The notes under the pieces: model-generated
What the model saw: the letters and a program-made list of their open reading frames with translations, nothing else
What the model was told of the DNA's origin: nothing
The model's database searches: none
Origin: Actinomycetota bacterium
GTDB taxonomy: Bacteria > Actinomycetota > Thermoleophilia > Solirubrobacterales > 70-9
Direction: 5' to 3'
Assembly (NCBI GenBank): GCA_005885405.1
Contig: VAYN01000012.1
Span: 202,555 to 266,554 of the forward strand
DNA length: 64,000 nucleotides
Program-made: the position numbers and the translations under genes
Part shown: piece after piece, positions 1-64,000 of the stretch
Numbering within the stretch: position 1 is the stretch's first letter
How the letters are laid out: the number at the start of each line of letters is the position of its first letter

Positions 1-2
1 TC

Positions 3-1274
3 CGCGACAAATGGGTGCCGGGGCCGATGTACGTCCGCATCGACGGCGAGCGGACCGAGGAAATCGCTCCCGGGAAACAGATCCGCTACGTCGGCGCGAC
101 CGCCGACCTGCGGACGATCTACATCGACGCCACCGCGCAGCTGACGCCCGACGACGAAGACTCCAGCGAGGACCTCTACCGCTGGGATGCCGGCCAGCCC
201 GACGAGCTGACCCTGGTCTCGGTCGGCGACGGCGAAGGCCGCGGTAACAGCGACGACTGCAACGTCACCTGGAACGGCGGCGGTTGCGGGATCGAAGTGA
301 TCGACTTCTTCCCCTACGACGAGATCGAAGCGGGCCAGGGCGGCAACACCCACTCCGAGGCCTTCAGCTCCTCGGAGATCGGTGATGTCTACTTCGAGTC
401 CCCCGAGCAGCTGATCAAGGCGAAGGGCGAAGCGGGGCAGACGAACCTCTACCTCTACCGCGAAGGCTCGCTCCGCTACGTGACGACGATGGAAGCGAAA
501 CCCGTCTGCACGTTCTACGAATTCAGCGGCCGGTGCAGCAGCGGCCCGGTGGCGCGGATGCAGGTGACCCCCGACGGCGAGCACATGGGGATCGTCACCA
601 ACAGCCACCTGACCGGCTACGACAGCGGCGAACGGGCGATGATGTACCTGTTCGACCCGGACACGAGCCGGATGCTCTGCGCCTCGTGCCGGCCCGACGG
701 CAAACAGCCGACCTTCGACGTCACCGCGAGCCAGAACGGGCTCTTCCTCACCAGCGACGGTCGCGCCTTCTTCAGCAGCGACGACCCGCTCGTCCCGCGC
801 GACACCAACGGGACCGAAGACATCTACGAGTACAGCGAAGGCAAGCCGTGGCTGATCACCACCGGCACCGGTCCCTCGCTGAAGAACGTCTTCGGGTTCG
901 CCGGCGTCCTCTCCCGCCCGGGCCTGGTCGGGGTCAGCGCCAACGGCACCGACGTCTACTTCGCGACCGTCGACACCCTGGTCAGCCAGGACCACAACGG
1001 CGCCGCGGTCAAGATCTACGACGCCCGCACCGGCGGCGGCTTCCCGGCGGAACGGATCCCGCCGAACTGCACGGCCGCCGACGAGTGCCACGGACCGGTG
1101 AGCAACGCGCCGGCCCTGCCGTCCGACCGGACCAGCGCCAACCTCGGCAACCCGAAGAAGCCGAAGGCGCACAAAAAGAAGCACAAGAAGTGCAAGAAGA
1201 AACACAAGAAGTGCAAGGGGAAGAAGCGCAACGCCAAACAGAACACCAAGCAGGGAGGGAACAACCGTGGTTGA
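3..1274 (+). CDS. Secreted beta-propeller-like protein, C-terminal part (5' end outside window)
   Basis: The frame is open to the window edge, so only the last ~424 residues are visible. They contain repeated blade-like motifs such as TPDGEHMGIVTNS, TSDGRAFFSSDD and SANGTDVYFATVDTL, in the style of TolB/WD40-like propellers. The end is a very basic tail from about residue 375, rich in KKHKK. The last ~130 residues before the tail align by eye with the C-terminus of the protein at 3977-7192 (shared KIYDAR, GGGF and ADECHGP motifs), so the two are paralogues. The next gene starts 8 bases before this stop, indicating one transcript. Function unknown; probably exported and cell-wall associated through the basic tail (inference). 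Confidence 0.8.
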   Translation, partial: RDKWVPGPMYVRIDGERTEEIAPGKQIRYVGATADLRTIYIDATAQLTPDDEDSSEDLYRWDAGQPDELTLVSVGDGEGRGNSDDCNVTWNGGGCGIEVIDFFPYDEIEAGQGGNTHSEAFSSSEIGDVYFESPEQLIKAKGEAGQTNLYLYREGSLRYVTTMEAKPVCTFYEFSGRCSSGPVARMQVTPDGEHMGIVTNSHLTGYDSGERAMMYLFDPDTSRMLCASCRPDGKQPTFDVTASQNGLFLTSDGRAFFSSDDPLVPRDTNGTEDIYEYSEGKPWLITTGTGPSLKNVFGFAGVLSRPGLVGVSANGTDVYFATVDTLVSQDHNGAAVKIYDARTGGGFPAERIPPNCTAADECHGPVSNAPALPSDRTSANLGNPKKPKAHKKKHKKCKKKHKKCKGKKRNAKQNTKQGGNNRG

Positions 1275-3912
1275 GTCAGGTTCGAACCGTCGCGGGCGGG
1301 CGACCGTCACGGTCCTCCTCGGACTGGCCCTGCTGGCGCTGCTCGCGTTCGCCTCCTCGGCTTCGGCCGCCGAACCCGAGGGCGCACGGATCAAAGCGTA
1401 TTCGGCGACCGTCAGCGATACCCAGGCCGGCAGCCACCCCGACCTCAGCATCGACTTCGAAGTCGGGACCCGGGTCGATCCTTATATCCCGAACTCCTGC
1501 TTCTGCAACGACGCCAAAACGACGCGGATCGAATTCCCCACCGGGTTCATCGGCAACCCGCACGCGGTCACCTTCTGCACCCCCGAACAGTTCGTCATCA
1601 ACAAATGCCCGATTGACTCCCAGGTCGGGATCGCGAAACCGCAAGTCCTCCTCACCGACGGCTGCTGCGCCGTCACCGAATGGACGCCGATCTACAACAT
1701 CGTCCCCCAGCCGGGGCAGGGCGGCCTGCTCGGCTTCAAGGGATACATCTTCGACTTCCCGCTCTACCTGGTGCTGAGCGGCCGCACCAGCAGCGACTAT
1801 GGGCTCAACGTCGAGGCGACCGGTGTCACCCGCTTCTTCGCGATCGTCCGCTACCAGGCGGAAATCTGGGGCGTGCCCGCCTCGCCGACCCACGACAACC
1901 GCCGCTACAAGATCGGTGGCGGCTTTCCGCAGGGCCTCCCCTCTTCGTCGAACCTGCCGGAAAAGCCCTACCTCTCGATGCCGACCAGCTGCGTCGGCCC
2001 GCAGAAAAGCAAACTGGTCACTGTCGGCTACGACCACGGGGTCCACGTCGGCGAGGCCGACTGGCCGGCGACGACCGGCTGCGATCAGCTTGGCTTCAAC
2101 CCCTCGCTGGCCGCCAAACCGTCGACCGCGCAAGCCGACGCGCCCAGCGGGCTTGACGTCGACCTCAAGGTCCCGCAGCAGGCGAGCCCGGTGACGCCGT
2201 CGGACTCGGAGATCCGCGCCGTCAAGGTGACGATGCCGAAGGGCTTCTCGATCAACCCCAACGCCGCCGACGGCAAGACCTCGTGCTCCGACGCCGAAGC
2301 AGCTTTCGGGACCGAAGGCGAAGCGCACTGCCCGGAGCACTCCAAGGTCGGCACCCTCTCGCTCGACAGCTGGGCGCTGCCGGAACCGATCCCGGGCGGC
2401 ATCTACCTGGGCGAACCGAAGCCCGGCAACCGCTACCGGCTGTTCATCACCGCCGACGGCTTCGGAACCCACGTCAAGCTCCCCGGCTCGGTCCACGCCG
2501 ATCCGCAAAGCGGCCAGCTCACGGTGACCTTCGACAACCTGCCGCAGTCGCCGCTGACCGAGTTCAACATGCACTTCTTCGGCTCTGAGCGCGGCCTCCT
2601 GGCGACGCCCGAGCGCTGCGGGACCTACGCGGTCGAAAGCGAATTCGAGCCCTGGGCGGGCAATCTCCCGAACCAGTTCTCGACCCAGTTCTTCGAGATC
2701 AAGACCGGCCCGGGTGGCGAGCCCTGCCCCGGCGCTCAGCGCCCGTTCTCACCGGGCTTCCGCGCGGTTGGCGAGACCAACGGCGCCGGCTCCCACGATC
2801 CGGTTTCCCTCTACCTGACCCGCCCCGACGGTGACCAGAATCTGGACACGATCACGATCAAGACCCCGCCCGGGTTCGCGGCGACGCTGAAAGGCGTCCC
2901 CAGCTGCCCGGACGCGACGCTGGCGGCAATCGCCGCGGGCTCGCACAGCGGCCATGACGAGCAGGCCTCGCCGCTCTGCCCGGCCGCCAGCCAGGTCGGC
3001 ACCTCCTCGGCCGGCGCCGGCGCCGGCACCCGCCCCTACTACGCACCCGGCAAGGCCTACCTCGCTGGTCCGTACAAGGGGGCGCCGCTCAGCATCGCCG
3101 TCGTCACCCCGGCCGTCTCCGGCCCCTATGACCTCGGCAACGTCGTCAACCGGGTCGCGGTCAACATCGACCCGATCACCGCCCAGGTGACCGCGGTCTC
3201 CGACCCGCTGCCGCAGATCCTCGACGGCATCCCACTGCGGCTGCGCTCGATCCTGCTCAACCTCGACCGGCCGGACTTCACCCTCAACCCGACCAGTTGC
3301 CAACCCTTCCGGGTCGAAGGCCTGATGACCGGGATCGAAGGGGCGACCGGAACCGGCTCAACCCACTTCCAGGTGGCCAACTGCGACGCCCTCGAGTTCG
3401 CGCCGAAGCTGAAGATCTCGCTGCGCGGGGCGACGAAGCGGACCGGTTACCCGGCGCTGAAAGCGGTGCTGACGCAGGACCCGGGCGGGTCGAACATCCG
3501 CCGCGCGGTGGTCTCGCTGCCGCACTCGGAGTTCCTCGCGCAGAACCACATCAAGACGATCTGCACCCGGGTCCAGTTCGCCGCCGACGCCTGCCCGGCC
3601 GGGTCCGTCTACGGCCGCGCCCGGGTGGTGACGCCGATCCTCGACCAGCCGCTCGAAGGGCCGGTCTACCTGCGCTCCTCCAACCACACGCTGCCCGATC
3701 TGGTTGCCGCCCTGCGCGGCCCCGACTCGCAGCCGATCGAGATCGAGCTCTCCGGCCGCATCGACACCGACAAAGCGGGCGGAATCCGCACCAGCTTCGA
3801 AGCGGTTCCGGATGCGCCGGTCTCCAAGTTCGTGCTCGAAATGCAGGGCGGCAAGAAGGGCCTGCTCTCCTCGGCCAAAACGGCGAGCGGGCGAACCAGA
3901 AGCCGGTGCTGA
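1267..3912 (+). CDS. Large secreted repeat protein, family B copy 1, with frameshifted C-terminus
   Basis: Starts at GTG 1267, overlapping the previous stop, with a GGGAGGG Shine-Dalgarno 7 bases upstream. Residues ~1-35 form a signal peptide ending in ASA. The body contains repeated modules with signatures such as NPNAADGKTSCSD, CPEHSKVGTL, GIYLGEPKPGNRYRL and FGSERGLLATPERCGTY, with paired Cys residues. The gene at 7185-9831 is a paralogue with the same module order. In this copy the last residues after GGKKGLL are out of register: the expected continuation (QNGERANQKPVLKASC, then a basic tail) sits in another frame and ends at 3977. By comparison with the paralogue about 49 nt are missing near 3866-3880. 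Function unknown; extracellular. Confidence 0.85.
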   Translation: MVESGSNRRGRATVTVLLGLALLALLAFASSASAAEPEGARIKAYSATVSDTQAGSHPDLSIDFEVGTRVDPYIPNSCFCNDAKTTRIEFPTGFIGNPHAVTFCTPEQFVINKCPIDSQVGIAKPQVLLTDGCCAVTEWTPIYNIVPQPGQGGLLGFKGYIFDFPLYLVLSGRTSSDYGLNVEATGVTRFFAIVRYQAEIWGVPASPTHDNRRYKIGGGFPQGLPSSSNLPEKPYLSMPTSCVGPQKSKLVTVGYDHGVHVGEADWPATTGCDQLGFNPSLAAKPSTAQADAPSGLDVDLKVPQQASPVTPSDSEIRAVKVTMPKGFSINPNAADGKTSCSDAEAAFGTEGEAHCPEHSKVGTLSLDSWALPEPIPGGIYLGEPKPGNRYRLFITADGFGTHVKLPGSVHADPQSGQLTVTFDNLPQSPLTEFNMHFFGSERGLLATPERCGTYAVESEFEPWAGNLPNQFSTQFFEIKTGPGGEPCPGAQRPFSPGFRAVGETNGAGSHDPVSLYLTRPDGDQNLDTITIKTPPGFAATLKGVPSCPDATLAAIAAGSHSGHDEQASPLCPAASQVGTSSAGAGAGTRPYYAPGKAYLAGPYKGAPLSIAVVTPAVSGPYDLGNVVNRVAVNIDPITAQVTAVSDPLPQILDGIPLRLRSILLNLDRPDFTLNPTSCQPFRVEGLMTGIEGATGTGSTHFQVANCDALEFAPKLKISLRGATKRTGYPALKAVLTQDPGGSNIRRAVVSLPHSEFLAQNHIKTICTRVQFAADACPAGSVYGRARVVTPILDQPLEGPVYLRSSNHTLPDLVAALRGPDSQPIEIELSGRIDTDKAGGIRTSFEAVPDAPVSKFVLEMQGGKKGLLSSAKTASGRTRSRC

Positions 3913-3976
3913 AAGCGTCCTGCGGCAAGGGTGCCGCCAAACGAGCCAAGCGCGCGGCGAAGGGGGGTGAGCGCTG

Positions 3977-6900
3977 ATGCGGCGCCTGCTGGTCCTGGCG
4001 TTGGTTCTCCTCGGCGCCCTCGCGACCGCCGCCTCGGCGCCCGCGGCCCCGAGTGATCCGTTCCAGTTCAAAAAATACTTCGACACGACGGAAATCTCCG
4101 GCGGGGTCGAAAACGTCCGCCAGATCGCCGTCAACCGCGAAACCGGCAACGTCATCGTCTACGAGCGCGGCCGGCTCCACCAGTTCGACGCCGAAGGCAA
4201 CGCGGTCGACTTCCCGGCCACCGGTTCGCCGACGATCGAAGGAGTCAACGGCGGCCAAGCCCTCCTGATCGACAACTCGGGCAGCGCCAATCAGGGCAAC
4301 ATCTACGTCATCGACGGCCAGGGCTGTTGCAATTTCCTCGGCGAAAGGTTCTGGTCCTATGGCCCCGACGGCGAATCGCTGGGGACCAATCCCCACGAAG
4401 AACTCGGCACCTCTAGCTTCGGGATCAAGAGCGCCTGGATCGCCGCCGACGGGCAGCTCTACCTGACCGGCTACGACTACAGCACCGTCAGCCCCCACGT
4501 GATGCCGGTCGAACCGGAGGGTCCGGCGGCGGGTCCGATGGAGCCGTGGAGCCCCGTCGCCGGCGAGATTCCGTTCGTCCAAGACGACCTCGGCCATCTC
4601 TACGCCCCAGGCACGGAAGGGACGTTCGCCCGCTACGACTTCACCGACAACTACACCTACGAAGGGGAGACCGGGCTACCGACCGCCAGCCCGACCGTCC
4701 TCGATCCCTCGACCAACGACCTCTACCAGCGCCAGAACACCAAAGTCGTCGGCATCCACTACTCCGACCCGCTGGTCAAATCCACTCCCTTCGAAGTGTT
4801 GGCGGGGATCGCCGGCGGCGACGACGCGATCGCCCTCGACGAGACCGGCGAAACCATGTACGTCGGCGAAGGCACCCGGATCAGCATCTTCCACCGCGAA
4901 CCCGCCTCAGCCCCGCGCGACCTGGGCGAGCTAGGAGTCGACTCGATCCGCTCCAACCGGGCCGACCTGCACGGTCAGCTGATCGCCGGCGGCGTCCCGA
5001 CCGACTACTACTTCGAATACGGAACCGACACCTCCTACGGCAGCAGCTCGACGCCGCAGGACGCCCCGTTCAGCCACTTCGAGGTGAAAGTAGACGGCGG
5101 CATCGAAGGGCTGCAACCGGACACCACCTACCACGTGCGGATGGTCGCCACCAACGCCGCCGGCACCACCTACGGCCCGGACGTCGTGCTGCACACCTAC
5201 GCGGTCCCCGAGGGCGGCCCCGACCCTTGCCCGAACGCGCTTGCCCGCCAGCAGACCTCCGCCCGCTACCTGCCCGACTGCCGTGCCTTCGAGCTCGTCT
5301 CGGCGAAGGACACCAACGGCTACGACGTCGAGTCCTCGATCGTCCCTGGCCAGCAGCCCTACCCCGGCTTCCCCGAGGCGACCGACCGCGTCCTCTACTC
5401 GACCCATTCCGGCGCCATCCCGGGTCCCTGGAACCCAACCAACCACGGCCCCGATCCCTACCTGGCGACCCGCGGCGCCGACGGCTGGAACACCGATTAC
5501 CTCGGGCTCCCCGCCGACATCAACCCGGAGGCGGGCTCCTTCTCCTCGGCCCTCGGCGAAGCGAGCGCCCGCCTCGACAGCCTCGCCTTCGCCGGCCCCG
5601 GACTCTGCGATCCCTGCTTTGCGAGCGGGATCGAAACCGGGATCCCGGTGCGGCGGTCAGACGGCAGCCTGGTCCAGGGGATGGCAGGGTCGCTCGACTC
5701 CTCGGTCCCGGCGACGGCGATGCCCGAAGGCAAGGTCGCGAAGTACTTCTCGGATGACGGTACCCACCTCGTCTTTGCCTCGAAATACGCCTTCGAGGCT
5801 GGCGCCAACGAAGGTGGAGACCTCACCGTCTACGAGCGCGACCTCGCGGCCGGGAGCACCGAGATCGTCTCCACCGATACCTCCGGGGCGGTTCTCACCG
5901 GCGCCGGCATCTCCGAGCTCGACGTCGACGACGACGGCTCCCGCGTCCTCGTCGCCAAGCGGGTGGCAGTCAACGACGAAAACGAATACGTCCATCCCTA
6001 CCTCCACCTCAGCGGCACGGCGGCGAGCGTCGACCTGGCGCCGGGAACGACGAGCGGCGTCCTCTACGCCGGCATGACCGGCGACGGCTCGCGGCTCTTC
6101 TACACCACGGTCGACCAGCTCCTCGCCGAAGACACCGACTCCAGCGCCGACCTCTACGCGGCGGCGGTCGACGGCGCCGGCACGCTCGACCTCGAGCTGG
6201 TGACGCCGACCAACTCCGATGCCTGTAACCCGGTGGGTAACGAAGCCGGAGCGCACTGGAACACCACCGGCAGCGGCGCCAACTGCGACGCGGTCGCGGT
6301 CGCGGGTGGCGGCGGCATCTCCGCCGACAGCGGCACCGCCTGGTTCCTCAGCCCCGAGCAGCTCGACGGCGCCGGCACGCTGAACCAGCCCAACCTCTAC
6401 CGGGCCGATCCGGGCGGGGCGCCGAGCTTCGTCGTCACCCTGGAGCCTGATAATCCGCTCGTCCTGGATTCGGTTGCCGCCGCGGCGACCCGGCGCACCG
6501 CCGACTTCCAGGCCACCGGCGACGGCGCCTTCGCCGCGTTCGTCAGCGACCTCGACCTGGCGGGCTATGAAGGCTTCGGCTTCCTCAACGTCTTCCGCTA
6601 TGACACCGGTGCCGATCAGATCGGCTGCGCCTCCTGCGACACCAGCGGCACCACCGACCACAGCCTCGCCGCGGACTCCTTCATGCCGCCCGACGGCCTC
6701 AGCCTGATCGAAGACGGCCGCGTCTTCTTCACGACGAAAACGCCGCTGGTCCTCAACGACGCCAACGGTCGCACCGACGTCTACTACTGGTCCGGGGGCA
6801 CGCCGCGGCTGGTCTCCGCCGGCACCGGTCCCTTCGACTCAGCGCTTTTGACCGTCTCGAACGACGGCACCGACGCCTTCTTCTTCACCCACGACACCCT

Positions 6901-7192
6901 CGCTCCCCAGGAAGACCACCTCGGGCCGCTGATGAAGATCTACGACGCGCGTGCGGGCGGCGGCTTCTTCGTGCTGCCGGCAGAAGTGCCGTGCGCCGCC
7001 GCCGACGAGTGCCACGGGCCCAGCTCGCCCGCGCCGTCGCCGCCGGACATCAAGAGCTCCGGTCCGACCACCAGGGGCAACGTCCTCGTCTGCAAGAAGC
7101 CCAAGGTCAAGCGACACGGCAAGTGCGTCAAGAAACACAAGAAGAAGCACCACAAACAGGGAAAGCGGGGGAAGGGTAAGCGCCATGCGTAG
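3977..7192 (+). CDS. Large secreted beta-propeller-like protein with Fn3-like segment and basic tail
   Basis: 1071 residues, ATG start just after a GGGGGGTGAG ribosome-binding stretch. Residues 1-27 are a signal peptide (Leu/Val-rich core, ASAPAAP end). Residues ~30-310 look like an NHL/propeller-type repeat region, ~315-405 resemble a fibronectin type III module (YFEYGTDTSYG ... LQPDTTYHVRMVATNAAG), and ~450-1030 contain further propeller blades such as DDGTHLVFASKYAFE and EDGRVFFTTKTPL. The end is a Lys/His/Cys-rich tail (CKKPKVKRHGKCVKKHKKK). It is a paralogue of the partial gene at the window start. The stop overlaps the next start by 8 bases. Likely an exported wall-associated protein; the substrate is unknown. 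Confidence 0.85.
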   Translation: MRRLLVLALVLLGALATAASAPAAPSDPFQFKKYFDTTEISGGVENVRQIAVNRETGNVIVYERGRLHQFDAEGNAVDFPATGSPTIEGVNGGQALLIDNSGSANQGNIYVIDGQGCCNFLGERFWSYGPDGESLGTNPHEELGTSSFGIKSAWIAADGQLYLTGYDYSTVSPHVMPVEPEGPAAGPMEPWSPVAGEIPFVQDDLGHLYAPGTEGTFARYDFTDNYTYEGETGLPTASPTVLDPSTNDLYQRQNTKVVGIHYSDPLVKSTPFEVLAGIAGGDDAIALDETGETMYVGEGTRISIFHREPASAPRDLGELGVDSIRSNRADLHGQLIAGGVPTDYYFEYGTDTSYGSSSTPQDAPFSHFEVKVDGGIEGLQPDTTYHVRMVATNAAGTTYGPDVVLHTYAVPEGGPDPCPNALARQQTSARYLPDCRAFELVSAKDTNGYDVESSIVPGQQPYPGFPEATDRVLYSTHSGAIPGPWNPTNHGPDPYLATRGADGWNTDYLGLPADINPEAGSFSSALGEASARLDSLAFAGPGLCDPCFASGIETGIPVRRSDGSLVQGMAGSLDSSVPATAMPEGKVAKYFSDDGTHLVFASKYAFEAGANEGGDLTVYERDLAAGSTEIVSTDTSGAVLTGAGISELDVDDDGSRVLVAKRVAVNDENEYVHPYLHLSGTAASVDLAPGTTSGVLYAGMTGDGSRLFYTTVDQLLAEDTDSSADLYAAAVDGAGTLDLELVTPTNSDACNPVGNEAGAHWNTTGSGANCDAVAVAGGGGISADSGTAWFLSPEQLDGAGTLNQPNLYRADPGGAPSFVVTLEPDNPLVLDSVAAAATRRTADFQATGDGAFAAFVSDLDLAGYEGFGFLNVFRYDTGADQIGCASCDTSGTTDHSLAADSFMPPDGLSLIEDGRVFFTTKTPLVLNDANGRTDVYYWSGGTPRLVSAGTGPFDSALLTVSNDGTDAFFFTHDTLAPQEDHLGPLMKIYDARAGGGFFVLPAEVPCAAADECHGPSSPAPSPPDIKSSGPTTRGNVLVCKKPKVKRHGKCVKKHKKKHHKQGKRGKGKRHA

Positions 7193-9831
7193 GAAGACGA
7201 TCAACTTCATCTCCCTCATGGCCTGCCTGCTGGCGATCGGCGCCAGCGCCGCATCGGCTCAGGCGGCGGTGACGGTCGACGAGTTCGAAACGACCAGCTC
7301 GACCTCGCAGGCCGGCGGTCACCCAGACCTCTTCACCCACTTCAAACTCGGCGGCGTCGGGCCCGAAGTCCCGAAGGACGTCACCTTCAACGCCCCCAAG
7401 GGACTGTTTGGCAACCCCAAAGTCCTCACCACCTGCGACCCAATCGACTTCGCCTTCCTGCGCTGCTCGAGCAACACCCAGGCTGGCCTGATCACGGTCC
7501 ACGCCAACTACAAAGGCAATCCCAACTTCCTCCTCGGCACGGCGCCGGTCTACAACATCGAAGCCGGCGACGACGAAGCGGCGCGCTTTGTCTTCAACGT
7601 ACGGCCTCCGTTTCACCGTCTCCGGCATCACCCAGGAGGCGCCGCTGACCGAAGCCGACCTCACCTTCTGGGGCTTCCCGGCCGCCCCCGAACACAACCC
7701 GCAGCGCTTCCCCAAAGGCTCTTTGGCGGCTCCCGCCGGCTGCCCGGAACTGGCGGACGCCAGCTGCATCGTCGAACCGGTCCAGGCCAGCGTGCCGGTC
7801 AAGCCCTTCACCGGCAACCCCTCCGTCTGCGGGACGCCGATGCCGACCACGCTCGACGTCGAGACCTACCAGCAGCCAGGCAAACTGGTCCACGCCGACG
7901 GCTCCTACCCCTCGATCACCGAATGCGAGCGGCAGACCTTCCGCCCGGTCGCCCAGGCGCACCTGACCACCGACGAGACCGACTCGCCTTCGGGGATGGA
8001 ATTCGAGTTCACGATCCCGCAGTCGCAGAACTTCTCCGCCTCGCCCTCGCAACTGCGGGCGGCGACGCTGCTCTTCCCCGAAGAACTGACGATCAACCCC
8101 GACGCCGCCGACGGCCAGACCGCCTGCTCGGATACCCAGGCCAGGATCGGCCAGGAAACGACGGCCGCCTGCCCAGACAGCTCCAAGGTCGGCAACGTCA
8201 CGATCGCCTCCGAGTCCCTGCCCGGCGACCTCAAGGGGTCGATCTACCTGGGCGAGCCGGTGCCGGGCAACCAGTACCGCCTGCTCCTGATCGCCGACGG
8301 CTTCGGCTTCCACACCAAGCTGGTCGGCAAGCTGCTGCCGGATCCGCAGACCGGCCGCCTCACTGCGGTCTTCGAGAACCTGCCGCAGCTGCCGCTGGAA
8401 ACCTTCTCGCTGCACCTCTTCGCCTCCGACCGCGGCGTCTTCGCGACCCCGACCCACTGCGCGGTCTACGCGGTCGAGACCCACCTCTACCCGTGGAACT
8501 CCGAACTCGCCGACCAGGGCGGGCAGTTCGGGATCGGCCTCGACCGCGGGCCCCAGGGCAAACCGTGCCCGCCGGTGGTGCGCCCCTTCCACCCGCTGCT
8601 TGAGGCGGGGACTTCACTCTCCAAGGCGGGCAGCTTCAGCCACTTCACGCTGCGGCTCGACCGCGAAGACGGCGACCAGTTCCTCGGCGACCTCAACTTC
8701 AAGATGCCACCCGGGCTGCTCGCCTCACTGCGCGGGATCGACTACTGCTCGGAGGCAGACATCGCGACCGCCGCCCTGAAGACGGGACACACCGAGCAGG
8801 CGATCCCGAGCTGCCCGGCGAGCTCCCAGGTCGGCACCACCAACGTCGCCGCCGGCCCGGGTACCCACCCGCTGCACGCGATCGGGTCGATGTATCTGGC
8901 CGGGCCGCTAAACGGCGCGCCGCTGAGCTTGGTCGCGATCACCCCTGTCCTCGCCGGCCCCTACGACTATGGCGTCGTCGTCGTCCGCGTTGCCCTCCAC
9001 GTCGACTCGCTCGACGCCCGCGTCTTCGCGGTCTCCGACAAGGTGCCTTCGATCATCGGCGGCATCCCAATCCGGATGCGCTCGATCCAGGTCAATCTCG
9101 ACCGCGACGGGTTCATGCTCAACCCGACCAACTGCGCACCGATGTCGGTCGACTCGCAAGGGATCGGCGACCAGGGCACGGTCGCCGACTTCAGCTCCTA
9201 CTTCCAGGCCTCCGACTGCGCCCAGCTTCCCTTCAAGCCGCGGATGACGATCGCCCACAAGGGTGGGGGGAAGTCCCGCTCCCGCAACCCGAGCCTGGAA
9301 TTCCACCTCCGGACCCGGCCCGGCGACGCCAACGTGAAGTCGGTCTCGGTGATCCTCTCGAAGGCGTTCGCGATCGACCAGCGCCACCTCGGCAACCTCT
9401 GCTCGGAGGCCCAGCTGGCGGCGGACAAGTGCGCCGGCCGCCAGGCGATCGGGACCGCGGTGACGCGGACGCCGCTGCTCGACGGCCCGCTTGCCGGCCC
9501 CGTCTACGCGGTCTCCGGCAAAGGCGGCCTGCCGCGCCTCGCCTTCGTCCTTGACGGCCAGGTGCCGTTGGTCCCGCGCGGCAAGTCCTCCTCGACCGAA
9601 GGGGCGCTGAAAACCGTGGTGCCGACGATCCCCGACGCGCCGATCGGCGACTTCCGCCTCACCATCTTCGGCGGCAAGCAGGGCTACCTGGTCAACACCC
9701 GCAGCCTCTGCGCCCATCCCGTCGTCACCACGGTCGAATACGCCGCCCAGAACGGTCGCAAGCTAACCCAGAAGGTTAAGGCGGCGGCCGGTTGCGGCGG
9801 CGGCAAAGCGAAGAAGCGCCGCGGCGCTTGA
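7185..9831 (+). pseudogene. Large secreted repeat protein, family B copy 2, with internal frameshift
   Basis: ATG 7185 opens a signal peptide (MRRKTINFISLMACLL ... ASAQAA) and a domain like that of the copy at 1267. After EAARFVFNV (about 7600) the frame fails; homology resumes in another frame at YGLRFTVSGITQ and runs to 9831. Compared with copy 1 (the residues between GLLGFK and DYGLNVE), about 17-19 residues are missing at the junction, so this is a small deletion combined with a frame change rather than a single-base slip. The remainder keeps all repeat modules (NPDAADGQTACSD, IYLGEPVPGNQYRL, FASDRGVFATPTHC) and a basic tail, KAKKRRGA. Either a recent pseudogene or an assembly error. Confidence 0.75.
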
Positions 9832-9860
9832 ACCCGAGACACCACCTAAGCGAGGCATAG

Positions 9861-10484
9861 ATGAAGATCGCAGTTACCCGACCCTCCCCGGCGATGATCG
9901 TCGCCCTGATCGCCCTCGTCGCCGCCCTCAGCGGCACCGCCTACGCGGCACTCGGCAAGAACAGCGTCGGCACCCGCCAGCTAAAGGCAAAGGCGGTCAC
10001 CTCGGGCAAGCTCGCCACCAACGCGGTCACCTCGATCAAGGTCGCGAAGAACTCGCTCACCGGCGCCGACATCAACGTCGGCGCGCTCGGCACCGTGCCC
10101 AACGCCGCCAACGCGGCGAGTGCCGGCAACGCGGGCACCGTCGGCGGTCACGCCGCGGCCTGCCCCGAGGGCACCGTCCTGATTCGCGGCGTCTGCTTCG
10201 ACTCCAACCCGAACCCGGAGGCGGCGACGCTGAAGGCGGCGGCCGACGCCTGCGCCTCGAAGGGCGGCTACCTGCCGGCGCCGATGGAGCTGTTCTCGAC
10301 CCGCAGCGTCCTCAACCTCGGCTCCGGGGTCGGCACCGCGCACATGTTCACTGACTCCTACTACTCGGCCGTCGGGACCGGTTCCAACTACACGACGATC
10401 GTCATCGACGGGACCGGCAAACTGACCGAACAGGGCGTCGACGCACCTTCCCAGTACATCTGCGCCTACGCACTGGTGAGGTAG
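9861..10484 (+). CDS. Secreted KNSVG/KNSLTG-repeat protein with Cys-containing C-terminal domain
   Basis: 207 residues. The N-terminus has a hydrophobic export segment (MIVALIALVAALSGTAYA). It is followed by short degenerate repeats (GKNSVGTRQLK, KAVTSGKLATNAV, KNSLTGADI, ANAASAGNAGTVGG), a pattern I recognise from many actinobacterial exported proteins. Residues ~100-207 form a compact domain with three Cys (CPEGTVLIRGVCF, ADACASKGGYLP, YICAYALVR), reminiscent of small lectin-like or tail-fibre-like folds. It lies 29 bases after the family B gene and 7 bases before the next, so it is probably co-transcribed. No function can be assigned. Confidence 0.8.
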   Translation: MKIAVTRPSPAMIVALIALVAALSGTAYAALGKNSVGTRQLKAKAVTSGKLATNAVTSIKVAKNSLTGADINVGALGTVPNAANAASAGNAGTVGGHAAACPEGTVLIRGVCFDSNPNPEAATLKAAADACASKGGYLPAPMELFSTRSVLNLGSGVGTAHMFTDSYYSAVGTGSNYTTIVIDGTGKLTEQGVDAPSQYICAYALVR

Positions 10485-10491
10485 CCGATAG

Positions 10492-11274
10492 ATGCGCGCT
10501 AGGACTCTTCTGGTCATGGTCATCGGAATCGCTGTCACCTCCGCGGTCGCCTCTACGGCGGTCGCGGAGCGGGACAGGCAAGGGGTGTTGGAAGGCGTCT
10601 TCACCGGCGACATCGCGCCGCAGAAGCTGCCTCGGCACGAATCGGCTCCGGTCACCGTGCAGATGGGCGGCAAGATCGTCACCACCGACCGCTCCGAGCC
10701 GCCGAAGCTGGAAAAGATCATCCTCGAGATCAACCGCCACGGCAGGCTCGAAAACAAGGGCTTGCCGACCTGCTCGCTGGCGAAGCTCAACTCGATCTCC
10801 TCGGCCCAGGCGAAGAAGACGTGCTCGAAGGCGATGGTCGGGCACGGCAGCGTCACCTCTCGCGTCTACCTGCCGGGCCAGGGTGCATTCGCCTCGACCG
10901 GCGACCTGCTCGCCTTCAACGGCCGTCTCCACGGGCGGCCCGCGGTGCTCGCCCAGGTCTCGAGCAAGGCGCCGCTGCCCCTCACCTACGTGATCGCCTT
11001 CGAAGTCAAGAAGCAGGGCGGCACCTTCGGGACGGCGTTGATCGGGACGCTGCCGCCGATCGCCTCCGAATACGGCTACATCTCCGCCTTCTCGCTGGCG
11101 CTCTCGCGCCGCTACACGCTGCATGGCCAGAAGCGCAGCTTCGCCTCTGCTTCCTGTCCCGCCCCCGACGGGTTCCCCGGCGCCGTCTTCCCCTTCGCGA
11201 AGGCGCGCTACGAGTTCGCCGGCGGAGCTTCGCTCGGTGCGACCCTGGTCCGCGACTGCAAGGCGAGCGGCTGA
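10492..11274 (+). CDS. Exported protein of unknown function, paralogue 1 of 2
   Basis: 260 residues with an N-terminal signal peptide (MRARTLLVMVIGIAVTSAVA, cleavage near TAVAE). The mature part aligns by eye with the next gene: matching blocks are FTGDIAPQKLP with FTVDGGITPTKLP, NRHGRLENKGLPTC with DKHGRLNTTGLPTC, and a shared C-terminal Cys pattern. The stop codon overlaps the next start (TGATG), indicating translational coupling. The tandem arrangement points to a local gene duplication. Exported protein of unknown role, specific to this type of organism as far as I can tell. Confidence 0.8.
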   Translation: MRARTLLVMVIGIAVTSAVASTAVAERDRQGVLEGVFTGDIAPQKLPRHESAPVTVQMGGKIVTTDRSEPPKLEKIILEINRHGRLENKGLPTCSLAKLNSISSAQAKKTCSKAMVGHGSVTSRVYLPGQGAFASTGDLLAFNGRLHGRPAVLAQVSSKAPLPLTYVIAFEVKKQGGTFGTALIGTLPPIASEYGYISAFSLALSRRYTLHGQKRSFASASCPAPDGFPGAVFPFAKARYEFAGGASLGATLVRDCKASG

Positions 11275-12038
11275 TGCGGCACGCGATCGCAGTCCTGCTG
11301 GCCAGTGCCCTCGTCCTCGGCGGCGTCCTGATCGCCGCGGCTGGCGCCGAGACGGTGCGGATCGACAACCTCGTCTTCACGGTCGACGGCGGCATCACCC
11401 CGACCAAGTTGCCGAAAAAGGGCGAGGCGCCGATCACGCTCGAGGTCAGCGGCACGATCAAAAACGAGGACGGCACCCATCCGCCGGCGCTGAAAACGCT
11501 GCTGCTCGAATTCGACAAGCACGGCCGGCTCAACACCACCGGGCTGCCGACCTGCACCGTCGGCAAGCTGCAGAACACGCTGACGGCGCAGGCGAAGAGC
11601 GTCTGCGGCAAGGCGCTGATCGGCAGCGGCCGCGTCTCCGCCGACATCGCCCTGCCCGAACAGCCTCCCTTCGGCGCCAGCGGGCCGTTGCTGATCTTCA
11701 ACGGCGCCCCCAAAGGCGGCAAGCAGGTGATGATCTTCCACGTCCACGCCCACGTGCCGGCGCCGACCACCTTCGTCACCACCGCGGTGATCTCGAAGAC
11801 GAAGGGCAAATACGGGACGGCGGCGCTGATCCAGATTCCAAACATCGTCAGCGGCCAGGGGTCGTTGACCGCCTTCCGCGCGAAGCTGCATAAAACCTGG
11901 ACCTACAAAGGCAAGAAGCAGAGCCTCCTGCTCGCCGGCTGTCCGTTCGGGAGCCTCTACGCGCGCGGCGAGTTCGCCTTCGCCGACGGGACGAAGGGGT
12001 CGGGCAACGTGATCCGGCCCTGCACGCCCACCGGCTGA
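11274..12038 (+). CDS. Exported protein of unknown function, paralogue 2 of 2
   Basis: 254 residues starting at ATG 11274, inside the TGATG overlap with its paralogue. Signal peptide MRHAIAVLLASALVLGGVLI with an AAAGA end. Conserved with the upstream copy: ITPTKLPKKGEAPI, HGRLNTTGLPTC, a central CGKALIGSGRV block, and C-terminal Cys residues (AGCPF, IRPC). Last gene of the + strand exported-protein array; it ends 9 bases before the convergent purL stop. A GAAGCC/GGCTTC inverted repeat in the gap (about 12038-12060) could serve as a shared terminator, though this is weak. Confidence 0.8.
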   Translation: MRHAIAVLLASALVLGGVLIAAAGAETVRIDNLVFTVDGGITPTKLPKKGEAPITLEVSGTIKNEDGTHPPALKTLLLEFDKHGRLNTTGLPTCTVGKLQNTLTAQAKSVCGKALIGSGRVSADIALPEQPPFGASGPLLIFNGAPKGGKQVMIFHVHAHVPAPTTFVTTAVISKTKGKYGTAALIQIPNIVSGQGSLTAFRAKLHKTWTYKGKKQSLLLAGCPFGSLYARGEFAFADGTKGSGNVIRPCTPTG

Positions 12039-12047
12039 AGCCGTCGT

Positions 12048-14237
12048 TCAGCTGGCTTCGGGCTCGACTTGCGCGGGCAGCGAGTGGAAGGCGCTCGCGG
12101 CGTCGGCGAGGCTGACGCCGAGGCTGTGGTCGCCGGCGCCGATCTCGATCCGGTCGCCGCCCACCTTGCCGAGCAGGGTCGCGCCCAGCTCCTCCAGCGC
12201 CCCCCGCTCGCCGCTGACGACGAAACCGCCAGGGCCCTCGCCGAAGAGCGCTTCCTCGGGCTGGGCGCCGCGCTCGCGCAGGTGTTCGACGTTGACCTCG
12301 CAGCCGATGCCGCCGGCGATCGCCGACTCGGCGAGGGCGACGGCGAGGCCGCCGTCGGAGACGTCGTGGGCGGAGGAGAGCTTGCCGGCGCGGACTGCGT
12401 CGCGGACGATCTCACAGGCGCGCGCGACGGCTTCGACGTCCGGCCGCGGTAGGCCCATCTTCAGCTCGCCGCGCTGCTTCGCCAGCTCCGAGGCGGCGAG
12501 GCTCGGTTCGAAGGGGCCGATGAGGCCGATTGCGTCGCCATCGCGGGCGAAGCCGCTGCCCGCGACCTGCTCGGGGTCGGGCAGCTCTCCCACCAGGGCC
12601 ACCACCGGGGTCGGGTAGATCGGGCCGTCAGGTCCCTCGTTGTAGAGGGAGACGTTGCCGCCGACGACGGGGACGCCGAGGGCGTTGCAGGCATCGGCGA
12701 GGCCGCTGACGGCCTGATCGAGCTGCCAGGCGCCGGCCGGCTTCTCGGGGTTTCCGAAGTTGAGGCAGTTGGTGAGGCCGAGCGGCTCGGCGCCGACGCA
12801 GGCGAGGTTTTGGGCGCACTCGAGGACCGCGTCGATCGTCCCCAGGTAGGGGTCGCAGGCGACGCGGCGGCCGTTGCCGTCGATCGAGACGGCGATCGCG
12901 TTGCCCGCCTCGGGCAGCTGCAGGACGGCGGCGTCGGCCTGCTCGGGGCGGCGCACGGTGCGGCTGCCGACGAGGTAGTCGTACTGCTCGAAGGCCCAGC
13001 GCTTGGAGGCGATGTTGGGGGAGGAGAGGAGCGACAGCAGCTCCTCCTCCGGGCTCGCGCCGGCCTCGAGGGTCGCCCGGTTGCCGTAGATCCACTCCTC
13101 CGGCTCGGCCGGCTCGAGGTCATACAGCGGGCAGCCGTCGACCAGCGCCTCGACCGGCATCTCGCCGACCGTCTCGTCGTCGCGGAGGATCCGGACGAGG
13201 CCGTCCTCGGTGACCTTGCCGATCTCCGCCGAGGCGGTCTGCCACTTCTCGCAGATCGCCCGCACCTCCTCGACCCGCGCCGGCTCGACCACCGCCAGCA
13301 TCCGCTCCTGGCTCTCGGAGACCATGATCTCGAAGGGCTCCATGTCGGCCTCGCGCAGCGGCACCTTGGCGACGTCGATCTCGATCCCGACCCCGCCGGC
13401 GGAGGCCATCTCCCCGGCCGAGGAGGTGAGCCCGGCGGCGCCGAGGTCCTGCAGCGAGACCAGCAGCCCCTTCTCCAGCAGCTCGAGGCAGCACTCGAGC
13501 AGCTTCGACTCCTCGAAGGGGTCGCCGATCTGGACGGTCGGCCGCTTCGCCTCGTCGCCCTCGCCGAGCTCGGCGGAGGCGAGCACGGAGGCGCCGCCGA
13601 TCCCGTCGCGCCCGGTCGAGGCGCCCATCAGGACGACCGAGTTGCCCGGCCCGGCGGCCGCAGCCCGCACCATGTCCTCGGTCTTGGCGAAGCCGATGCA
13701 CATCGCGTTGACGAGGCAGTTGTGCTCGTAGGGCTCCTCGAAGTAGATCTCGCCGCCGACCGTCGCAACTCCGATCGAGTTGCCGTAGTGGCCGATCCCG
13801 CGGACGGCGCCGTCGAGCAGATGGCGAGAGCGGACCGAGTCGAGCTCGCCGAAGCGGAGGCTGTCGAGGAGCGCGATCGGCCGCGCCCCGATCGCGAAGA
13901 CGTCGCGCATGATCCCGCCGACGCCGGTGGCAGCGCCCTGGAACGGCTCGACCGCGCTCGGGTGATTGTGGCTCTCGACCTTGAAGGCGACCGCGTAGCC
14001 GGAGCCGACGTCGACCGCCCCGGCGTTCTCGCCCGGCCCCATGACGACGCGCGGCCCATCGGTCGGCAGCTTCCCCAGCAGCTTGCGCGAGTGCTTGTAG
14101 GCGCAGTGCTCGGACCAGAGCAGGCTGAACATCGCCAGCTCGACGTCGTTAGGCTCGCGCCCGAGCTTCTCGACGATCAGCTCGTACTCGGAGTCAGTGA
14201 GGCCGAGCTCGCGGTATTTGGGGGTGTCCACGGTCAA
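12048..14237 (-). CDS. purL: Phosphoribosylformylglycinamidine synthase subunit PurL
   Basis: 729 residues, the normal length of the small (PurSQL-type) PurL. It converts FGAR, glutamine-derived ammonia and ATP to FGAM in step 4 of purine synthesis. Visible signatures: SEHCAYKHSRKLLGKLP near the N-terminus, GPGENAGAVD, the substrate/ATP motif KVESHNHPSAVEPFQGAATG, then the second half with FGNPEKP and SAHDVSDGGLAVALAE. It is last in the purC-purS-purQ-purL operon on the - strand; its start overlaps the purQ stop by 4 bases, so the complex-forming subunits are translationally coupled. Confidence 0.97.
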   Translation of the reverse strand: MTVDTPKYRELGLTDSEYELIVEKLGREPNDVELAMFSLLWSEHCAYKHSRKLLGKLPTDGPRVVMGPGENAGAVDVGSGYAVAFKVESHNHPSAVEPFQGAATGVGGIMRDVFAIGARPIALLDSLRFGELDSVRSRHLLDGAVRGIGHYGNSIGVATVGGEIYFEEPYEHNCLVNAMCIGFAKTEDMVRAAAAGPGNSVVLMGASTGRDGIGGASVLASAELGEGDEAKRPTVQIGDPFEESKLLECCLELLEKGLLVSLQDLGAAGLTSSAGEMASAGGVGIEIDVAKVPLREADMEPFEIMVSESQERMLAVVEPARVEEVRAICEKWQTASAEIGKVTEDGLVRILRDDETVGEMPVEALVDGCPLYDLEPAEPEEWIYGNRATLEAGASPEEELLSLLSSPNIASKRWAFEQYDYLVGSRTVRRPEQADAAVLQLPEAGNAIAVSIDGNGRRVACDPYLGTIDAVLECAQNLACVGAEPLGLTNCLNFGNPEKPAGAWQLDQAVSGLADACNALGVPVVGGNVSLYNEGPDGPIYPTPVVALVGELPDPEQVAGSGFARDGDAIGLIGPFEPSLAASELAKQRGELKMGLPRPDVEAVARACEIVRDAVRAGKLSSAHDVSDGGLAVALAESAIAGGIGCEVNVEHLRERGAQPEEALFGEGPGGFVVSGERGALEELGATLLGKVGGDRIEIGAGDHSLGVSLADAASAFHSLPAQVEPEAS

Positions 14238-14869
14238 GCCGCGACCCCGCTCATCCGCTCGAAGACGCGGAGGCCGTCCGTGCTTCCCGTCAGCGGGTCG
14301 ACCGCGTGCTCGGGGTGGGGCATCAGCCCGAGAACGTTGCCGCGCTCGTTGGTCACCCCGGCGATGTCGCGGACCGAGCCGTTGGAATTGTGACCCTCGG
14401 CGTAGCGGTAGGCGATCTGGCCGTTCGTCTCCATCTCGTCGAGCAGCGCGTCGGGCGCGTAGTAGCGACCTTCGCCGTGCTTGGCCGGGATCGAGAGCCG
14501 CTCGCCCGTCCCCTCCTCAATCAACTCGACCTGGTGGCAGCGAAAGCGCAACTCGACGTTCCGCAGCAGCGCTCCCGGCAGCAGTCCCGCCTCGCAGAGG
14601 ACCTGGAAGCCATTGCAGATCCCCAGCACCGGCATCCCGCCCGCGGCCGCCTCGGCGACCGCCTCCATCGCCGGGGAGAAGCGGGCGATCGCGCCGGCGC
14701 GCAGATAGTCGCCGTAGGAGAAGCCGCCGGGGACGACGACGCCGTCGACGCCGTCGAGGTCGCGGCTTTCATGCCAGAGGAGCCGGGCGCCGTCGCCGTG
14801 CACCTCGCAGGCGTGCAGGGCGTCACGCTCGTCGCATGATCCGGGGAACTGGAGGACGCCCCAGATCAC
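14234..14869 (-). CDS. purQ: Phosphoribosylformylglycinamidine synthase glutaminase subunit PurQ
   Basis: 211 residues. Class I glutamine amidotransferase that supplies ammonia to PurL. The N-terminal VLQFPGSCDERDAL block, the nucleophile Cys in LGICNGFQVLCEAGLLPG (around residue 80) and the His/Glu pair in MPHPEHAVDP (around residue 190) are all present. It overlaps purS upstream and purL downstream by 4 bases each, as is common for PurSQL complexes. Confidence 0.97.
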   Translation of the reverse strand: MIWGVLQFPGSCDERDALHACEVHGDGARLLWHESRDLDGVDGVVVPGGFSYGDYLRAGAIARFSPAMEAVAEAAAGGMPVLGICNGFQVLCEAGLLPGALLRNVELRFRCHQVELIEEGTGERLSIPAKHGEGRYYAPDALLDEMETNGQIAYRYAEGHNSNGSVRDIAGVTNERGNVLGLMPHPEHAVDPLTGSTDGLRVFERMSGVAA

Positions 14870-15087
14870 AGGGTCTGGATCTCGTAGTCCTCGATCAGGG
14901 TGTTGGCGAGGAGCTTCTCGCAGAGCTCGCCGAGCTGCTCGGGGCTCTCCGCCTCGAGCTCGACCATGCGGCCGACGTGGACGTGCTCGATTCCCTCGAA
15001 GCCGAGCGCCGGTAGCGCCCGCTCCACCGCCTTGCCCTGAGGGTCGAGGATTCCCTCCTTGGGGCGGATCAGCACCCGAGCCTTCAG
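14866..15087 (-). CDS. purS: Phosphoribosylformylglycinamidine synthase subunit PurS, apparent CTG start
   Basis: Small subunit (73 residues) that bridges PurQ and PurL. The frame reads (L)KARVLIRPKEGILDPQG, matching the usual PurS N-terminus MKARV. The codon at the expected start is CTG (15087-15085), and it overlaps the purC stop as CTGA, the same 4-base geometry used by the other junctions of this operon. The first in-frame standard start is a GTG four codons later (15075-15073), which would clip the first beta strand. I therefore favour the CTG start. The rest (FEGIEHVHVGRMVELE, CEKLLANTLIEDYEI) is typical PurS. Confidence 0.85.
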   Translation of the reverse strand: MKARVLIRPKEGILDPQGKAVERALPALGFEGIEHVHVGRMVELEAESPEQLGELCEKLLANTLIEDYEIQTL

Positions 15088-15932
15088 AACGTCTCTCCGG
15101 TGATCCGCTCGTAGGCCTCGATGTATTTGGCGCGGGTCTGCTCGACGACGTCGGGCGGCAGCTCCGGCGCCGGCGGCTTTTTGGACCAGCCGGTCTCCGA
15201 AGCCCAGTCGCGGACGAACTGCTTGTCGAAGGAGGGGGGCGTGACGCCGGGCTGGTAGCTGGCGGCGGGCCAGAAGCGCGAGGAGTCCGGCGTCAGGACC
15301 TCGTCCCCGAGGACGATCTCGGCGCCGGCGCTGCGGCCGAACTCGAACTTGGTGTCGGCGAGGATGATCCCGCGCTGCGCCGCGTGCTGGGAGCCGCGCT
15401 TGTAGACCTCGATCGAGATCCGGCGCAGCTCTTCCAGCAGCGCCCGGTCGCCGACGATCTCGGCGGCACGGTCGAAATCGACGTTCTCGTCGTGGTCGCC
15501 GATCTCGGCCTTGGTCGAGGGAGTGAAGATCGGCTCCGGTAGCTGGTCGGACTCGACCAGGCCGGACGGGAGCTCGATCCCGCAGACCGCTCCTTCTTCC
15601 TTGTATTCCTTCCAGCCCGAGCCGGAGAGATAGCCGCGGACGACGCACTCGACCGGGTACATCTCGAGCTTGCGCACCCGCATCGCCCGTTCGGCGACCT
15701 CCTCGGGCACGTCCTCGGAGATGAAGTGGTTGGGAACGATGTCCTCCGTCAGCCCGAACCAGAAGACCGACATCCGGTTGAGGACCTTGCCCTTGTCGGG
15801 GATCGGCGTCGGCATCACGACGTCGTAGGTGGAGATGCGGTCGGAGGCGACCATCAGCAGGTCGTCCTCCCACTCGTAGATCTCGCGCACCTTCCCCGTC
15901 GAGAGGAGGTTCAGATCGGCAACGGACGGCAT
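15084..15932 (-). CDS. purC: Phosphoribosylaminoimidazole-succinocarboxamide synthase PurC
   Basis: 282 residues. SAICAR synthase: CAIR + Asp + ATP to SAICAR. Signatures: GKVREIYEWEDDLLMVASDRIS at the N-terminus (given here as GKVREIYEW and ASDRIS), VVRGYLSGSGWKEY, the IILADTKFEFG motif and the EVLTPDSSRFWP active-site stretch. I chose ATG 15932; an upstream in-frame ATG at 15950 would add six residues and overlap the divergent P450 gene start. First gene of the purCSQL operon; the ~10-40 bp shared with the P450 gene must hold both promoters or leaderless starts. Confidence 0.95.
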   Translation of the reverse strand: MPSVADLNLLSTGKVREIYEWEDDLLMVASDRISTYDVVMPTPIPDKGKVLNRMSVFWFGLTEDIVPNHFISEDVPEEVAERAMRVRKLEMYPVECVVRGYLSGSGWKEYKEEGAVCGIELPSGLVESDQLPEPIFTPSTKAEIGDHDENVDFDRAAEIVGDRALLEELRRISIEVYKRGSQHAAQRGIILADTKFEFGRSAGAEIVLGDEVLTPDSSRFWPAASYQPGVTPPSFDKQFVRDWASETGWSKKPPAPELPPDVVEQTRAKYIEAYERITGETF

Positions 15933-15939
15933 TGAGTCG

Positions 15940-17310
15940 ATGCTATCCATCCTCTGCGATGCTTGGGGTGTGGCGCTTCCGCCCGAACCCGGCATTCCCC
16001 CCTTTGTGCAGACTTTGCGCTGGGGCTTCCGCCCGATCGCCTTCCTCCAGGACTGCCGGCGTCGCTTCGGCGACTCCTTCAGCGTCCGCTTCGCCGGTTT
16101 CGAGCGACCGATGGTGCTGATCTCCGACCCGGAGGCGATCAAGGCGCTCTACCGCGAGCCGACCCACGGGCTGCCGCCGGGCCGCAACATCGTCCTCGAG
16201 CCGATCGTCGGCTCGAAATCGCTGCTGATCCAGCAGGGGGCCGAACACCTGAGCCGGCGGCGGCTGATGCTGCCGCCCTTCCATGGCGAGCGGATGCGCT
16301 CTTACGAGGAGGCGATGAACGAGATCGTCGAGGCCGAGATCGACACCTGGCCGCTGCACGAGGAGTTCCCGATCCACTCGCGGATGCAGGCAATGACGCT
16401 GGAGGTGATCCTCCGCGTCGTCTTCGGCGTCTCCAGCGGGCCGCGCCTCGAGCGGTTGCGGGAGACGCTGGGGTCGGTCTTGGACGAGACCGCCTCCTCG
16501 ACCGGGCGGCAGGTGCTCGGCCTGATCCTGGCGCGGTTCGGCGGCCCCGGCCCCTTCGCCCACTTCGAGGAGCAGCTGCGCGAAGTCGACGAGCTGCTCT
16601 TCGCCGAGATCGCCGAGCACCGCGAGCGCCCCGACCTCGCCGAGCGCAAGGACATCCTCTCGATGCTGATGACCGCCGAGTTCGAGGACGGCACCCGGAT
16701 GGAGGACCAGGAGTTGCGCGACCAGCTGATGACGCTGCTGCTGGCCGGCCACGAGACGACCGCGACCGCGCTCGCCTGGACCTTCGACCTGCTGCTGCGT
16801 CACCCGGCCGAGCTGGGGCGCCTGCGCGACTCGCTCGCGGCCGGCGACGAGGACTACCTGCGGGCGACGATCACCGAGTCGCTGCGGCTGCGGCCCGTGA
16901 TCCCGCTGGCGGGCCGCCGCCTCTCCAAGGACCTCGTCGCCGACGGGATGACGCTGCCCGCCGGCACCGACGTCACCCCGGCGATCTGGCTCACCCACAC
17001 TCGCGAGGACCTCTACCCCGAACCCTTCGCCTTCCGCCCCGAGCGCTTCCTCGAGGAGGGCCCGGACACCTACGCCTGGATTCCCTTCGGCGGCAGCGTC
17101 CGCCGCTGCATCGGCGCCACCTTCGCCGAGTTCGAGATGCGCGTCGTCCTCCGTGAGGTGCTGACCCGCTGCGAGCTCCATAAGGCCAGCCCGGAGCCCG
17201 AGCGCCCCGGCCGCCGCAACATCACCTTCTCGCCGAAGGCGGGAACCCCGGTCGTCCTCGCCTCACGCGAGCCGGCCCGCGAGCGCCCCGCCGAGCCCGT
17301 CACCGTCTGA
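15940..17310 (+). CDS. Cytochrome P450
   Basis: Up to 456 residues. Haem monooxygenase: I-helix oxygen-activation motif AGHETT (~269-274), K-helix ExxR as ESLR (~312), and the haem-thiolate signature FGGSVRRCIG with the Cys ligand near residue 390. No fused reductase is visible, so it needs separate ferredoxin and reductase partners. There are ten extra N-terminal residues if ATG 15940 is used; an in-frame GTG at 15970 gives a more typical start (ALPPEPG). It is divergent from purC with almost no intergenic space. The substrate cannot be inferred from context. Confidence 0.93.
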   Translation: MLSILCDAWGVALPPEPGIPPFVQTLRWGFRPIAFLQDCRRRFGDSFSVRFAGFERPMVLISDPEAIKALYREPTHGLPPGRNIVLEPIVGSKSLLIQQGAEHLSRRRLMLPPFHGERMRSYEEAMNEIVEAEIDTWPLHEEFPIHSRMQAMTLEVILRVVFGVSSGPRLERLRETLGSVLDETASSTGRQVLGLILARFGGPGPFAHFEEQLREVDELLFAEIAEHRERPDLAERKDILSMLMTAEFEDGTRMEDQELRDQLMTLLLAGHETTATALAWTFDLLLRHPAELGRLRDSLAAGDEDYLRATITESLRLRPVIPLAGRRLSKDLVADGMTLPAGTDVTPAIWLTHTREDLYPEPFAFRPERFLEEGPDTYAWIPFGGSVRRCIGATFAEFEMRVVLREVLTRCELHKASPEPERPGRRNITFSPKAGTPVVLASREPARERPAEPVTV

Positions 17311-17360
17311 CCCGCCGCATCTGACAACACATTACGAACGTTTTTGTCTACACTTCTCCC

Positions 17361-17669
17361 ATGGAGGCACTTCTGGAGAAGGAGGCGGACGTGGAGAGCT
17401 GGAACGACGAGCGGATGGACGAACTGAGCCGGCGGGTCGATGACGGATTCAAGGAAATGCGAGAAGGCTTTGTGCGAGTCGACCGGGAGATGAAAGAAGG
17501 CTTTGCACGAGTCGACCGGGAGATGAAAGAAGGATCTACGCGTGTCGACCGGGAGATGAAAGTCGGGTTCGCCCAGGTGGGGGATCGAATCGATCGGCTG
17601 ACGAACACGATCATCATCGGCGGCGCCGGCTTCTGTGCCGCCATCGTTGCCGCGGCGGTCTTCGGCTGA
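17361..17669 (+). CDS. Small hendecad-repeat coiled-coil protein with C-terminal membrane anchor
   Basis: 102 residues. Residues ~39-71 are three tandem 11-residue units (RVDREMKEGFA, RVDREMKEGST, RVDREMKVGFA) encoded by 33-bp DNA repeats at 17475-17573, flanked by degenerate units (RVDDGFKEMREGFV, QVGDRIDRLTN). The C-terminal ~20 residues are hydrophobic (IIIGGAGFCAAIVAAAVFG), suggesting tail anchoring with the coiled coil in the cytoplasm. The architecture resembles Bdr-like or DUF1640-like small coiled-coil membrane proteins. Function unknown. Confidence 0.75.
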   Translation: MEALLEKEADVESWNDERMDELSRRVDDGFKEMREGFVRVDREMKEGFARVDREMKEGSTRVDREMKVGFAQVGDRIDRLTNTIIIGGAGFCAAIVAAAVFG

Positions 17670-17672
17670 GGA

Positions 17673-17975
17673 TCAGCCGCCGGACTTGGCCGGCGAGTGT
17701 GGGTGCTCCTTAGCCCACTTGGCGATCGTGCCGGAGCCGGAGATCACCTCGCCGTCGTCGAGAACGAGGATCGGGACCTCGTTGGTGCCGCTGAGGCGCT
17801 TGATCTCGGCGCGGTCCTCGCCGCGGCTACCCCAGGTCAGCGGCATCCCGCGGTAGCCCTTCACCGTCTTGATCTCGTACTCGTAACCGGCGGCGTCAAG
17901 CGCCTTGCCAGCCTTGGCGCAGGGATGGGCGAAGCTCGGCCCCCGCTTCTTCTGACCGCAGGTGTAGAGGATCAT
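17673..17975 (-). CDS. Glutaredoxin/GST N-terminal-like thioredoxin-fold protein
   Basis: 100 residues. MILYTCGQKKRG at the start puts a single Cys where glutaredoxins have CxxC; a second Cys lies in HPCAKAGKALDAAG. NEVPILVLDDGEVISGSGTIAKWAKE gives the cis-Pro (VPIL) and the GST-type SGSxxI glutathione-binding loop. Probably a thiol-disulfide or glutathione/mycothiol-type binding protein; the exact substrate is unknown. It ends 3 bases before the convergent coiled-coil gene stop. Confidence 0.8.
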   Translation of the reverse strand: MILYTCGQKKRGPSFAHPCAKAGKALDAAGYEYEIKTVKGYRGMPLTWGSRGEDRAEIKRLSGTNEVPILVLDDGEVISGSGTIAKWAKEHPHSPAKSGG

Positions 17976-18006
17976 CGTCTGAGCCTACCGCGGAGGCTGC
18001 TGCGGG

Positions 18007-19290
18007 TCAGGATCGCAGCGCTTCGAGCCGTTCGAAGATCTCCGGCACGTGGGTGATGTAGGCGCTGTAGTCGAAGACCTTGTCGAGGTCGAGGTCGGGT
18101 GCCGCCTCGGCGAGGAGGTCGCGGAACTCGGTGCGGGTGTCCCAAGCGCGCTGGGCGTTCTCCTGGACGACGCGGTAGGCGTCGTCGCGTGGGAGCCCGG
18201 ACTCGACCAGGGCGGTGAGCGCGCGCTGGCTGAAGAGGGCGCCGTGGGTGAGGCCGAGGTTCTCGCGCATCCGCTCCTCGTTCACAGTCATTCCGGCTGC
18301 GACCTTGGCGGCCAGGTCCTGCATGTAGTCGAGCGCGATCGTCGCGTCGGGGAGGATCACGCGCTCGGCGCCGGAGTGGGAGATGTCGCGCTCGTGCCAG
18401 AGGGCGACGTTCTCGATCCCCGCCTGGGCGTAGCCGCGGAGGACGCGGGCGAGACCGGTGATCCGCTCGGTCCGGATCGGGTTGCGCTTGTGGGGCATCG
18501 CCGAGGAGCCCTTCTGGCCGGCGGCGAACGGCTCTTCGACCTCGCGCACCTCGGTTTTCTGCAGGTTCCGCACCTCGGTCGCGAAGCGCTCGAGGCCGGC
18601 GCCGGCGATCGCGATCGCCGTCAGCAGCTCGGCGTGACGGTCGCGCGGGACGACCTGGGTGGCGACGTCCTCGCGCCCGAGCCCGAGCTTCTGCATCACC
18701 CGCGCCTCGACCGCCGGCGGCACCGAGGCGTAGGTGCCGACAGCGCCGGAGAGCTTGCCAACCGCGAGCTGCGCGAAGGCCTCCTCCAGCCGGTCGAGGT
18801 TGCGGTCGGCCTCGAAGGCGAAGCCGGCCAGCCGCAGCCCGAAGGTCGTCGGCTCGGCATGGACGCCGTGGGTGCGGCCGACGCAGAGGGTGTCGCGGTG
18901 CTCGAGCGCCCGCGTCACCAGCGCGTCGCGGAAGCCGCAGGCGCTGGAGAGGACGACTTCGCCTGCCCGCCGCAGTTGCAGCGCCAGGGCCGTGTCCAGC
19001 ACGTCGGAGGAGGTGAGGCCGTAGTGGATCCAGCGCCCGTGCTCCCCCACCGAGGCGGAGACGACGTCGACGAAGGCGGCGACGTCGTGGTCGGTCACCT
19101 TCTCCCGCTCGTCGACCGCCTCAACGGTGAAGGCCGCCTTCTCCCGTGCTTCGCGCGCCGCCTCCTTGGGAACGACGCCCTCCGCTGCCCAGGCCTCGGT
19201 GGCCGCCAGCTCGACCTCGAGCCAGCTGTCGAGCTTGGCCTGCTGCGTCCAGACCGCCCCGATCTCGGGGCGGGTGTAGCGGGGGATCAC
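18007..19290 (-). CDS. purB: Adenylosuccinate lyase PurB
   Basis: 427 residues. Fumarase/aspartase-superfamily lyase acting on SAICAR and adenylosuccinate. Signatures: MIPRYTRPEIGAVWT at the N-terminus, HYGLTSSDVLDTA, the catalytic His region CVGRTHGVHAEPTTFG, and the superfamily loop GSSAMPHKRNPI around residue 265. The start overlaps the purE stop by 4 bases, in the operon purD-purE-purB. Confidence 0.96.
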   Translation of the reverse strand: MIPRYTRPEIGAVWTQQAKLDSWLEVELAATEAWAAEGVVPKEAAREAREKAAFTVEAVDEREKVTDHDVAAFVDVVSASVGEHGRWIHYGLTSSDVLDTALALQLRRAGEVVLSSACGFRDALVTRALEHRDTLCVGRTHGVHAEPTTFGLRLAGFAFEADRNLDRLEEAFAQLAVGKLSGAVGTYASVPPAVEARVMQKLGLGREDVATQVVPRDRHAELLTAIAIAGAGLERFATEVRNLQKTEVREVEEPFAAGQKGSSAMPHKRNPIRTERITGLARVLRGYAQAGIENVALWHERDISHSGAERVILPDATIALDYMQDLAAKVAAGMTVNEERMRENLGLTHGALFSQRALTALVESGLPRDDAYRVVQENAQRAWDTRTEFRDLLAEAAPDLDLDKVFDYSAYITHVPEIFERLEALRS

Positions 19291-19811
19291 GCGTTGATTA
19301 TCCGCCCGGCGAGCACGCCGGCATTTTTCGCGCCGTCGATGGCGACGCAGGCGACCGGGATCCCGGGCGGCATCTGCACGGCGGAGAGCAGCGCGTCGAG
19401 GCCGCCGAGGCTCTTGCCGAGGATCGGTACTCCGATCACCGGCAGGTCGGTGTGGGCCGCGGCTACCCCCGGCAGCGCCGCCGACATCCCCGCTCCGGCG
19501 ATGATCACCTTGAGGCCGCGCATCCGCGCGTTCTGGCAGTACTCGCGCACCATCTCGGGGTCGCGGTGGGCGCTCATCACCCGCACCTCGTAGCGGATGC
19601 CCAGTTCCTCAAGGGCTTTGCCGGCCGGTTCCATCTTTGGCTTGTCGTTCTTCGAGCCCATGATGATCCCGACGTGGGGCTCGTCGACATCAATTTCGGT
19701 GAAGGCTTCCTCGACGGTGGCCATCGTCGCCGCCTCGGTGGGATCGGCGGGTCCGCCCCCTGCGGGCGTCGCGGTCCCGGTCGGCTGCGGCTCCTCTGAG
19801 ATCTCGCTCAT
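19287..19811 (-). CDS. purE: N5-carboxyaminoimidazole ribonucleotide mutase PurE
   Basis: 174 residues. Class I PurE: interconverts N5-CAIR and CAIR. VGIIMGSKNDKPKM replaces the usual GSxSD loop, the catalytic His lies in VMSAHRDPE, and AGAGMSAALPGVAAAHTDLP and GKSLGGLDALLSAVQMPPG are typical. The ~45 N-terminal residues (SEISEEPQPTGTATPAGG and so on) are an acidic, low-complexity extension absent from most PurE proteins, so the true start could be further in. No purK is seen in the window. Lies between purD and purB. Confidence 0.94.
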   Translation of the reverse strand: MSEISEEPQPTGTATPAGGGPADPTEAATMATVEEAFTEIDVDEPHVGIIMGSKNDKPKMEPAGKALEELGIRYEVRVMSAHRDPEMVREYCQNARMRGLKVIIAGAGMSAALPGVAAAHTDLPVIGVPILGKSLGGLDALLSAVQMPPGIPVACVAIDGAKNAGVLAGRIINA

Positions 19812-19832
19812 CTCGCTCCTTGATTCTGTGGG

Positions 19833-21077
19833 TTAGCTGGGCACCCGCTCGATGGCGCGGGCGGCGATGTCGGTGCGGATCTGCATTCCATCGAAGGAGA
19901 TCCGGCCGGCAGCATCGTACGCACGATCGCGGGCCTCGGCGGGACTGCTTCCCAATCCGGTCACGTTCAACACTCGCCCACCGGCGGTGACGATCTCGCC
20001 GTCGCGCTCTGCGGTGCCCGCATGCGTCACCTCGGCGATCTCCGCCGCCTCGGCGAGGCCGCTGATCACGTCGCCGGCGAGGACGACGGTGACGGCCCAG
20101 TTGTCCTCGAACTCGGCCGTGGCGCCGGCGAGGCCGCCGGGCTCGCGGGCGGCGAGGAAGAGCTCGGCGAGGTCGGAGCGCAGGCGGGGCAGCACCGCCT
20201 GCGTCTCGGGGTCGCCGAAGCGGGCGTTGAACTCGAGCACCTTCGGCCCCTCGGCCCCGATCATCAGACCCGCGTAGAGGACGCCATGGAAAGGGACGCC
20301 GCGAGCGGCCATTGCCGCGACCACCGGCCGGTGCACCCGCGCGACGATCTCCTCGACCTCGGCCGCGCCAAATCCGGGAACCGGGGAGTAGCTGCCCATC
20401 CCGCCGGTGTTGGGCCCCTGGTCGCCGTCGAAGATCCGCTTGTAGTCCTGGGCGGGGGCGAGGGGGACGACGTTCTCGCCGTCGCAGAGCGCCAGAAGCG
20501 ATAGCTCCTCGCCCTCGAGGAAGTCCTCGAGCACGACCGTGGTCTGCCCGAAGCGCTGCTCGGTGAAGAAGACGTCGAGCGCGGCGCGCGCCTCGGCCTC
20601 GTCCTGGCAGATGATCACGCCCTTGCCGGCGGCGAGGCCATCGGCCTTCAGCACGGTGGGATAAGCGGTCGTGGCCAGCCGCTCCAGCGCCTCCTCGCGG
20701 CTGCGCAGCAGCACGTGCCCGGCGGTCGGAACTCCCGCCTCCTCCATCAGCTCCTTGGCGAACGCCTTAGACCCCTCGAGCTCGGCGGCGGCTTTGCTCG
20801 GGCCGAAGGCGGGGATCCCTGTCGCCTCGAGCGCGTCGACCGCGCCGGCGACGAGCCCCGCCTCGGGGCCAATCACCCCGAGGTCGATGCCGTGCTCCTG
20901 CGCTGCGGCGACGATCGCCGCTGCATCATCGGCGGCGACCTCCGGCAGGCATCCCGCATCGGCGGCGATCCCCGCGTTCCCCGGTGCGCAGAGCACGTCG
21001 GTCACCTGCGGCGAGCGCCGCAGCGCCCGCACGATCGCGTGCTCGCGACCGCCTCCGCCTACGACCAGGACCTTCAA
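19833..21077 (-). CDS. purD: Phosphoribosylamine-glycine ligase PurD
   Basis: 414 residues. ATP-grasp enzyme joining phosphoribosylamine and glycine. Signatures: VLVVGGGGREHAIVRAL at the N-terminus, KADGLAAGKGVIIC in the ATP-grasp domain, QDYKRIFDGDQGPNTGGMG, and EFNARFGDPETQAVLPRL near residue 290. Probably the first purine gene of the purDEB operon; the GYD gene lies just 4 bases upstream. Confidence 0.97.
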   Translation of the reverse strand: MKVLVVGGGGREHAIVRALRRSPQVTDVLCAPGNAGIAADAGCLPEVAADDAAAIVAAAQEHGIDLGVIGPEAGLVAGAVDALEATGIPAFGPSKAAAELEGSKAFAKELMEEAGVPTAGHVLLRSREEALERLATTAYPTVLKADGLAAGKGVIICQDEAEARAALDVFFTEQRFGQTTVVLEDFLEGEELSLLALCDGENVVPLAPAQDYKRIFDGDQGPNTGGMGSYSPVPGFGAAEVEEIVARVHRPVVAAMAARGVPFHGVLYAGLMIGAEGPKVLEFNARFGDPETQAVLPRLRSDLAELFLAAREPGGLAGATAEFEDNWAVTVVLAGDVISGLAEAAEIAEVTHAGTAERDGEIVTAGGRVLNVTGLGSSPAEARDRAYDAAGRISFDGMQIRTDIAARAIERVPS

Positions 21078-21081
21078 GCGC

Positions 21082-21363
21082 CTACAGCGAGTTGGAGAGA
21101 TCCTCGGCGGGCATAGCCGCGAGGGTTTGGCTCGTCATCGTCCCCCGCGAGCCAAGCTCAACGGAGACCTTCGCCATCGTCTTCTCGTCGGGAGCTTCAA
21201 CCACGGTGACGAAGTCGTACTGCCCCAGCGTCGCGTACTGAGCCACCACCTTCGCCCCCAGTTGTTCAACCTCGCGATTGACCTCGGCCACCCGCCCAGG
21301 GTTGTTCTTCAGCGTCCGAACTCCCTCTGCGGTCAGGTTGGTCAGCATCAAATAAGTCGGCAT
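21082..21363 (-). CDS. GYD-domain small protein
   Basis: 93 residues from ATG 21363 (an upstream in-frame ATG at 21378 is less likely). MPTYLMLTNLTAEGVRTL, VVAQYATLGQYDFVTVVEAPDE and TMTSQTLAAMPAE are typical of the GYD family, named for a Gly-Tyr-Asp motif (here GQYD). The family forms ferredoxin-like oligomers of unknown role. It ends 4 bases before purD and is probably co-transcribed with it. Confidence 0.85.
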   Translation of the reverse strand: MPTYLMLTNLTAEGVRTLKNNPGRVAEVNREVEQLGAKVVAQYATLGQYDFVTVVEAPDEKTMAKVSVELGSRGTMTSQTLAAMPAEDLSNSL

Positions 21364-21427
21364 CTCCGCCCCCTTCAAGCTGTAGATCGAGCCTCGGGTT
21401 CAACCGTACTGCTTTGGGGTTGGTGAG

Positions 21428-21547
21428 GGAGAGGGCGGGGGTGCCCCTTCTGGACGCAGCTCGGCGGAGGAACGTTCTCCCGCTGTCGCCCGATCGCTGC
21501 TAGCCCGCCTCATGCTGAGTGTCCAGAAGGGGCACCCCCGCCCTCTC
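21428..21547. repeat. Perfect 27-bp inverted repeat (long hairpin 1)
   Basis: Bases 21428-21454 and 21521-21547 are exact reverse complements over 27 bp, separated by a 66-base loop. The stem is G/C-rich (contains GGGGGTGCCCC). There is no T-run on either side, so it is not a classical terminator, although it lies between a minus-strand gene end (21601) and the upstream region of the GYD gene. A structurally similar hairpin lies on the other side of the 21601-22041 gene. Confidence 0.9.
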
Positions 21548-21600
21548 TGCGACAGGCATAGGAAGATGCGCTCGGTAGCGACGAGTGGCGGCCTGCGGAG

Positions 21601-22041
21601 CTATTCGCCATCGATTGGAACGAGCACGCCGGCGAAAAAGCTGCCTTGCCGGCGGCCCTTGAGTCGGGATTGGCTGCCGATCCACCAGCTGTCGATCGCG
21701 TTGAGCGGCAAGTAAACAACCCGTGATTCGACGCCGTCGCCTCCCGATGGCCAGACCTGGCAGTTCAGCAACGCGAGAGTTGGGGTGCTGTCGTCCGTTC
21801 CTAATGTCTCAGCGAGCTGCGATCCCTGTGCAGTCGCTCGACCATAAACCTCTTCAGCGTCACTGCGTCGCTTTGGCTTCTCCAGCTCGAAGAAGTGCTC
21901 GCTCAGGTTGGCTCGCAGCGCCTCTTCTTGCTGAGCTTTCGTCCCGACATAGCCAATGTAAAGAGCGCCTCCTGCCATCACCTTCAATGGCGGGAACTGC
22001 GCTCCCGTCTCCGCTGCTTGCATCAGCGATCGAAGATTCAT
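21601..22041 (-). CDS. Hypothetical protein bracketed by two long hairpins
   Basis: 146 residues from ATG 22041 (MNLRSLMQAAETGAQFPPL). I recognise no family. The sequence is mixed alpha/beta (MAGGALYIGYVGTKAQQEEALRANLSEHFFELEKPKRR; NCQVWPSGG; VVYLPLNAIDSWWIGSQSRLKGRRQGSFFAGVLVPI) with no signal peptide or membrane segment. Base composition is visibly lower in GC than its neighbours, as in accessory DNA. A hairpin of 26-27 bp stem and 66-74 base loop stands on each side, so gene plus hairpins may have arrived as a unit. Confidence 0.6.
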   Translation of the reverse strand: MNLRSLMQAAETGAQFPPLKVMAGGALYIGYVGTKAQQEEALRANLSEHFFELEKPKRRSDAEEVYGRATAQGSQLAETLGTDDSTPTLALLNCQVWPSGGDGVESRVVYLPLNAIDSWWIGSQSRLKGRRQGSFFAGVLVPIDGE

Positions 22042-22131
22042 CTTGACTCGATCGTATCCGGAGCGCCGAGGCGCTTTTGTCAACCTTAGGTTCACTAAGA
22101 CGCCTTGCAACGTCTGCCGCAGCACTGTGGA

Positions 22132-22257
22132 GGAGGTACCGGTGGGGGGTTCCTGGGTACTTGGCATGGAGCCGCGCCAGCGACGCCCGAGGCGCCAGCG
22201 AAGAGCAGTCAGTTCACGCGGCGGAGGTGCTCCCAGGGACCCCCCACCGGTACCTCC
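22132..22257. repeat. 26-bp inverted repeat with one mismatch (long hairpin 2)
   Basis: Bases 22132-22157 and 22232-22257 are reverse complements with one mismatch; the loop is 74 bases. The stem contains GGTACCGGTGGGGGG and is not the same sequence as hairpin 1, but length, loop size and G-tract character match. It lies upstream of the hypothetical gene (22041) and just past the end of the lytic enzyme gene (22274). Confidence 0.9.
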
Positions 22258-22273
22258 CTACCGAACCCCGCTC

Positions 22274-23920
22274 CTAGTACTCGTAGAACCCGGCGTGGAT
22301 GTGGTCGCAGTGGTCCGGGAGGGCGAAGGCGGGGCCTACGCCATCGAGGTCGAAGCAGTAGATGAGCTCGGTGGGGTGGAGCGGGTCGGGGAGCTTGGCT
22401 AGGGCGTAGCCGAGCTCGGCGCATGGGGCCGTGGTGGAGGTGTCGGTGCAGGAGACGCCGTCGACGGAGGCGATGTCCATCGCGCGGCCGTAGAAGTGGT
22501 TGGAGACGTTCCCCGAGGCGGTCATCTGCGAGTGGTCGGAGCGCAGGGAGCTGATCGTGATCTGGTGGTCCTTGGTCATCAGCGCCAGCAGCCCGGTGAC
22601 CCGTTCGTCGAGCATGCCCGCCTGGATGTCCCGCAGCTCGAGGTCGTTGGAGAGGGTGAGGTTCTGCCAGTTGATCTGAGCGGCGACGGTACCCGGCAGC
22701 ATGATCGTCCAGTCTTCGGTGCTGATCGCGCACTTGCCGGCCAGCTGGTCGGCCTCGTGGGCGACCGCGTCGACGTACCAAGCGGCCTGGTTGTGGGTGA
22801 AGACGCCGGCGTCGATGCTGCCACGCGACCACATCAACCGCGCCAGGGTGGCGGCCGAGTCGTCGATGTCGGCGTGGCGGACGCGGCCGTCGTTGTCGCC
22901 GTCGACGCCGTAGTCGCGCCACTCGGTCTTGTCGAGGCCGAGGGCGCCCCAGGTCCGCAGCTGTCCTTTGCTCATCCCGCGGCCGAAGTTGGACTCGAGC
23001 CGGGCGATCGCAGCCAGCGTCCAGACCCCGCGCTTGCCGAGTTCGTAGCGGCCGGCGGCGGCCTCGAAGGCGGCCAGGTACTCCTCCGGGATCTGTTGCT
23101 TCCAGTCCTCGGAGGGGGTGCAGCGGTAAACCTGGATCTGTGGAGCGAGGGAGAGGGTGGCGTAGTCGCTGCCGACTTCGTTCGCGTAGCAACCGGCGTT
23201 GGCGAGGACGTCTTCGACGTACCAGTCGGCGTGGTTGTAGGCGAAGATCGCGCCCCAGACGTCGCCCGGCATGCCGGCGGCGCTGAGGTAGCGGGCGGCG
23301 GCAAAGATCGCGTCTTCGGGGTCGTTCGGGTCCTTGACGCCGTCGCCGTTGGCGTCGACCCCGTACATCGCCCAGGTTTCGGGCATGAACTGCATCCAGC
23401 CTTCGGCGCCGGCGTAGGAGGGACCAAGGTTCTGGCCGAAGCCGGTCTCGATCGCGTTGATCCCGGCGAGGATTGCCGGGCCCTGCGGGCCGAGCCCGTA
23501 CTGCTCGGAGGCCCGCTGGTAAATCGGGATCAGGACCGGCGGCACGCCGCTGATCGCGCAGCTGGAGGCGGGAAGGGAGGGGATCGCAAAGGCGCCGGCT
23601 GCGGGAGCGGGGGTTGCTCCGGTTTCGGGCGTCGCTTCGGTCGTTTCGGTTTCTTTGGGTTCAGCCGCGGCCCCGTCGCCGGCGTTGACCCCACCGGAAG
23701 CTGGCGGCGTCTTCGTCGCCGGCGCGGGCGGCGGTACGAGCGCGTCGCCTTCCTCGACCGGGGGAGTCTTTTCAGTCGGCGCGGGGGCTTCCAGGCTTGC
23801 CCCCGGGACGGGTACCAGGCCGCTGGCCGCTTCGGCGCGCGCCACCGCGACCGGCACCGCCAGCGCCGCCGTGGCTGCTGCGGTCGCCATCACCGCCCGG
23901 ATCTTGCGCGCGTGCTCCAT
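22274..23920 (-). CDS. Secreted lytic transglycosylase with duplicated SLT-like domains and C-terminal peptidase-like domain
   Basis: 548 residues. Residues 1-30 form a signal peptide, followed by an Ala/Pro/Thr-rich linker to ~120. Domain 1 (~135-270) is a soluble-lytic-transglycosylase/MltB-like fold: ILAGINAIETGFGQN holds the catalytic Glu, with GAEGWMQFMPETWAMYG and DPNDPEDAIFAAARYL. Domain 2 (~290-425) repeats the layout in diverged form: IARLESNFGRGMS, WGALGLDKTEWRDYG. The C-terminal ~90 residues (NHFYGRAMDIASVDG ... DHCDHIHAGF) resemble VanY/M15-type D,D-carboxypeptidase or L,D-endopeptidase domains with a His/Asp zinc pattern. Predicted to cut both glycan and peptide in the wall. The start overlaps the upstream gene's stop (TGATG). 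Confidence 0.85.
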   Translation of the reverse strand: MEHARKIRAVMATAAATAALAVPVAVARAEAASGLVPVPGASLEAPAPTEKTPPVEEGDALVPPPAPATKTPPASGGVNAGDGAAAEPKETETTEATPETGATPAPAAGAFAIPSLPASSCAISGVPPVLIPIYQRASEQYGLGPQGPAILAGINAIETGFGQNLGPSYAGAEGWMQFMPETWAMYGVDANGDGVKDPNDPEDAIFAAARYLSAAGMPGDVWGAIFAYNHADWYVEDVLANAGCYANEVGSDYATLSLAPQIQVYRCTPSEDWKQQIPEEYLAAFEAAAGRYELGKRGVWTLAAIARLESNFGRGMSKGQLRTWGALGLDKTEWRDYGVDGDNDGRVRHADIDDSAATLARLMWSRGSIDAGVFTHNQAAWYVDAVAHEADQLAGKCAISTEDWTIMLPGTVAAQINWQNLTLSNDLELRDIQAGMLDERVTGLLALMTKDHQITISSLRSDHSQMTASGNVSNHFYGRAMDIASVDGVSCTDTSTTAPCAELGYALAKLPDPLHPTELIYCFDLDGVGPAFALPDHCDHIHAGFYEY

Positions 23921-24789
23921 CAGCCGAGGACGTTGACGACTTTCCAGTCTTTGTTCTTTAGCTGTTCCAGCTCCAGCCGCAGCTCGCTGGTGACGCCGAC
24001 CCGCAGCAGCGAGACGCTGACGGGGTAGATCGACTCATGCGAGGGGGCGGGGACGACGTTGAGGACTTTCGCCTTCGGCACCTCGACCCCAGCCGGCTGG
24101 CGCGGCGGCCGCTGCAGTAGCGCCTTGGTCACCTCGGGCGCCGCCGTCGCCTTGAAGGCCTGGCGGACCTCCGACTTCTCGGCGCCAGTCTCGTAGATGA
24201 CGAAGGCGTCGGCAAACTTGCGGGCGACCGCGATCGCGGCGGGGCCGGCCGGCGGCCCGTCGACGCTCTCGGTCGCGGTCGAGGCGCGGGCGGCGGCGGT
24301 CGCGCCCGGCTTGGAGGAGATCGTGTCGGTGGCGGCGTTGCCGGTGTTCGCAGAGGTGGAAGCGACGGCGGCCGGATCGCTCGTCTCCGGCTCCGCGGCG
24401 GTCGAGTCCTTGCTCTGCGGCGCCTTGAAGACCGGGGCGGCGCCCTGCAGGGTCGGCTCCGGGTCGGGCTTCGGCTCCGCCTTGACCGGTTCGGGTGCGG
24501 GCGCCGAAGTCGTGGTCGCCACCGGGGCCACCGTCGTCGGTTCGCTGTCCTCAGAAGACACGAGCGAGTAGCCGCCGACGCCGATCACCAGGGCGAGGAC
24601 CACAGCGCCGCCGGCAACCGCGGCACGGCCGCTGTCGCTGAGCGCCAGGAAGCGGTCGCCGATGGGCCAGAGAACGCGGTCGCGCAGGGCCAGCGAGAGG
24701 TCCTCAAGGGCCTCCGGCGAGCGCCGCTTCGGACGCGCGTTGATCGGGGTCTGGTCGTCTTCCATCAAAGTCTGCCGCTGCTCTCCCAC
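23920..24789 (-). CDS. Membrane-anchored protein, partner of the lytic enzyme
   Basis: Up to 289 residues (an internal ATG gives MEDDQTPINARPKRR). Cytoplasmic N-terminus of ~55 residues, one transmembrane helix (AAVAGGAVVLALVIGVGGYSL), a long Ala/Pro/Thr/Glu-rich linker, then a C-terminal domain of ~110 residues (AIAVARKFADAFVIYETG ... RLELEQLKNKDWKVVNVLG). The C-terminal domain resembles the NTF2-like domains of actinobacterial membrane proteins near wall hydrolases and conjugation systems. Coupled to the lytic enzyme gene by a TGATG overlap, which suggests joint work outside the membrane. Function unknown. Confidence 0.75.
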   Translation of the reverse strand: MGEQRQTLMEDDQTPINARPKRRSPEALEDLSLALRDRVLWPIGDRFLALSDSGRAAVAGGAVVLALVIGVGGYSLVSSEDSEPTTVAPVATTTSAPAPEPVKAEPKPDPEPTLQGAAPVFKAPQSKDSTAAEPETSDPAAVASTSANTGNAATDTISSKPGATAAARASTATESVDGPPAGPAAIAVARKFADAFVIYETGAEKSEVRQAFKATAAPEVTKALLQRPPRQPAGVEVPKAKVLNVVPAPSHESIYPVSVSLLRVGVTSELRLELEQLKNKDWKVVNVLG

Positions 24790-24813
24790 AGCCTAGGGTG
24801 GCCTGCCTAATTA

Positions 24814-24836
24814 AAGAGCACCTTTACGTTGCTCTT
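24814..24836 (-). terminator. Candidate terminator after clpB
   Basis: AAGAGCA and TGCTCTT form a 7-bp stem with a 9-base loop; read on the - strand it is followed by TTAATTAGG, a short T/A-rich stretch. It lies 56 bases downstream of the clpB stop and before the next gene. The stem is short, so confidence is moderate. Confidence 0.5.
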
Positions 24837-24891
24837 GTTTCGGCAGAAACCGCCGGGAAAATGAGCCCCGCAGCGCCGCCGTCGCCCCAGC

Positions 24892-27476
<2,585 letters not shown>

Positions 27477-27477
<1 letters not shown>

Positions 27478-27824
27478 CAGCCTTCTCCGTTCTTCTTCGC
27501 TTCCAGTTCTTCCAGCCGCTTGCGCAGTCGCTCGTTCTCGGCCCGCAGCTTGTGCACCTGCGCTTCCAGCGCCAGCACCGTTTCCACCCCGGCGAGGTTC
27601 AGCCCCTCCGCGGTCATCTGCTGGATCCGCCGCAGCCGTTCGACGTCGCGCTGGGAGTAGAGCCGGGTGTTCTTCGGCGAGCGCTTCGGCGCGATCAGCC
27701 CGCGCTGCTCGTAGATCCGCAGCGTCTGCGGGTGCATCTCGGCCAGTTCGGCGGCGACCGAGATCATGAACACGCCCTGCTCCTCGTCGAAGCTCGCTTT
27801 GACCCGGCGGCGGTAGGTGGCCAT
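27477..27824 (-). CDS. hspR: MerR-family heat-shock repressor HspR
   Basis: 115 residues. MerR-type helix-turn-helix: [26 protein letters not shown], then [17 protein letters not shown], then a C-terminal coiled coil ([16 protein letters not shown]) for dimerisation. The order dnaK-grpE-dnaJ-hspR-clpB matches the actinobacterial HspR operon, in which HspR with DnaK as co-repressor binds HAIR operators. It overlaps or abuts both neighbours by a single base. Confidence 0.95.
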
Positions 27825-28927
27825 TAACGCCCCGCCTTCCGCAGCAGCTCCGCCCGCGGGTCGCCGCCGTTGAGGGTCTCGGCTAGCTCGTCGACGGCCT
27901 TGCGCTGCTCCTCGCTGAGGTCTTTCGGGACCGCGATCTCGAGTCGGTAGCGGATGTCGCCGCGGCTGCCGCCTTTGCGCTTCGGCGGGCCCTCGCCGCG
28001 CAGCCGCTGGATCGTCCCGTGCTTGGTGCCGGGAGCGACCTTGATCTTCTTCGTCCCGTTCAGGGTCGGGACCTCGATCGTGCCGCCGCGCAGCGCCTCG
28101 GGGATCGTGATCGGGACCGCGACCTCGAGGTTGCCGTCATCGAGCCGTTTGAAGATCGGTGAGGAGGCGACCCGCGTGGTCACGTAGAGGTCGCCGGGCG
28201 GACCGCCCCGCGGCCCGTCCTCGCCCTTGCCGGCGAGGCGGATGCGGCTGCCGTCCTTGACCCCGGCGGGGACGTTGACTTTGAGGCGCTTGCTCTGCTG
28301 GGTGAGGCCGGAGCCGCCGCAGGTCGGGCAGGGGTCCTCGATGATCTGACCGGCGCCGCCGCACTGCGGGCAGGGCTGGCTGATCGAGAACAGGCCCTGG
28401 CCCTGGTTCTCGACCCCGCGGCCGCCGCAGCGCGGGCAGGTAATGGGGCTAGTCCCCGGTTTGGCGCCGCTGCCGTGACAGGTCTGGCAGCGGCTCGACT
28501 TCGGCACCGTGACGCTGATCTGGGCGCCGTTGATGGCGTCGTCGAAGCTGAGCGAGACTTCGGTCTCGAGGTCGCGACCGCGGACCTGCTGGGGCTGGCC
28601 GCGGCCGCCGCCACCGCGGTTGAAGACGGAGCCGAGGATGTCGCCGAAGTCGAAGCCGCCGAAGCCTCCGGGGCCGGTCCCGAACGGAGCCTGCCCGCCG
28701 CCGCCGAAGCCGGCGAAGACGCCGCCCTCGTCGTACTCCTTGCGCTTCTCGGGATCGGAGAGGACGTCGTAGGCGGCGGAGATCTCCTTGAACTTCTCCT
28801 CGGCCTCGGAGTCGCCCGGGTTGCGGTCAGGGTGGTACTGCCGGGCCAATTTCCGGTACGCCTTCTTGATCTCCTCGTCGGTCGCCTTCTTGGAGACGCC
28901 GAGCGTCTTGTAGAGCTCGTCAGCCAC
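27824..28927 (-). CDS. dnaJ: Chaperone DnaJ
   Basis: 367 residues. J-domain with [20 protein letters not shown] and the HPD motif in [11 protein letters not shown]; Gly/Phe-rich linker (~75-120); four zinc-binding CxxCxGxG repeats ([32 protein letters not shown]); then the C-terminal substrate-binding domain. Stimulates DnaK ATPase activity and delivers substrates. The gap to grpE is 7 bases. Confidence 0.97.
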
Positions 28928-28934
28928 AGTCCTC

Positions 28935-29506
28935 CTACGCGCTCACCACGACCCTTGCCGGTCGCAGCAGCTGCTCGTCCATCCGGTAGCCCTTCTGCAT
29001 CACCTCGACCACCGTCCCGCTCTCGGTCCCCTCGACCGGCATCGTCGAGAGAGCCTCGTGCTGGTTGGGGTCGAACTTCTCGCCCTTCGGGTCGACAACC
29101 TCGATCCCATGCTTCTTCAGCGTCTCGCGTAGCCCACCGAGAACCATCTCGACGCCGGAGACCAACCCATCACCATCGCCCTCTGAAGCCTCCAGCGCCC
29201 GCTCCAGGTTGTCCACGGCATCGATCACTTCCCGAGCAACTTCGCCCTTCCCACGAGCGGCCGCCGCCTGCACATCAGCAGCGACCCGCTTCCGATAGTT
29301 CTCGAAATCGGCTTTCGTCCGCCTGGCCAGATCGAGGTACTCGTCCCGCTCCTTGTGGGCGTCAGCCAAGAGAGCCTCGAAGTCCTGCTCAACCTGATCC
29401 GCCTCTCCCGTGGGTGGCGTGGTAGGGGGGACCCCCTGCTGCTCTGCAGCTGGGGGTGGGTCCCCTGCCTCGACAGGACCCGCGGGCCGAGCGCCCTCGT
29501 CCTGAA

Positions 29507-29510
<4 letters not shown>
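28935..29510 (-). CDS. grpE: Nucleotide exchange factor GrpE
   Basis: 191 residues. The central helix block [20 protein letters not shown] (seen here as [17 protein letters not shown]) and the C-terminal beta domain [20 protein letters not shown]-type stretch (here [19 protein letters not shown], then EVMQKGYRM) are typical. The N-terminal ~35 residues are Pro/Ala/Gln-rich and coincide with a G/C-rich hairpin in the DNA (29422-29470). The start overlaps the dnaK stop by 4 bases. Confidence 0.95.
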
Positions 29511-31396
<1,886 letters not shown>

Positions 31397-31452
31397 TTTT
31401 CCGCCTACCTCCAGCTGAGTTGGGTTGTTGAAGCTCTAAAAATCTAAGTGGC

Positions 31453-31481
31453 AGTATGGCAGATCCTGAGCATTGTTCAAG
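31453..31481 (-). promoter_or_regulatory. Candidate dnaK promoter with degenerate HspR-like site
   Basis: On the - strand TTGAAC (31480-31475) and CATACT (31458-31453) are separated by 16 bases, a plausible vegetative promoter. CTTGAACAATGCTCAGG (31481-31465) overlaps the -35. It resembles the two half sites of a HAIR operator (CTTGAGT-N7-ACTCAAG), but with shorter spacing and mismatches, so HspR binding here is only a suggestion from context. Confidence 0.45.
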
Positions 31482-31566
31482 GGCGGATTTGAGGTACGAG
31501 CGATTCGTTCGGGTTTGCAGCGGGTTAGATAGGGGGTGGGAGGCCGGAACCGACGAGGAGGAAACT

Positions 31567-32727
31567 TTGAACCGCATCTCTAGAAGCGTCAGCCGGCTTG
31601 TACTGATGGCCGCTGTGGCATTGCTCTTGACCGGATTGCTGGCCGGCAGCGCTGAGGCCAAGTTCGGCCCGGGACACCAGGTCAACGTGATGACCCGCAA
31701 CCTTTATCTGGGGGCAGACCTGACCCCGGCGATCGCCGCCAAAAACACCAACGAGTTCGTCCAGGCGAACGGGCAGATCTTGCGTGAAGTCACCGCCAAC
31801 AACTTCCCCGTGCGCGCCAAGGGGCTCGCCAAGGAGATCCTGCAGAAGAAGCCCGACCTCGTCGGCCTGCAGGAGGTGGCGATGTGGCGAACCGGGCCGC
31901 CGAGCCTGGAACCGCTGCTCAGCCCCGCCGGCCCGACCGCGGCCACGGTCCGCTACGACTACCTGAGCGAACTGCTCGACCGCCTCAACAAGGGCAAGAA
32001 GCGCTACCGCGTCGCTGTGGTCCAGCAGGAGTTCGACTTCGAGGCCCCGGGCGACGAGAACGGCGTCCCCGGTGACGGGCCGAACGGGTTCATCAAGGAC
32101 GCCGAGATCAACGGTCGCCTGACGATGCGCGACGTCATCCTCGTCCGACTCGGCTCCGGCGTCGTCACCAGCCATCCGCAGAAGGGCAACTTCGCCAACA
32201 TGCTGACCGTCCAGCTCTCCGGCGTTGAAGTGAAAGTGCTCCGCGGTTGGACCGCGATCGACGCCAAGGTCCGCGGCAGCCAGAAGCTCCGCTTCGTCAA
32301 CACCCACCTCGAGGCGTTCGACGACGCCAACCAGGTGCCGAGCATTCGTGCCCTGCAGGCGGGTGAGCTGGTCGCCAAAGGTGGGCCGGCGACGACCAGC
32401 CTGCCGGTGATCCTGGTCGGCGACCTCAACTCGGACGGCAGCACTGTCGAGGGCGGCGACCGCCAGGCCTACCAGGCTCTGGTCAAAGCCGGGATGCGGG
32501 AGCGCAGCACTGCGAAACCGCCGAGCTGCTGCATCAAGTCGAGCCTGCTGGCGGTCGATGGCGGCGGCAGCATCGCCGACTTCGACCACCACATCGACCA
32601 CGTGATGACCCGCGATCCGAAGAAGGTGAAGCTGATCTCTTCGGCAGTCACCGGGCGCGAGCCGGTCAACGGCTTCTGGGACTCAGACCACGCGGGGGTC
32701 TTCAGCTCCCTCTGGTTGCTGCGGTAG
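31567..32727 (+). CDS. Exported endonuclease/exonuclease/phosphatase-fold protein
   Basis: 386 residues from TTG 31567, preceded by GAGGAGGAA at ideal spacing; the longer frame upstream lacks a better start. Signal peptide with hydrophobic core (LVLMAAVALLLTGLLAGSAEA). Mature domain of the EEP (DNase I/sphingomyelinase-like) superfamily: VMTRNLYLGAD, PDLVGLQEV, GDLNSDGST and DHHIDHV, and SDHAGVF for the catalytic His. The substrate may be a phosphoester in nucleic acid or lipid outside the cell; it cannot be specified. Confidence 0.85.
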   Translation: MNRISRSVSRLVLMAAVALLLTGLLAGSAEAKFGPGHQVNVMTRNLYLGADLTPAIAAKNTNEFVQANGQILREVTANNFPVRAKGLAKEILQKKPDLVGLQEVAMWRTGPPSLEPLLSPAGPTAATVRYDYLSELLDRLNKGKKRYRVAVVQQEFDFEAPGDENGVPGDGPNGFIKDAEINGRLTMRDVILVRLGSGVVTSHPQKGNFANMLTVQLSGVEVKVLRGWTAIDAKVRGSQKLRFVNTHLEAFDDANQVPSIRALQAGELVAKGGPATTSLPVILVGDLNSDGSTVEGGDRQAYQALVKAGMRERSTAKPPSCCIKSSLLAVDGGGSIADFDHHIDHVMTRDPKKVKLISSAVTGREPVNGFWDSDHAGVFSSLWLLR

Positions 32728-32775
32728 GGGCCAGTCAGAGCGCGAGGGGCGGGCGCGAGACCCGTCCCTCGTTCC

Positions 32776-33186
32776 TCATCCCTCGCCGGCGGTGCGGGCG
32801 ACGAATTCGGAGACCTGCTGCGCCTGCTCTTCGTTGAGGATGCCGCCCGGCATCCGCCCCGGCGTGGTCGAGCTGTCGACGCCATTTTCGATCGCGTTGA
32901 GGACGCGGGCTTCGGTCGATTTGACCGTGCTCTCTTTTTCGGCGGGGCCGGAGGGGGCGAGCAGTTCGTCGAGGTTGGGCGCGTAGTTGCCGTCGGTGCC
33001 GGCGCTGTAGAGGGCGTGGCAGGTGCCGCAGTTGACGACGAAGAGCGACTGGGCGTTCTCGAGGCTGGCGGGCACCTTCGTCTCGCCCTCTTCGCCGTCG
33101 CCCTTGGCGCGGAAGGCGGCGAAGGGGATGACGACTGCGAGGACGAGGACCAGGACCCCGAACCAGATGAAGGTGCGCTTGCTCAT
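32776..33186 (-). CDS. Membrane-anchored c-type cytochrome
   Basis: 136 residues. N-terminal membrane anchor (WFGVLVLVLAVVIPFAAF), linker, then a single class I cytochrome c domain with haem motif CGTCH (~52-56) and candidate axial Met in GRMPGGIL. An electron carrier on the outer face of the membrane, probably serving an oxidase or quinol oxidoreductase; no partner is encoded nearby. Confidence 0.88.
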   Translation of the reverse strand: MSKRTFIWFGVLVLVLAVVIPFAAFRAKGDGEEGETKVPASLENAQSLFVVNCGTCHALYSAGTDGNYAPNLDELLAPSGPAEKESTVKSTEARVLNAIENGVDSSTTPGRMPGGILNEEQAQQVSEFVARTAGEG

Positions 33187-33210
33187 ACGGCGGCGCGCAT
33201 ACTACTGGCG

Positions 33211-33912
33211 CTAGCCGCTGGGCTGCTGCTTCGGGAGCGCTGCCCGGTTCTCGCGGTACCAGGGGCACATCCGCCGTAGCGCGCACTCGCCGCAGCGCGG
33301 TTTCGGCCGGCAGACGGCGCGGCCGTGCCGGATCAGGTTGACGTGGAACTCGTGGGCGTCCTCCGGCGGCACTATCGCCAGCATCTCGTCGTGGGCCTTC
33401 TCGAAAGAGGCCTTGGCCGGGAAGAGGCCGAGGCGGCCGCCGACCCGGTGGACGTGGACGTCGACCGGGATCTCCGGGATCCCCCAGGTGAAGATGAGGA
33501 CGCAGGCGGCGGTTTTGCGCCCGACTCCAGGGAGGTCGAGGAGGAACTCGAGCGACTCCTCTCGGGGCGCCTCCTCGGTCCAGTCGAGATCGGGCGGGTC
33601 GCCGAGGCGCTCGAGGATCGCCTGGATCCGCGGCGCCTTCTGCTTGGCGAGGCCGCCGGGCCGGATCGCCTCCTCGAGCTCGTCGATGGGCGCGTCCCGC
33701 ACTTCCTCCCAGCTTGGGTATTGCTCCAGCAGGCGCGCGTAGGCGACGTCGCGGTTGCGGTCGTTGGTGTGCTGGGAGAGGACGGTCTTGACCAGCTCGC
33801 CAACCGGGTCCCCGTGAGGTTCCTCAGGCGGCACCCCGTACATCTCCCGCAGTCGGTCCCGGATTGCCCGCACCCGTCGCCTCTCCGGCCGTTTCCACGC
33901 CACGGCGCGCAC
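33211..33912 (-). CDS. nth: Endonuclease III-like DNA glycosylase
   Basis: 233 residues. HhH-GPD superfamily base-excision enzyme: helix-hairpin-helix LPGVGRKTA with the catalytic Lys, PVDVHVHRVGGRL with the catalytic Asp, and a C-terminal iron-sulfur loop CRPKPRCGECALRRMC. The Cys spacing is C-x5-C-x2-C-x5-C rather than the classical C-x6-C-x2-C-x5-C. Probably removes oxidised pyrimidines, though the family includes relatives with other substrates. Confidence 0.88.
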   Translation of the reverse strand: MRAVAWKRPERRRVRAIRDRLREMYGVPPEEPHGDPVGELVKTVLSQHTNDRNRDVAYARLLEQYPSWEEVRDAPIDELEEAIRPGGLAKQKAPRIQAILERLGDPPDLDWTEEAPREESLEFLLDLPGVGRKTAACVLIFTWGIPEIPVDVHVHRVGGRLGLFPAKASFEKAHDEMLAIVPPEDAHEFHVNLIRHGRAVCRPKPRCGECALRRMCPWYRENRAALPKQQPSG

Positions 33913-33952
33913 CCTATTGAGCCGTTAACGCCGGAGCTACAATTGGTCGTTC

Positions 33953-34741
33953 GTGTCTGCTGCGTTTGCCGCCATATCGGCCCGCCTGCCCAAGGGTTGG
34001 GGAGACCTCGGGCGCCAGGTCGCGATCCTCGTCTCGGTTGACCTCGCGTACACCTTCGTGCGCGGAATCGCCGACGGCGAGAGGGCGATCGCGATCACCC
34101 ACGGCCAGCAGGTGATCGACCTCGAGCGCTCCACCCACACCTTCTTTGAGCCCAGCCTGCAGGCGTTCTTCCTGCCCGCGCAGGGCGTCATCGACTTCGC
34201 CAACCAGGTCTACCTCAATGCCCAGTTCTCGATCGCGCTCGGGTTCCTGGTCTGGCTCTACCTCTTCCACAACCAGTCCTACTACTTCGTGCGCAACATG
34301 TTCGTCGTCTCGATGGGGCTGGCGCTGGTCGGCTACGCGCTTTACCCGACCGCGCCCCCGCGGATGTACCCCGAGTACGGCTTCGTCGACACGCTCAATG
34401 CTTTCGCCGGGGTTAACCACGACTCGGCCCTCGCCAAGAGCTTCATCAACCCCTACGCCGCGGTGCCGAGCATGCACTGCGCCTTCGCGATGATGATCGG
34501 CTGCAGCGGCGTGATGGTCTGCCGCCACTGGTGGTCGAAAGCCTGGTGGGCGTTCTGGCCGCTATTGGTCTCCTGGGTCACGATCGTCACCGCTAACCAC
34601 TATTGGGTCGACGCCGCGCTCGGCTGGATGGTGGCGCTCTGCGCCGCCCTCGTCGCCCAGCGCCTTGCCCAGGCCCGGCCGGAAGCCTGGGCTTTTCGCG
34701 CTAGCGCCCGCACCCCGGCCCCGCGCGAGGCCGAGGCGTAA
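33953..34741 (+). CDS. PAP2_3/AUR1-like membrane phosphotransferase or phosphatase
   Basis: 262 residues, GTG start. Several membrane helices (LVSVDLAYTFVRG, FSIALGFLVWLYLF, MFVVSMGLALVGYALY, WAFWPLLVSWVTIVTA). Catalytic motifs of the PAP2 superfamily are in the AUR1/IPT1-like form: PSMHCAFAMM with the first His and TANHYWVDAALGW with the second His. Members of this group act on phosphoinositol or prenyl/lipid phosphates. It stands directly upstream of a CDP-alcohol transferase and Ino1, which supports a role in inositol lipid synthesis (inference). Confidence 0.85.
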   Translation: MSAAFAAISARLPKGWGDLGRQVAILVSVDLAYTFVRGIADGERAIAITHGQQVIDLERSTHTFFEPSLQAFFLPAQGVIDFANQVYLNAQFSIALGFLVWLYLFHNQSYYFVRNMFVVSMGLALVGYALYPTAPPRMYPEYGFVDTLNAFAGVNHDSALAKSFINPYAAVPSMHCAFAMMIGCSGVMVCRHWWSKAWWAFWPLLVSWVTIVTANHYWVDAALGWMVALCAALVAQRLAQARPEAWAFRASARTPAPREAEA

Positions 34742-34756
34742 TAGCCTCACGCGGTA

Positions 34757-35434
34757 ATGGGACCCTCGGCGCCGCCCCGGCGCAGCAGTCGCGGTAACGG
34801 CCGCAACGGGCAGGAGCTGCGTGCGATCGCGCGCGATCGGCTGATCGAGTCCCGTCTCACCCCGAACGCGATCTCGCTGATGGGCCTGGTCGGCAACCTC
34901 GTCGCCGCTGCCCTCGTCACCCAGCACCTCTTCTTCCTCGCCGGCGTCGCCTTCGTGATCGGCTCGGTGATGGACACGCTCGACGGCCGCTACTCGCGGA
35001 TGTCGGGCAAGGGGACGCTCTTCGGCGCCTTCCTCGACTCGACCCTGGACCGGATCGAGGAGGGGATCGTCCTCGCCGCCGTCGCCGGCTACTTCGCCGC
35101 CCAGGGCGACGACTTCGCGGCGGCGATGTGCGTGGTCGCCGTGCTCTTCTCGCTGATGGTCTCCTACACCCGCGCCCGGGCCGAGGCGCTGGGGGTCGAA
35201 TGCAAGGTCGGCTTGGCCACGAGGCCGGTCCGCGTGGTGATACTTTCGATCGGCCTGATCTTCGCCAAGGGCGCCGGCATCGGAGATTTCGAACTGCTGG
35301 CCCCGGCGGTCTACGCAATCGCCGCCTTGACGATATTCACGACGTTCCAGCGGGTATGGCATGTGAGAAACGAGCTTTCCGGCGAGGCTTCCGGCGTCAA
35401 AGACGACGACGGCGGCGGCGCTGGGGACGTGTAA
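34757..35434 (+). CDS. CDP-alcohol phosphatidyltransferase (probable phosphatidylinositol-phosphate synthase)
   Basis: 225 residues. Signature D-x2-DG-x2-(A)R-x8-G-x3-D-x3-D is seen as DTLDGRYSR...GAFLDSTLDR, with Ser in place of the usual Ala before Arg. Multiple membrane helices. The enzyme transfers a CDP-diacylglycerol phosphatidyl group to an alcohol; given ino1 61 bases downstream, inositol-1-phosphate is the best guess. The cytoplasmic N-terminus is basic. Confidence 0.88.
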   Translation: MGPSAPPRRSSRGNGRNGQELRAIARDRLIESRLTPNAISLMGLVGNLVAAALVTQHLFFLAGVAFVIGSVMDTLDGRYSRMSGKGTLFGAFLDSTLDRIEEGIVLAAVAGYFAAQGDDFAAAMCVVAVLFSLMVSYTRARAEALGVECKVGLATRPVRVVILSIGLIFAKGAGIGDFELLAPAVYAIAALTIFTTFQRVWHVRNELSGEASGVKDDDGGGAGDV

Positions 35435-35494
35435 CCAGCGAAGCCGCCCGGTGTCTTCAGCCACCCAGCGCAATCCAGGAGGACTTCCGAATCA

Positions 35495-36679
35495 ATGAGT
35501 GAGACCAACGGAGCCAACGGCAACGGCCACACGAACGGCGCCGGCCGCCAGGACGAGAAGGTCCGGGTCGCGATCGTCGGCGTCGGCAACTGCGCCAACA
35601 GCTTCATCCAGGGCATCCAGTACTACAAGGACGCCGATCCGGCCGACGAAGTGCCGGGCTTGATGCACGTCGAACTGGGCGGCTACCACGTCCGCGACGT
35701 CGAGTTCGTCGCCGCCTTCGACATCGACCAGGAGAAGGTCGGCAAAGACCTCTCCGAGGCGATCTGGTCGGGACAGAACGACACGATCAAGTTTGCCGAC
35801 GTCCCCAACCTCGGCGTCGAGGTCCATCGCGGCATGACCCACGACGGGCTCGGCAAGTACCTGAAAGAGAAGATCACCAAGGCGCCGGGCGAAACCGCTG
35901 ACGTCGTCGGGATCCTCAAGGAGACGAAGGCCGACGTGCTGGTCTGTTACCTGCCGGTCGGCTCCGAGGAGGCGACCAAGTGGTACGTCGAGCAGGCGCT
36001 CAAGGCCGGCGTCGGCTTCGTCAATTGCCTGCCTGTCTTCATCGCCCGCGAGGACTATTGGGACAAGCGCTTCCAGGAGGCCGGGCTGCCGATCATCGGC
36101 GACGACATCAAGAGCCAGGTCGGGGCGACGATCGTCCACCGCTCCCTCGCCCGCCTCTTCCACGACCGCGGTGTGCGGCTGGAGCGGACCTCCCAGCTCA
36201 ACGTCGGCGGCAACATGGACTTCTACAACATGCTCGAGCGCGAGCGGCTGGACTCGAAGAAGATCTCCAAGACCAACGCCGTCACCTCGATCATGGGGCA
36301 CGACCTGCCCCCGGACCAGGTCCATGTCGGCCCGTCTGACTACGTGCCGTGGCTGACCGACCGCAAGTGGGCGCACATCCGCCTCGAGGGCAAAGCCTTC
36401 GGCGACGTGCCGCTGACCGCCGAGTTGAAGCTCGAGGTCTGGGACTCGCCGAACTCCGCCGGCGTCGTCATCGACGCGGTGCGGCTGATCAAGCTGGCGC
36501 TCAACAACGGCGTCGCCGGTCAGCTCGACGGGCCCTCCAGCTACCTGATGAAGAGCCCGCATACGCAGCGTCCCGACGACGAGGCGCGTGAACAGACCGA
36601 GCAGTTCATCGCCGAGAACCAGCGAGGGAAGAGCCTTCCCGGTCAGCCGGCCGAGACCTCCGGCGCGGCCTCGGCTTAG
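35495..36679 (+). CDS. ino1: Inositol-3-phosphate synthase
   Basis: 394 residues, with AGGAGG at the ribosome-binding position. NAD-dependent isomerisation/cyclisation of glucose-6-phosphate to myo-inositol-3-phosphate. Rossmann motif VGVGNCANS (~29-37), then [33 protein letters not shown] and the active-site [12 protein letters not shown] stretch. The short actinobacterial/archaeal form. A low-complexity N-terminus ([14 protein letters not shown]) precedes the fold. It feeds the phosphatidylinositol branch with its upstream neighbours. Confidence 0.95.
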
Positions 36680-36706
36680 CGCCCTCTGCGACCAGCGTTT
36701 TTCGCT

Positions 36707-36755
36707 GAGACCGCAAACGGAGTCGAATATCGGCTTCGTTTGCGGTCTCGCGTTT
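36707..36755 (+). terminator. Rho-independent terminator after ino1
   Basis: GAGACCGCAAACG (36707-36719) and CGTTTGCGGTCTC (36737-36749) form a perfect 13-bp stem with a 17-base loop, followed by GCGTTTTC. It ends the inositol gene group before the GTG start at 36778. Confidence 0.85.
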
Positions 36756-36777
36756 TCTGGACTCTTATCCTGACCCC

Positions 36778-38022
36778 GTGACCGCCGCGCCGCTCAACCC
36801 GGCGGCAGATTTCGCCCTGGCCGTCTCGGCTGAGTTCGAGCGCCGCGGGCACGATGTGCTGCGGATCTCGACCGGGGACCCGGTCAAACGGTTGCTGAAA
36901 TCGCGGCCGCTGGACATCGTCCACGTCCACGACCCGTTTGCGCCGAGCGCGCCCTCGGCGGCGCTGCGCCACTCCTTCAACCTCAACGTCGCCACCTTTC
37001 ACGACCCGCGGGAGCGGGTGCTGGCGACGCAGGTGGCGCGGCCGCTGGTCGAGATCTTCTTCGGTCGGATCGACGCGCGGACGGTGACGCGGCCGCAGAC
37101 GGCCGAGCTGCTGGAGCGCTTCTTCCCGGCCGGGTACGAGCTGCTGGACGGTGCCGCCGAGGCGGACTGGACCCGGGTCGCCGACCGGCTGGAAGTGATC
37201 TACCGGCGGCTGCTGGCGCGGCGGCACGAGCCCGGGGGCGACCCCGAGGTGCGCGAGCGGATCTCGAAGCGGCCGCTGATCGAGGTCGACTTACATATGC
37301 ACACCGACCACTCGGGCGACTGCGCGACGCCCGTCGACGTTCTCATCAACACCGCCCGCGACCGCAACCTGGGGGCGATCGCGATCACCGACCACAACGA
37401 GGTCTCCGGGGCCTTGGAGGCGCGCAAGCTGGCCGAAGAGCTGGGGGACATCAAGGTGATCGTCGCCGAGGAGGTGAAGACCGCGGAGCAGGGCGAGGTG
37501 ATCGGCCTCTTCCTCGAGGAGAAGATCCCGAAGGGGCTGACGATGGCGGAGACGATCCGCGAGATCCGCGCCCAAGGCGGGCTTGTCTATGTGCCTCATC
37601 CGTTCGACCGCTTCCACTCGGTGCCCGACTATGAGCACCTGCTGGACATGGTCGAGGAGATCGACCTGCTCGAGGTCTTCAACCCGCGGGTCGCGGTGAC
37701 CGCGTTCAACGTGGAGGCGGTGCGCTTCGCCGCCAAGTACCGGATCGTCCCGGCGGCCGGCTCCGACAGCCACGTCGCCCAGGGGCTCGGCAGCGTCCGG
37801 CAGCGGATCCACGACTTTGATGGGCCGGCGGAGTTCCTCGAGGCGATGCGGGACGCCGACATCACCCGCAAGCACAAGAACCTGGTCTACGTGCAGACGC
37901 TGAAGTTCCTGCAGACGACGGGCCGGCCGAAGGCGCCGAAACGGCGGGTGCCGAACGCGAAGCCGGTGCGGGGCGGGCGGCCGCGGCGGCGCAAAGAAGG
38001 CCGGCGGGCGAGCAAGTCCTGA
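36778..38022 (+). CDS. Fusion of a degenerate GT4-like N-domain with a PHP-family phosphoesterase
   Basis: 414 residues, GTG start. Residues ~1-130 look like the N-terminal half of a GT-B glycosyltransferase (FERRGHDVLRIST, DIVHVHDPFAPS) without the first strand and without the C-terminal nucleotide-sugar domain. Residues ~168-365 are a PHP metal-dependent phosphoesterase: VDLHMHTDHSGDCATP, AIAITDHNEVSG, VYVPHPFDRFHS and AAGSDSHVAQGLG give the metal-binding His/Asp set. The C-terminus is a basic tail (RRRKEGRR). Function unknown; possibly linked to inositol or glycolipid phosphates by position (weak). Confidence 0.82.
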   Translation: MTAAPLNPAADFALAVSAEFERRGHDVLRISTGDPVKRLLKSRPLDIVHVHDPFAPSAPSAALRHSFNLNVATFHDPRERVLATQVARPLVEIFFGRIDARTVTRPQTAELLERFFPAGYELLDGAAEADWTRVADRLEVIYRRLLARRHEPGGDPEVRERISKRPLIEVDLHMHTDHSGDCATPVDVLINTARDRNLGAIAITDHNEVSGALEARKLAEELGDIKVIVAEEVKTAEQGEVIGLFLEEKIPKGLTMAETIREIRAQGGLVYVPHPFDRFHSVPDYEHLLDMVEEIDLLEVFNPRVAVTAFNVEAVRFAAKYRIVPAAGSDSHVAQGLGSVRQRIHDFDGPAEFLEAMRDADITRKHKNLVYVQTLKFLQTTGRPKAPKRRVPNAKPVRGGRPRRRKEGRRASKS

Positions 38023-38631
38023 TGCAGACGGACCGCCGCAAAGGAGCCGCGCCGGTCCCGTCAAACAACGCCCCGATGCGAGGCATCGACGACGAGATCC
38101 GCGAGAAGTACCTGGAGCGGGCGATCCGCGAGCTCAACCAGATGAGCCGCGAAGTGCAGGAGTGCCCGCACTGCCCGCGCGGCAAGCTGATGCCGGTGCT
38201 CGGCTCCGGCCATCCGCAGGCCGATCGCCTTCTACGGCCGCTCCGGCAACGCGCTGATGAAAAGCTTCAAGCGGCTGGGGATCGACCCCCTCGTCGTCTA
38301 CGGCACCCTCTGCGTCAAGTGCCCGATCCCCGAGCCCGACCTGGCGGCGGGGGAGTGCGTCGGCCGCCTCGTCGAGGAGCTGGCGATCGTGCAGCCGAAG
38401 ATCGTCGTCGTCATGGGCGAGCCGGCCCTCCGCATCCTCAACGGCCTCAGCGTCCCCATCTCCCGCCCGATCGAGGACCGCGAGGGCGAGATCCAGCCCT
38501 TCACCCCGACGATCGACGCCCTCTACGTCCCGGACATCGACGAGTCCCTCGACGAAGAGGGAGCGAAGCAACGCTTCTGGCGAGCGTTCAAGACGCTCGG
38601 CGAGTGGTACGACGACCTGCCGCCTTACTGA
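38022..38631 (+). pseudogene. Uracil-DNA glycosylase-superfamily gene with internal deletion and frameshift
   Basis: The first frame gives an N-terminal region with an iron-sulfur-type Cys pair (CPHCPRGKLMPVLGSGHPQAD). At about 38225 the frame fails and homology continues in another frame as IAFYGRSGNALMKSFKRLG, TLCVKCPIPEPD, VVVMGEPALRILNG, to the stop at 38631. In the family the gap holds the motif with the catalytic acidic residue (GxAPGxxE-type), so about 16 codons including active-site residues are missing. Either a true inactivating deletion or an assembly error. The start overlaps the stop of the PHP gene. Confidence 0.75.
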
Positions 38632-38637
38632 GTCGTT

Positions 38638-39576
38638 TCAACGCCCCGGAATTGCGACGGCGGTCGTCCGCACGCGTCGCTGGTTGTCGAAGCTGCCGAC
38701 GGTCGGGGTGAGGATGAAGCGGACCGCCTTGCAGCGGGGATCGGGGACAGCCACCATTTCCAGCGCGTTGGGGGGACCGCCTAATGCGATCGCGTTCAAG
38801 TGCGAGGTTCCGCATCTGCGACCGAGGCTGCCCGCCAGGGTTTCCCGACCGTTCCTCGACAGTCGCACGAAGCCACCGCTCGGCCGCATCGGCACCGCCT
38901 CGCCGATCGGCTCGGACCCATCCTGATTGGTAGCCCACGAGAAGAGGCCGATACCGGTGGCGACGAGGAGACCGCCGACGAAGACGGCGACGGTCGCGAT
39001 CACCATCCGACGCTTGACCTTCTCCGTTAGAGCCAGGCTGAGTAGTTCACCCGAGATTCCGCCGATTCGCTCCCGCTTCGTTTCAGCGACCTCGAGATCC
39101 TTTTGGAGTTGCTGGGCCGACGCGGTTTTTCTTTTCGATTCGAGGTCGACTCTCGCTTTGGCCACGGCCGCGATCGCCGCGTTCCTCACCTCCGCGAACT
39201 CCTCGATCGTCTTGGCGGCGCCGTCGAGGATGCCGTCATCCTCGGCGACGAGCCTTCCAATCAGCGATTTCTTCTCCTTCTCGGCCAGCTTCGTCAGCGT
39301 GATCCGGGTCGGTAGCAGGACGACCACCGTGAACCCCAGGGCAATGGCGGCGCCGATCAACCCCACCGCGAACCCGAGTATCGCCACCCCAAGGTCCGTC
39401 CCGTCTTCGCCGATGCTCGAGAGCTGGGTGCCGGTGAGGAGAACGCCACCGATGGCACCGAAGACGAGGATCAGCCACTTCGCGACGTCTCTGATCCGGT
39501 TGGCGACTTCGCGGTTGGCGGCGATGTTCGCTGCGGCGCGGTCCGCCGGCTGGTCCTGTGCCCTTTTCTCTCCCAC
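38638..39576 (-). CDS. Membrane protein of unknown function
   Basis: 312 residues. Two N-terminal membrane helices (WLILVFGAIGGVLLTG, ILGFAVGLIGAAIALGFTVVVLL), a ~100-residue charged helical cytoplasmic region with coiled-coil character (LAEKEKKSLIGRLVAED ... LQKDLEVAETKRERI), a third helix (MVIATVAVFVGGLLVATGIGLF) and a C-terminal ~90-residue outer domain with Cys pairs (RRCGTSH, DPRCKAV). No family recognised. Confidence 0.7.
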   Translation of the reverse strand: MGEKRAQDQPADRAAANIAANREVANRIRDVAKWLILVFGAIGGVLLTGTQLSSIGEDGTDLGVAILGFAVGLIGAAIALGFTVVVLLPTRITLTKLAEKEKKSLIGRLVAEDDGILDGAAKTIEEFAEVRNAAIAAVAKARVDLESKRKTASAQQLQKDLEVAETKRERIGGISGELLSLALTEKVKRRMVIATVAVFVGGLLVATGIGLFSWATNQDGSEPIGEAVPMRPSGGFVRLSRNGRETLAGSLGRRCGTSHLNAIALGGPPNALEMVAVPDPRCKAVRFILTPTVGSFDNQRRVRTTAVAIPGR

Positions 39577-39695
39577 CCGACGCCTCCCCGAGGTTGCGCG
39601 AGCCTACCAATCGCTCATCCCAGGTTAATTACTCGGGACGATCCAAGTGCTTGGGGGGAGGCGTCGGGCCCCGTGAACAGACCTTTCGCTCGACG

Positions 39696-39984
39696 CTAAT
39701 TGTGTGGAGGCCCGCCTTTGCGGGGCGTGTCGCTGGGATCGCCGGCGTCTTTGGCGGGGTGCATTTCGCCCTCGGGCTTCGCCTCATGCTCTTTCCTGTG
39801 GCCGGACCCTTTCCCCGCGCCCGGCTCTTTCAGCGCCTGCGCGGCGGCTTTTGCCTTGTCGGTGAGGCTGCCGTCGCCTTTGGCGACCTTTTTCAGCTCC
39901 TCGGCGTCGGCTTTGAGGCTGTCAACACCGCCCCCTTTTGTCGATCGCGTCTTTCGCTTTGTCGGCGAGTTTCTTGAAGTCCAT
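39696..39984 (-). pseudogene. Small Lys/Ala-rich helical protein, frameshifted in a C5/G5 run
   Basis: On the - strand ATG 39984 reads MDFKKLADKAKDAIDKRG. In the adjacent frame it continues GGVDSLKADAEELKKVAKGDGSLTDKAKAAAQALKEPGAGKG and ends at 39696 after a hydrophilic tail (EGEMHPAKDAGDPSDTP). The two halves join at the C5 run 39931-39935 (G5 on the coding strand): removing one base restores a ~95-residue protein. The pattern resembles small actinobacterial antitoxin-like (Rv0909/MT0933-type) or CsbD-like helical proteins. A one-base sequencing or slippage error is plausible. Confidence 0.65.
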
Positions 39985-40017
39985 GGTCTGCCTTTACCCG
40001 CTGGAGCGGGTCCGAAC

Positions 40018-40800
40018 TCAGGCAGATGGAGCGGCGGACTCGGCCAGGGCGGTCATTGGCTCGACCTTGGCTGAGGCGAGGCCTCGGACGACGATGGTGT
40101 CGAGGGCGCTGTAGGCGCTGAGGGCCTCTTGGGCTGCTGCCGCGTCGGGGGCGGCGACACCGACGGTGCCCTCGGGCTCGCCGAGGCGGTCGAAGTGGTC
40201 GCGGTAGCCCTTGTGGAGGTCGCGGTAGAAGGACTCCTCCTTGGCGAGGCGCTCGGCGGCATCGGGGCCGACGGCGGTGCGGACGTAGCCGAAGACGGGC
40301 GGCGTCTCGCGGCCGGCGTCGGCGGCTCCCTGCTCGACCTTCTCGCGGGCACCGGCGGCGAAGCCGGGGGTCATCCAGTTGAAGAAGACGCCGTCGTAGG
40401 AGCTGCCGGCCAGCGCGCACATCTTCGGGCCCATCGCGGCGAGGACGAGTTTCACTCCCGTCAGGAGCTCGCGCAGCCGCGGCTCGGCCTCGCGCATCGC
40501 CGTCAGCGGCTTCTTGTTGAAGCCGGCGCCGACGCCGAGCCAGAGCTTCGAACGGTCGATCCCGAACTCCTCGATGTCGGCGGCGATCTGCTCGGGCGGG
40601 GTGCGGTCGAGGGCGATTACGGCGACGCCGAGCTCGAGCGCGGGCGCGGCGGCGGCGAACTCGGCCAGCGTCGCCAGGCCTTTGGCGCCTGGGTGGTCGT
40701 TCGACCACATCGAGTCGTAGCCCAGCTCGGCGCAGCGGCTGGCCAGCGGCCGCGCCACCTCCGGGTCCAGCCCCGCTGCTACTCCGAAGCCGCGACTCAT
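40018..40800 (-). CDS. F420-type LLM-class oxidoreductase
   Basis: About 260 residues from ATG 40800 (an in-frame start at 40824 exists). Luciferase-like TIM barrel: GVAAGLDPEVARPLASRCAELGYDSMWSNDH, LELGVAVIALDRTPPEQIA, LWLGVGAGF and VRTAVGPDA are typical of F420-dependent members. It probably uses reduced F420 or flavin to reduce or oxidise a small substrate, which is unknown. ATG overlaps the stop of the upstream RNA methyltransferase (ATGA), so the two are translationally coupled. Confidence 0.85.
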   Translation of the reverse strand: MSRGFGVAAGLDPEVARPLASRCAELGYDSMWSNDHPGAKGLATLAEFAAAAPALELGVAVIALDRTPPEQIAADIEEFGIDRSKLWLGVGAGFNKKPLTAMREAEPRLRELLTGVKLVLAAMGPKMCALAGSSYDGVFFNWMTPGFAAGAREKVEQGAADAGRETPPVFGYVRTAVGPDAAERLAKEESFYRDLHKGYRDHFDRLGEPEGTVGVAAPDAAAAQEALSAYSALDTIVVRGLASAKVEPMTALAESAAPSA

Positions 40801-42110
40801 GCTTTCTCGAAGAGGGCCACGCACTCGATGTGCGGGGTCTGGGGAAACATGTCGACCGGCCTCACGCGGGCGAGCTTATAGCCGGCCTCCGCGAGCTGGG
40901 CAGCGTTGGGCGCGAGCGTGGTCGGGTTGCAGGAGACATAGACGATCTTCTTCGCCTCGCACTCGATCACCCGGCGGACGATTTTCTGCGAGAGCCCGGC
41001 CCGCGGTGGGTCGACGACGACCACGTCGGGCTTACCCGCCTTCTCCAGCAGCGGCCGCACGCCGGTGCGCGCGTTGGCCGCCATGAAGTGGGCGTTCTCG
41101 ACCTTGTTACGGCGGGCATTGCGCTCGGCGTCGGTGATCGCCTCCTCGACGATCTCCAGGCCCCAGACCTCGCCGGCCTGCGGCGCCATCGTTAGCCCGA
41201 TCGTGCCGATCCCGCAGAAGAGGTCGAAGACGCGCTCTCTGCCGCTGAGGCCGGCGAACTCGGCCGCGACCGCGTAGAGGCGCTCGGCCATCTCGGTGTT
41301 GGTCTGGAAGAAGGCGCCGTGAGACATCTCCAGCTTGAGGCCACAGAGCTCCTCCCGCAGACGTTCCTCGCCGAGCACTCCGGTCGGGCCCTCGCTGCCG
41401 CCGGCGTCGCCCTCGACGATCGTGTGGAGGTCGACCGGCGGTCGCGGGAAACGAGATTTGACGGTGACGAGGCGGGTCTGGATCTGGCCGGTGCGCCGGC
41501 CTTCGCGGACGGCGAGGTTGCGGAGGACGCCGCGGCGGGCGCGGGCGTCGTAGGCGGGGATCGACTCGACCCGGGCCCAGTCGCGGACTGCGTTGCGGGC
41601 CTCGTTGCCGGCCTCGCTCGCGAGGTGGCAGTCCTCGACCCCGACGATTAGGTCCCAGCGGCCGCGGGCGTGGAAGCCGAGCGTCGGCTCCCCCTCGGTG
41701 TCTTCGCCGAAGGAGTATTCGAGCTTGTTGCGGTACCGCCACTGCTCGATTGCCGGGACGATCTCCTCGAGCTCAAAGCCCTCGAGGCCACCGATGCGGT
41801 CGAGTGCTTCGGCGACCTGTTCCTGCTTATGGGCGAGCTGGCGCTCGTAAGGAAGTCCCTGCCAGGGAGCGCCGGGGCAGGGCTCGCCGCCGTGGACGCA
41901 AGTGTCCGGCAGGCGATCGGCGGAGGCGCGGACCACCTCGACGGTCCGCGCCTCAGCGAAGCGCTTCTTGGGCTTCGTCACCTCGGCGCGGACCAGGTCC
42001 CCTGGCAGCGCCCCGGCGACGAAGACGACGAACCCCTCGGTGCGCGCGACCCCACGCCCGCCGAAGGCGAGCGAGTCGATCTCGAGCTCGAGCTGTTCCC
42101 CCTTCTTTAT
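40797..42110 (-). CDS. RNA (uracil-5-)-methyltransferase, TrmA/RlmCD family, with TRAM domain and unclear start
   Basis: The methyltransferase domain shows GAFFQTNTEMAERLY, the SAM motif DLFCGIGTIGL, VVDPPRAGL and the catalytic Cys in VYVSCNPTTLAPNA. The N-terminal TRAM RNA-binding domain (IDSLAFGGRGVARTEGFV, GALPGDLVRAEV) lies upstream of the first standard start in frame (GTG 41981) and is clearly coding. The only position matching the family start and operon geometry is ATA 42110-42108, which overlaps the preceding stop as ATAA. Either a rare ATA start or a sequence error. The iron-sulfur Cys set is reduced (CVHGGEPCPG). Likely forms m5U in 23S rRNA. Confidence 0.85.
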   Translation of the reverse strand: MKKGEQLELEIDSLAFGGRGVARTEGFVVFVAGALPGDLVRAEVTKPKKRFAEARTVEVVRASADRLPDTCVHGGEPCPGAPWQGLPYERQLAHKQEQVAEALDRIGGLEGFELEEIVPAIEQWRYRNKLEYSFGEDTEGEPTLGFHARGRWDLIVGVEDCHLASEAGNEARNAVRDWARVESIPAYDARARRGVLRNLAVREGRRTGQIQTRLVTVKSRFPRPPVDLHTIVEGDAGGSEGPTGVLGEERLREELCGLKLEMSHGAFFQTNTEMAERLYAVAAEFAGLSGRERVFDLFCGIGTIGLTMAPQAGEVWGLEIVEEAITDAERNARRNKVENAHFMAANARTGVRPLLEKAGKPDVVVVDPPRAGLSQKIVRRVIECEAKKIVYVSCNPTTLAPNAAQLAEAGYKLARVRPVDMFPQTPHIECVALFEKA

Positions 42111-42580
42111 GGCAGTGCTTTGCGCGCCTGGTTGACCAGCCGCTCGAGTTCTTTGATCAGCGAGTCACGCTGTTTCTTGCCTTTTTTGACGAGTTCGCCG
42201 AGGAGTTTCTCGGCGTCCGAGCGCGTCATCCGGCCGCGTTTGACGGCGTCGTCGACGACGTCCTGGATGCGGTCGCGGCTCAAGGTCACGCTCTGCTCGA
42301 GGCTCTCGCGGAACTGGGCGACGCTCTTGTCTAGGCCGCTCGTCGCTTTGCTTGAAGCTTTTTTGGTGCCGGAGCTTTTGCGGCGGCTTTTCGAGCTCGA
42401 TTTCGCTTTCGATTTCGAGGCAGCTTTCCGCGTCGCTTTTTTGGCTTTGGTTGCTTTGCCTTTGGCTTTCGATTTCGTCGCTTTTGCGCTTTTGGTCGCT
42501 TTCGACGTTTTCGATTTCGCGGTGGCTTTGGTTTTGTTGCTTGCCCGGGTAGCTTTGCCGGTCGCTTTTTTATCCGCCAT
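42107..42580 (-). CDS. Histone H1-like Lys/Ala-rich protein with C-terminal helical domain
   Basis: 157 residues. Residues 1-85 are an almost pure Lys/Ala/Ser/Thr tail (KATGKATRASNKTKATAK and similar), as in bacterial histone H1-like DNA-binding proteins. Residues ~86-157 form a regular helical domain (LDKSVAQFRESLEQS, RIQDVVDDAVKRGRMTRSDA, LIKELERLVNQARKAL) resembling phasin/PhaF-like oligomerisation helices. Probably a nucleoid or granule-associated protein. The stop overlaps the start region of the RNA methyltransferase. Confidence 0.8.
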   Translation of the reverse strand: MADKKATGKATRASNKTKATAKSKTSKATKSAKATKSKAKGKATKAKKATRKAASKSKAKSSSKSRRKSSGTKKASSKATSGLDKSVAQFRESLEQSVTLSRDRIQDVVDDAVKRGRMTRSDAEKLLGELVKKGKKQRDSLIKELERLVNQARKALP

Positions 42581-42632
42581 CTAGGTGTTGCCTCCGTGTG
42601 TCGATTGGCCCGACTGGTGGATCTCGACTATC

Positions 42633-43472
42633 TCAGTTCTGCAGGGCGTCAAGCGAAGTCGCACGGAAACGTGCCTGAACCGGGGCATGGTCGGAGAGCC
42701 GCAGCGCCCGTCTCTCGACCTGCAGCTCGCGGCGCTCGGGTGGCCAGCGTTCCGGCGGCTCGACCACCTCGAGGTCGCGGCAGAGGATGTGGTCGATCGC
42801 GTCGGGGGCGGTAACGGGGGCGAGGCCGAACTCGTCGCGCAGCTGCTCGAAGACGCGCGGGTTCTTTCCCGGCCGCAGGTTGAGATCGCCGCCGAAGATC
42901 AGCGGTCCGCCCGCCGCCCACGTGAGCGCCGCCCGCGCCGCTTTGACGACGTCCTCGGCGGCCAGCTTCGGCCAGTCGTTGGTCGCGTGCAGGTTGGCGA
43001 TGCAGATGCCCGAGGCGGTGCGGACGAAGCCCATCGCCCGCCGCTCCGGCTCGCCTTCGTGAATCGCCATCTCGCGCCGCTCGGCGATCCCGCCCAGCTT
43101 GCCCGGCACGCGGATGAGGATCAGGTTGGAGCCGCCCTCGCCGCTCGCCATCAGGTCCGGGTTCTGCCGCGCCAGCAGCGCCCGCAGCCCCCCGAGGGCG
43201 TTCCGCGAGGTCAGCGTCCGGTGCCACTCGGCGCCGCAGGCGCGGGCCAGCGGCTCGGCGAAGCGGGGCGGGCACTCCTGCAGCATCGCCACGTCCCACT
43301 CCCAGCCCGAGAGCATCGTCGCGAACTCCTCGGTGAGGTCGCGGTTGACCTGGACGTGGGTGGGGTTTCGCTCCTCGAGCCGCAGCAGCCGCGAACGCCA
43401 GGTGCGCAGTTTCGGGTCGGGCGGGAAGTCGCGCCCGTGGAAGAGGTTCCAGCTCAGTGCGGTGATCTCCAC
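42633..43472 (-). CDS. Endonuclease/exonuclease/phosphatase-family protein, cytoplasmic
   Basis: 279 residues from GTG 43472; the longer open frame upstream is antisense to argF and not coding. EEP superfamily signatures: ITALSWNLFHGRD, DVAMLQECPPRF, VRTASGICIANLHAT, GPLIFGGDLNLRPG, DAIDHILCR and LSDHAPVQARF. No signal peptide, unlike the EEP protein at 31567. Probable DNA/RNA phosphodiesterase; substrate unknown. Confidence 0.85.
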   Translation of the reverse strand: MEITALSWNLFHGRDFPPDPKLRTWRSRLLRLEERNPTHVQVNRDLTEEFATMLSGWEWDVAMLQECPPRFAEPLARACGAEWHRTLTSRNALGGLRALLARQNPDLMASGEGGSNLILIRVPGKLGGIAERREMAIHEGEPERRAMGFVRTASGICIANLHATNDWPKLAAEDVVKAARAALTWAAGGPLIFGGDLNLRPGKNPRVFEQLRDEFGLAPVTAPDAIDHILCRDLEVVEPPERWPPERRELQVERRALRLSDHAPVQARFRATSLDALQN

Positions 43473-43523
43473 GGCCGTAGTATCCGCAAGCTTGATGATC
43501 GCGAAGCGAAGCGGAGCGCACCC

Positions 43524-44408
43524 TTGACGAATTTCATCACCGGCGAAGAGCTCGGCGCCTTCGAGCTCGGCAAGCTGCTCGACCGCGCGGCCGAGTTGAA
43601 AGCCGGCCGCCGCGACGGCGTCGGCCGCGACTCCCTGGCCGGCCGCAGCATCGCCCTCGTCTTCGAGAAGCCCTCGACGCGGACGCGGATCAGCTTCGAC
43701 GTCGGCGTCGCCGAGCTCGGCGGCCACGGGGTGATGCTGCGCGGCGACGAACTGCAGCTGGCGCGCGGCGAGTCCACCCCCGACACCGCTCGCGTCCTCT
43801 CCCGCTATGTCGACGCGATCGTTGTCCGCTCCGGCTCGCATGAGACCGTGGCGGCGCTGGCCGAGGCGGCCGAGGTGCCGGTCGTCAACGGGCTGACGCC
43901 GCTGCATCACCCCTGCCAGGTGCTTGCTGATCTGCTGACGCTGCGCGAGCGCTTCGGCGACCTGCAGGGCCTCCGCCTCGCTTACGTCGGCGACGGCAAC
44001 AACGTCGCCCGCTCGCTGGCGATCCTCGGCGAGCTGGCCGGGGTCGAAGTCGTCATCGCGGCACCCGCCGGCTACCAGCTGGAAGAGAGCCACGGGGCAA
44101 AGCTGACCGATGACCCCCGCGCCGCCGCGGCCGATGCCGACGCTCTCTATACGGACGTCTGGGTCAGCATGGGCGACGAGGAGGAGGCGCAGCGCCGCCG
44201 CTCTGACCTCGCCCCGTTCCAGCTCGACGCCGACCTCCTCGCCGCCGCCAAGGACCGCGCGATCGTCCTCCACTGCCTGCCGGCCCACCCCGGCGAAGAG
44301 ATCAGCGCCGATGTCCTCTACGGCGGCCAGTCCGCCGTCTGGGACCAGGCCGAGAACCGTCTGCACGCGCAGAAGGCGCTGCTGGAGATGCTCCTCACCG
44401 ACGGGTGA
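43524..44408 (+). CDS. argF: Ornithine carbamoyltransferase ArgF
   Basis: 294 residues from TTG 43524. Joins carbamoyl phosphate and ornithine to give citrulline. Signatures: carbamoyl-phosphate loop FEKPSTRTRISF, HHPCQVLADLLTL, the SMGDEEEAQRR region for ornithine binding (Asp and SMG) and HCLPAHPGEEI with the catalytic Cys. No other arginine genes are visible here. The intergenic region to the EEP gene is 51 bases and divergent. Confidence 0.95.
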   Translation: MTNFITGEELGAFELGKLLDRAAELKAGRRDGVGRDSLAGRSIALVFEKPSTRTRISFDVGVAELGGHGVMLRGDELQLARGESTPDTARVLSRYVDAIVVRSGSHETVAALAEAAEVPVVNGLTPLHHPCQVLADLLTLRERFGDLQGLRLAYVGDGNNVARSLAILGELAGVEVVIAAPAGYQLEESHGAKLTDDPRAAAADADALYTDVWVSMGDEEEAQRRRSDLAPFQLDADLLAAAKDRAIVLHCLPAHPGEEISADVLYGGQSAVWDQAENRLHAQKALLEMLLTDG

Positions 44409-44418
44409 GCCCGGACTG

Positions 44419-45204
44419 ATGTACCCCGAGATCCACATCGGCCCGCTGACGCTGCAGACCTTCGGGTTGATGTTCGCGCTTGCCTTCCTCGCCGCCGGGG
44501 CGCTGATCTGGAAGCGCTTCGAAGAGATCGGCAAGCCGGTGGACTGGGCCTACGAGATGGGATTCGCGGCGCTGATCGGGGGCGTTATCGGCTCCCGCGT
44601 CTACTTCCTCGTCGACAACTACTCAGACGTCAAGGACGATCTCCTCGGCAACATCTTCAGTGGCTCCGGCCTGACTTGGTACGGCGGCGCGATCGGCGGC
44701 GCGATCGCCGTCTTCCTCTGGGCCTGGTACCGCGGCTTCCTCGGCATGGCGCTGCTCGACGTGGCGGCGCCGGCGCTGGCGCTCGGCTACGCGATCGGCC
44801 GCTGCGGCTGCCAGCTCTCTGGCGACGGCGACTACGGCAAGGCCTGGGACGGACCGTGGGCGATGTCATATCCGGACGGGACGGTGCCCACCGACCAGAC
44901 CGTCCACCCGACGCCGATCTACGAGACGCTGGCGATGGGGCTCGGCGCCTGGATCCTCTGGCAGCTGCGCGACCGGGTTCGGCCGGGGGTCCTCTTCGCG
45001 CTCTATCTCCTCTACGCGGGGGCGGAGCGCTTCCTCGTCGAGTTCCTGCGCCGCAACGACGACGCGCTCCTCGGCCTGACGCAGGCGCAGTTGGAGAGCG
45101 TCGTGATGATGGTCGGCGGAGCGATCTGGCTCGCTATCGTCCATCGCCGCTACGGAGGCATCGGTCGTCCGGCGGCGAATCAGGCGGTTGCCGCGCCGGC
45201 CTAG
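44419..45204 (+). CDS. lgt: Prolipoprotein diacylglyceryl transferase Lgt
   Basis: 261 residues, multi-pass membrane enzyme that adds diacylglycerol to lipobox Cys. Short periplasmic-type N-terminus MYPEIHIGPLTLQTFGLMFA, GGVIGSRVYFLVDNY, GLTWYGGAIGGA, and the family signature in its GRCGCQLSGDGDYG form, followed by HPTPIYE. It begins 10 bases after argF and is likely co-transcribed. Confidence 0.93.
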   Translation: MYPEIHIGPLTLQTFGLMFALAFLAAGALIWKRFEEIGKPVDWAYEMGFAALIGGVIGSRVYFLVDNYSDVKDDLLGNIFSGSGLTWYGGAIGGAIAVFLWAWYRGFLGMALLDVAAPALALGYAIGRCGCQLSGDGDYGKAWDGPWAMSYPDGTVPTDQTVHPTPIYETLAMGLGAWILWQLRDRVRPGVLFALYLLYAGAERFLVEFLRRNDDALLGLTQAQLESVVMMVGGAIWLAIVHRRYGGIGRPAANQAVAAPA

Positions 45205-45281
45205 ACGCGGCGCAGCCCGCGTTTCACTGCTATCTTGCGCAAAATCTTTGGAGCGGTCGATTTAGGGAGGATGTGGGGGTA

Positions 45282-46130
45282 ATGGCGGCAATTGACGTAC
45301 AAAGTGAGGGGCCCTCGGCGCGCACCGTGGGCGCGATCCTCGATGACGCGGCGGAGCGGATCGCCGCCGCCGGCGTCGAGGACGCCCGCAGCGACGCCGA
45401 AGTTCTGGTCGCCGACGCGCTCGGCGTCAAGCCGGGCGAGCTGACTGTGGAGAGCGCCGGCGAGGTCGGCGAGGAGGCCGCGGCGACGATCGAGCGCAAC
45501 GTCCAGCGCCGGGTCGAACGCGAGCCAATCGCCTACATCCTCGGCCGCGCTCCCTTCCGCAGCCTCGAGATCTACGTCGACGAGCGCGTGCTCTGGCCGC
45601 GCCGCGAGACCGAGCTCCTGGTCGAGGTCGGCACGCAGCTGCCCGAGGGCGCGCGCGTGCACGAGGTCGGAACGGGTTCCGGCGCGATCGCGCTGGCCCT
45701 GCTCTCCGAGCGGCCGGACCTGAAGGTGACCGCCTCGGACCTCTCGCCGGAAGCGGTCGAAGCCGCCCGCGAGAACGCCGAGCGCCTCGACCTCGACCTC
45801 GAGATCACCGTCGGCAAGGGCCTGCCGGAGTCGGTCGAAGCCGAAAACGTCGACCTCGTGATCGCCAACATGCCCTACGTCACCGACGAGACGATCTTCG
45901 ATCGCTCCCCCGAGATCCAGAAGGAGCCGCGGATGGCCGTCACCGGCGATTGCGGCGAGGACGGGCTCGGCGTGATCCGCAGCGTCATCGCCGAAACGCC
46001 GTCGGGCTGGAAGCTGGCGATGGAGCACGACACCCATCACGGGCCGGCGATGCGCGAGCTGCTGCGCGACGCGACTACCCTCCAGGACTATGAAGGGGAT
46101 GACCGGGTCACCGTCGGCTACGCGCCCTGA
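45282..46130 (+). CDS. prmC: PrmC/HemK-like N5-glutamine methyltransferase
   Basis: 282 residues. Methylates the GGQ glutamine of peptide release factors. N-terminal helical domain (DARSDAEVLVADALG), REPIAYILGRAPFRSLEIYVDERVLWPRRETELLVE, SAM motif VHEVGTGSGAIALALL. The substrate-binding NPPY motif reads NMPY (IANMPYV), a departure from the canonical sequence. It sits between lgt and lysS rather than next to a release factor gene; its end overlaps the lysS start. Confidence 0.85.
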   Translation: MAAIDVQSEGPSARTVGAILDDAAERIAAAGVEDARSDAEVLVADALGVKPGELTVESAGEVGEEAAATIERNVQRRVEREPIAYILGRAPFRSLEIYVDERVLWPRRETELLVEVGTQLPEGARVHEVGTGSGAIALALLSERPDLKVTASDLSPEAVEAARENAERLDLDLEITVGKGLPESVEAENVDLVIANMPYVTDETIFDRSPEIQKEPRMAVTGDCGEDGLGVIRSVIAETPSGWKLAMEHDTHHGPAMRELLRDATTLQDYEGDDRVTVGYAP

Positions 46131-47631
46131 GGGCGAGGGCACTCCCGGCGACCGCTCGGTCGCCGTCTCGACCGAGGAGCAGCGGCGGGCCAAGCTCGAG
46201 CGCCTGCGCGAGAGCGGCGTCGATCCCTACCCGCACTCCTTCGAAGACCGCGACCACGTCGAGGAGATCGAGGCCGCGCACGACCCGGCCGAGCTGGGGG
46301 AGGGGGAGCACGAGCAGTTCACCTACCGGGTGATGGGCCGGATCACCGGCAAGCGCGGCCACGGCAAGACCGCCTTCCTCGACGTTCGCGACATCACCGG
46401 CACGATCCAGGTCTACGCGCGGCGCGACGTGCTCGGCGAGGAGGCGTTTGCGCGGGTCGAGGAGCTCGACATCGGCGACCTGGTCGGGGTGGTCGGGCCG
46501 CTGCATGTGACCAAGCGTGGGCAGCTGGCGATCGGCGTCCGCGAGTGCTTCCTGCTGGCGAAGGCGCTGAAAGATCCGCCGGACCTCTTCCACGGCATTT
46601 CCGACCCGGACACGCGCTACCGCCAGCGCGAACTCGACCTGATGGCGAACGCGGACTCGCGGGAGATCTTCAAGAAGCGCAGCCGGCTGACCCTGGCGAT
46701 CCGCAACCACATGGCCGAGCGCGGTTGGGTCGAGCTGGAAACGCCGGTCCTGCAGCGGCTGACCGGCGGCGCCGCGGCGCGGCCGTTCGTCACCCACCAC
46801 AACGCGCTCGACCGCGACCTCTTCCTGCGCACGGCGACCGAGCTCTACCTGAAGCGGGCGATCGTCGGCGGCTTCGAGGACGTCTACGAGTTCGGCAAGT
46901 TCTTCCGCAACGAGGGGATGTCGCCCCAGCACAACCCCGAGTTCACGATGCTGGAGATGTTCGTCGGCGGGGCCGACTACGAAGGCGTGATGCGGTTCAT
47001 CGAGGTGCTGGTCGCGAGCGTCGTCGAGCAGGTGATGGGGACGACGGTGGTCGAGCGCGACGGGGTGGAGATCGACTTCGCCGCGCCCTGGCCGCGGGTG
47101 CGGCTGCGCGACGAGCTGCTGCGCGAGATCGGGCTCGACATCTACGAGGCGAGCCGGGACGAACTGGCCGAGGCGGCGGGCGACGCGGTCGGCCCCGACG
47201 ACGACTGGGCCGGCGTCGTCGACACCCTGCAGGGCAAGTTCGTCGAGCCGAAGCTGATCCAGCCGACCTACATCATCGACCTGCCGATCGACATCTGGCC
47301 GCTGGTCAAGGTCCACGAGGAGAGCGACCGCGTCTGCGAGGCCTTCGACGGCATCGTCGCCGGGATGGAGATCGTCGGTGGCGGGACTGACCTCAACGAC
47401 CCGATCGAGCAGCGGGTGCGCTTCATCAAGCAGCGGGAGCGCCAGGAGAAAGGGGCGGAGCCGGATCCGCACCCCAACGACGAAGAGTTCGTGCGGGCGC
47501 TCGAATACGGGATGCCGCCGGCGAGCGGCTGCGGGCTGGGGATCGACCGGCTGCTGATGATCATGACCGGGGCGAAGACGCTGCGGGACGTGATCATTTA
47601 TCCGGCGATGCGCGAGCTACCTGGCGAGTAG
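46090..47631 (+). CDS. lysS: Lysyl-tRNA synthetase, class II
   Basis: 513 residues at the longest; starts further in are possible since the first ~25 residues are low complexity and overlap prmC. OB-fold anticodon-binding domain (YRVMGRITGKRGHGKTAFLD), motif 1 region (MAERGWVELETPVLQ), motif 2 (FEDVYEFGKFFRNEGMSPQHNPEFTML; key residues FRNEG), motif 3 GCGLGIDRLLMIMTG near the C-terminus. Charges tRNA-Lys. Confidence 0.96.
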   Translation: MKGMTGSPSATRPEGEGTPGDRSVAVSTEEQRRAKLERLRESGVDPYPHSFEDRDHVEEIEAAHDPAELGEGEHEQFTYRVMGRITGKRGHGKTAFLDVRDITGTIQVYARRDVLGEEAFARVEELDIGDLVGVVGPLHVTKRGQLAIGVRECFLLAKALKDPPDLFHGISDPDTRYRQRELDLMANADSREIFKKRSRLTLAIRNHMAERGWVELETPVLQRLTGGAAARPFVTHHNALDRDLFLRTATELYLKRAIVGGFEDVYEFGKFFRNEGMSPQHNPEFTMLEMFVGGADYEGVMRFIEVLVASVVEQVMGTTVVERDGVEIDFAAPWPRVRLRDELLREIGLDIYEASRDELAEAAGDAVGPDDDWAGVVDTLQGKFVEPKLIQPTYIIDLPIDIWPLVKVHEESDRVCEAFDGIVAGMEIVGGGTDLNDPIEQRVRFIKQRERQEKGAEPDPHPNDEEFVRALEYGMPPASGCGLGIDRLLMIMTGAKTLRDVIIYPAMRELPGE

Positions 47632-47657
47632 CGCCGAGCGCGGGTAGCCTCCCTGGG

Positions 47658-48554
47658 GTGAGCGACGGACTGCAAGCCGGAGCGGTGGCGCCGGCCAACG
47701 AGGAGGCCGTGCGGGCCTGGGACACGGTCCTCTACGAACGCTGGAAGCAGAACCGCAAGGTCTTCGTCGGGGCCCTGACGGAGGTCACCGAGGACCTCTT
47801 TGATCGCTTCCCGCCGCCGCCGGGCGGTCGCTGCATCGACATCGGCTGCGGCTTCGGCGAGACGACGCAGCGGCTGGCCGAGCTGGTCGGCGCGGACGGC
47901 TTCGCCCTCGGGACGGACTCCTCGCCACGGTTTATCGAGGACGCGCGGCTTGAGGCGGCCGAGTCCGGGGTCGCGCCCGAGAACATTGGCTTCGAAGTCG
48001 CCGACGCGCAGACGGCCGAATGGGGGCCGGAGTACGACTACGCCTTCTCGCGGATGGGGACGCAGTTCTTCGCCGCGCCGGTGCCGGCGATGCGGGCGAT
48101 CCGCGGCGCGCTGAAGCCCGGCGGCGGCCTGCGGAAGATCTGCTGGCGGCGCAAGGGCGAGAGCCAGTTCTGGGCGGAGACCGAGGGGGTCGTCGAACGC
48201 TTCCTCACGCGCCCGGCGGAGTACGACGCCGACACCTGCGGGCCGGGCCCGTTCTCGCTCGGCAATCCGGAAACGCTGGAGGGGATCCTGACGGCGGCGG
48301 GCTTCGAGGAGATCGAGCTGCACAGCCGCGACTTCGACTACTTCATGGGCGGCGACATGGAGGAAGCGGTCGACTCGCTGCTGGCGATCGGGCCGGGGGC
48401 GGAGCTGATCCGCCTCAACGGCGAGCACGGCGAGAGCCGGCGCGAGGAGATCGCCGAGGCGCTCCGCGAGCACTACCGCCAGTGGCAGCAGCCCGACGGC
48501 TCGATCGTCGGGCGGGCGGCTGTGTGGATCGTCGGCGCGACGAACCCGGCCTGA
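47658..48554 (+). CDS. SAM-dependent class I methyltransferase
   Basis: 298 residues, GTG start. Motif I CIDIGCGFGETTQRLAELVG, acidic loop TDSSPRFIEDA, motif for the second strand ENIGFEVADAQTAEW, then YDYAFSRMGTQFFAAP, as in ubiquinone/menaquinone-type small-molecule methyltransferases. Substrate unknown. It lies 26 bases after lysS and may be co-transcribed with it. Confidence 0.85.
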   Translation: MSDGLQAGAVAPANEEAVRAWDTVLYERWKQNRKVFVGALTEVTEDLFDRFPPPPGGRCIDIGCGFGETTQRLAELVGADGFALGTDSSPRFIEDARLEAAESGVAPENIGFEVADAQTAEWGPEYDYAFSRMGTQFFAAPVPAMRAIRGALKPGGGLRKICWRRKGESQFWAETEGVVERFLTRPAEYDADTCGPGPFSLGNPETLEGILTAAGFEEIELHSRDFDYFMGGDMEEAVDSLLAIGPGAELIRLNGEHGESRREEIAEALREHYRQWQQPDGSIVGRAAVWIVGATNPA

Positions 48555-48566
48555 GGCTGGCGGCGC

Positions 48567-49319
48567 TCAGAGCGAGCGCAGGAGGCCGCCGTCGATCGGG
48601 ATCACGGTCCCGGTGATGTAGGCGGCGCGCTCGGAGCAGAGGAAGGCGACGAGGTCGCCGTACTCCTCGACGGTGCCGAGCCGGCCCGCCGGTACTTCCT
48701 CCCGCGCGGCGGCTTCGACCTGCTCGATCGAGCCGCCGAGCTCGGCCATGCGGTCGGTGGCGAAGCGGCCGGTGGCGACGGTGTTGACGGTGATCCCGTC
48801 GCCGGCGACCTCGCGCGCAAGCGTCTTCAGGAAGCCGACGGTGGCGAGGCGGTGGGCGTTGGAGAGGTTGAGAGCGGGATTGATCTCGATCGTCGTCGTG
48901 GAGCCGACGTTGACGATCCGCCCCCAGCCTTCGCCGCGCATGCCGGGGACGACGGCGCCGGCGAGGATGCGCGGGGCGAGGACCAGCGAGCGGTAGGCCT
49001 CCTCCCATTCCTCGAACCCGTGGTCCAGCGCGCCGCCCGGGGGAGGCCCACCGGTGTTCGTGACGAGGATGTCGACGCGCCCGAACTCCTCGGCCACCTC
49101 CAGCGGCAGCCGTGCCAGGCGCTCGAGGTCGGTGGCGTCGGCGACGAAGGGAGTGGCGGCCGGCCCGATCTCCGAAGCGGCTTCGGCCAGCCGCACGGCG
49201 GAGCGGCTGGCAACAGCCACCCGCGCCCCTTCCCGAGCCAGCGCCGAAGCCACACCGCGCCCAATCCCCTTGCTCGCGCCCATCACCAAGGCGACTTTCC
49301 CCTCCAGGCCAAGATCCAT
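48567..49319 (-). CDS. SDR-family oxidoreductase lacking the canonical active-site Tyr
   Basis: About 250 residues from ATG 49319 (MDLGLEGKVALVMGASKGIGRG). Cofactor motif GASKGIG, NTGGPPPGGALDHG, and Ser in IVNVGSTTT. Where classical SDRs have YxxxK this protein reads NAHRLATVGFLKTLARE, so the catalytic Tyr position is not Tyr. This is seen in a BacC-like subgroup with the GGPPPG motif. Substrate unknown; catalysis by the usual mechanism is doubtful. Confidence 0.85.
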   Translation of the reverse strand: MDLGLEGKVALVMGASKGIGRGVASALAREGARVAVASRSAVRLAEAASEIGPAATPFVADATDLERLARLPLEVAEEFGRVDILVTNTGGPPPGGALDHGFEEWEEAYRSLVLAPRILAGAVVPGMRGEGWGRIVNVGSTTTIEINPALNLSNAHRLATVGFLKTLAREVAGDGITVNTVATGRFATDRMAELGGSIEQVEAAAREEVPAGRLGTVEEYGDLVAFLCSERAAYITGTVIPIDGGLLRSL

Positions 49320-49382
49320 GGCCGGGACTCTAGCTGCGCCGAGGATGCTCAAAACCCGTTGCGCGGGTATCGTTCCCCAAGA

Positions 49383-49478
49383 GCGCCCGTAGCTCAGTGG
49401 TCAACGGGTCCTTTCGGGGGCCCAAAGAGCGTCGGTCTTTCAAGCCGAAGGTCGCCGGTTCGAATCCGGTCGGGCGCA
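49383..49478 (+). tRNA. tRNA-Glu (anticodon TTC) with a ~22-base structured insertion in the D-loop
   Basis: Acceptor GCGCCCG/CGGGCGC (49383-49389 and 49471-49477, discriminator A 49478), D-stem GCTC/GAGC (49392-49395 and 49427-49430), anticodon stem TCGGT/GCCGA with loop CTTTCAA giving anticodon TTC, T-arm GCCGG-TTCGAAT-CCGGT. All arms are intact, but the D-loop is 31 bases (49396-49426) rather than about 9. The extra bases form their own hairpin, GGGTCC/GGGCCC. No CCA is encoded. The gene contains the left copy of a 17-bp direct repeat that also marks the far end of the island. Confidence 0.85.
49437..49453 (+). repeat. attL core: 17-bp direct repeat within the tRNA anticodon arm
   Basis: CTTTCAAGCCGAAGGTC, running from the first base of the anticodon loop to the variable loop. 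Identical to 61786-61802. Anticodon-loop crossover is a common choice of tyrosine integrases. Confidence 0.8.
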
Positions 49479-49595
49479 TTCCTTGGTGTTCCGCTCTGTA
49501 CCGAGTATTTCCCAGTGCAGAGACAAATCTTCGCCCTGGCCCTGGATTGGCGTTCCGGCAGCGTCGAGCGGTTCCGGCCGTTCCAGCGCGTTTGC

Positions 49596-49613
49596 TCTCA
49601 TTTCGGCCGCATC
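49596..49613 (+). repeat. Island repeat A (TYTCATYTCGGYCRCATC)
   Basis: TCTCATTTCGGCCGCATC, first of three related 18-base motifs in the same orientation (others 57992-58009 and 61730-61747). The copy lies 143 bases inside the left boundary. Candidate integrase-arm or att-flank sequence. Confidence 0.5.
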
Positions 49614-49634
49614 GGCCTACGGCGCCTGCTGAGT

Positions 49635-50494
49635 TCAGCCCTCCGCCTCGTCGGCAAGCTCGTCCTTCAATTCGTCGGGAGTCCCAGTCCCTACCTGCGC
49701 ACGCAAAGAAGCGAAGTTGTTCGTGTAGAGGTTGCGGGGGCCGCTGAGGCGGCGGTTGGTCCCTGGGGCGACCAGGATGCGTTTACGCGATATGAGCCCT
49801 GCGGCCTCAAGCTTCTTAAGACCTCGTTCAAGGGTGGGTTCCGAGAAGCCAATTCGAACTCGGTCGTCAGGGCCATAAAAGTCCTCTTTGTCCGCGAACC
49901 ATGCGAGAGAGCGGAACCATTTCCGTTCGCCCGGATCCCGCTCCCGGCCGGTTGCATAACGCTCTGCTGCCGTTGCTGCGAGGTAGGCCGCAAACTCCTG
50001 CGCGTCCCAGCGGGCAAGAGTACGGGTGGCTACAACTGCACCCAGGATAGTCACGTAGGTGTTCCCGGCTGACCCATCCGGGTCATCAAACGGCTTGCCG
50101 CTACCGTCGTCTCGGAGGACGGTGAGCTTGGGGCGCCTTCCCGGTCGTTCATCTCTCCGAAGCAGAGATATGTCTTCCAGGCGAGCGAGCTGATGTCCGA
50201 CCCACTTACGCTTCAGATGGCGTTCCTCTGGCGACGCTTCTAGTCCGGGTGCTGCCGCTCCGGACTTCCCGCTCCCCCGTGCCAGGTCATGGAGCAGCTC
50301 CCAACTGCACCTAGGCACGACAGTCCCCTCCTCGCGATTGCCGGCGTCCCGAGGCAGGAGAGCGATACAACGGATGCGCGATCTCTGATCAGCGGCGCGA
50401 GGTGATCAGCTAGGTGTCGCTCGCGAACTCGGAAGACGTGCTTGCCGATGACTCCCGAGCCCATTCTCAGTGGTTTACCGCTTGGATCTGCCAT
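49635..50494 (-). pseudogene. Probable winged-helix protein gene with a frameshift (hypothetical)
   Basis: The C-terminal 227 residues (from about 50318) are in one frame: VPRCSWELLHDLARG, HQLARLEDISLLRRDERPGRRP, and a winged-helix-like segment SEPTLERGLKKLEAAGLISRKR. Upstream, that frame stays coding-like (IALLPRDAGNREEGTV) but has no start, while the adjacent frame supplies a credible N-terminus from ATG 50494 (MADPSGKPLRMGSGVIGKHVF, RERHLADHLAPLIRDR). A frameshift near 50380 would join them. The presence of a C-terminal wHTH suggests DNA binding, for instance an island replication or regulatory protein; no family is recognised. Confidence 0.5.
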
Positions 50495-50884
50495 AAAATT
50501 TACTTTTGTCCTCGCAAAACCCAAAATTTGCCTAACCCGCGCTTAGCAGTAACGCTAGCACCAGTTGGGAGGTAACGCTGCCCCCGACACAGATGGAAAC
50601 AGAAAGAGACATCGCAGGCAAGGGACTAAGCAGGCAGAGGACTCCACAGCTTCCCTCCGAGCGGGGGTCAGGGGACTTGGAAACCCAGCTGGAGTTCCCT
50701 ACGGTTGGTTGAGCCGAGGCAAGCTGCGCAGTCCGTTCGGAACGGCCGGCTCTGGCGAACTCCCGTCGTAAGTGGAGGTGCCGGGGCCGGTCTCCGGCTC
50801 GGCAGTCTGACCTAGCTGTGCTTATCACCGACGAAGTCTGCGACCTCAACCCGTTTCAAGGGCATCCGCATTCGGGCTAACGAC
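50495..50884. other. Non-coding gap in the island
   Basis: 390 bases with no credible gene. It begins A/T-rich (two AAAATTT copies about 28 bases apart and TTTTG/CAAAA inverted repeat near 50496-50530), which could be the promoter/operator of the divergent gene at 50494. A GTAACGCT sequence occurs twice near 50550-50580. The rest appears to be decayed DNA between that gene and the integrase relic. Confidence 0.5.
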
Positions 50885-51460
50885 CACGGGCCAAAAAGAA
50901 GCCCCGCCCGATCCGCGTCTTCAGGTTCGAGGAGATGCACCGCTTCGCCAAACAGCAGGGCGCTACGAGGCGATGGTCTGCGTCTTCACCGACTGCGGCC
51001 TGCGGCTAGGGGAGGTGCTGCCCTTGCGCCGCGAAGACTTCGACGGCGAGACCCTCCAATTTCGCCGCACCGCCCACGAGGGGCGGATCCTCGAGGGAAC
51101 GAAGACCGACCACGGCGAGGCCGACGCCGGCCGCTTCGTTCCCGTGCCGGCGACCCTCGCCTGGATCCTCGAAGCCCAAATCAACCTCAACGGCCCCGAC
51201 TGCCAGCTCCTCTTTCCGACCCCCCGCGGCCGCCTTTGGCGCGAGCGCACCTTCTACCGCGACGTCTGGAAGCCGGCCCAGGAGGTGTCCGGCCTACATA
51301 TCCGCCCCATGAGTGCCGGCACAGCTACGCAACCCACCTCCGTGGCATGCCAGAGATCAGCGACGCTGATTTGGCGGAGGTTGTGGTCATCGCATTGAGA
51401 CCATGCTGGCGCGCTAAAACGCATTCCACCGGAGGCACCTTCGCCTCTGTCAGAGCCGCG
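50885..51460 (+). pseudogene. Tyrosine recombinase/integrase relic
   Basis: C-terminal catalytic half of a phage-type integrase in three frames: RPIRVFRFEEMHRFAKQQG, then (frame change near 50965) YEAMVCVFTDCGLRLGEVLPLRRED with the first catalytic Arg, then (frame change near 51305) PHECRHSYATHLRGMPEISDADLAEV with the H-x-x-R box. The final block should read ETMLARYTH; here it reads ETMLAR followed by TAA, so the catalytic Tyr codon is a stop. The N-terminal arm-binding domain is not visible. Inactive remnant of the island's own integrase. Confidence 0.85.
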
Positions 51461-51507
51461 ATCGGGTAATGGTGAGGGATCCTTGGATACCCTTCGGGGG
51501 AGCGGGG

Positions 51508-52653
51508 ATGGATGTAAACGAGAAAACTCTGAGAAGCCGGCCCCGAATGCGGGCGGCAGTCATCGACAGTCTGACCCAGCAAGGATTTACCTTGAGCGAG
51601 GGGAAGATCGTCGCGCCGAGCATGGATTCGAAGGAGTCCCTGAGGGCGCTGCACAGTGAGGCGGTCGGCCATCAGCGCGAGAAGTCCCGGCCGGGCCTAG
51701 AGCGGCACGAGCGGGTGCTTTTGAAGTCCATCGCGAATGGAACCGAAATCGATCCGAGCAAGATCCGACCCCGCCTAGCGCAGGTTCATCCAGGCACGGA
51801 GGAGGAGTTGCTCTTTCGATGGGCTCGGCTCCATTGGTCTATTCCGACGTCTGCAGGGTATGGGCGCCGTCTGCGGTTCGTAGTTCGCGACGAGGCACAT
51901 AACAACAAGCTGATTGGGATTCTCGGGCTGTCCGATCCCGTTTTTGCTTTGGGGGGGCGCGACGATTGGATTGGTTGGGATAGTGAGGGCCGCCGAGAGC
52001 GCCTCCATCAGGTTATGGACGCGTTTGTCCTAGGTTCCGTACCTCCCTACAACATGCTCTTGGCGGGAAAGCTCGTCGCGTTACTAGCAACTAGCGCGGA
52101 GGTTCAGGATGCGTATGCCGGCAGGTACTGTGGCCGGGCATCTCTTATCGCTTCAAAGCGACGTCACGCCCCTCTTGCCCTCATAACCACGGCCTCGGCG
52201 CTTGGTCGATCTTCCGTCTACAGCCGGCTACGTTTGCAGGGGAGGAAGGCAGCTATCAGCGTGGGATTCACCCGTGGATCTGGAGACTTCCAATTTGCGA
52301 ACGGATTGTACGATGCACTCAGCGCGTACGCGGCGAGGAACTGTACCGCCACCGCCAAGCACAGCAACTGGGGGTCTGGCTTCCGCAATCGCCGCGAGGT
52401 TGTCAAGAAGGCCCTGCAGCACTTGGGTCTCAATGATGCCCTGATGTACCACGGGGTACAACGAGAGATCTTCGTGTTCCCATTGGCAACGAACACTCGT
52501 GAGGCACTGACCAAAGGGGATGAGTTGGCGCCGTACTCTGAGTCAGCGGAGTACATCTCAGAGTTCTGGAAACTGCGTTGGATGTTCCCGCGCGCCGTCC
52601 GAGATGACAGATACAAGTCATTTGATCGTGACTCATGGCGCTTGTGGACTTGA
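51508..52653 (+). CDS. DruA-like (DUF4338) protein, first gene of a putative defence operon
   Basis: 381 residues from ATG 51508, chosen for the GGGGGAGCGGGG ribosome-binding stretch; an in-frame ATG at 51469 would add 13 residues. Family-like blocks: RRLRFVVRDEAHNNKLIG, FALGGRDDWIGWDSEGRR, VPPYNMLLAGKLVALLATS, TTASALGRSSVYSRLRLQG, WGSGFRNRREVVKKALQHLG and YHGVQREIFVFPLA. From memory these match the DUF4338 family, whose member DruA belongs to the Druantia anti-phage systems. Biochemical role unknown. Its 3' end overlaps the NurA-like gene by 19 bases, showing translational coupling. Lower GC and different codon use from the core genome. No druB-E-like genes are adjacent. Confidence 0.75.
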   Translation: MDVNEKTLRSRPRMRAAVIDSLTQQGFTLSEGKIVAPSMDSKESLRALHSEAVGHQREKSRPGLERHERVLLKSIANGTEIDPSKIRPRLAQVHPGTEEELLFRWARLHWSIPTSAGYGRRLRFVVRDEAHNNKLIGILGLSDPVFALGGRDDWIGWDSEGRRERLHQVMDAFVLGSVPPYNMLLAGKLVALLATSAEVQDAYAGRYCGRASLIASKRRHAPLALITTASALGRSSVYSRLRLQGRKAAISVGFTRGSGDFQFANGLYDALSAYAARNCTATAKHSNWGSGFRNRREVVKKALQHLGLNDALMYHGVQREIFVFPLATNTREALTKGDELAPYSESAEYISEFWKLRWMFPRAVRDDRYKSFDRDSWRLWT

Positions 52654-53813
52654 CCCAGCTCGATAGCCCTTCAGATCAACCCTTTGTTGACCTCCCAGCT
52701 GGCCTGGTCGACGAACTCATCGACAACACGGGCGCTATCGGCAGCAGGGTTCTGGAGGGATTTGAACACTTGCGAGAGAACAGGTCGGCTCTCCGCGCCG
52801 GTCTTGATGATCGAAAGATCCTCGGAGCCGAGGGGGATCTGCCTAGGGCGGAACCGGCGACGGTTGCTGCGGTTGACGGATCTTACGCCGTAGACCGCCT
52901 CCTCACGACTGACCTCTGCGTTTGCGCGGCGGTGGGCGTCGAAGGTCTTACTCCACCGCACGAGTCGCGAGTGTGGCCTGATCCAAAGCACCGTACGTTT
53001 GTGACCGAGGAAAGCCATAGCGAGGAGACGGCGACGGTCTTGAGAGCAGTCATGGTGGGGTATGAGCTAGAGCTTGCCGAAGCAGCGCCTCACTCAGTCG
53101 TAATGCTGGATGGCACCTTGGCCTTGCCGATCATCTACTTCAACCAGGCATTCGACAAGGCCGCATCTGCCCCGCAGAGAAAGGTAGCGTCCTGCTTCTT
53201 AGAACGAGCGCTGCCGTTCTTGGAAGCCTATGAGCAAATGCTGACTTCACCTCGCTCGGATAAGTACTACATCGGTCTGCCAAAGTACTCAACGAAAAGA
53301 GAGGTCGGAACTGCGTTGGCTTGGCCGGCGGCATACGATGATCGCGGGTTGCTTAGCCTCCTTCTCCAAGCAGGGGAGTACACGAAGCCAATGCAACTTG
53401 AGAAGCCGCCCTCGCCGTGGCATTTATCGCTAAAGGGCCTCGATGGGAGTCAGCTAGATCGAGCCGGCGAGGTCGTCGAGCGAATTCAAGCGGCGATGTC
53501 GAACCTTTGGACGTGCTACTACCGGCCGAGATCGTGGCTTCCGGCGGTTCGTATTGAGATGGCCGCCAGCATCGCAGGGAACCAGCAACAATTAGCCAAT
53601 GTGCTGGGTGGCGTCAAGGATCAATGTGCGGCGCCTGGCATGATGGAGCCGTACCCGATCTATATGGCAGATCGTATGGTGAAGTCGATTTCTACGGCAT
53701 TGCCCGCGATTCGTCAGGTCGTCACTCAGCAAGCATGTGAGAAATACGGGGGAGATGTAGGTGAGGTCTTCTTTGGGCTGCATAGCTACCGATCCGAAGC
53801 GGGGGCAGCGTGA
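52635..53813 (+). CDS. nurA: NurA-like nuclease
   Basis: 392 residues. NurA family: 5'-3' nuclease that works with HerA on DNA ends. The metal-binding motif AVDGSYAVDR (~79-88) at the start of an RNase H-like core and the second acidic motif VVMLDGTLALPI (~155-166) are visible, with further family-like stretches KYYIGLPKYSTKREV, and WLPAVRIEMA. The stop overlaps the next start in a GTGA arrangement, so NurA and HerA are coupled, as expected for physical partners. Confidence 0.82.
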   Translation: MALVDLTQLDSPSDQPFVDLPAGLVDELIDNTGAIGSRVLEGFEHLRENRSALRAGLDDRKILGAEGDLPRAEPATVAAVDGSYAVDRLLTTDLCVCAAVGVEGLTPPHESRVWPDPKHRTFVTEESHSEETATVLRAVMVGYELELAEAAPHSVVMLDGTLALPIIYFNQAFDKAASAPQRKVASCFLERALPFLEAYEQMLTSPRSDKYYIGLPKYSTKREVGTALAWPAAYDDRGLLSLLLQAGEYTKPMQLEKPPSPWHLSLKGLDGSQLDRAGEVVERIQAAMSNLWTCYYRPRSWLPAVRIEMAASIAGNQQQLANVLGGVKDQCAAPGMMEPYPIYMADRMVKSISTALPAIRQVVTQQACEKYGGDVGEVFFGLHSYRSEAGAA

Positions 53814-55600
53814 GTAGCGCTAGTGCGCGAATGCGGGAGCTGGCGGCTGCTTCGGAGCGCCTTGGTGTCGTCGGATCCCCATCCACGACCGCCGAGCTTG
53901 CCATGGATGTACTCGGGACCGCCGTGCAAAAAAAGCTTGTGGGCGAGTTAGCGTTCTTGCAGTTTGTTCAAGACGGCAAAGATCATTATGCCTTAGGTCA
54001 GATAACTGAGGTTGAGCTGCGAAATGTATGGCACGAGGACCCGACTATCCGCAGCCTTATTCGCCAGCGTGGTGGTGTGGATCAGATCAGCGAGCGCCAG
54101 GACACTCATTTAGGCCGGATGACGCTAAGCGCAGTCTTCTCAGAGAACTCTGAAGGCAAGTACGCACCGTCATTCCTGGGGACCGTGCCATCGACCGGGA
54201 CGAACATATATCTGGTACGCGATCAGGTCTTAGAAACTCTTCTCGAGCCGTTCAAAGAGGAGCTGTTCTATTTGGGGCGTGTTTATGGCTCGACTCCTCT
54301 TCTGCCTACGTGGTTTAAGCACTTTGGGTCTGGGCGGGGCGGGGCGGGGGAGGCCTACCACCTCGGGATCTTTGGCAAGAGCGGATCAGGCAAGTCAGTG
54401 CTCGCCAAGCTCATCCTGTTTGCCTATGCGCGGCACGCAGATATGGGGGCAATTGTCATTGACCCACAAGGCGAGTTTGCCAGGGACCTCCGGTCAGGCG
54501 CCGCCGGCCACGAGGGGCTACAGTTGCCGGTGCGCGAAATAATTGAGGGCCTGGGCCGGCAAGCCGAGGTACTGGGCGTAAGCGACCTCGTGCTCGATCG
54601 TTGGGACATCTTCGAGGAGATCCTTTTCGAGTCCCAGTTCTTTGAGCGACTAGGCATGAGGCGCAACAACAATCGGGAGCTTGCCTGCGCCGAGATTGTG
54701 GCGCACCTTAAGAAGAAAAAGGTGACGCTCAAGTCACTGCCCGAGAGGGCATCCTTTGACCAGGCGTGGGCGTTGCTACACGACGAGAAAGCGCTCGCAC
54801 GGATCTACAATCAGAAAGACAGGCGTGCAGGTCTGAAAGATCAGGTCGACAGCGCTGACAGAGATGCCTTTTTCTCCGAGGTGTGGTCACCGGTCGCGGC
54901 ACTCTTCGACGAAAGTCGATCCGGAGCACGAAAGGTCACCTGGGCCATCGATGCGGTTCTCAAGGAGAAGAAGTTCCTAGTTCTGGATTTGTCCGGGAAG
55001 GACAATGAGGACCTCTATTGGAATGCCAGGATTCAGGCACTTACCATTCAGAAGGTAATTAGCGATCTCAAGCAGCGCGCGGAGATGGCTTACGAGGATG
55101 ACAAGAGCTTGAACACTCTGGTTCTGATTGACGAGGCAGCCCGCCTAGCGCCGCGTGAGAAGCCCGACGACGCGGTCGAGCAGCGAGTCAGGGATCAGTT
55201 GATCGACGCGGTCCGGACGACGCGCAAGTACGGCCTTGGATGGCTGTTCATTTCTCAAACCTTGGCGAGCCTGCACCAAGAGATTCTGAATCAGATGCGC
55301 ATTATGTTCTTCGGGTTCGGGTTGTCCTTGGGGCAAGAGTACGACGCGGTCGCGCGGTTGGTGGGCTCGCGGGGACCTGCACTTGACCTTTACAGATTGT
55401 TTCGCGACCCACACTCGGCGTTCAGTGTGGAGAGTCGAGAGTACTCATTCATGACGGTGGGACCCGTGAGTCCTCTGTCGTTCGCGGGAACGCCCCTATT
55501 TCTGAGTGTCTTCAACTCGGTAGATGGGTTCTTGGCGGCGAACCCCCGACTCGCTGGCTCCGGGCAGACCGGATCGGCTGCGCTTTCCGAGGAGCAATAG
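53810..55600 (+). CDS. herA: HerA-like hexameric ATPase/DNA translocase
   Basis: 596 residues, GTG start. FtsK/HerA-superfamily motor: N-terminal HerA barrel-like domain (~1-170), Walker A GIFGKSGSGKSVLAKL (~187-202), IDPQGEFARDL after strand 2, Walker B TLVLIDEAARLAP (~436-448), arginine/sensor region RTTRKYGLGWLFISQTLASL and the C-terminal LGQEYDAVARLVGSRGP block. Forms a ring that pumps DNA into the paired nuclease. Third gene of the DruA-NurA-HerA operon. Confidence 0.88.
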   Translation: MSSASARMRELAAASERLGVVGSPSTTAELAMDVLGTAVQKKLVGELAFLQFVQDGKDHYALGQITEVELRNVWHEDPTIRSLIRQRGGVDQISERQDTHLGRMTLSAVFSENSEGKYAPSFLGTVPSTGTNIYLVRDQVLETLLEPFKEELFYLGRVYGSTPLLPTWFKHFGSGRGGAGEAYHLGIFGKSGSGKSVLAKLILFAYARHADMGAIVIDPQGEFARDLRSGAAGHEGLQLPVREIIEGLGRQAEVLGVSDLVLDRWDIFEEILFESQFFERLGMRRNNNRELACAEIVAHLKKKKVTLKSLPERASFDQAWALLHDEKALARIYNQKDRRAGLKDQVDSADRDAFFSEVWSPVAALFDESRSGARKVTWAIDAVLKEKKFLVLDLSGKDNEDLYWNARIQALTIQKVISDLKQRAEMAYEDDKSLNTLVLIDEAARLAPREKPDDAVEQRVRDQLIDAVRTTRKYGLGWLFISQTLASLHQEILNQMRIMFFGFGLSLGQEYDAVARLVGSRGPALDLYRLFRDPHSAFSVESREYSFMTVGPVSPLSFAGTPLFLSVFNSVDGFLAANPRLAGSGQTGSAALSEEQ

Positions 55601-55652
55601 TCCGTCCAGGATGGAGGGCCTCCAGTTTCGCCAGAATGCCAGTCACTCTGCG

Positions 55653-56058
55653 CTAGTTGCGCGTCCTCACTCCGGATACATCCTGTAGCGCCTGACGCAT
55701 AGCCACATACTGAGGCTCGGTCAGTTGCGCATAATCTCCACCTAGCCGGATCCTTCCCATCGCGCGCTTTGGAGCCAGAGCGGTCGTATGCGGACCGTGG
55801 TCGATCAGGGGGACCCAGACGTCCACCCGGCATGGGTAAACCCAAGGCCAACGCAGTCCCCAGACTGGGTCGCGCTTCCAGCCTGGAGGGCCGATGATTT
55901 CGGCATCTGCGAATAGCCGGACATGAACTACAGCGTGGAACAGGACGCGATCATGCGGTCCCATCTTCGGGGGCTTGCGATGCGTAGCTGGGCCAGTCGT
56001 TCGGAATTGGTGAAAGAGGTTCAGTGACCCCCACAGGCTTCAGCCAGTAGGCAGGCAT
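55653..56058 (-). pseudogene. EVE/PUA-like domain gene, frameshifted in a G5 run
   Basis: ATG 56058 reads MPAYWLKPVGVTEPLSPIPN DWPSYASQAP and then loses frame; the adjacent frame continues KMGPHDRVLFHAVVHVRLF ADAEIIGPPGW and runs to 55653 (QLTEPQYVAMRQALQDV). The join is at the G5 run 55969-55973 on the + strand; one base fewer restores ~134 residues. The YWLKP start, GDRVLFH-type strand and aromatic core resemble EVE domains, which bind modified bases and often accompany restriction and defence genes. Convergent with the HerA gene, 52 bases apart. Confidence 0.6.
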
Positions 56059-56124
56059 GTGCGGTCGCGCGGCGCGTCTTGTCCAGTTCGATCTAGCGAG
56101 TTGACTTCGATTGCCCAGCCCCGC

Positions 56125-57875
56125 TCACCCGGCTCCAACGACCAGGAACTCGGCGCCGACGGACTGGCAGTTGGCCGCGACTGCATTCAGCAACGTATCC
56201 AACCGCCGCAGCCGGGAAAGTTGGTGATGGTTTGCGTCGTTTCTGACTTCGGCAACCAAGCACTCGACCCGATCGCGTCCAGCTGCTCCACAAATTGCTG
56301 CCGGTCCCTGCCAACGCCGTCCTCCCATGCCAGCAAGGTCAAGACATCCGGGAACTGAGTCCCAAGGAGGTTGCCCGACGCTGCAACGGAATCGAGGTGG
56401 CGAAGGTTCTTCACCGCCTGTGCGCATACGGTCTCGTACGGGGCGACAGCAATCTCTCTCGCCGGGCTGGCGGAATGCGCGCCCTTGGCATGAATCAACG
56501 TAAGGACCGGCTTGTCCTCTGAAAGATCGAGATGGATGAAGTCCGCCGTCTCGCCGGGGCGGTCGTCACAGGCGAGCCAACCGCGCGCTCCGATGAGACC
56601 TGCACCGGTCGGCCACTCGTTGTAAATCCAGCCAAATAGCGAGCGGTCGGTGTCGTTAATCGCAGAGAGTCCGTCCTGTGGCTTCTCGCGGTCGACTTCC
56701 CAATCGGTGCCAAAGGGAATCCATTTCCAACCGACGAACGGCAGATCCCGGTAGCGCATCGAGAAGACTTGACGGTCTTGAACCGAGTGCCCGGACTCGA
56801 AGTTCACGGTTACCGCCTCCGGATTGTGCAGGTTCGCCATGACCTGCGTGAACTCCCCGACGTAACCGGGAGTGGCTGATCCCGAAAGCGAGCCATTGAT
56901 CTCATCTCCAACCATGGAGAAATCAAGATCGATCGTGCCCACAACCTCACCGCCTTGGTGCACACTCGCCGATAGCGAAGTTCCTTGCGCTTGCGTGACC
57001 TCAAACGAGGTACCAAATGCAAGTTTCTCCATCGCCGCCAGCGCATCCGCCTCGGTAGAATCAAGGACGGGTCCGGCAATAAGGAGCTCGGGCGGAGTGA
57101 TCGCGACCTCGTAGGCGCCCTCTACCCCAGAAAGATCGCTCTGGGAGGTTGCAAGGACAGGTAATGGCTCGAGGCTCGCCCCCTCGTTTTCGGCCAATAC
57201 GGCGAGCGCCGCAGCAATCGATGCCTCGAAGTCATGCCGATCGGTAGAAGGCGCGACCCAAAGCCGGGACTCGTCTACCGCGAGCCCCATAACGTCCCCA
57301 ATAGTCGCGTTGTCGGGTTCGGCGCGGATCGCCGTGTATCGGTAGCTCTGGTCGGCGAGTGGGTCGAGTGCGCCTTTCAGATCACGGCCGCTCATGACCT
57401 TCGCATCGGCCTTGGAATCAGTCGAATGATGGGTGCCTCGCAGCCACAGGGTCCGAGCCCGGCCCTTTACGAAGGACGCCTTCATCTCGCCTGCGGTCGC
57501 AAATCGCAGTGGGCCCAATTTTCCTTTGCGCAGGGCCTTCTTCACCGAACTTTTTTTCGAAGTCTCGGTGATGTGGATTGCAAGCCAATCTCCGCTCCTC
57601 AAGACAAGAGCCAAGTGGTTCACCCTGTCCAGGACTGGCTCGGTGGCCCAGGCAACTGAGCGACGGACTTCATAGTGCACAAAGGACGTGTCAAGCGGCT
57701 CGGTCTCATTGCCAACCGCGACCACCCGGCGCGACCCGTCGCCTGGTTTGACGTCCATGACTTTGCGCAGCTTCAGGAGCGTTTGCCTGGCGGTTTGCTC
57801 GCTTCCGTCGTGGATGCGTGCCACGAAAACCGATTTGAACGGCTTTAGGTCATCCAGGCTCAGTTTGATTGGCAT
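56125..57875 (-). CDS. Large hypothetical protein with probable PD-(D/E)xK nuclease domain; 3' end frameshifted
   Basis: About 580 residues from ATG 57875 (MPIKLSLDDLKPFKSVFV). The N-terminal two thirds are unrecognised mixed alpha/beta. Around residues 435-475, WLACDDRPGETADFIHLDL then PVLTLIHAKGAHSAS and ETVCAQAVKNL match the layout D...E-x-(A)D...H-x-K of nuclease domains found at the C-termini of defence-type helicases. The reading frame stops early at 56187 (GGWIRC); the expected end RLRRLDTLLNAVAANCQSVG AEFLVVG lies in the neighbouring frame to 56125, joined at a CCC run near 56215. Possible effector of the defence locus. Confidence 0.6.
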
Positions 57876-58194
57876 CGCTACGGCCCCCGCCGTTCCGGAG
57901 TGATGCTCGGATCCTCCCGGTCCTGCGGGCACCACGCAAGGTCAGTTTCGGGTACGCGTTGAGAACCGGGGCTGCGCCATCGCCGGCGGGGTTTCATTTC
58001 GGTCACATCCGCGCGGGAAGCCCCAGAGCAATTGGGCGGCCCGTCGCCCTTCAATCCCGGGGACAAGGATGTGGGCAGTTGTGCGCACAAAATTCATTGT
58101 TGACCAGGAGGGCTGTAATTCCCCATGAGCATTCCCGACGTTGCCGCGGACCGAGGCGGTGAGGGGAGCGGACGCGTTCGTCGGCCGGCCCTTC
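57876..58194. other. Non-coding gap with internal att-like site
   Basis: 319 bases without a credible gene, between the nuclease-like gene start and the UvrA paralogue end. It contains repeat copy B (57992-58009), followed 31 bases later by CCGTCGCCCTTCAATCCCGG, which resembles the right att region CCGTCCTTTCAAGCCGAAGG at 61781-61800 with nearly the same spacing. Also a probable promoter region for the gene at 57875. Confidence 0.5.
57992..58009 (+). repeat. Island repeat B
   Basis: TTTCATTTCGGTCACATC, 15 of 18 bases shared with copies A and C. It is followed at ~31 bases by a degenerate version of the att core, marking the probable seam between two inserted elements. Confidence 0.5.
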
Positions 58195-60690
58195 TCAGGG
58201 GAGGTGCCGGGCGAGATACGGACCCGTGCGGCTCTCGGGCGTGGCCGCGAGTTGCGCCGGTGTACCGGTGGCGATGATCCGGCCGCCGGCGTCGCCGCCG
58301 CCCGGGCCGAGCTCGATGGTCCAGTCGGTGCAGGCGATGACGTCGAGGTCGTGCTCGACGACGACGACCGTGTTGCCGGCATCGACCAGGCGCTGGAGCT
58401 GGACGATCAGCAGTTCGATGTCGGCCGGGTGCAGCCCGGTGGTTGGCTCGTCGAGCAGGTAGAGCGTGTGTCCTCGGCGGGCGCGCTGCAGCTCGGTCGC
58501 CAGCTTGATCCGCTGGGCCTCGCCGCCTGAGAGCTCGGTCGCGGGCTGGCCGAGGCGCAGGTAGCCGAGACCGACGTCGCGCAGGGTGCCGAGGCTGCGG
58601 TCCGCGGCGGGGACGTCGGCGAGGAAGTCGGCGGCCTCGTCGACGGTCATCCGCAGGACGTCGGCGATGGTGTGTGACCGGTAGGTGATCGCGAGCGTCT
58701 CCGGGTTGTAGCGGGCGCCGCCGCAGGTCGGGCAGGGTCCGTAGGTGCCGGGCAGGAACAGCAGCTCGACGGCGACGAAGCCCTCCCCTTGGCAGGTCTC
58801 ACAGCGCCCGCCCGCGACGTTGAAGGAGAAGCGGCCCGGCCCCCAGCCGCGCTTGCGCGCTCCGTCGGTGGCGGCGAACAGCTTGCGGACCGCGTCGAAC
58901 ATCCCCGTGTAAGTGGCGAGGTTGGACCGGGGCGTGCGCCCGATCGGCTTCTGGTCGACGGTGACCAGCCGAGACAGCGCCTCGAGTCCCGCGGCCTCGA
59001 CGCCCACGACCTCGCCGTCCTCAGCGGACTCCGCATCGTCCTCCTCGGCCTCGGCCACCTGCGCCGCGGCGCCGACCACGTCGGCGAGCACCTGGGTCAC
59101 CAGGGTCGACTTGCCGGAGCCCGACACGCCGGCCACCGCGGTCAGCAGCCCCAGCGGGAACCTGACCGCGAGATCGCGCAGGTTGTGCCGGGTGATGTGC
59201 CGGAGCTCCAGCCATTCCTCCGGGTCACGAGGCGCCCGCGCGGATCTCGAATCCGACACGGGAAAGAGATATCGGCGGGTAATCGACCGCTCGACCTCGG
59301 CGAGGCCCTCGACCGGGCCGCTGTAGAGCACCTCACCGCCGTGCTCACCGGCCGCGGGCCCGACGTCGACGATCCAGTCGGCCCGGCGGGCGACGTCCAT
59401 GTCGTGCTCGACGACGAAGAGCGAGTTGCCCGCTTCCCTGAGTCGCTGGAGGACGAGCATCAGCGGCTCGGCGTCGGCGGGATGGAGCCCGGCCGAGGGC
59501 TCGTCGAGGACGTAGAGCACCCCGAAGAGCCCCGAGCGCAGCTGCGTCGCCAGCCGCAGCCGCTGCATCTCGCCGGGAGAGAGCGTGGTCGTCGTCCGGC
59601 TCAGGCCGAGGTAGCCGAGGCCGAGCTCGACCAGGACCGCGATCCGCTCACGAAGGTCGCCGGCGATCAGCTTGGCCACGTCGGTCCGCTCGCCGGAGAG
59701 GGCCGAGAGATGCGCCGGTTCGGGGTCCTCGAGCTCGGCGGCCGGACGCAGGACCTCGGCCAGGGTGGTGAGAGGAAGCGCCGATAGTTCGGCGATGTCG
59801 TAGCCGGCGAAGGTGACCGCCAGCGCCTCCGGCCGCAGCCGCTTGCCGTGGCAGACCGGACACGGAGCGGTTTCGACGTACTGCAGGGCGCGCCGTCGCA
59901 TCGCCGCGCTCTGGGAGTTCGCGAGCGTGTGGCGGATGTGGCGTTCGGCGCTCGAGAAGGTGCCGTTGTAGTAGTAGTCGGCTTCGACTTCGGCGCGGTC
60001 AGGGTGGACTTCGACGGTGGGCTGCTCGTCGGTGAAGAGGATCCAATTGCGATCCCTACGACTGAGCTTGCGCCATGGCTTGTCGATGTCGAAGCCCAGC
60101 GTGACCAGGATGTCGCGAAGGTTTTGGCCTTGCCATGCCCCGGGCCAGGCGGCGACGGCGCGTTCGCGGATGCTCAGCGCGGGGTCAGGGACGAGCGTCT
60201 GCTCGGTGATGTTGTGGATCGTCCCGAGGCCGTGGCACTCGCGACAGGCGCCGATCGCGGTGTTCGGCGAGAACCAGTCTGAGTCCATCACCTCCTCGGC
60301 CCCGGGTGGGTAGGTGCCGGCTCGGGAGAACAGCATCCGCAGCGAGTTCGAGAGCGTCGTCACGGTGCCGACGCTGGAGCGCGAAGTCGCACCGCCGCGC
60401 CGCTGCTGAAGGGCGATCGCCGGCGGCAGGCCGGTGATGTCGCGTACCTTCGGCGCGTCCTGCTGGTCGAGAAGGCGCCGTGCGTACGGCGTCACGGACT
60501 CGAAGTAGCGTCGCTGCGCCTCCGCGTAGATCGTCCCGAATGCGAGCGAGGACTTCCCCGAGCCGGACACGCCGGTGAACACGGTCAGCGCGTCGCGCGG
60601 CGCGTCGAGGTCTACGGCGCGAAGATTGTGCTCCTCCGCCCCGCGCACGGAGACGAAGCCGTCTCGGGGATCGGCTGCGCCCGCCCGCAC
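58195..60690 (-). CDS. Class II-type UvrA paralogue without UvrB-binding domain
   Basis: 831 residues, against about 950 for housekeeping UvrA. Two ABC modules: Walker A GVSGSGKSSLAFGTIYAEAQ (~40) and GVSGSGKSTLVTQ (~525), signatures TLSPGEMQRLRLA and ELSGGEAQRIKLA, Walker B VLDEPSAGLHP and LLDEPTTGLHP, and zinc fingers CRECHG/CPVCHG and CETCQG/CPTCGG. After the first module the sequence passes directly from AGTYPPGAEEVMDSDWFSPN to the zinc region, so the UvrB-binding domain is absent. Such paralogues (UvrA2, DrrC-like) are linked to tolerance of DNA-binding drugs rather than UvrABC repair. Operon with the small gene upstream. Confidence 0.9.
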   Translation of the reverse strand: MRAGAADPRDGFVSVRGAEEHNLRAVDLDAPRDALTVFTGVSGSGKSSLAFGTIYAEAQRRYFESVTPYARRLLDQQDAPKVRDITGLPPAIALQQRRGGATSRSSVGTVTTLSNSLRMLFSRAGTYPPGAEEVMDSDWFSPNTAIGACRECHGLGTIHNITEQTLVPDPALSIRERAVAAWPGAWQGQNLRDILVTLGFDIDKPWRKLSRRDRNWILFTDEQPTVEVHPDRAEVEADYYYNGTFSSAERHIRHTLANSQSAAMRRRALQYVETAPCPVCHGKRLRPEALAVTFAGYDIAELSALPLTTLAEVLRPAAELEDPEPAHLSALSGERTDVAKLIAGDLRERIAVLVELGLGYLGLSRTTTTLSPGEMQRLRLATQLRSGLFGVLYVLDEPSAGLHPADAEPLMLVLQRLREAGNSLFVVEHDMDVARRADWIVDVGPAAGEHGGEVLYSGPVEGLAEVERSITRRYLFPVSDSRSARAPRDPEEWLELRHITRHNLRDLAVRFPLGLLTAVAGVSGSGKSTLVTQVLADVVGAAAQVAEAEEDDAESAEDGEVVGVEAAGLEALSRLVTVDQKPIGRTPRSNLATYTGMFDAVRKLFAATDGARKRGWGPGRFSFNVAGGRCETCQGEGFVAVELLFLPGTYGPCPTCGGARYNPETLAITYRSHTIADVLRMTVDEAADFLADVPAADRSLGTLRDVGLGYLRLGQPATELSGGEAQRIKLATELQRARRGHTLYLLDEPTTGLHPADIELLIVQLQRLVDAGNTVVVVEHDLDVIACTDWTIELGPGGGDAGGRIIATGTPAQLAATPESRTGPYLARHLP

Positions 60691-60699
60691 CCGACCGCC

Positions 60700-61008
60700 C
60701 TACTGTGGCGGCTTCTCGGCAAGGACGTCCAGCTGCTCGACGTTCGGCGGCTCGAACAGCTCGCCCGCTTTTTCGGCCAGCGCCTGCCCGACGGCGCCGT
60801 TGAGGTGCGCCTGGCGGCCGCTGTCGTCGGGGAACGCGTCGAAAATCCCGAACGAGGAGGGCCCGAACCGGACGGCGAACCAGCGGTCCGTGTCCGGCTC
60901 CTGTTCGACTAGTTCGAGGCCTTGGTCGAGGAAAGCCGCGACGTCATCCTCCTTACCCGGCAGCGCCTCGAGGCGTACGAAAAGTCCGACGTTCACTGGA
61001 GTGGCCAT
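60700..61008 (-). CDS. Antibiotic biosynthesis monooxygenase (ABM)-fold protein
   Basis: 102 residues. Dimeric ferredoxin-like fold: NVGLFVRLEALPGKEDDVAAFL, VEQEPDTDRWFAVRFGPSSFGIFDAFPDD, HLNGAVGQALAEKAGELF. Family members oxidise quinols or polyketides, or act as stress proteins, without cofactor. It ends 9 bases before the UvrA paralogue start, so both probably serve one purpose, such as handling a toxic aromatic compound (inference). Confidence 0.85.
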   Translation of the reverse strand: MATPVNVGLFVRLEALPGKEDDVAAFLDQGLELVEQEPDTDRWFAVRFGPSSFGIFDAFPDDSGRQAHLNGAVGQALAEKAGELFEPPNVEQLDVLAEKPPQ

Positions 61009-61185
61009 GAGTGGATTACGCTCCTTGTCTCCGTGGGTGGCCGCGGCTGAGTTGCCGTTCTGACCGGGATGCAGGACGACCGTCGCGCGTTCGCGATGGC
61101 TTCCTTCGCTCGCCTGCCTAACTGGTACCCGTACCCGGACTCGCGAGCGGCAAACTGGTTCGGGTCATCTTCGACACCCCCTTGA

Positions 61186-61677
61186 ATCGCGGGGTACCGC
61201 GCCCTACTGCTCTCGATCGGCGAAGGCGAGATCGCGGCGCGCGACAACGACCTCGAGGACGCCGGCACGTTCTCGGTCGACAAGGTCGTCGCCGACGCGT
61301 CGGTCGACGACTACGACGCGCTGCTGCTCCCGGGCGGAACGGTGAACCCGGACAAACTGCGGATGGACGAGGACGCGGTCCGGTTCGTCCGCGATTTCTT
61401 CAACTCCGGTAAGCCGATCGGCACGATCTGCCGCGGCCCGTGGGCTCTGGTCGAGGCCGGCGTTATGTCAGGGCGGCAGATCACCTCGTTCCCGAGCGTG
61501 CGAACCGATCTCCGTAACGCCGGTGCCGAAGTGCTCGACCAGGAGGTCGTCACCGACGAGTGTCTGGTCTCAAGCCGGAGTCCGGAAGACCTGCCCGCCT
61601 TCTGCGCCAAGGTCGTCGAGGAGTTCGCCGAGGGCAGGCACGACGCCCGTGTCGGGGCGGCGACGGGAGGTGCTTGA
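61186..61677 (+). pseudogene. 5'-truncated DJ-1/PfpI-family gene
   Basis: The frame opens after TGA 61183-61185 with coding sequence IAGYRALLLSIGEGEIAARD, DYDALLLPGGTVNPDKLRMD, the nucleophile Cys in IGTICRGPWALVEAG, SGRQITSFPSVRTDLRNAG and a C-terminal block to 61677. The first ~45 residues of the usual fold are missing and no start codon precedes the coding sequence, so this is a remnant. Intact members are glutamine-amidotransferase-like stress proteins or peptidases. Confidence 0.8.
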
Positions 61678-61729
61678 TGTTGAGGTTCAGGCGCCAGCCA
61701 GTACCCATCCTTTCAATTCGACTTTTCGG

Positions 61730-61747
61730 TCTCATCTCGGTCGCATC
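61730..61747 (+). repeat. Island repeat C
   Basis: TCTCATCTCGGTCGCATC; 16 of 18 bases match copy A. It lies 38 bases left of the right att core. Confidence 0.5.
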
Positions 61748-61785
61748 ATCCCCGCGATCCCTCTTGCGATGCGAACGACCCCGTC

Positions 61786-61802
61786 CTTTCAAGCCGAAGG
61801 TC
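61786..61802 (+). repeat. attR core: right copy of the 17-bp direct repeat
   Basis: Exact copy of tRNA bases 49437-49453. The sequence after it (TAGATTGGCGC) does not continue as a tRNA 3' half, so the tRNA end regained from the island is the one used now and the original end is lost or decayed. Confidence 0.75.
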
Positions 61803-61918
61803 TAGATTGGCGCTTCTAGATTCCCGGGGTCCGCTCGCTGCCTAGGTACCAAAACCAGCTTGGGCCTCCGGCAGCGACACGATTGTTTCTCATGAGAGCT
61901 TCTTCTTCTCAGGATGCC

Positions 61919-61947
61919 TTGACAAGAGAAGCAAAGTTCGGATAAAT
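61919..61947 (+). promoter_or_regulatory. Strong sigma-70-like promoter for the LamG gene
   Basis: TTGACA (61919-61924), 17-base spacer, ATAAAT (61942-61947), 42 bases before the ATG at 61989. Unusually close to consensus for a high-GC genome. Confidence 0.65.
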
Positions 61948-61978
61948 CCCCTGCTCGTCACCAGTCAATGAGCAGGGG
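61948..61978 (+). promoter_or_regulatory. Palindrome overlapping the start of transcription and the ribosome-binding site
   Basis: CCCCTGCTC (61948-61956) and GAGCAGGGG (61970-61978) are perfect 9-bp complements around a 13-base loop. The left arm abuts the -10 box and the right arm merges into the GGGGGGAAG ribosome-binding sequence. It may be a repressor operator, or an RNA hairpin masking the ribosome-binding site if transcription starts upstream. Confidence 0.5.
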
Positions 61979-61988
61979 GGAAGTCGTT

Positions 61989-64000
61989 ATGCCGGTAGTG
62001 AGAGGGGTCCGCTGGACCGTTGGAGCGCCGCTGCTCATCGCAGCTGCGTTGGCGTGGCTCGGGGCCATGGCTCTCATGCCTGTGAGCGCTGAGGCTCAGC
62101 AGCTCCCCGTCGCCGCCTACTCCTTCGACGCCGGCGAAGGCGAAGTCCTCGAAGACCTCACCGGCAACGGCCACGACGGCACCGTCGAAGGGGCCGACTG
62201 GACCAGCCGGGGTCGCTACGGCGGCGCGCTTGAATTCGATGAAAGCGGAGACTGTGTCTCGATCCCAGATAGCCCCGATCTGCAGCTGAGGGAGGAATTC
62301 ACGCTCGAGGCCTGGGTCAGGCCGCAGGCCGAATCCGGAGATCACCCTGTGATCTTCAAGGAAATCGAAAAATCGATGAGTTATGGGCTTTTCCTGGTCT
62401 CAGGCGCCTACCCACAGGGGTCCGTCTCCCCGCAGCCTTCGAAATTTGTGGATGACAAAGCCATCGATCCACTTCCACAAAAGGTCTGGAGTCACGTTGC
62501 CTTTACCTTCGATGGCGCAAAGCTGCGCATCTTTGTGAACGGAGAACTCATTCACGCGGTTGCCAGTGGGGGTCCGATCGCCAGCGAAAAAGCTCTGCGG
62601 ATCGGTTGCAGCCGCTACTGGAAAGAAACCTTCGACGGCCGCATCGACGAGGTCCGCGTCTACAACCGGGTGCTCAGCGCCGGCGAGGTCGCCGAGGACC
62701 GCGCCACCCCGCTGCAGACCCCCCAGCAGCTCCCCATCGCCGCCTACTCCTTCGACGCCGGCGAAGGCGAAGTCCTCGAAGACCTCACCGGCTCAGGCCA
62801 CGACGGCGCCGTCGAAGGCGGCGAATGGGTAGACCGCGGCCGCTTCGGCGGCGCCCTTGAATTCAACGGCGAAAAAGGCGAATGCGTCACCGTCCCCGAT
62901 TCCGAAGAGCTCCGCGGCCGCGAAGAATTCACCCTCGAGGCCTGGGTGCGGCCCAACTCCCCGGTCGGCGACGACCCGATCCTCTTCCGCGCCGACGGCG
63001 GCAACTACGGCGAGGTCCTGGGGATCGGGATCTGGAGCCCGGCTCGCCCCGAAGGCATCATCGGCGAAGGCAAAAGCGAATGGGAGAGCGTCACCGGCAC
63101 CGAATCGATCGAAGCCAACGTCTGGACCCACCTCGCCTTCACCTACGACGGCGCCAAGATGCGCCTCTATTCAAACGGCACCCTGGTCGGCACCCAGGCC
63201 CAGGCCGCCGGCCCGACCGGCGGCGCCGGACCGCTGGTGATCGGCTGCAACCCCAACTGGACCTCTGAAGTCTTCGACGGCCGCATCGACGAGGTCCGCG
63301 TCTACAACCGGGTGCTGGATGCCGGTGAAATTGGTGTCGATATGCGCACCGCAGTACCTGCCAAGCCCACTGTGATGACCGGCGAAGCTGAAGTACTGGG
63401 GCCCAATGAAGCCATCTTCTTGGGAACCGTGGCTTCGAATGACGCCGAGACTAGATATCGCTTCGAGTACGGAACGACGACTGCCTACGGCCAGATGGCT
63501 CCGGAAACCGAAGAAGAAATCGTCTACGAGAACGCCGAGCAAGAAGCTGAAGAAGCAGTTGCCTACTTGCAGCCGAACACCACGTATCACTACCGCCTCG
63601 TAGCGAGGAACACGGTAGGGACTGCAGTCGGCGAAGACAAAACGCTGACTACTCCGCCGTCTGAAGTAAGCCCGGAACAGGAAAAACTAGATCGCGAAGA
63701 AGAAGAGGACTTTACGGCCAGCATTTCAACTTTGCCTCCAAATTTCCTCGGCTTGAATTTCAGAGGACTTCAAGAGCGGACCATCCCCGACATGGAAAAA
63801 GTCGCTGAAACCGGTGCGAGTATGTATCGGATAAGCCTTGAGGACCTGACTCACTTCACGGCAGAAAGAACGAAGTACGACGAAGTGTTTCAGAGTGCCG
63901 CAGCCAACCATATGAAGGTTCTCTTCGTCCTCGGATCAAGGCATCTCACGACGAACAAGTCTGGTTTGGCGACTTGGGTTGAACGGATCGTCAGACGATA
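61989..64000 (+). CDS. Exported double-LamG protein with Fn3-like module and start of a TIM-barrel-like domain (3' end outside window)
   Basis: At least 670 residues, still open at the window edge. Signal peptide to ~36 (PLLIAAALAWLGAMALM ... SAEAQQ). LamG/concanavalin-like domain 1 (~36-235) and 2 (~247-443) share LPIAAYSFDAGEGEVLEDLTG and FDGRIDEVRVYNRVL. An Fn3-like module with YRFEYGTTTAYG and LQPNTTYHYRLVARNTVG follows (~455-553). From ~580, LPPNFLGLNFRGLQE and TGASMYRISLEDLTHF resemble the first strands of a glycoside-hydrolase-type TIM barrel. Probably an extracellular polysaccharide-binding enzyme. DNA of the two LamG copies is nearly identical at their ends but different in the middle. 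Confidence 0.85.
   Translation, partial: MPVVRGVRWTVGAPLLIAAALAWLGAMALMPVSAEAQQLPVAAYSFDAGEGEVLEDLTGNGHDGTVEGADWTSRGRYGGALEFDESGDCVSIPDSPDLQLREEFTLEAWVRPQAESGDHPVIFKEIEKSMSYGLFLVSGAYPQGSVSPQPSKFVDDKAIDPLPQKVWSHVAFTFDGAKLRIFVNGELIHAVASGGPIASEKALRIGCSRYWKETFDGRIDEVRVYNRVLSAGEVAEDRATPLQTPQQLPIAAYSFDAGEGEVLEDLTGSGHDGAVEGGEWVDRGRFGGALEFNGEKGECVTVPDSEELRGREEFTLEAWVRPNSPVGDDPILFRADGGNYGEVLGIGIWSPARPEGIIGEGKSEWESVTGTESIEANVWTHLAFTYDGAKMRLYSNGTLVGTQAQAAGPTGGAGPLVIGCNPNWTSEVFDGRIDEVRVYNRVLDAGEIGVDMRTAVPAKPTVMTGEAEVLGPNEAIFLGTVASNDAETRYRFEYGTTTAYGQMAPETEEEIVYENAEQEAEEAVAYLQPNTTYHYRLVARNTVGTAVGEDKTLTTPPSEVSPEQEKLDREEEEDFTASISTLPPNFLGLNFRGLQERTIPDMEKVAETGASMYRISLEDLTHFTAERTKYDEVFQSAAANHMKVLFVLGSRHLTTNKSGLATWVERIVRR
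62097..62165 (+). repeat. Intragenic direct repeat between the two LamG domains
   Basis: Bases 62097-62165 recur at 62724-62792 with one mismatch seen, and a second block 62631-62674 recurs exactly at 63273-63316. The blocks frame the LamG units and could promote unit gain or loss by recombination. Confidence 0.8.

What the first reader, a model, noticed from the sequence alone, without database searches (positions are those of the whole stretch)
49396..49426. tRNA-Glu with a 31-base D-loop containing its own hairpin
All arms pair well, yet the D-loop holds about 22 extra bases able to form GGGTCC/GGGCCC. Bacterial tRNA introns that I know lie in the anticodon loop, so a D-loop insertion is odd. 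It could be tolerated, spliced or processed, or the gene may be a non-functional copy used only as an integration site.
Basis: seen in the sequence. Interest (0 to 1): 0.7.

Follow-up and report, generated by a model that had tools for sequence, protein, structure and literature searches.

The report
Essential glutamate tRNA with extra hairpin
A group of actinobacteria has replaced its ordinary glutamate tRNA (the one that reads GAA) with a tRNA that carries a conserved extra hairpin in its D-loop, a type also found in phages, which suggests that a cell's indispensable tRNA can have a shape not known from bacteria and that gene finders misread.

Summary
Window 49383-49478 is a 96-nt tRNA, anticodon UUC, with a 31-nt D-loop (49396-49426) holding its own hairpin (49406-49423), in a Solirubrobacterales (Actinomycetota) genome. 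It is not a pseudogene or artefact: the same tRNA occurs in 35 of 232 genomes of the order, in just three genera, and the hairpin keeps pairing through repeated double changes. Canonical tRNA-Glu(UUC) is seen in 152 of 193 genomes of other genera and in 0 of 39 of these three; in a 100%-complete relative the hairpin tRNA is the only one able to read GAA. GAA is common (22% of Glu codons sampled) and still means Glu. The two bacterial groups hold it at different loci and GluRS trees follow the organisms, so the tRNA probably moved between lineages. Fifteen IMG/VR phage contigs carry D-loop-hairpin tRNAs, some inside near-complete phage tRNA sets and near RNA ligase genes. Best reading: a functional, unspliced tRNA with an extra arm that displaced the ordinary tRNA-Glu(UUC), probably spread by phages. 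What the hairpin itself does (synthetase recognition, or escape from tRNA-cutting defences) is inferred, not shown. No RNA data were available.

The parts
49383..49478 (+). tRNA-Glu(UUC) gene with D-loop hairpin, 96 nt, no encoded CCA
   Evidence: Rfam tRNA 66.2 bits; aligned orthologues
49392..49395 (+). D-stem 5' strand GCTC
   Evidence: invariant in bacterial and in GCTC-type phage sequences
49396..49426 (+). 31-nt D-loop
49402..49425 (+). inserted segment CAAC-hairpin-AA between U20 and A21
   Evidence: alignment to ordinary tRNA-Arg(ACG); alignments
49406..49423 (+). D-loop hairpin GGGTCC/GGGCCC (7 bp on a UUCG loop if T49412 pairs with G49417)
   Evidence: covariation; MFE
49427..49430 (+). 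D-stem 3' strand GAGC
49439..49441 (+). anticodon TTC (UUC)
   Evidence: loop CTTTCAA invariant in 19 distinct bacterial sequences; the U31-G39 pair changes to C-G or U-A in relatives, which fixes the 7-nt loop
49437..49491 (+). attL-like repeat (tRNA 3' part plus 13 nt) of an integrated element; attR copy at window coordinate 66378 (outside the window), 5 mismatches in 55
49492..64000 (.). integrated element (continues past the window end to about 66.4 kb): DruA 51469-52653, NurA 52635-53813, HerA-like ATPase 53810-55600, UvrA/ABC-type ATPase 58195-60690; neighbour of the tRNA, not part of its function

Best explanation
This is a working tRNA-Glu(UUC) with a fifth helix: a stable hairpin that stays in the mature tRNA, set between positions 20 and 21 of the D-loop, where ordinary tRNAs already allow extra bases, so that the D-loop/T-loop contacts (G18, G19, U8-A14, G15-C48) can be kept. 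It replaced the ordinary tRNA-Glu(UUC) in three Solirubrobacterales genera and is there the only decoder of GAA. SHOWN by sequence: structure, conservation, covariation, mutual exclusion with the canonical tRNA, GAA still meaning Glu, at least two chromosomal placements, presence in phages. INFERRED: that it is transcribed, charged with Glu by the single resident GluRS and used on ribosomes; that it entered bacteria from the phage tRNA pool. LEAST CERTAIN: what the hairpin does. I think it most likely changes which proteins can bind the tRNA: hiding it from nucleases that cut tRNA-Glu during infection (about 0.4) and/or standing in for the GluRS identity elements that this tRNA body lacks (about 0.35).
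For: Same 96-nt tRNA in 11 of 12 genus genomes and 35 of 232 order genomes, always genera g1, g9, g35; 18 GTDB assemblies. Hairpin covariation. Canonical Glu-UUC pattern 0/39 in these genera against 152/193 in the others (Fisher p 4e-22). Complete catalogue of 100%-complete G009: every other needed anticodon is on an ordinary tRNA, UUC only on this one. GAA is 22% of Glu codons in sampled ORFs of G000 and aligns to Glu most often in relative G012. One GluRS per g1/g9 genome where found, no clade-specific fixed residue, and its tree puts g1+g9 and g35 in their own families. Locus: beside lysS in g1 and g9, not in g35. Phages: 13 IMG/VR contigs with GCTC-type and 3 with GCTG-type hairpin tRNAs, 15 contigs in all, two of them with about 29 other tRNAs including ordinary Glu(CUC); no ordinary UUC tRNA in the records with UUC copies; RNA ligase family phrog_548 near three of them.
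Against: No RNA data: length of the mature tRNA, charging and use on the ribosome were not seen. Most genomes are incomplete MAGs. The known GluRS identity elements outside the anticodon (U11-A24, U13-G22:A46, absence of 47; PMC9976931) are absent here, so charging by GluRS is assumed. Two phage sequence types carry the hairpin with anticodons CCU and UGC, so the hairpin is not tied strictly to Glu. The nuclease-escape idea rests on association only, and the direction of transfer (phage to bacterium) was not tested.
Confidence: 0.82

Rival explanations
1. The insert is an intron-like segment removed after transcription (by a nuclease plus ligase), leaving an ordinary tRNA-Glu of about 72 nt.
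For: Without the 24 nt an ordinary D-loop (AGTGGTA) remains; RNA ligase genes lie near three phage copies.
Against: Far too short for a group I intron; no bulge-helix-bulge at the borders; the stem and often a UNCG-type loop are conserved like a retained structural element; linkers vary (CAAC/CAAA, AAA/GAA).
Confidence: 0.12
2. The tRNA is a regulatory or non-ribosomal RNA (for example a Glu donor for another pathway), not a codon reader.
For: Unusual shape and no canonical Glu identity elements outside the anticodon.
Against: It is the only UUC tRNA in a complete genome of a genus that uses GAA, and within phage tRNA sets it fills the UUC slot.
Confidence: 0.04
3. It is a pseudogene or damaged copy kept only as an integration site.
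For: An element with repeats of the tRNA 3' part is integrated at it, and partial 3' copies occur in relatives.
Against: Compensatory changes in hairpin, anticodon stem and T-stem; invariant anticodon loop; no other UUC tRNA; phage copies in tRNA arrays.
Confidence: 0.01
4. GAA has been reassigned in these genera and this tRNA carries another amino acid, for instance Arg (its body is nearest to tRNA-Arg).
For: Without the insert the body is 83% identical to the genome's tRNA-Arg(ACG); GAA was absent from the most conserved Glu columns of GluRS.
Against: GAA codons align to E (43%), D and A in G012, in the same order as GAG; other tRNAs are almost as close as Arg (Lys 0.81, Gly 0.80 in G009).
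Confidence: 0.01

Closest known systems
Canonical bacterial tRNA-Glu(UUC)
   Same: Anticodon UUC, A37, 7/5 acceptor-T branch, decodes GAA (inferred); the two exclude each other across genomes
   Different: 31-nt D-loop with a hairpin; C11-G24 and C13-G22 instead of the Glu elements; residue 47 present; body only 0.68 identical to a family relative's Glu(UUC)
tRNA-Sec and allo-tRNAs with 8/4 or 9/3 branches (reviewed in PMC7609411)
   Same: Natural bacterial tRNAs that depart from the standard cloverleaf
   Different: Those change stem lengths or the variable arm; here an additional helix sits inside the D-loop and the rest is standard
Phage tRNAs proposed to evade anticodon nucleases (PMC10264068)
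   Same: Phage-borne, in large tRNA sets
   Different: Those have anticodon-loop changes and the paper does not mention the D-loop. Here the type also replaced the bacterial tRNA
Archaeal tRNA introns at noncanonical positions, including the D-loop (own knowledge)
   Same: Extra segment within the D-loop
   Different: Archaeal ones have bulge-helix-bulge borders and are spliced; none seen here
tRNA-targeted integrative elements
   Same: Element bounded by repeats of the tRNA 3' part
   Different: Ordinary for tRNA genes; does not explain the hairpin

Membership tests
tRNA (RF00005) | covariance-model score above gathering threshold, all four arms paired | tested here: met
   66.2 bits vs 29; 99.4% of cells paired
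tRNA-Glu(UUC) by anticodon | anticodon UUC in a 7-nt loop with U33 and A37 | tested here: met
   CTTTCAA invariant in the bacterial set
tRNA-Glu by GluRS identity outside the anticodon (E. coli rules) | U11-A24, U13-G22:A46, absence of residue 47 (PMC9976931) | tested here: not met
   C11-G24, C13-G22, residue 47 present (sequence)
tRNA-Glu by charging | accepts glutamate | not testable with these tools
   needs an aminoacylation assay; indirect support from GAA meaning Glu
tRNA-Arg | A20 and C35 (PMC9976931) | tested here: not met
   U at 20 and U35 (sequence)
Group I intron-containing tRNA | insert of hundreds of nt with a group I core, usually in the anticodon loop | tested here: not met
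   insert is 24 nt, in the D-loop; no group I match in the Rfam scan of 47-52 kb
Archaeal-type tRNA intron | bulge-helix-bulge at exon-intron borders | tested here: not met
   inspection of the conserved structure: 4-bp D-stem, 10-nt and 3-nt linkers, hairpin; no pair of 3-nt bulges around a 4-bp helix
tRNA pseudogene | decay of pairing, intact paralogue elsewhere | tested here: not met
Phage anti-nuclease tRNA | phage-borne tRNA resistant to a host tRNA nuclease | not testable with these tools
   phage carriage met; resistance needs an assay

The most novel reading that the evidence does not exclude
A natural bacterial tRNA class whose mature form keeps an extra helical arm in the D-loop, which evolved or spread in phage tRNA arrays, crossed into bacteria at least twice, and each time displaced the essential ordinary tRNA-Glu(UUC), possibly making the cell immune to nucleases that target that tRNA.
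Probability: 0.5. Interest if true: 0.92.

Novelty: new variant of a known kind. Interest (0 to 1): 0.85.

Why it matters
[quoted passage not shown] a sole decoder of a common codon with an additional helix would be an exception in cells, not only in organelles. It makes several questions directly testable: how the ribosome, RNase P, GluRS and modification enzymes cope with an extra arm at the tRNA elbow; whether phages can supply a host's indispensable tRNA; and whether tRNA shape is a defence or counter-defence trait. Practically, ARAGORN misses or miscalls this tRNA (Pro, Thr, Ala or nothing), so such genomes and phages will be annotated as lacking tRNA-Glu(UUC). The site is also a natural model for tagging tRNAs.

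Tried and rejected
Pseudogene, assembly artefact and chance were rejected. A code change of GAA was rejected as far as alignments go (timed out; 55 and 56 redone with fewer ORFs). Co-transfer or specialisation of GluRS was not seen. The first covariance model R1 had the hairpin off by one column and was not used; R2 replaced it. The first anticodon pattern had too narrow a gap and missed tRNAs lacking residue 47; replaced. The viral pattern had one N too many and found nothing; corrected. Cultivated phages: distant blastn of three hairpin tRNAs against 50,697 phage records found only 3' halves of other tRNAs (a Streptomyces phage Glu tRNA hit is of ordinary length). tblastx of upstream flanks was too noisy in high-GC DNA; the protein search was used instead. 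A sigma-70 promoter scan found nothing. Literature searches for D-loop insertions in bacterial tRNAs found no description, but only open-licence papers could be searched.

Full report
WHAT IS THERE. Window 49383-49478 (+) reads GCGCCCG TA GCTC [AGTGGT CAAC GGGTCC TTTCGG GGGCCC AAA] GAGC G TCGGT CTTTCAA GCCGA AGGTC GCCGG TTCGAAT CCGGT CGGGCGC A. Rfam's tRNA model matches it at 66.2 bits with a long D-loop insertion. The anticodon is UUC; ARAGORN places it wrongly and reports Pro(ggg), and in relative G019 Thr(ggt). RNA folding gives the insert as a 7-bp hairpin on a UUCG loop.

CONSERVATION. In the same genus 10 of the 11 relatives hold a 94-97% identical full-length copy. A pattern scan of GTDB genomes found 18 assemblies, labelled Solirubrobacterales, Thermoleophilia or Actinomycetota, except one labelled Alphaproteobacteria on a 5.3-kb contig and probably misbinned. 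A covariance model with the hairpin (R2) separates these (92-120 bits) from ordinary tRNAs (67 bits and less) and over 232 genomes of the order finds the tRNA in 35, all in three anonymous genera: g1 (11 of 12), g9 (3 of 3), g35 (21 of 24). On 19 distinct sequences 99.4% of cells pair; in the hairpin 5 of 6 pairs change on both sides (examples: GGGTCC/GGGCCC, GGTTCC/GGGGCC, GGCACC/GGTGCC, GGGCTT/AGGCCC), and no shuffle or slide comes near. Many loops are of the UNCG type (TTCG, TACG, TCCG). The anticodon stem and T-stem covary as well.

REPLACEMENT OF THE ORDINARY tRNA. All tRNAs of the window's genome were listed (47 matches) and read with ARAGORN: there is one ordinary Glu tRNA, CUC, and no other UUC. 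In G009 (100% complete) every other needed anticodon is present on an ordinary tRNA and UUC only on this one. Other genera of the same family have an ordinary tRNA-Glu(UUC) of the form GGCCCCGTGGTGTAA..AGCAC..TTTCA. A pattern for its D-arm plus anticodon over the whole order finds it in 152 of 193 genomes of other genera and in 0 of 39 of g1, g9 and g35 (Fisher p about 4e-22). Incompleteness of MAGs can explain single missing cases but not this exclusion.

GAA IS STILL GLU. In about 400 ORFs of the window's genome GAA makes 22% of Glu codons. Against relative G012, from a genus with the ordinary tRNA, GAA codons align to E (43%), D and A, the order seen for GAG (a stricter set). So the tRNA has to read many codons per cell.

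HOW IT MAY BE CHARGED. Every g1 and g9 genome in which one was found has a single GluRS-type synthetase, so the same enzyme should charge Glu(CUC), this tRNA and perhaps tRNA-Gln. No residue separates GluRS of hairpin genera from the rest. Known Glu identity outside the anticodon is U11-A24, U13-G22:A46 and absence of 47 (PMC9976931); this tRNA has none of these, but has U34 U35 C36 A37. That the hairpin stands in for them is a hypothesis. The body is not Glu-like: without the insert it is nearest to tRNA-Arg(ACG) (0.83), but Lys and Gly are nearly as near, so its origin is open. The Arg element A20 is missing.

MOVEMENT. The GluRS tree puts g1+g9 together (98/91) inside their family and g35 in another family. 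In g1 and g9 the tRNA lies near lysS, with an SDR gene between in g1; the g35 loci show neither. So the tRNA was probably gained at least twice, or moved between the families, without its synthetase.

PHAGES. A pattern for the D-arm in IMG/VR found 11 contigs at first, 13 in all with the GCTC/GAGC type (11 distinct sequences, R2 87-103 bits), and 3 with a second type, GCTG/CAGC with its own hairpin; one contig (L431) has both, so 15 contigs in all. Ten of the 13 and all three of the second type have UUC; two (identical) have CCU and one UGC. In the phage sequences all 6 hairpin pairs change on both sides. L421 and L431 hold about 29 other tRNAs or tmRNA each, with ordinary Glu(CUC) and the hairpin tRNA in the UUC place; in the ten records with UUC copies no ordinary UUC tRNA was seen (records may be fragments). 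Neighbouring genes are phage-like (tail sheath, tape measure, helicase, ribonucleotide reductase, topoisomerase), and L419, L431 and L471 carry an RNA ligase of family phrog_548. Phage tRNAs are thought to counter host nucleases that cut tRNAs (PMC10264068); there the changes lie in the anticodon loop. RNA ligases can repair cut tRNAs (as in T4, same paper), so these phages may face such nucleases. A phage origin of the bacterial copies is likely but direction was not tested: 96 nt give no rooted tree.

INTEGRATION SITE. A stretch of about 17 kb starts behind the tRNA and ends at a 55-bp repeat of the tRNA 3' part plus 13 nt (5 mismatches; window coordinate 66378). It carries DruA, NurA, a HerA-like ATPase and a UvrA-like ATPase. 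3' fragments of the tRNA lie elsewhere in relatives. This is the usual use of a tRNA gene by integrases and leaves the tRNA whole.

MECHANISM, STEP BY STEP. Shown by sequence: a cloverleaf with an extra helix; strong selection on that helix; it is the sole UUC tRNA; GAA is Glu. Inferred: it is made, matured with the hairpin, charged by GluRS, and used. The site between U20 and A21 is where ordinary D-loops vary (20a, 20b; established tRNA numbering), and the bases for the D-T contacts are kept, so an outward-pointing hairpin at the elbow is plausible. Open: the advantage of the hairpin. I give nuclease escape about 0.4, a GluRS or other identity role about 0.35, other roles the rest.

NOVELTY. 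Literature searches found no bacterial or phage tRNA with a D-loop hairpin; a review of non-canonical tRNAs (PMC7609411) shows none in the passages read, and PMC11551756 says all known bacterial tRNAs have the canonical fold. I file it as a new variant of a known kind (tRNA), close to a new structural class. Limits: DNA only, mostly MAGs, searches restricted to patterns and one model, open-licence literature only.

Noticed in passing
window 51469-55600: DruA (Druantia) next to NurA and a HerA-like ATPase, within the element integrated at the tRNA: a possible anti-phage defence cluster.
   Followed up: partly
window 58195-60690: 831-aa protein with UvrA DNA-binding and ABC domains, matching PADLOC mad3/mad8 models partly.
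   Followed up: no
L421 6701-7089, L431 4069-4451, L419 9130-9491: tmRNA genes inside the tRNA arrays of phage contigs.
   Followed up: no
L431, L471, L490: Second D-loop-hairpin tRNA type (D-stem GCTG/CAGC, anticodon TTC) in phage contigs of 51-170 kb, distinct from the window's type.
   Followed up: partly
L415, L416, L420: Hairpin-type tRNAs with other anticodons (CCT, TGC) in phages.
   Followed up: partly
L321 and L322 (genome G064): One genome of g9 with two different hairpin tRNAs, one with GTAAACGGGACC in the D-loop.
   Followed up: no
g1 and g9 genomes: No GluQRS-like second PF00749 gene was found, although many relatives have one.
   Followed up: no
L074 99-188 (G000:C5:29874-29960): Weak tRNA-Ile(gat)-like match of 87-90 nt, below the Rfam cut-off; unclear.
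   Followed up: no

Follow-up and report, generated by a model that had tools for sequence, protein, structure and literature searches.

A mobile DruA-NurA-HerA gene triplet is probably an undescribed HerA-nuclease type defence system

In this study, we characterised a three-gene operon encoding a DruA-like protein, a NurA-like nuclease and a HerA-like ATPase, found in a bacterial DNA window of 64,000 nucleotides (by window we mean the whole stretch that was analysed). In our reading, to which we attach a probability of roughly 0.5, the triplet is a mobile anti-invader system in which HerA and NurA would form the degrader and an interchangeable DruA the discriminator, most likely by marking the cell's own DNA. 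The triplet is probably an undescribed defence system of the HerA-nuclease type; there are no anti-phage data, and our view that the three proteins form a complex and defend the cell, and that DruA marks DNA, is an inference. The operon consists of the following genes:

51508..52653, + strand: druA-like gene (DUF4338/PF14236, GNAT-like fold; PF14236 346.5 bits, PADLOC DruA 357 bits)
52635..53813, + strand: nurA-like nuclease gene (PF09376 24.1 bits; D81/E144/D159 invariant; fold match to solved NurA)
53810..55600, + strand: herA-like hexameric DNA-pump ATPase gene (PF01935 43.3 bits; conserved motifs; PDB HerA/TdpA matches)

An earlier note made from the letters alone had described three plus-strand genes overlapping by 19 bases (druA/nurA) and 4 bases (nurA/herA), with which the open reading frame coordinates agree. 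It had also named the products as DUF4338/DruA, NurA and HerA, and in profile searches all three names held, the first on a strong PF14236 match and the others on PF09376 and PF01935, with the NurA call backed by fold. The druA frame is open from an ATG at 51469; we prefer the start at 51508, which has a purine-rich stretch upstream, and the 13 additional residues from 51469 are modelled by AlphaFold with very low confidence.

By profile alone, the NurA match is weak (24.1 bits against a cut-off of 21). Structurally, the AlphaFold model (pLDDT 81.5) has NurA chains as its top Foldseek matches, the best in the PDB being the NurA subunit of T. kodakarensis HerA-NurA (E 1.4e-9), and it also matches S. 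solfataricus NurA, NurA 3tai/3tal/3taz, Deinococcus NurA and TdpB (E 3.2e-4). D81, E144 and D159 are invariant in an alignment of 17 homologues; D81 lies in a DGSY motif that aligns with the VDGS motif of solved NurA 3tai, and E144 and D159 are presumably the remaining metal ligands, as we infer from general knowledge of NurA. The test for the NurA family, an RNase H-like fold with conserved acidic residues, is met. So is that for the HerA family, a HerA/FtsK ATPase with Walker A, Walker B and a sensor glutamine: the PF01935 match covers the central domain, solved HerA and TdpA chains are matched, and the protein carries Walker A (GKSGSGKS, 189-196), DPQGE (218-222), DEA (441-443) and SQT (482-484) motifs. 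The motifs are conserved in 14 homologues, with one Walker A position being either S or T, and no full-length homologue has lost either Walker motif or the SQT sensor. Because motifs and catalytic residues are conserved and the folds of NurA and HerA agree with these assignments, druA, nurA and herA all look functional. In two Thermomicrobiaceae triplets, HerA has in addition a C-terminal DnaX_C domain (L006:11151-13418, 37 bits; L007:11133-13400, 33 bits), a domain of the DNA polymerase III tau subunit that hints at replisome coupling of these two proteins.

The DruA model (pLDDT 85) finds a GNAT fold in nearly all of its 50 best PDB matches, among them malonyl-CoA decarboxylase, SpeG, TmcA and NAT10, each match being weak (best E 0.012); DUF4338 has also been called a GNAT domain in the literature (PMC10853773). 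Residues conserved throughout the family fall in three motifs, LLxGKL, TxSxxGxSSxYxR and GxTxG, which by their position could form the acyl-CoA and catalytic region, an inference on our part. GNAT enzymes that modify DNA exist, such as phage Mu Mom (PMC7824862). Mom acts on adenine. Kinship with it was not supported: comparing a profile of the DruA alignment with Mom revealed no similarity in sequence, and the relatives of Mom that were obtained were too close for a useful profile. Nor did a search of the DruA sequence against solved structures find a relative. Among viral models, DruA-like folds occur in predicted giant-virus proteins of Faunusvirus (E 5e-17), Yasminevirus and Dasosvirus. Another DruA architecture is found on a Roseivivax plasmid (L040:3023-6777), where the domain belongs to a longer protein whose gene stands in tandem with genes for GHKL ATPases.

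The earlier note left its proposal dependent on whether the triplet recurs elsewhere, and a survey of gene neighbourhoods shows that it does. Searching relatives, one genome per species and viral contigs, we found DruA-NurA-HerA in identical order and strand in 19 further loci (L002-L004, L006-L017, L019, L021, L028 and L030), or 20 with the window's own, and because the same gene order recurs in this way the arrangement is not a product of chance. As judged from record titles, the loci span about ten phyla (Thermomicrobiota, Acidobacteriota, Planctomycetota, Pseudomonadota, Gemmatimonadota, Bacillota, Verrucomicrobiota, Chloroflexota, Hydrogenedentota-like and Nitrospirota, in addition to the window's own phylum), and many belong to metagenome-assembled genomes; in one of them (L011) NurA has an internal stop. 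Within closer relatives, DruA is present in 4 of 151, each time inside a complete triplet. Across 397 genomes of the phylum, DruA of any kind is found in 19 and NurA of the triplet kind in three, one of which is a fragment.

Around most of the other triplets, the adjoining genes have no evident role in defence. Scattered defence-like neighbours, which in the absence of a control we did not use as main evidence, are a PsyrT-like PRTase after HerA (L008), a UvrD-PD-(D/E)XK protein before DruA (L010), a Schlafen/AlbA protein (L011) and a Panacea antitoxin (L014). In the Pyrinomonas locus (L008:12962-14532), a HerA-like fragment and then the PsyrT/ShosT-like phosphoribosyltransferase lie directly behind the triplet, and the same genome has a second, stop-containing NurA. 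At L010:6085-8844, a UvrD-PD-(D/E)XK nuclease fusion precedes DruA, its frame overlapping the DruA start, and is perhaps a fourth component there.

The surroundings of the operon in the window comprise these features:

49383..49478, + strand: tRNA gene, island integration site, with a D-arm insertion (ARAGORN Pro(ggg); sibling homologue Glu(ttc))
49437..49453, + strand: 17-bp att-like core CTTTCAAGCCGAAGGTC, inside the tRNA
50824..51424, + strand: tyrosine integrase remnant, frameshifted (PF00589 31.5 bits with two frames joined)
56187..57935, - strand: 582-aa island protein, function unassigned (weak PADLOC PDC-S71 match, 20.7 bits, E 3.8e-5)
58195..60690, - strand: UvrA-like ABC protein gene, accessory
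61786..61802, + strand: 17-bp att-like core again, which may mark where the element ends on the right

The picture of a tRNA island with a dead integrase and island-like composition, drawn from the letters alone, stood up well: the tRNA gene is confirmed, PF00589 is matched only after two frames are joined, and GC falls from about 0.70 to 0.57-0.63 across 50-58 kb. The amino-acid label is doubtful, ARAGORN's Pro being at odds with the Glu called for the homologous sibling gene. The D-arm insertion is shared across the genus (window and siblings L090, L091 and L093); ARAGORN's call is Glu(ttc) for one of these genes and Pro(ggg) for some. About 4.6 kb beyond the core copy at 61786, outside the window, the 3' half of the tRNA is repeated in a longer copy. 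No credible Pfam family was found for the 582-aa protein. The UvrA-like gene has a close copy in one of 11 siblings, most of the others having only a 42-49% paralogue.

A sister genome (G009), 88% identical to the window flank at the nucleotide level, carries beside the same tRNA an integrase 82% identical in nucleotides to the window's remnant. Its island of about 10.8 kb (L090:2434-13313) encodes, besides this integrase, a TIR effector (PF10137), a SIR2/ThsA-like protein and QatC (PADLOC 196 bits). Because of this cargo the tRNA site is, on predicted gene content, a defence-island hotspot. In another genome (G010), the sequence that follows this tRNA is high in GC and does not resemble the island of the window. 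The sister-species cargo is the best evidence of our analysis that the triplet is itself defence cargo, and it is evidence of genomic context only. The suggestion of a defence system made in the earlier note thus gains support from the TIR, SIR2 and QatC island, while its anti-phage activity has not been measured.

Context also bears on whether the triplet might be a DNA-repair operon for end resection that travels on mobile elements and has no part in defence. Such a role has been assigned to archaeal and Deinococcus NurA-HerA (PMC9960219), yet it would sit poorly with the rare and patchy occurrence of the triplet (4 complete copies in the 151 relatives and 3 in the 397 genomes of the phylum, one a fragment), with its mobility, with its place beside a dead integrase at a hotspot where the sister species has defence genes, and with presence on phage contigs. 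Moreover, it is now argued that HerA-NurA itself degrades both strands and may act against viruses (PMC12977600). We consider a pure repair function improbable.

DruA has a history different from that of NurA and HerA. A concatenated NurA-HerA tree places the main loci in two deep clades (I and II), and the DruA tree disagrees with it. Two loci, L017 and L030, have clade II NurA-HerA, yet their DruA groups with clade I loci: compared with L008 and L009, their DruA proteins are 79-82% identical and their NurA and HerA proteins 34-40% (for L030 and L009, 82% in DruA, 36% in NurA and 40% in HerA). L019 is the reverse case in its NurA-HerA and DruA groupings, and between L009 and L011 it is DruA that differs most (52% identity, against 74% for NurA and 83% for HerA). 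When the DruA tree is constrained to unite the clade II loci, a group taken from the NurA-HerA tree rather than from that of DruA, the log-likelihood drops by 295 units (AU p 7.7e-71); reconciling DruA with the NurA-HerA clades requires at least five changes. One common history of DruA and NurA-HerA is rejected. At the nucleotide level, identity between L030 and L009 is 78-87% over most of DruA and only about 53% once NurA begins, while L008 and L010 have the opposite pattern, with identity rising past the DruA/NurA junction; this junction is the boundary of exchange. As far as can be read from sequences, the pattern is the behaviour of a specificity or modification gene moving between effectors. 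The earlier proposal that DruA provides recognition or regulation fits with this exchange, and which of recognition, regulation or DNA marking applies has not been shown.

Exchange weighs against one regulatory explanation in particular, that DruA is a protein acyltransferase acting on HerA or NurA, for example by keeping them inactive until infection, and that phage DruA inhibits the system. Acetylation of proteins is common among GNAT folds, and the gene overlaps suggest tight co-expression; a regulator should nevertheless co-evolve with its target, and here DruA was exchanged between NurA-HerA pairs only 34-40% identical. This leaves the explanation with little to recommend it.

A second source of evidence is DruA on two phage contigs (L029 and L031), nested within the triplet DruA clade and without NurA in these records. 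The records are fragments, so that the missing NurA is no proof of its absence; NurA relatives were also sought among phage records, and none were found. One DruA (L029) is sister to that of L016 (99/96) and keeps all 31 of the 31 family-conserved residues examined; the other (L031) falls inside the L002/L008/L017 group (100/100) and is truncated, lacking the C-terminus. Around them lie phage replication, ParB-like and PAPS-reductase genes, of which a PAPS-reductase-like gene (phrog_2302) is common to both contigs (L029:9929-11176 and L031:4644-5825). If DruA marks DNA as self, a phage would be expected to profit from DruA alone; the alternative is a decoy or inhibitor.

HerA is paired with effectors in several defence systems. 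By homology, a HerA hexamer would pump double-stranded DNA into a NurA dimer, which would degrade both strands; six HerA subunits have been described as pumping double-stranded DNA into a NurA dimer in this way, with both strands cut (PMC12977600). An interchangeable DruA may tell this degrader which DNA is foreign, in the most likely form by acting as a GNAT-like enzyme that gives the cell's own DNA an acyl-type mark; invading DNA, which lacks it, would then be degraded by HerA-NurA. Our preference for self-marking rests on the GNAT-like fold, on the solitary DruA of phages and on what has been reported of evasion in Druantia type I: a review states that Druantia discriminates via DNA modification, and that phage Druad1 promotes methylation and thereby evades type I Druantia (PMC12904381).

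DruA could instead be a sensor or loader with no marking of host DNA: it would detect some property of the invader's DNA, be it sequence, modification or replication structure, and then recruit HerA-NurA or switch it on. The exchange data also fit a specificity subunit, and phage DruA could be a decoy. As might be expected of a recognition module, DruA is present, too, beside a DEAD/DEAH helicase in Druantia type I loci and within longer proteins that have other regions. A recognition role is nearly as plausible as self-marking. Against a sensor, the intact solitary DruA of L029 would bring a phage no gain unless it is a decoy, and the GNAT-like fold with its conserved motif residues suggests an enzyme; in this specific form we regard the idea as rather doubtful. 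Self-marking in its strongest version, which we offer as a tentative possibility, would make DruA a DNA-modifying acyltransferase of a new self-marking class, the modification enzyme alone being exchanged between HerA-NurA degraders and captured by phages for anti-restriction.

A requirement for DruA in every NurA-HerA of the triplet family was rejected, since three loci (L018, L035 and L036) have no adjacent DruA. For L018, whose NurA-HerA belongs to the triplet clade, DruA is absent from the whole 3-Mb MAG, which, to the extent that this genome can tell, argues against DruA as an indispensable antidote.

Comparison with known systems places the triplet near several and within none. With Druantia type I it has in common a DruA protein (the PF14236 test is met at 346.5 bits), a mobile-element location and action on DNA; Druantia type I has DruB, C, D and the DruE helicase, none of which the triplet has, its motor being HerA and its nuclease NurA. 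As the earlier note had it, the remaining Druantia genes are absent: Pfam and PADLOC scans found none around the operon, and DruE (a large DEAD/DEAH helicase with DUF1998) was not found among the island's open reading frames. Without DruE, and with NurA and HerA as operon partners, membership of Druantia was rejected. Two plasmid-borne Druantia type I loci have the DEAD/DEAH helicase, and their DruA, together with that of a Meiothermus plasmid, forms a separate branch outside triplet DruA (99/97), the triplet branch reaching only 83/90. HerA-DUF4297 and HerA-Sir2 are similar in combining a HerA hexamer with an effector enzyme in a short operon; the operon has no DUF4297 or SIR2 match, which excludes membership, and differs in its effector, the RNase H-like nuclease NurA, and in its third component, DruA.

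Tdp (TdpC-TdpAB) is a phosphorothioation-based system of extremophiles in which the third gene marks self DNA. Its HerA-like TdpA and NurA-like TdpB have solved chains that are matched by triplet HerA and NurA, and we would call it the closest functional analogue of the triplet. The similarity is only at fold and profile level, and the third gene is a GNAT-like DruA with no sulfur-modification gene; with no TdpC, and no sulfur-transfer family match in the proteins scanned around the operon, membership was rejected. MADS is a multi-gene set, mad1-mad8, that includes a methyltransferase. HerA matches the mad8 model (54.5 bits), the neighbours include no other mad genes, and this assignment was likewise rejected. 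The archaeal and Deinococcus NurA-HerA resection complex has both enzymes and the same pump-plus-nuclease logic, but is distant in sequence, and the triplet adds a DruA partner and a mobile context. BRC combines HerA/FtsK with GNAT, TGT and BREX-like genes; its likeness lies in a HerA translocase accompanied by a GNAT, for which its authors suggest a role in modifying self DNA, and it differs in having seven components with PglZ and DUF6079, with no mention of NurA or DUF4338 (PMC12839542).

In PADLOC 2023, NurA matches none of the models, and DruA and HerA match only the generic DruA and HerA/mad8 models. We found no description of DUF4338/DruA, NurA and HerA as a system in the open-access literature, subscription papers and most preprints lying outside this search. 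The earlier note knew of no named system of precisely this make-up, and within these two sources none was found.

In conclusion, what DruA does has been unclear ever since the first description of Druantia, and the triplet offers a minimal three-gene setting in which DruA stands beside two enzymes of known mechanism. Natural exchange of DruA and its solitary phage copies point to self/non-self discrimination, and its function is directly testable. Should DruA be a DNA-modifying acyltransferase, the triplet would be restriction-modification-like, and the presence of DruA in Druantia would be explained as well. The triplet would add to the catalogue a widespread HerA-NurA defence family, including members from thermophiles with proteins suited to structural work.
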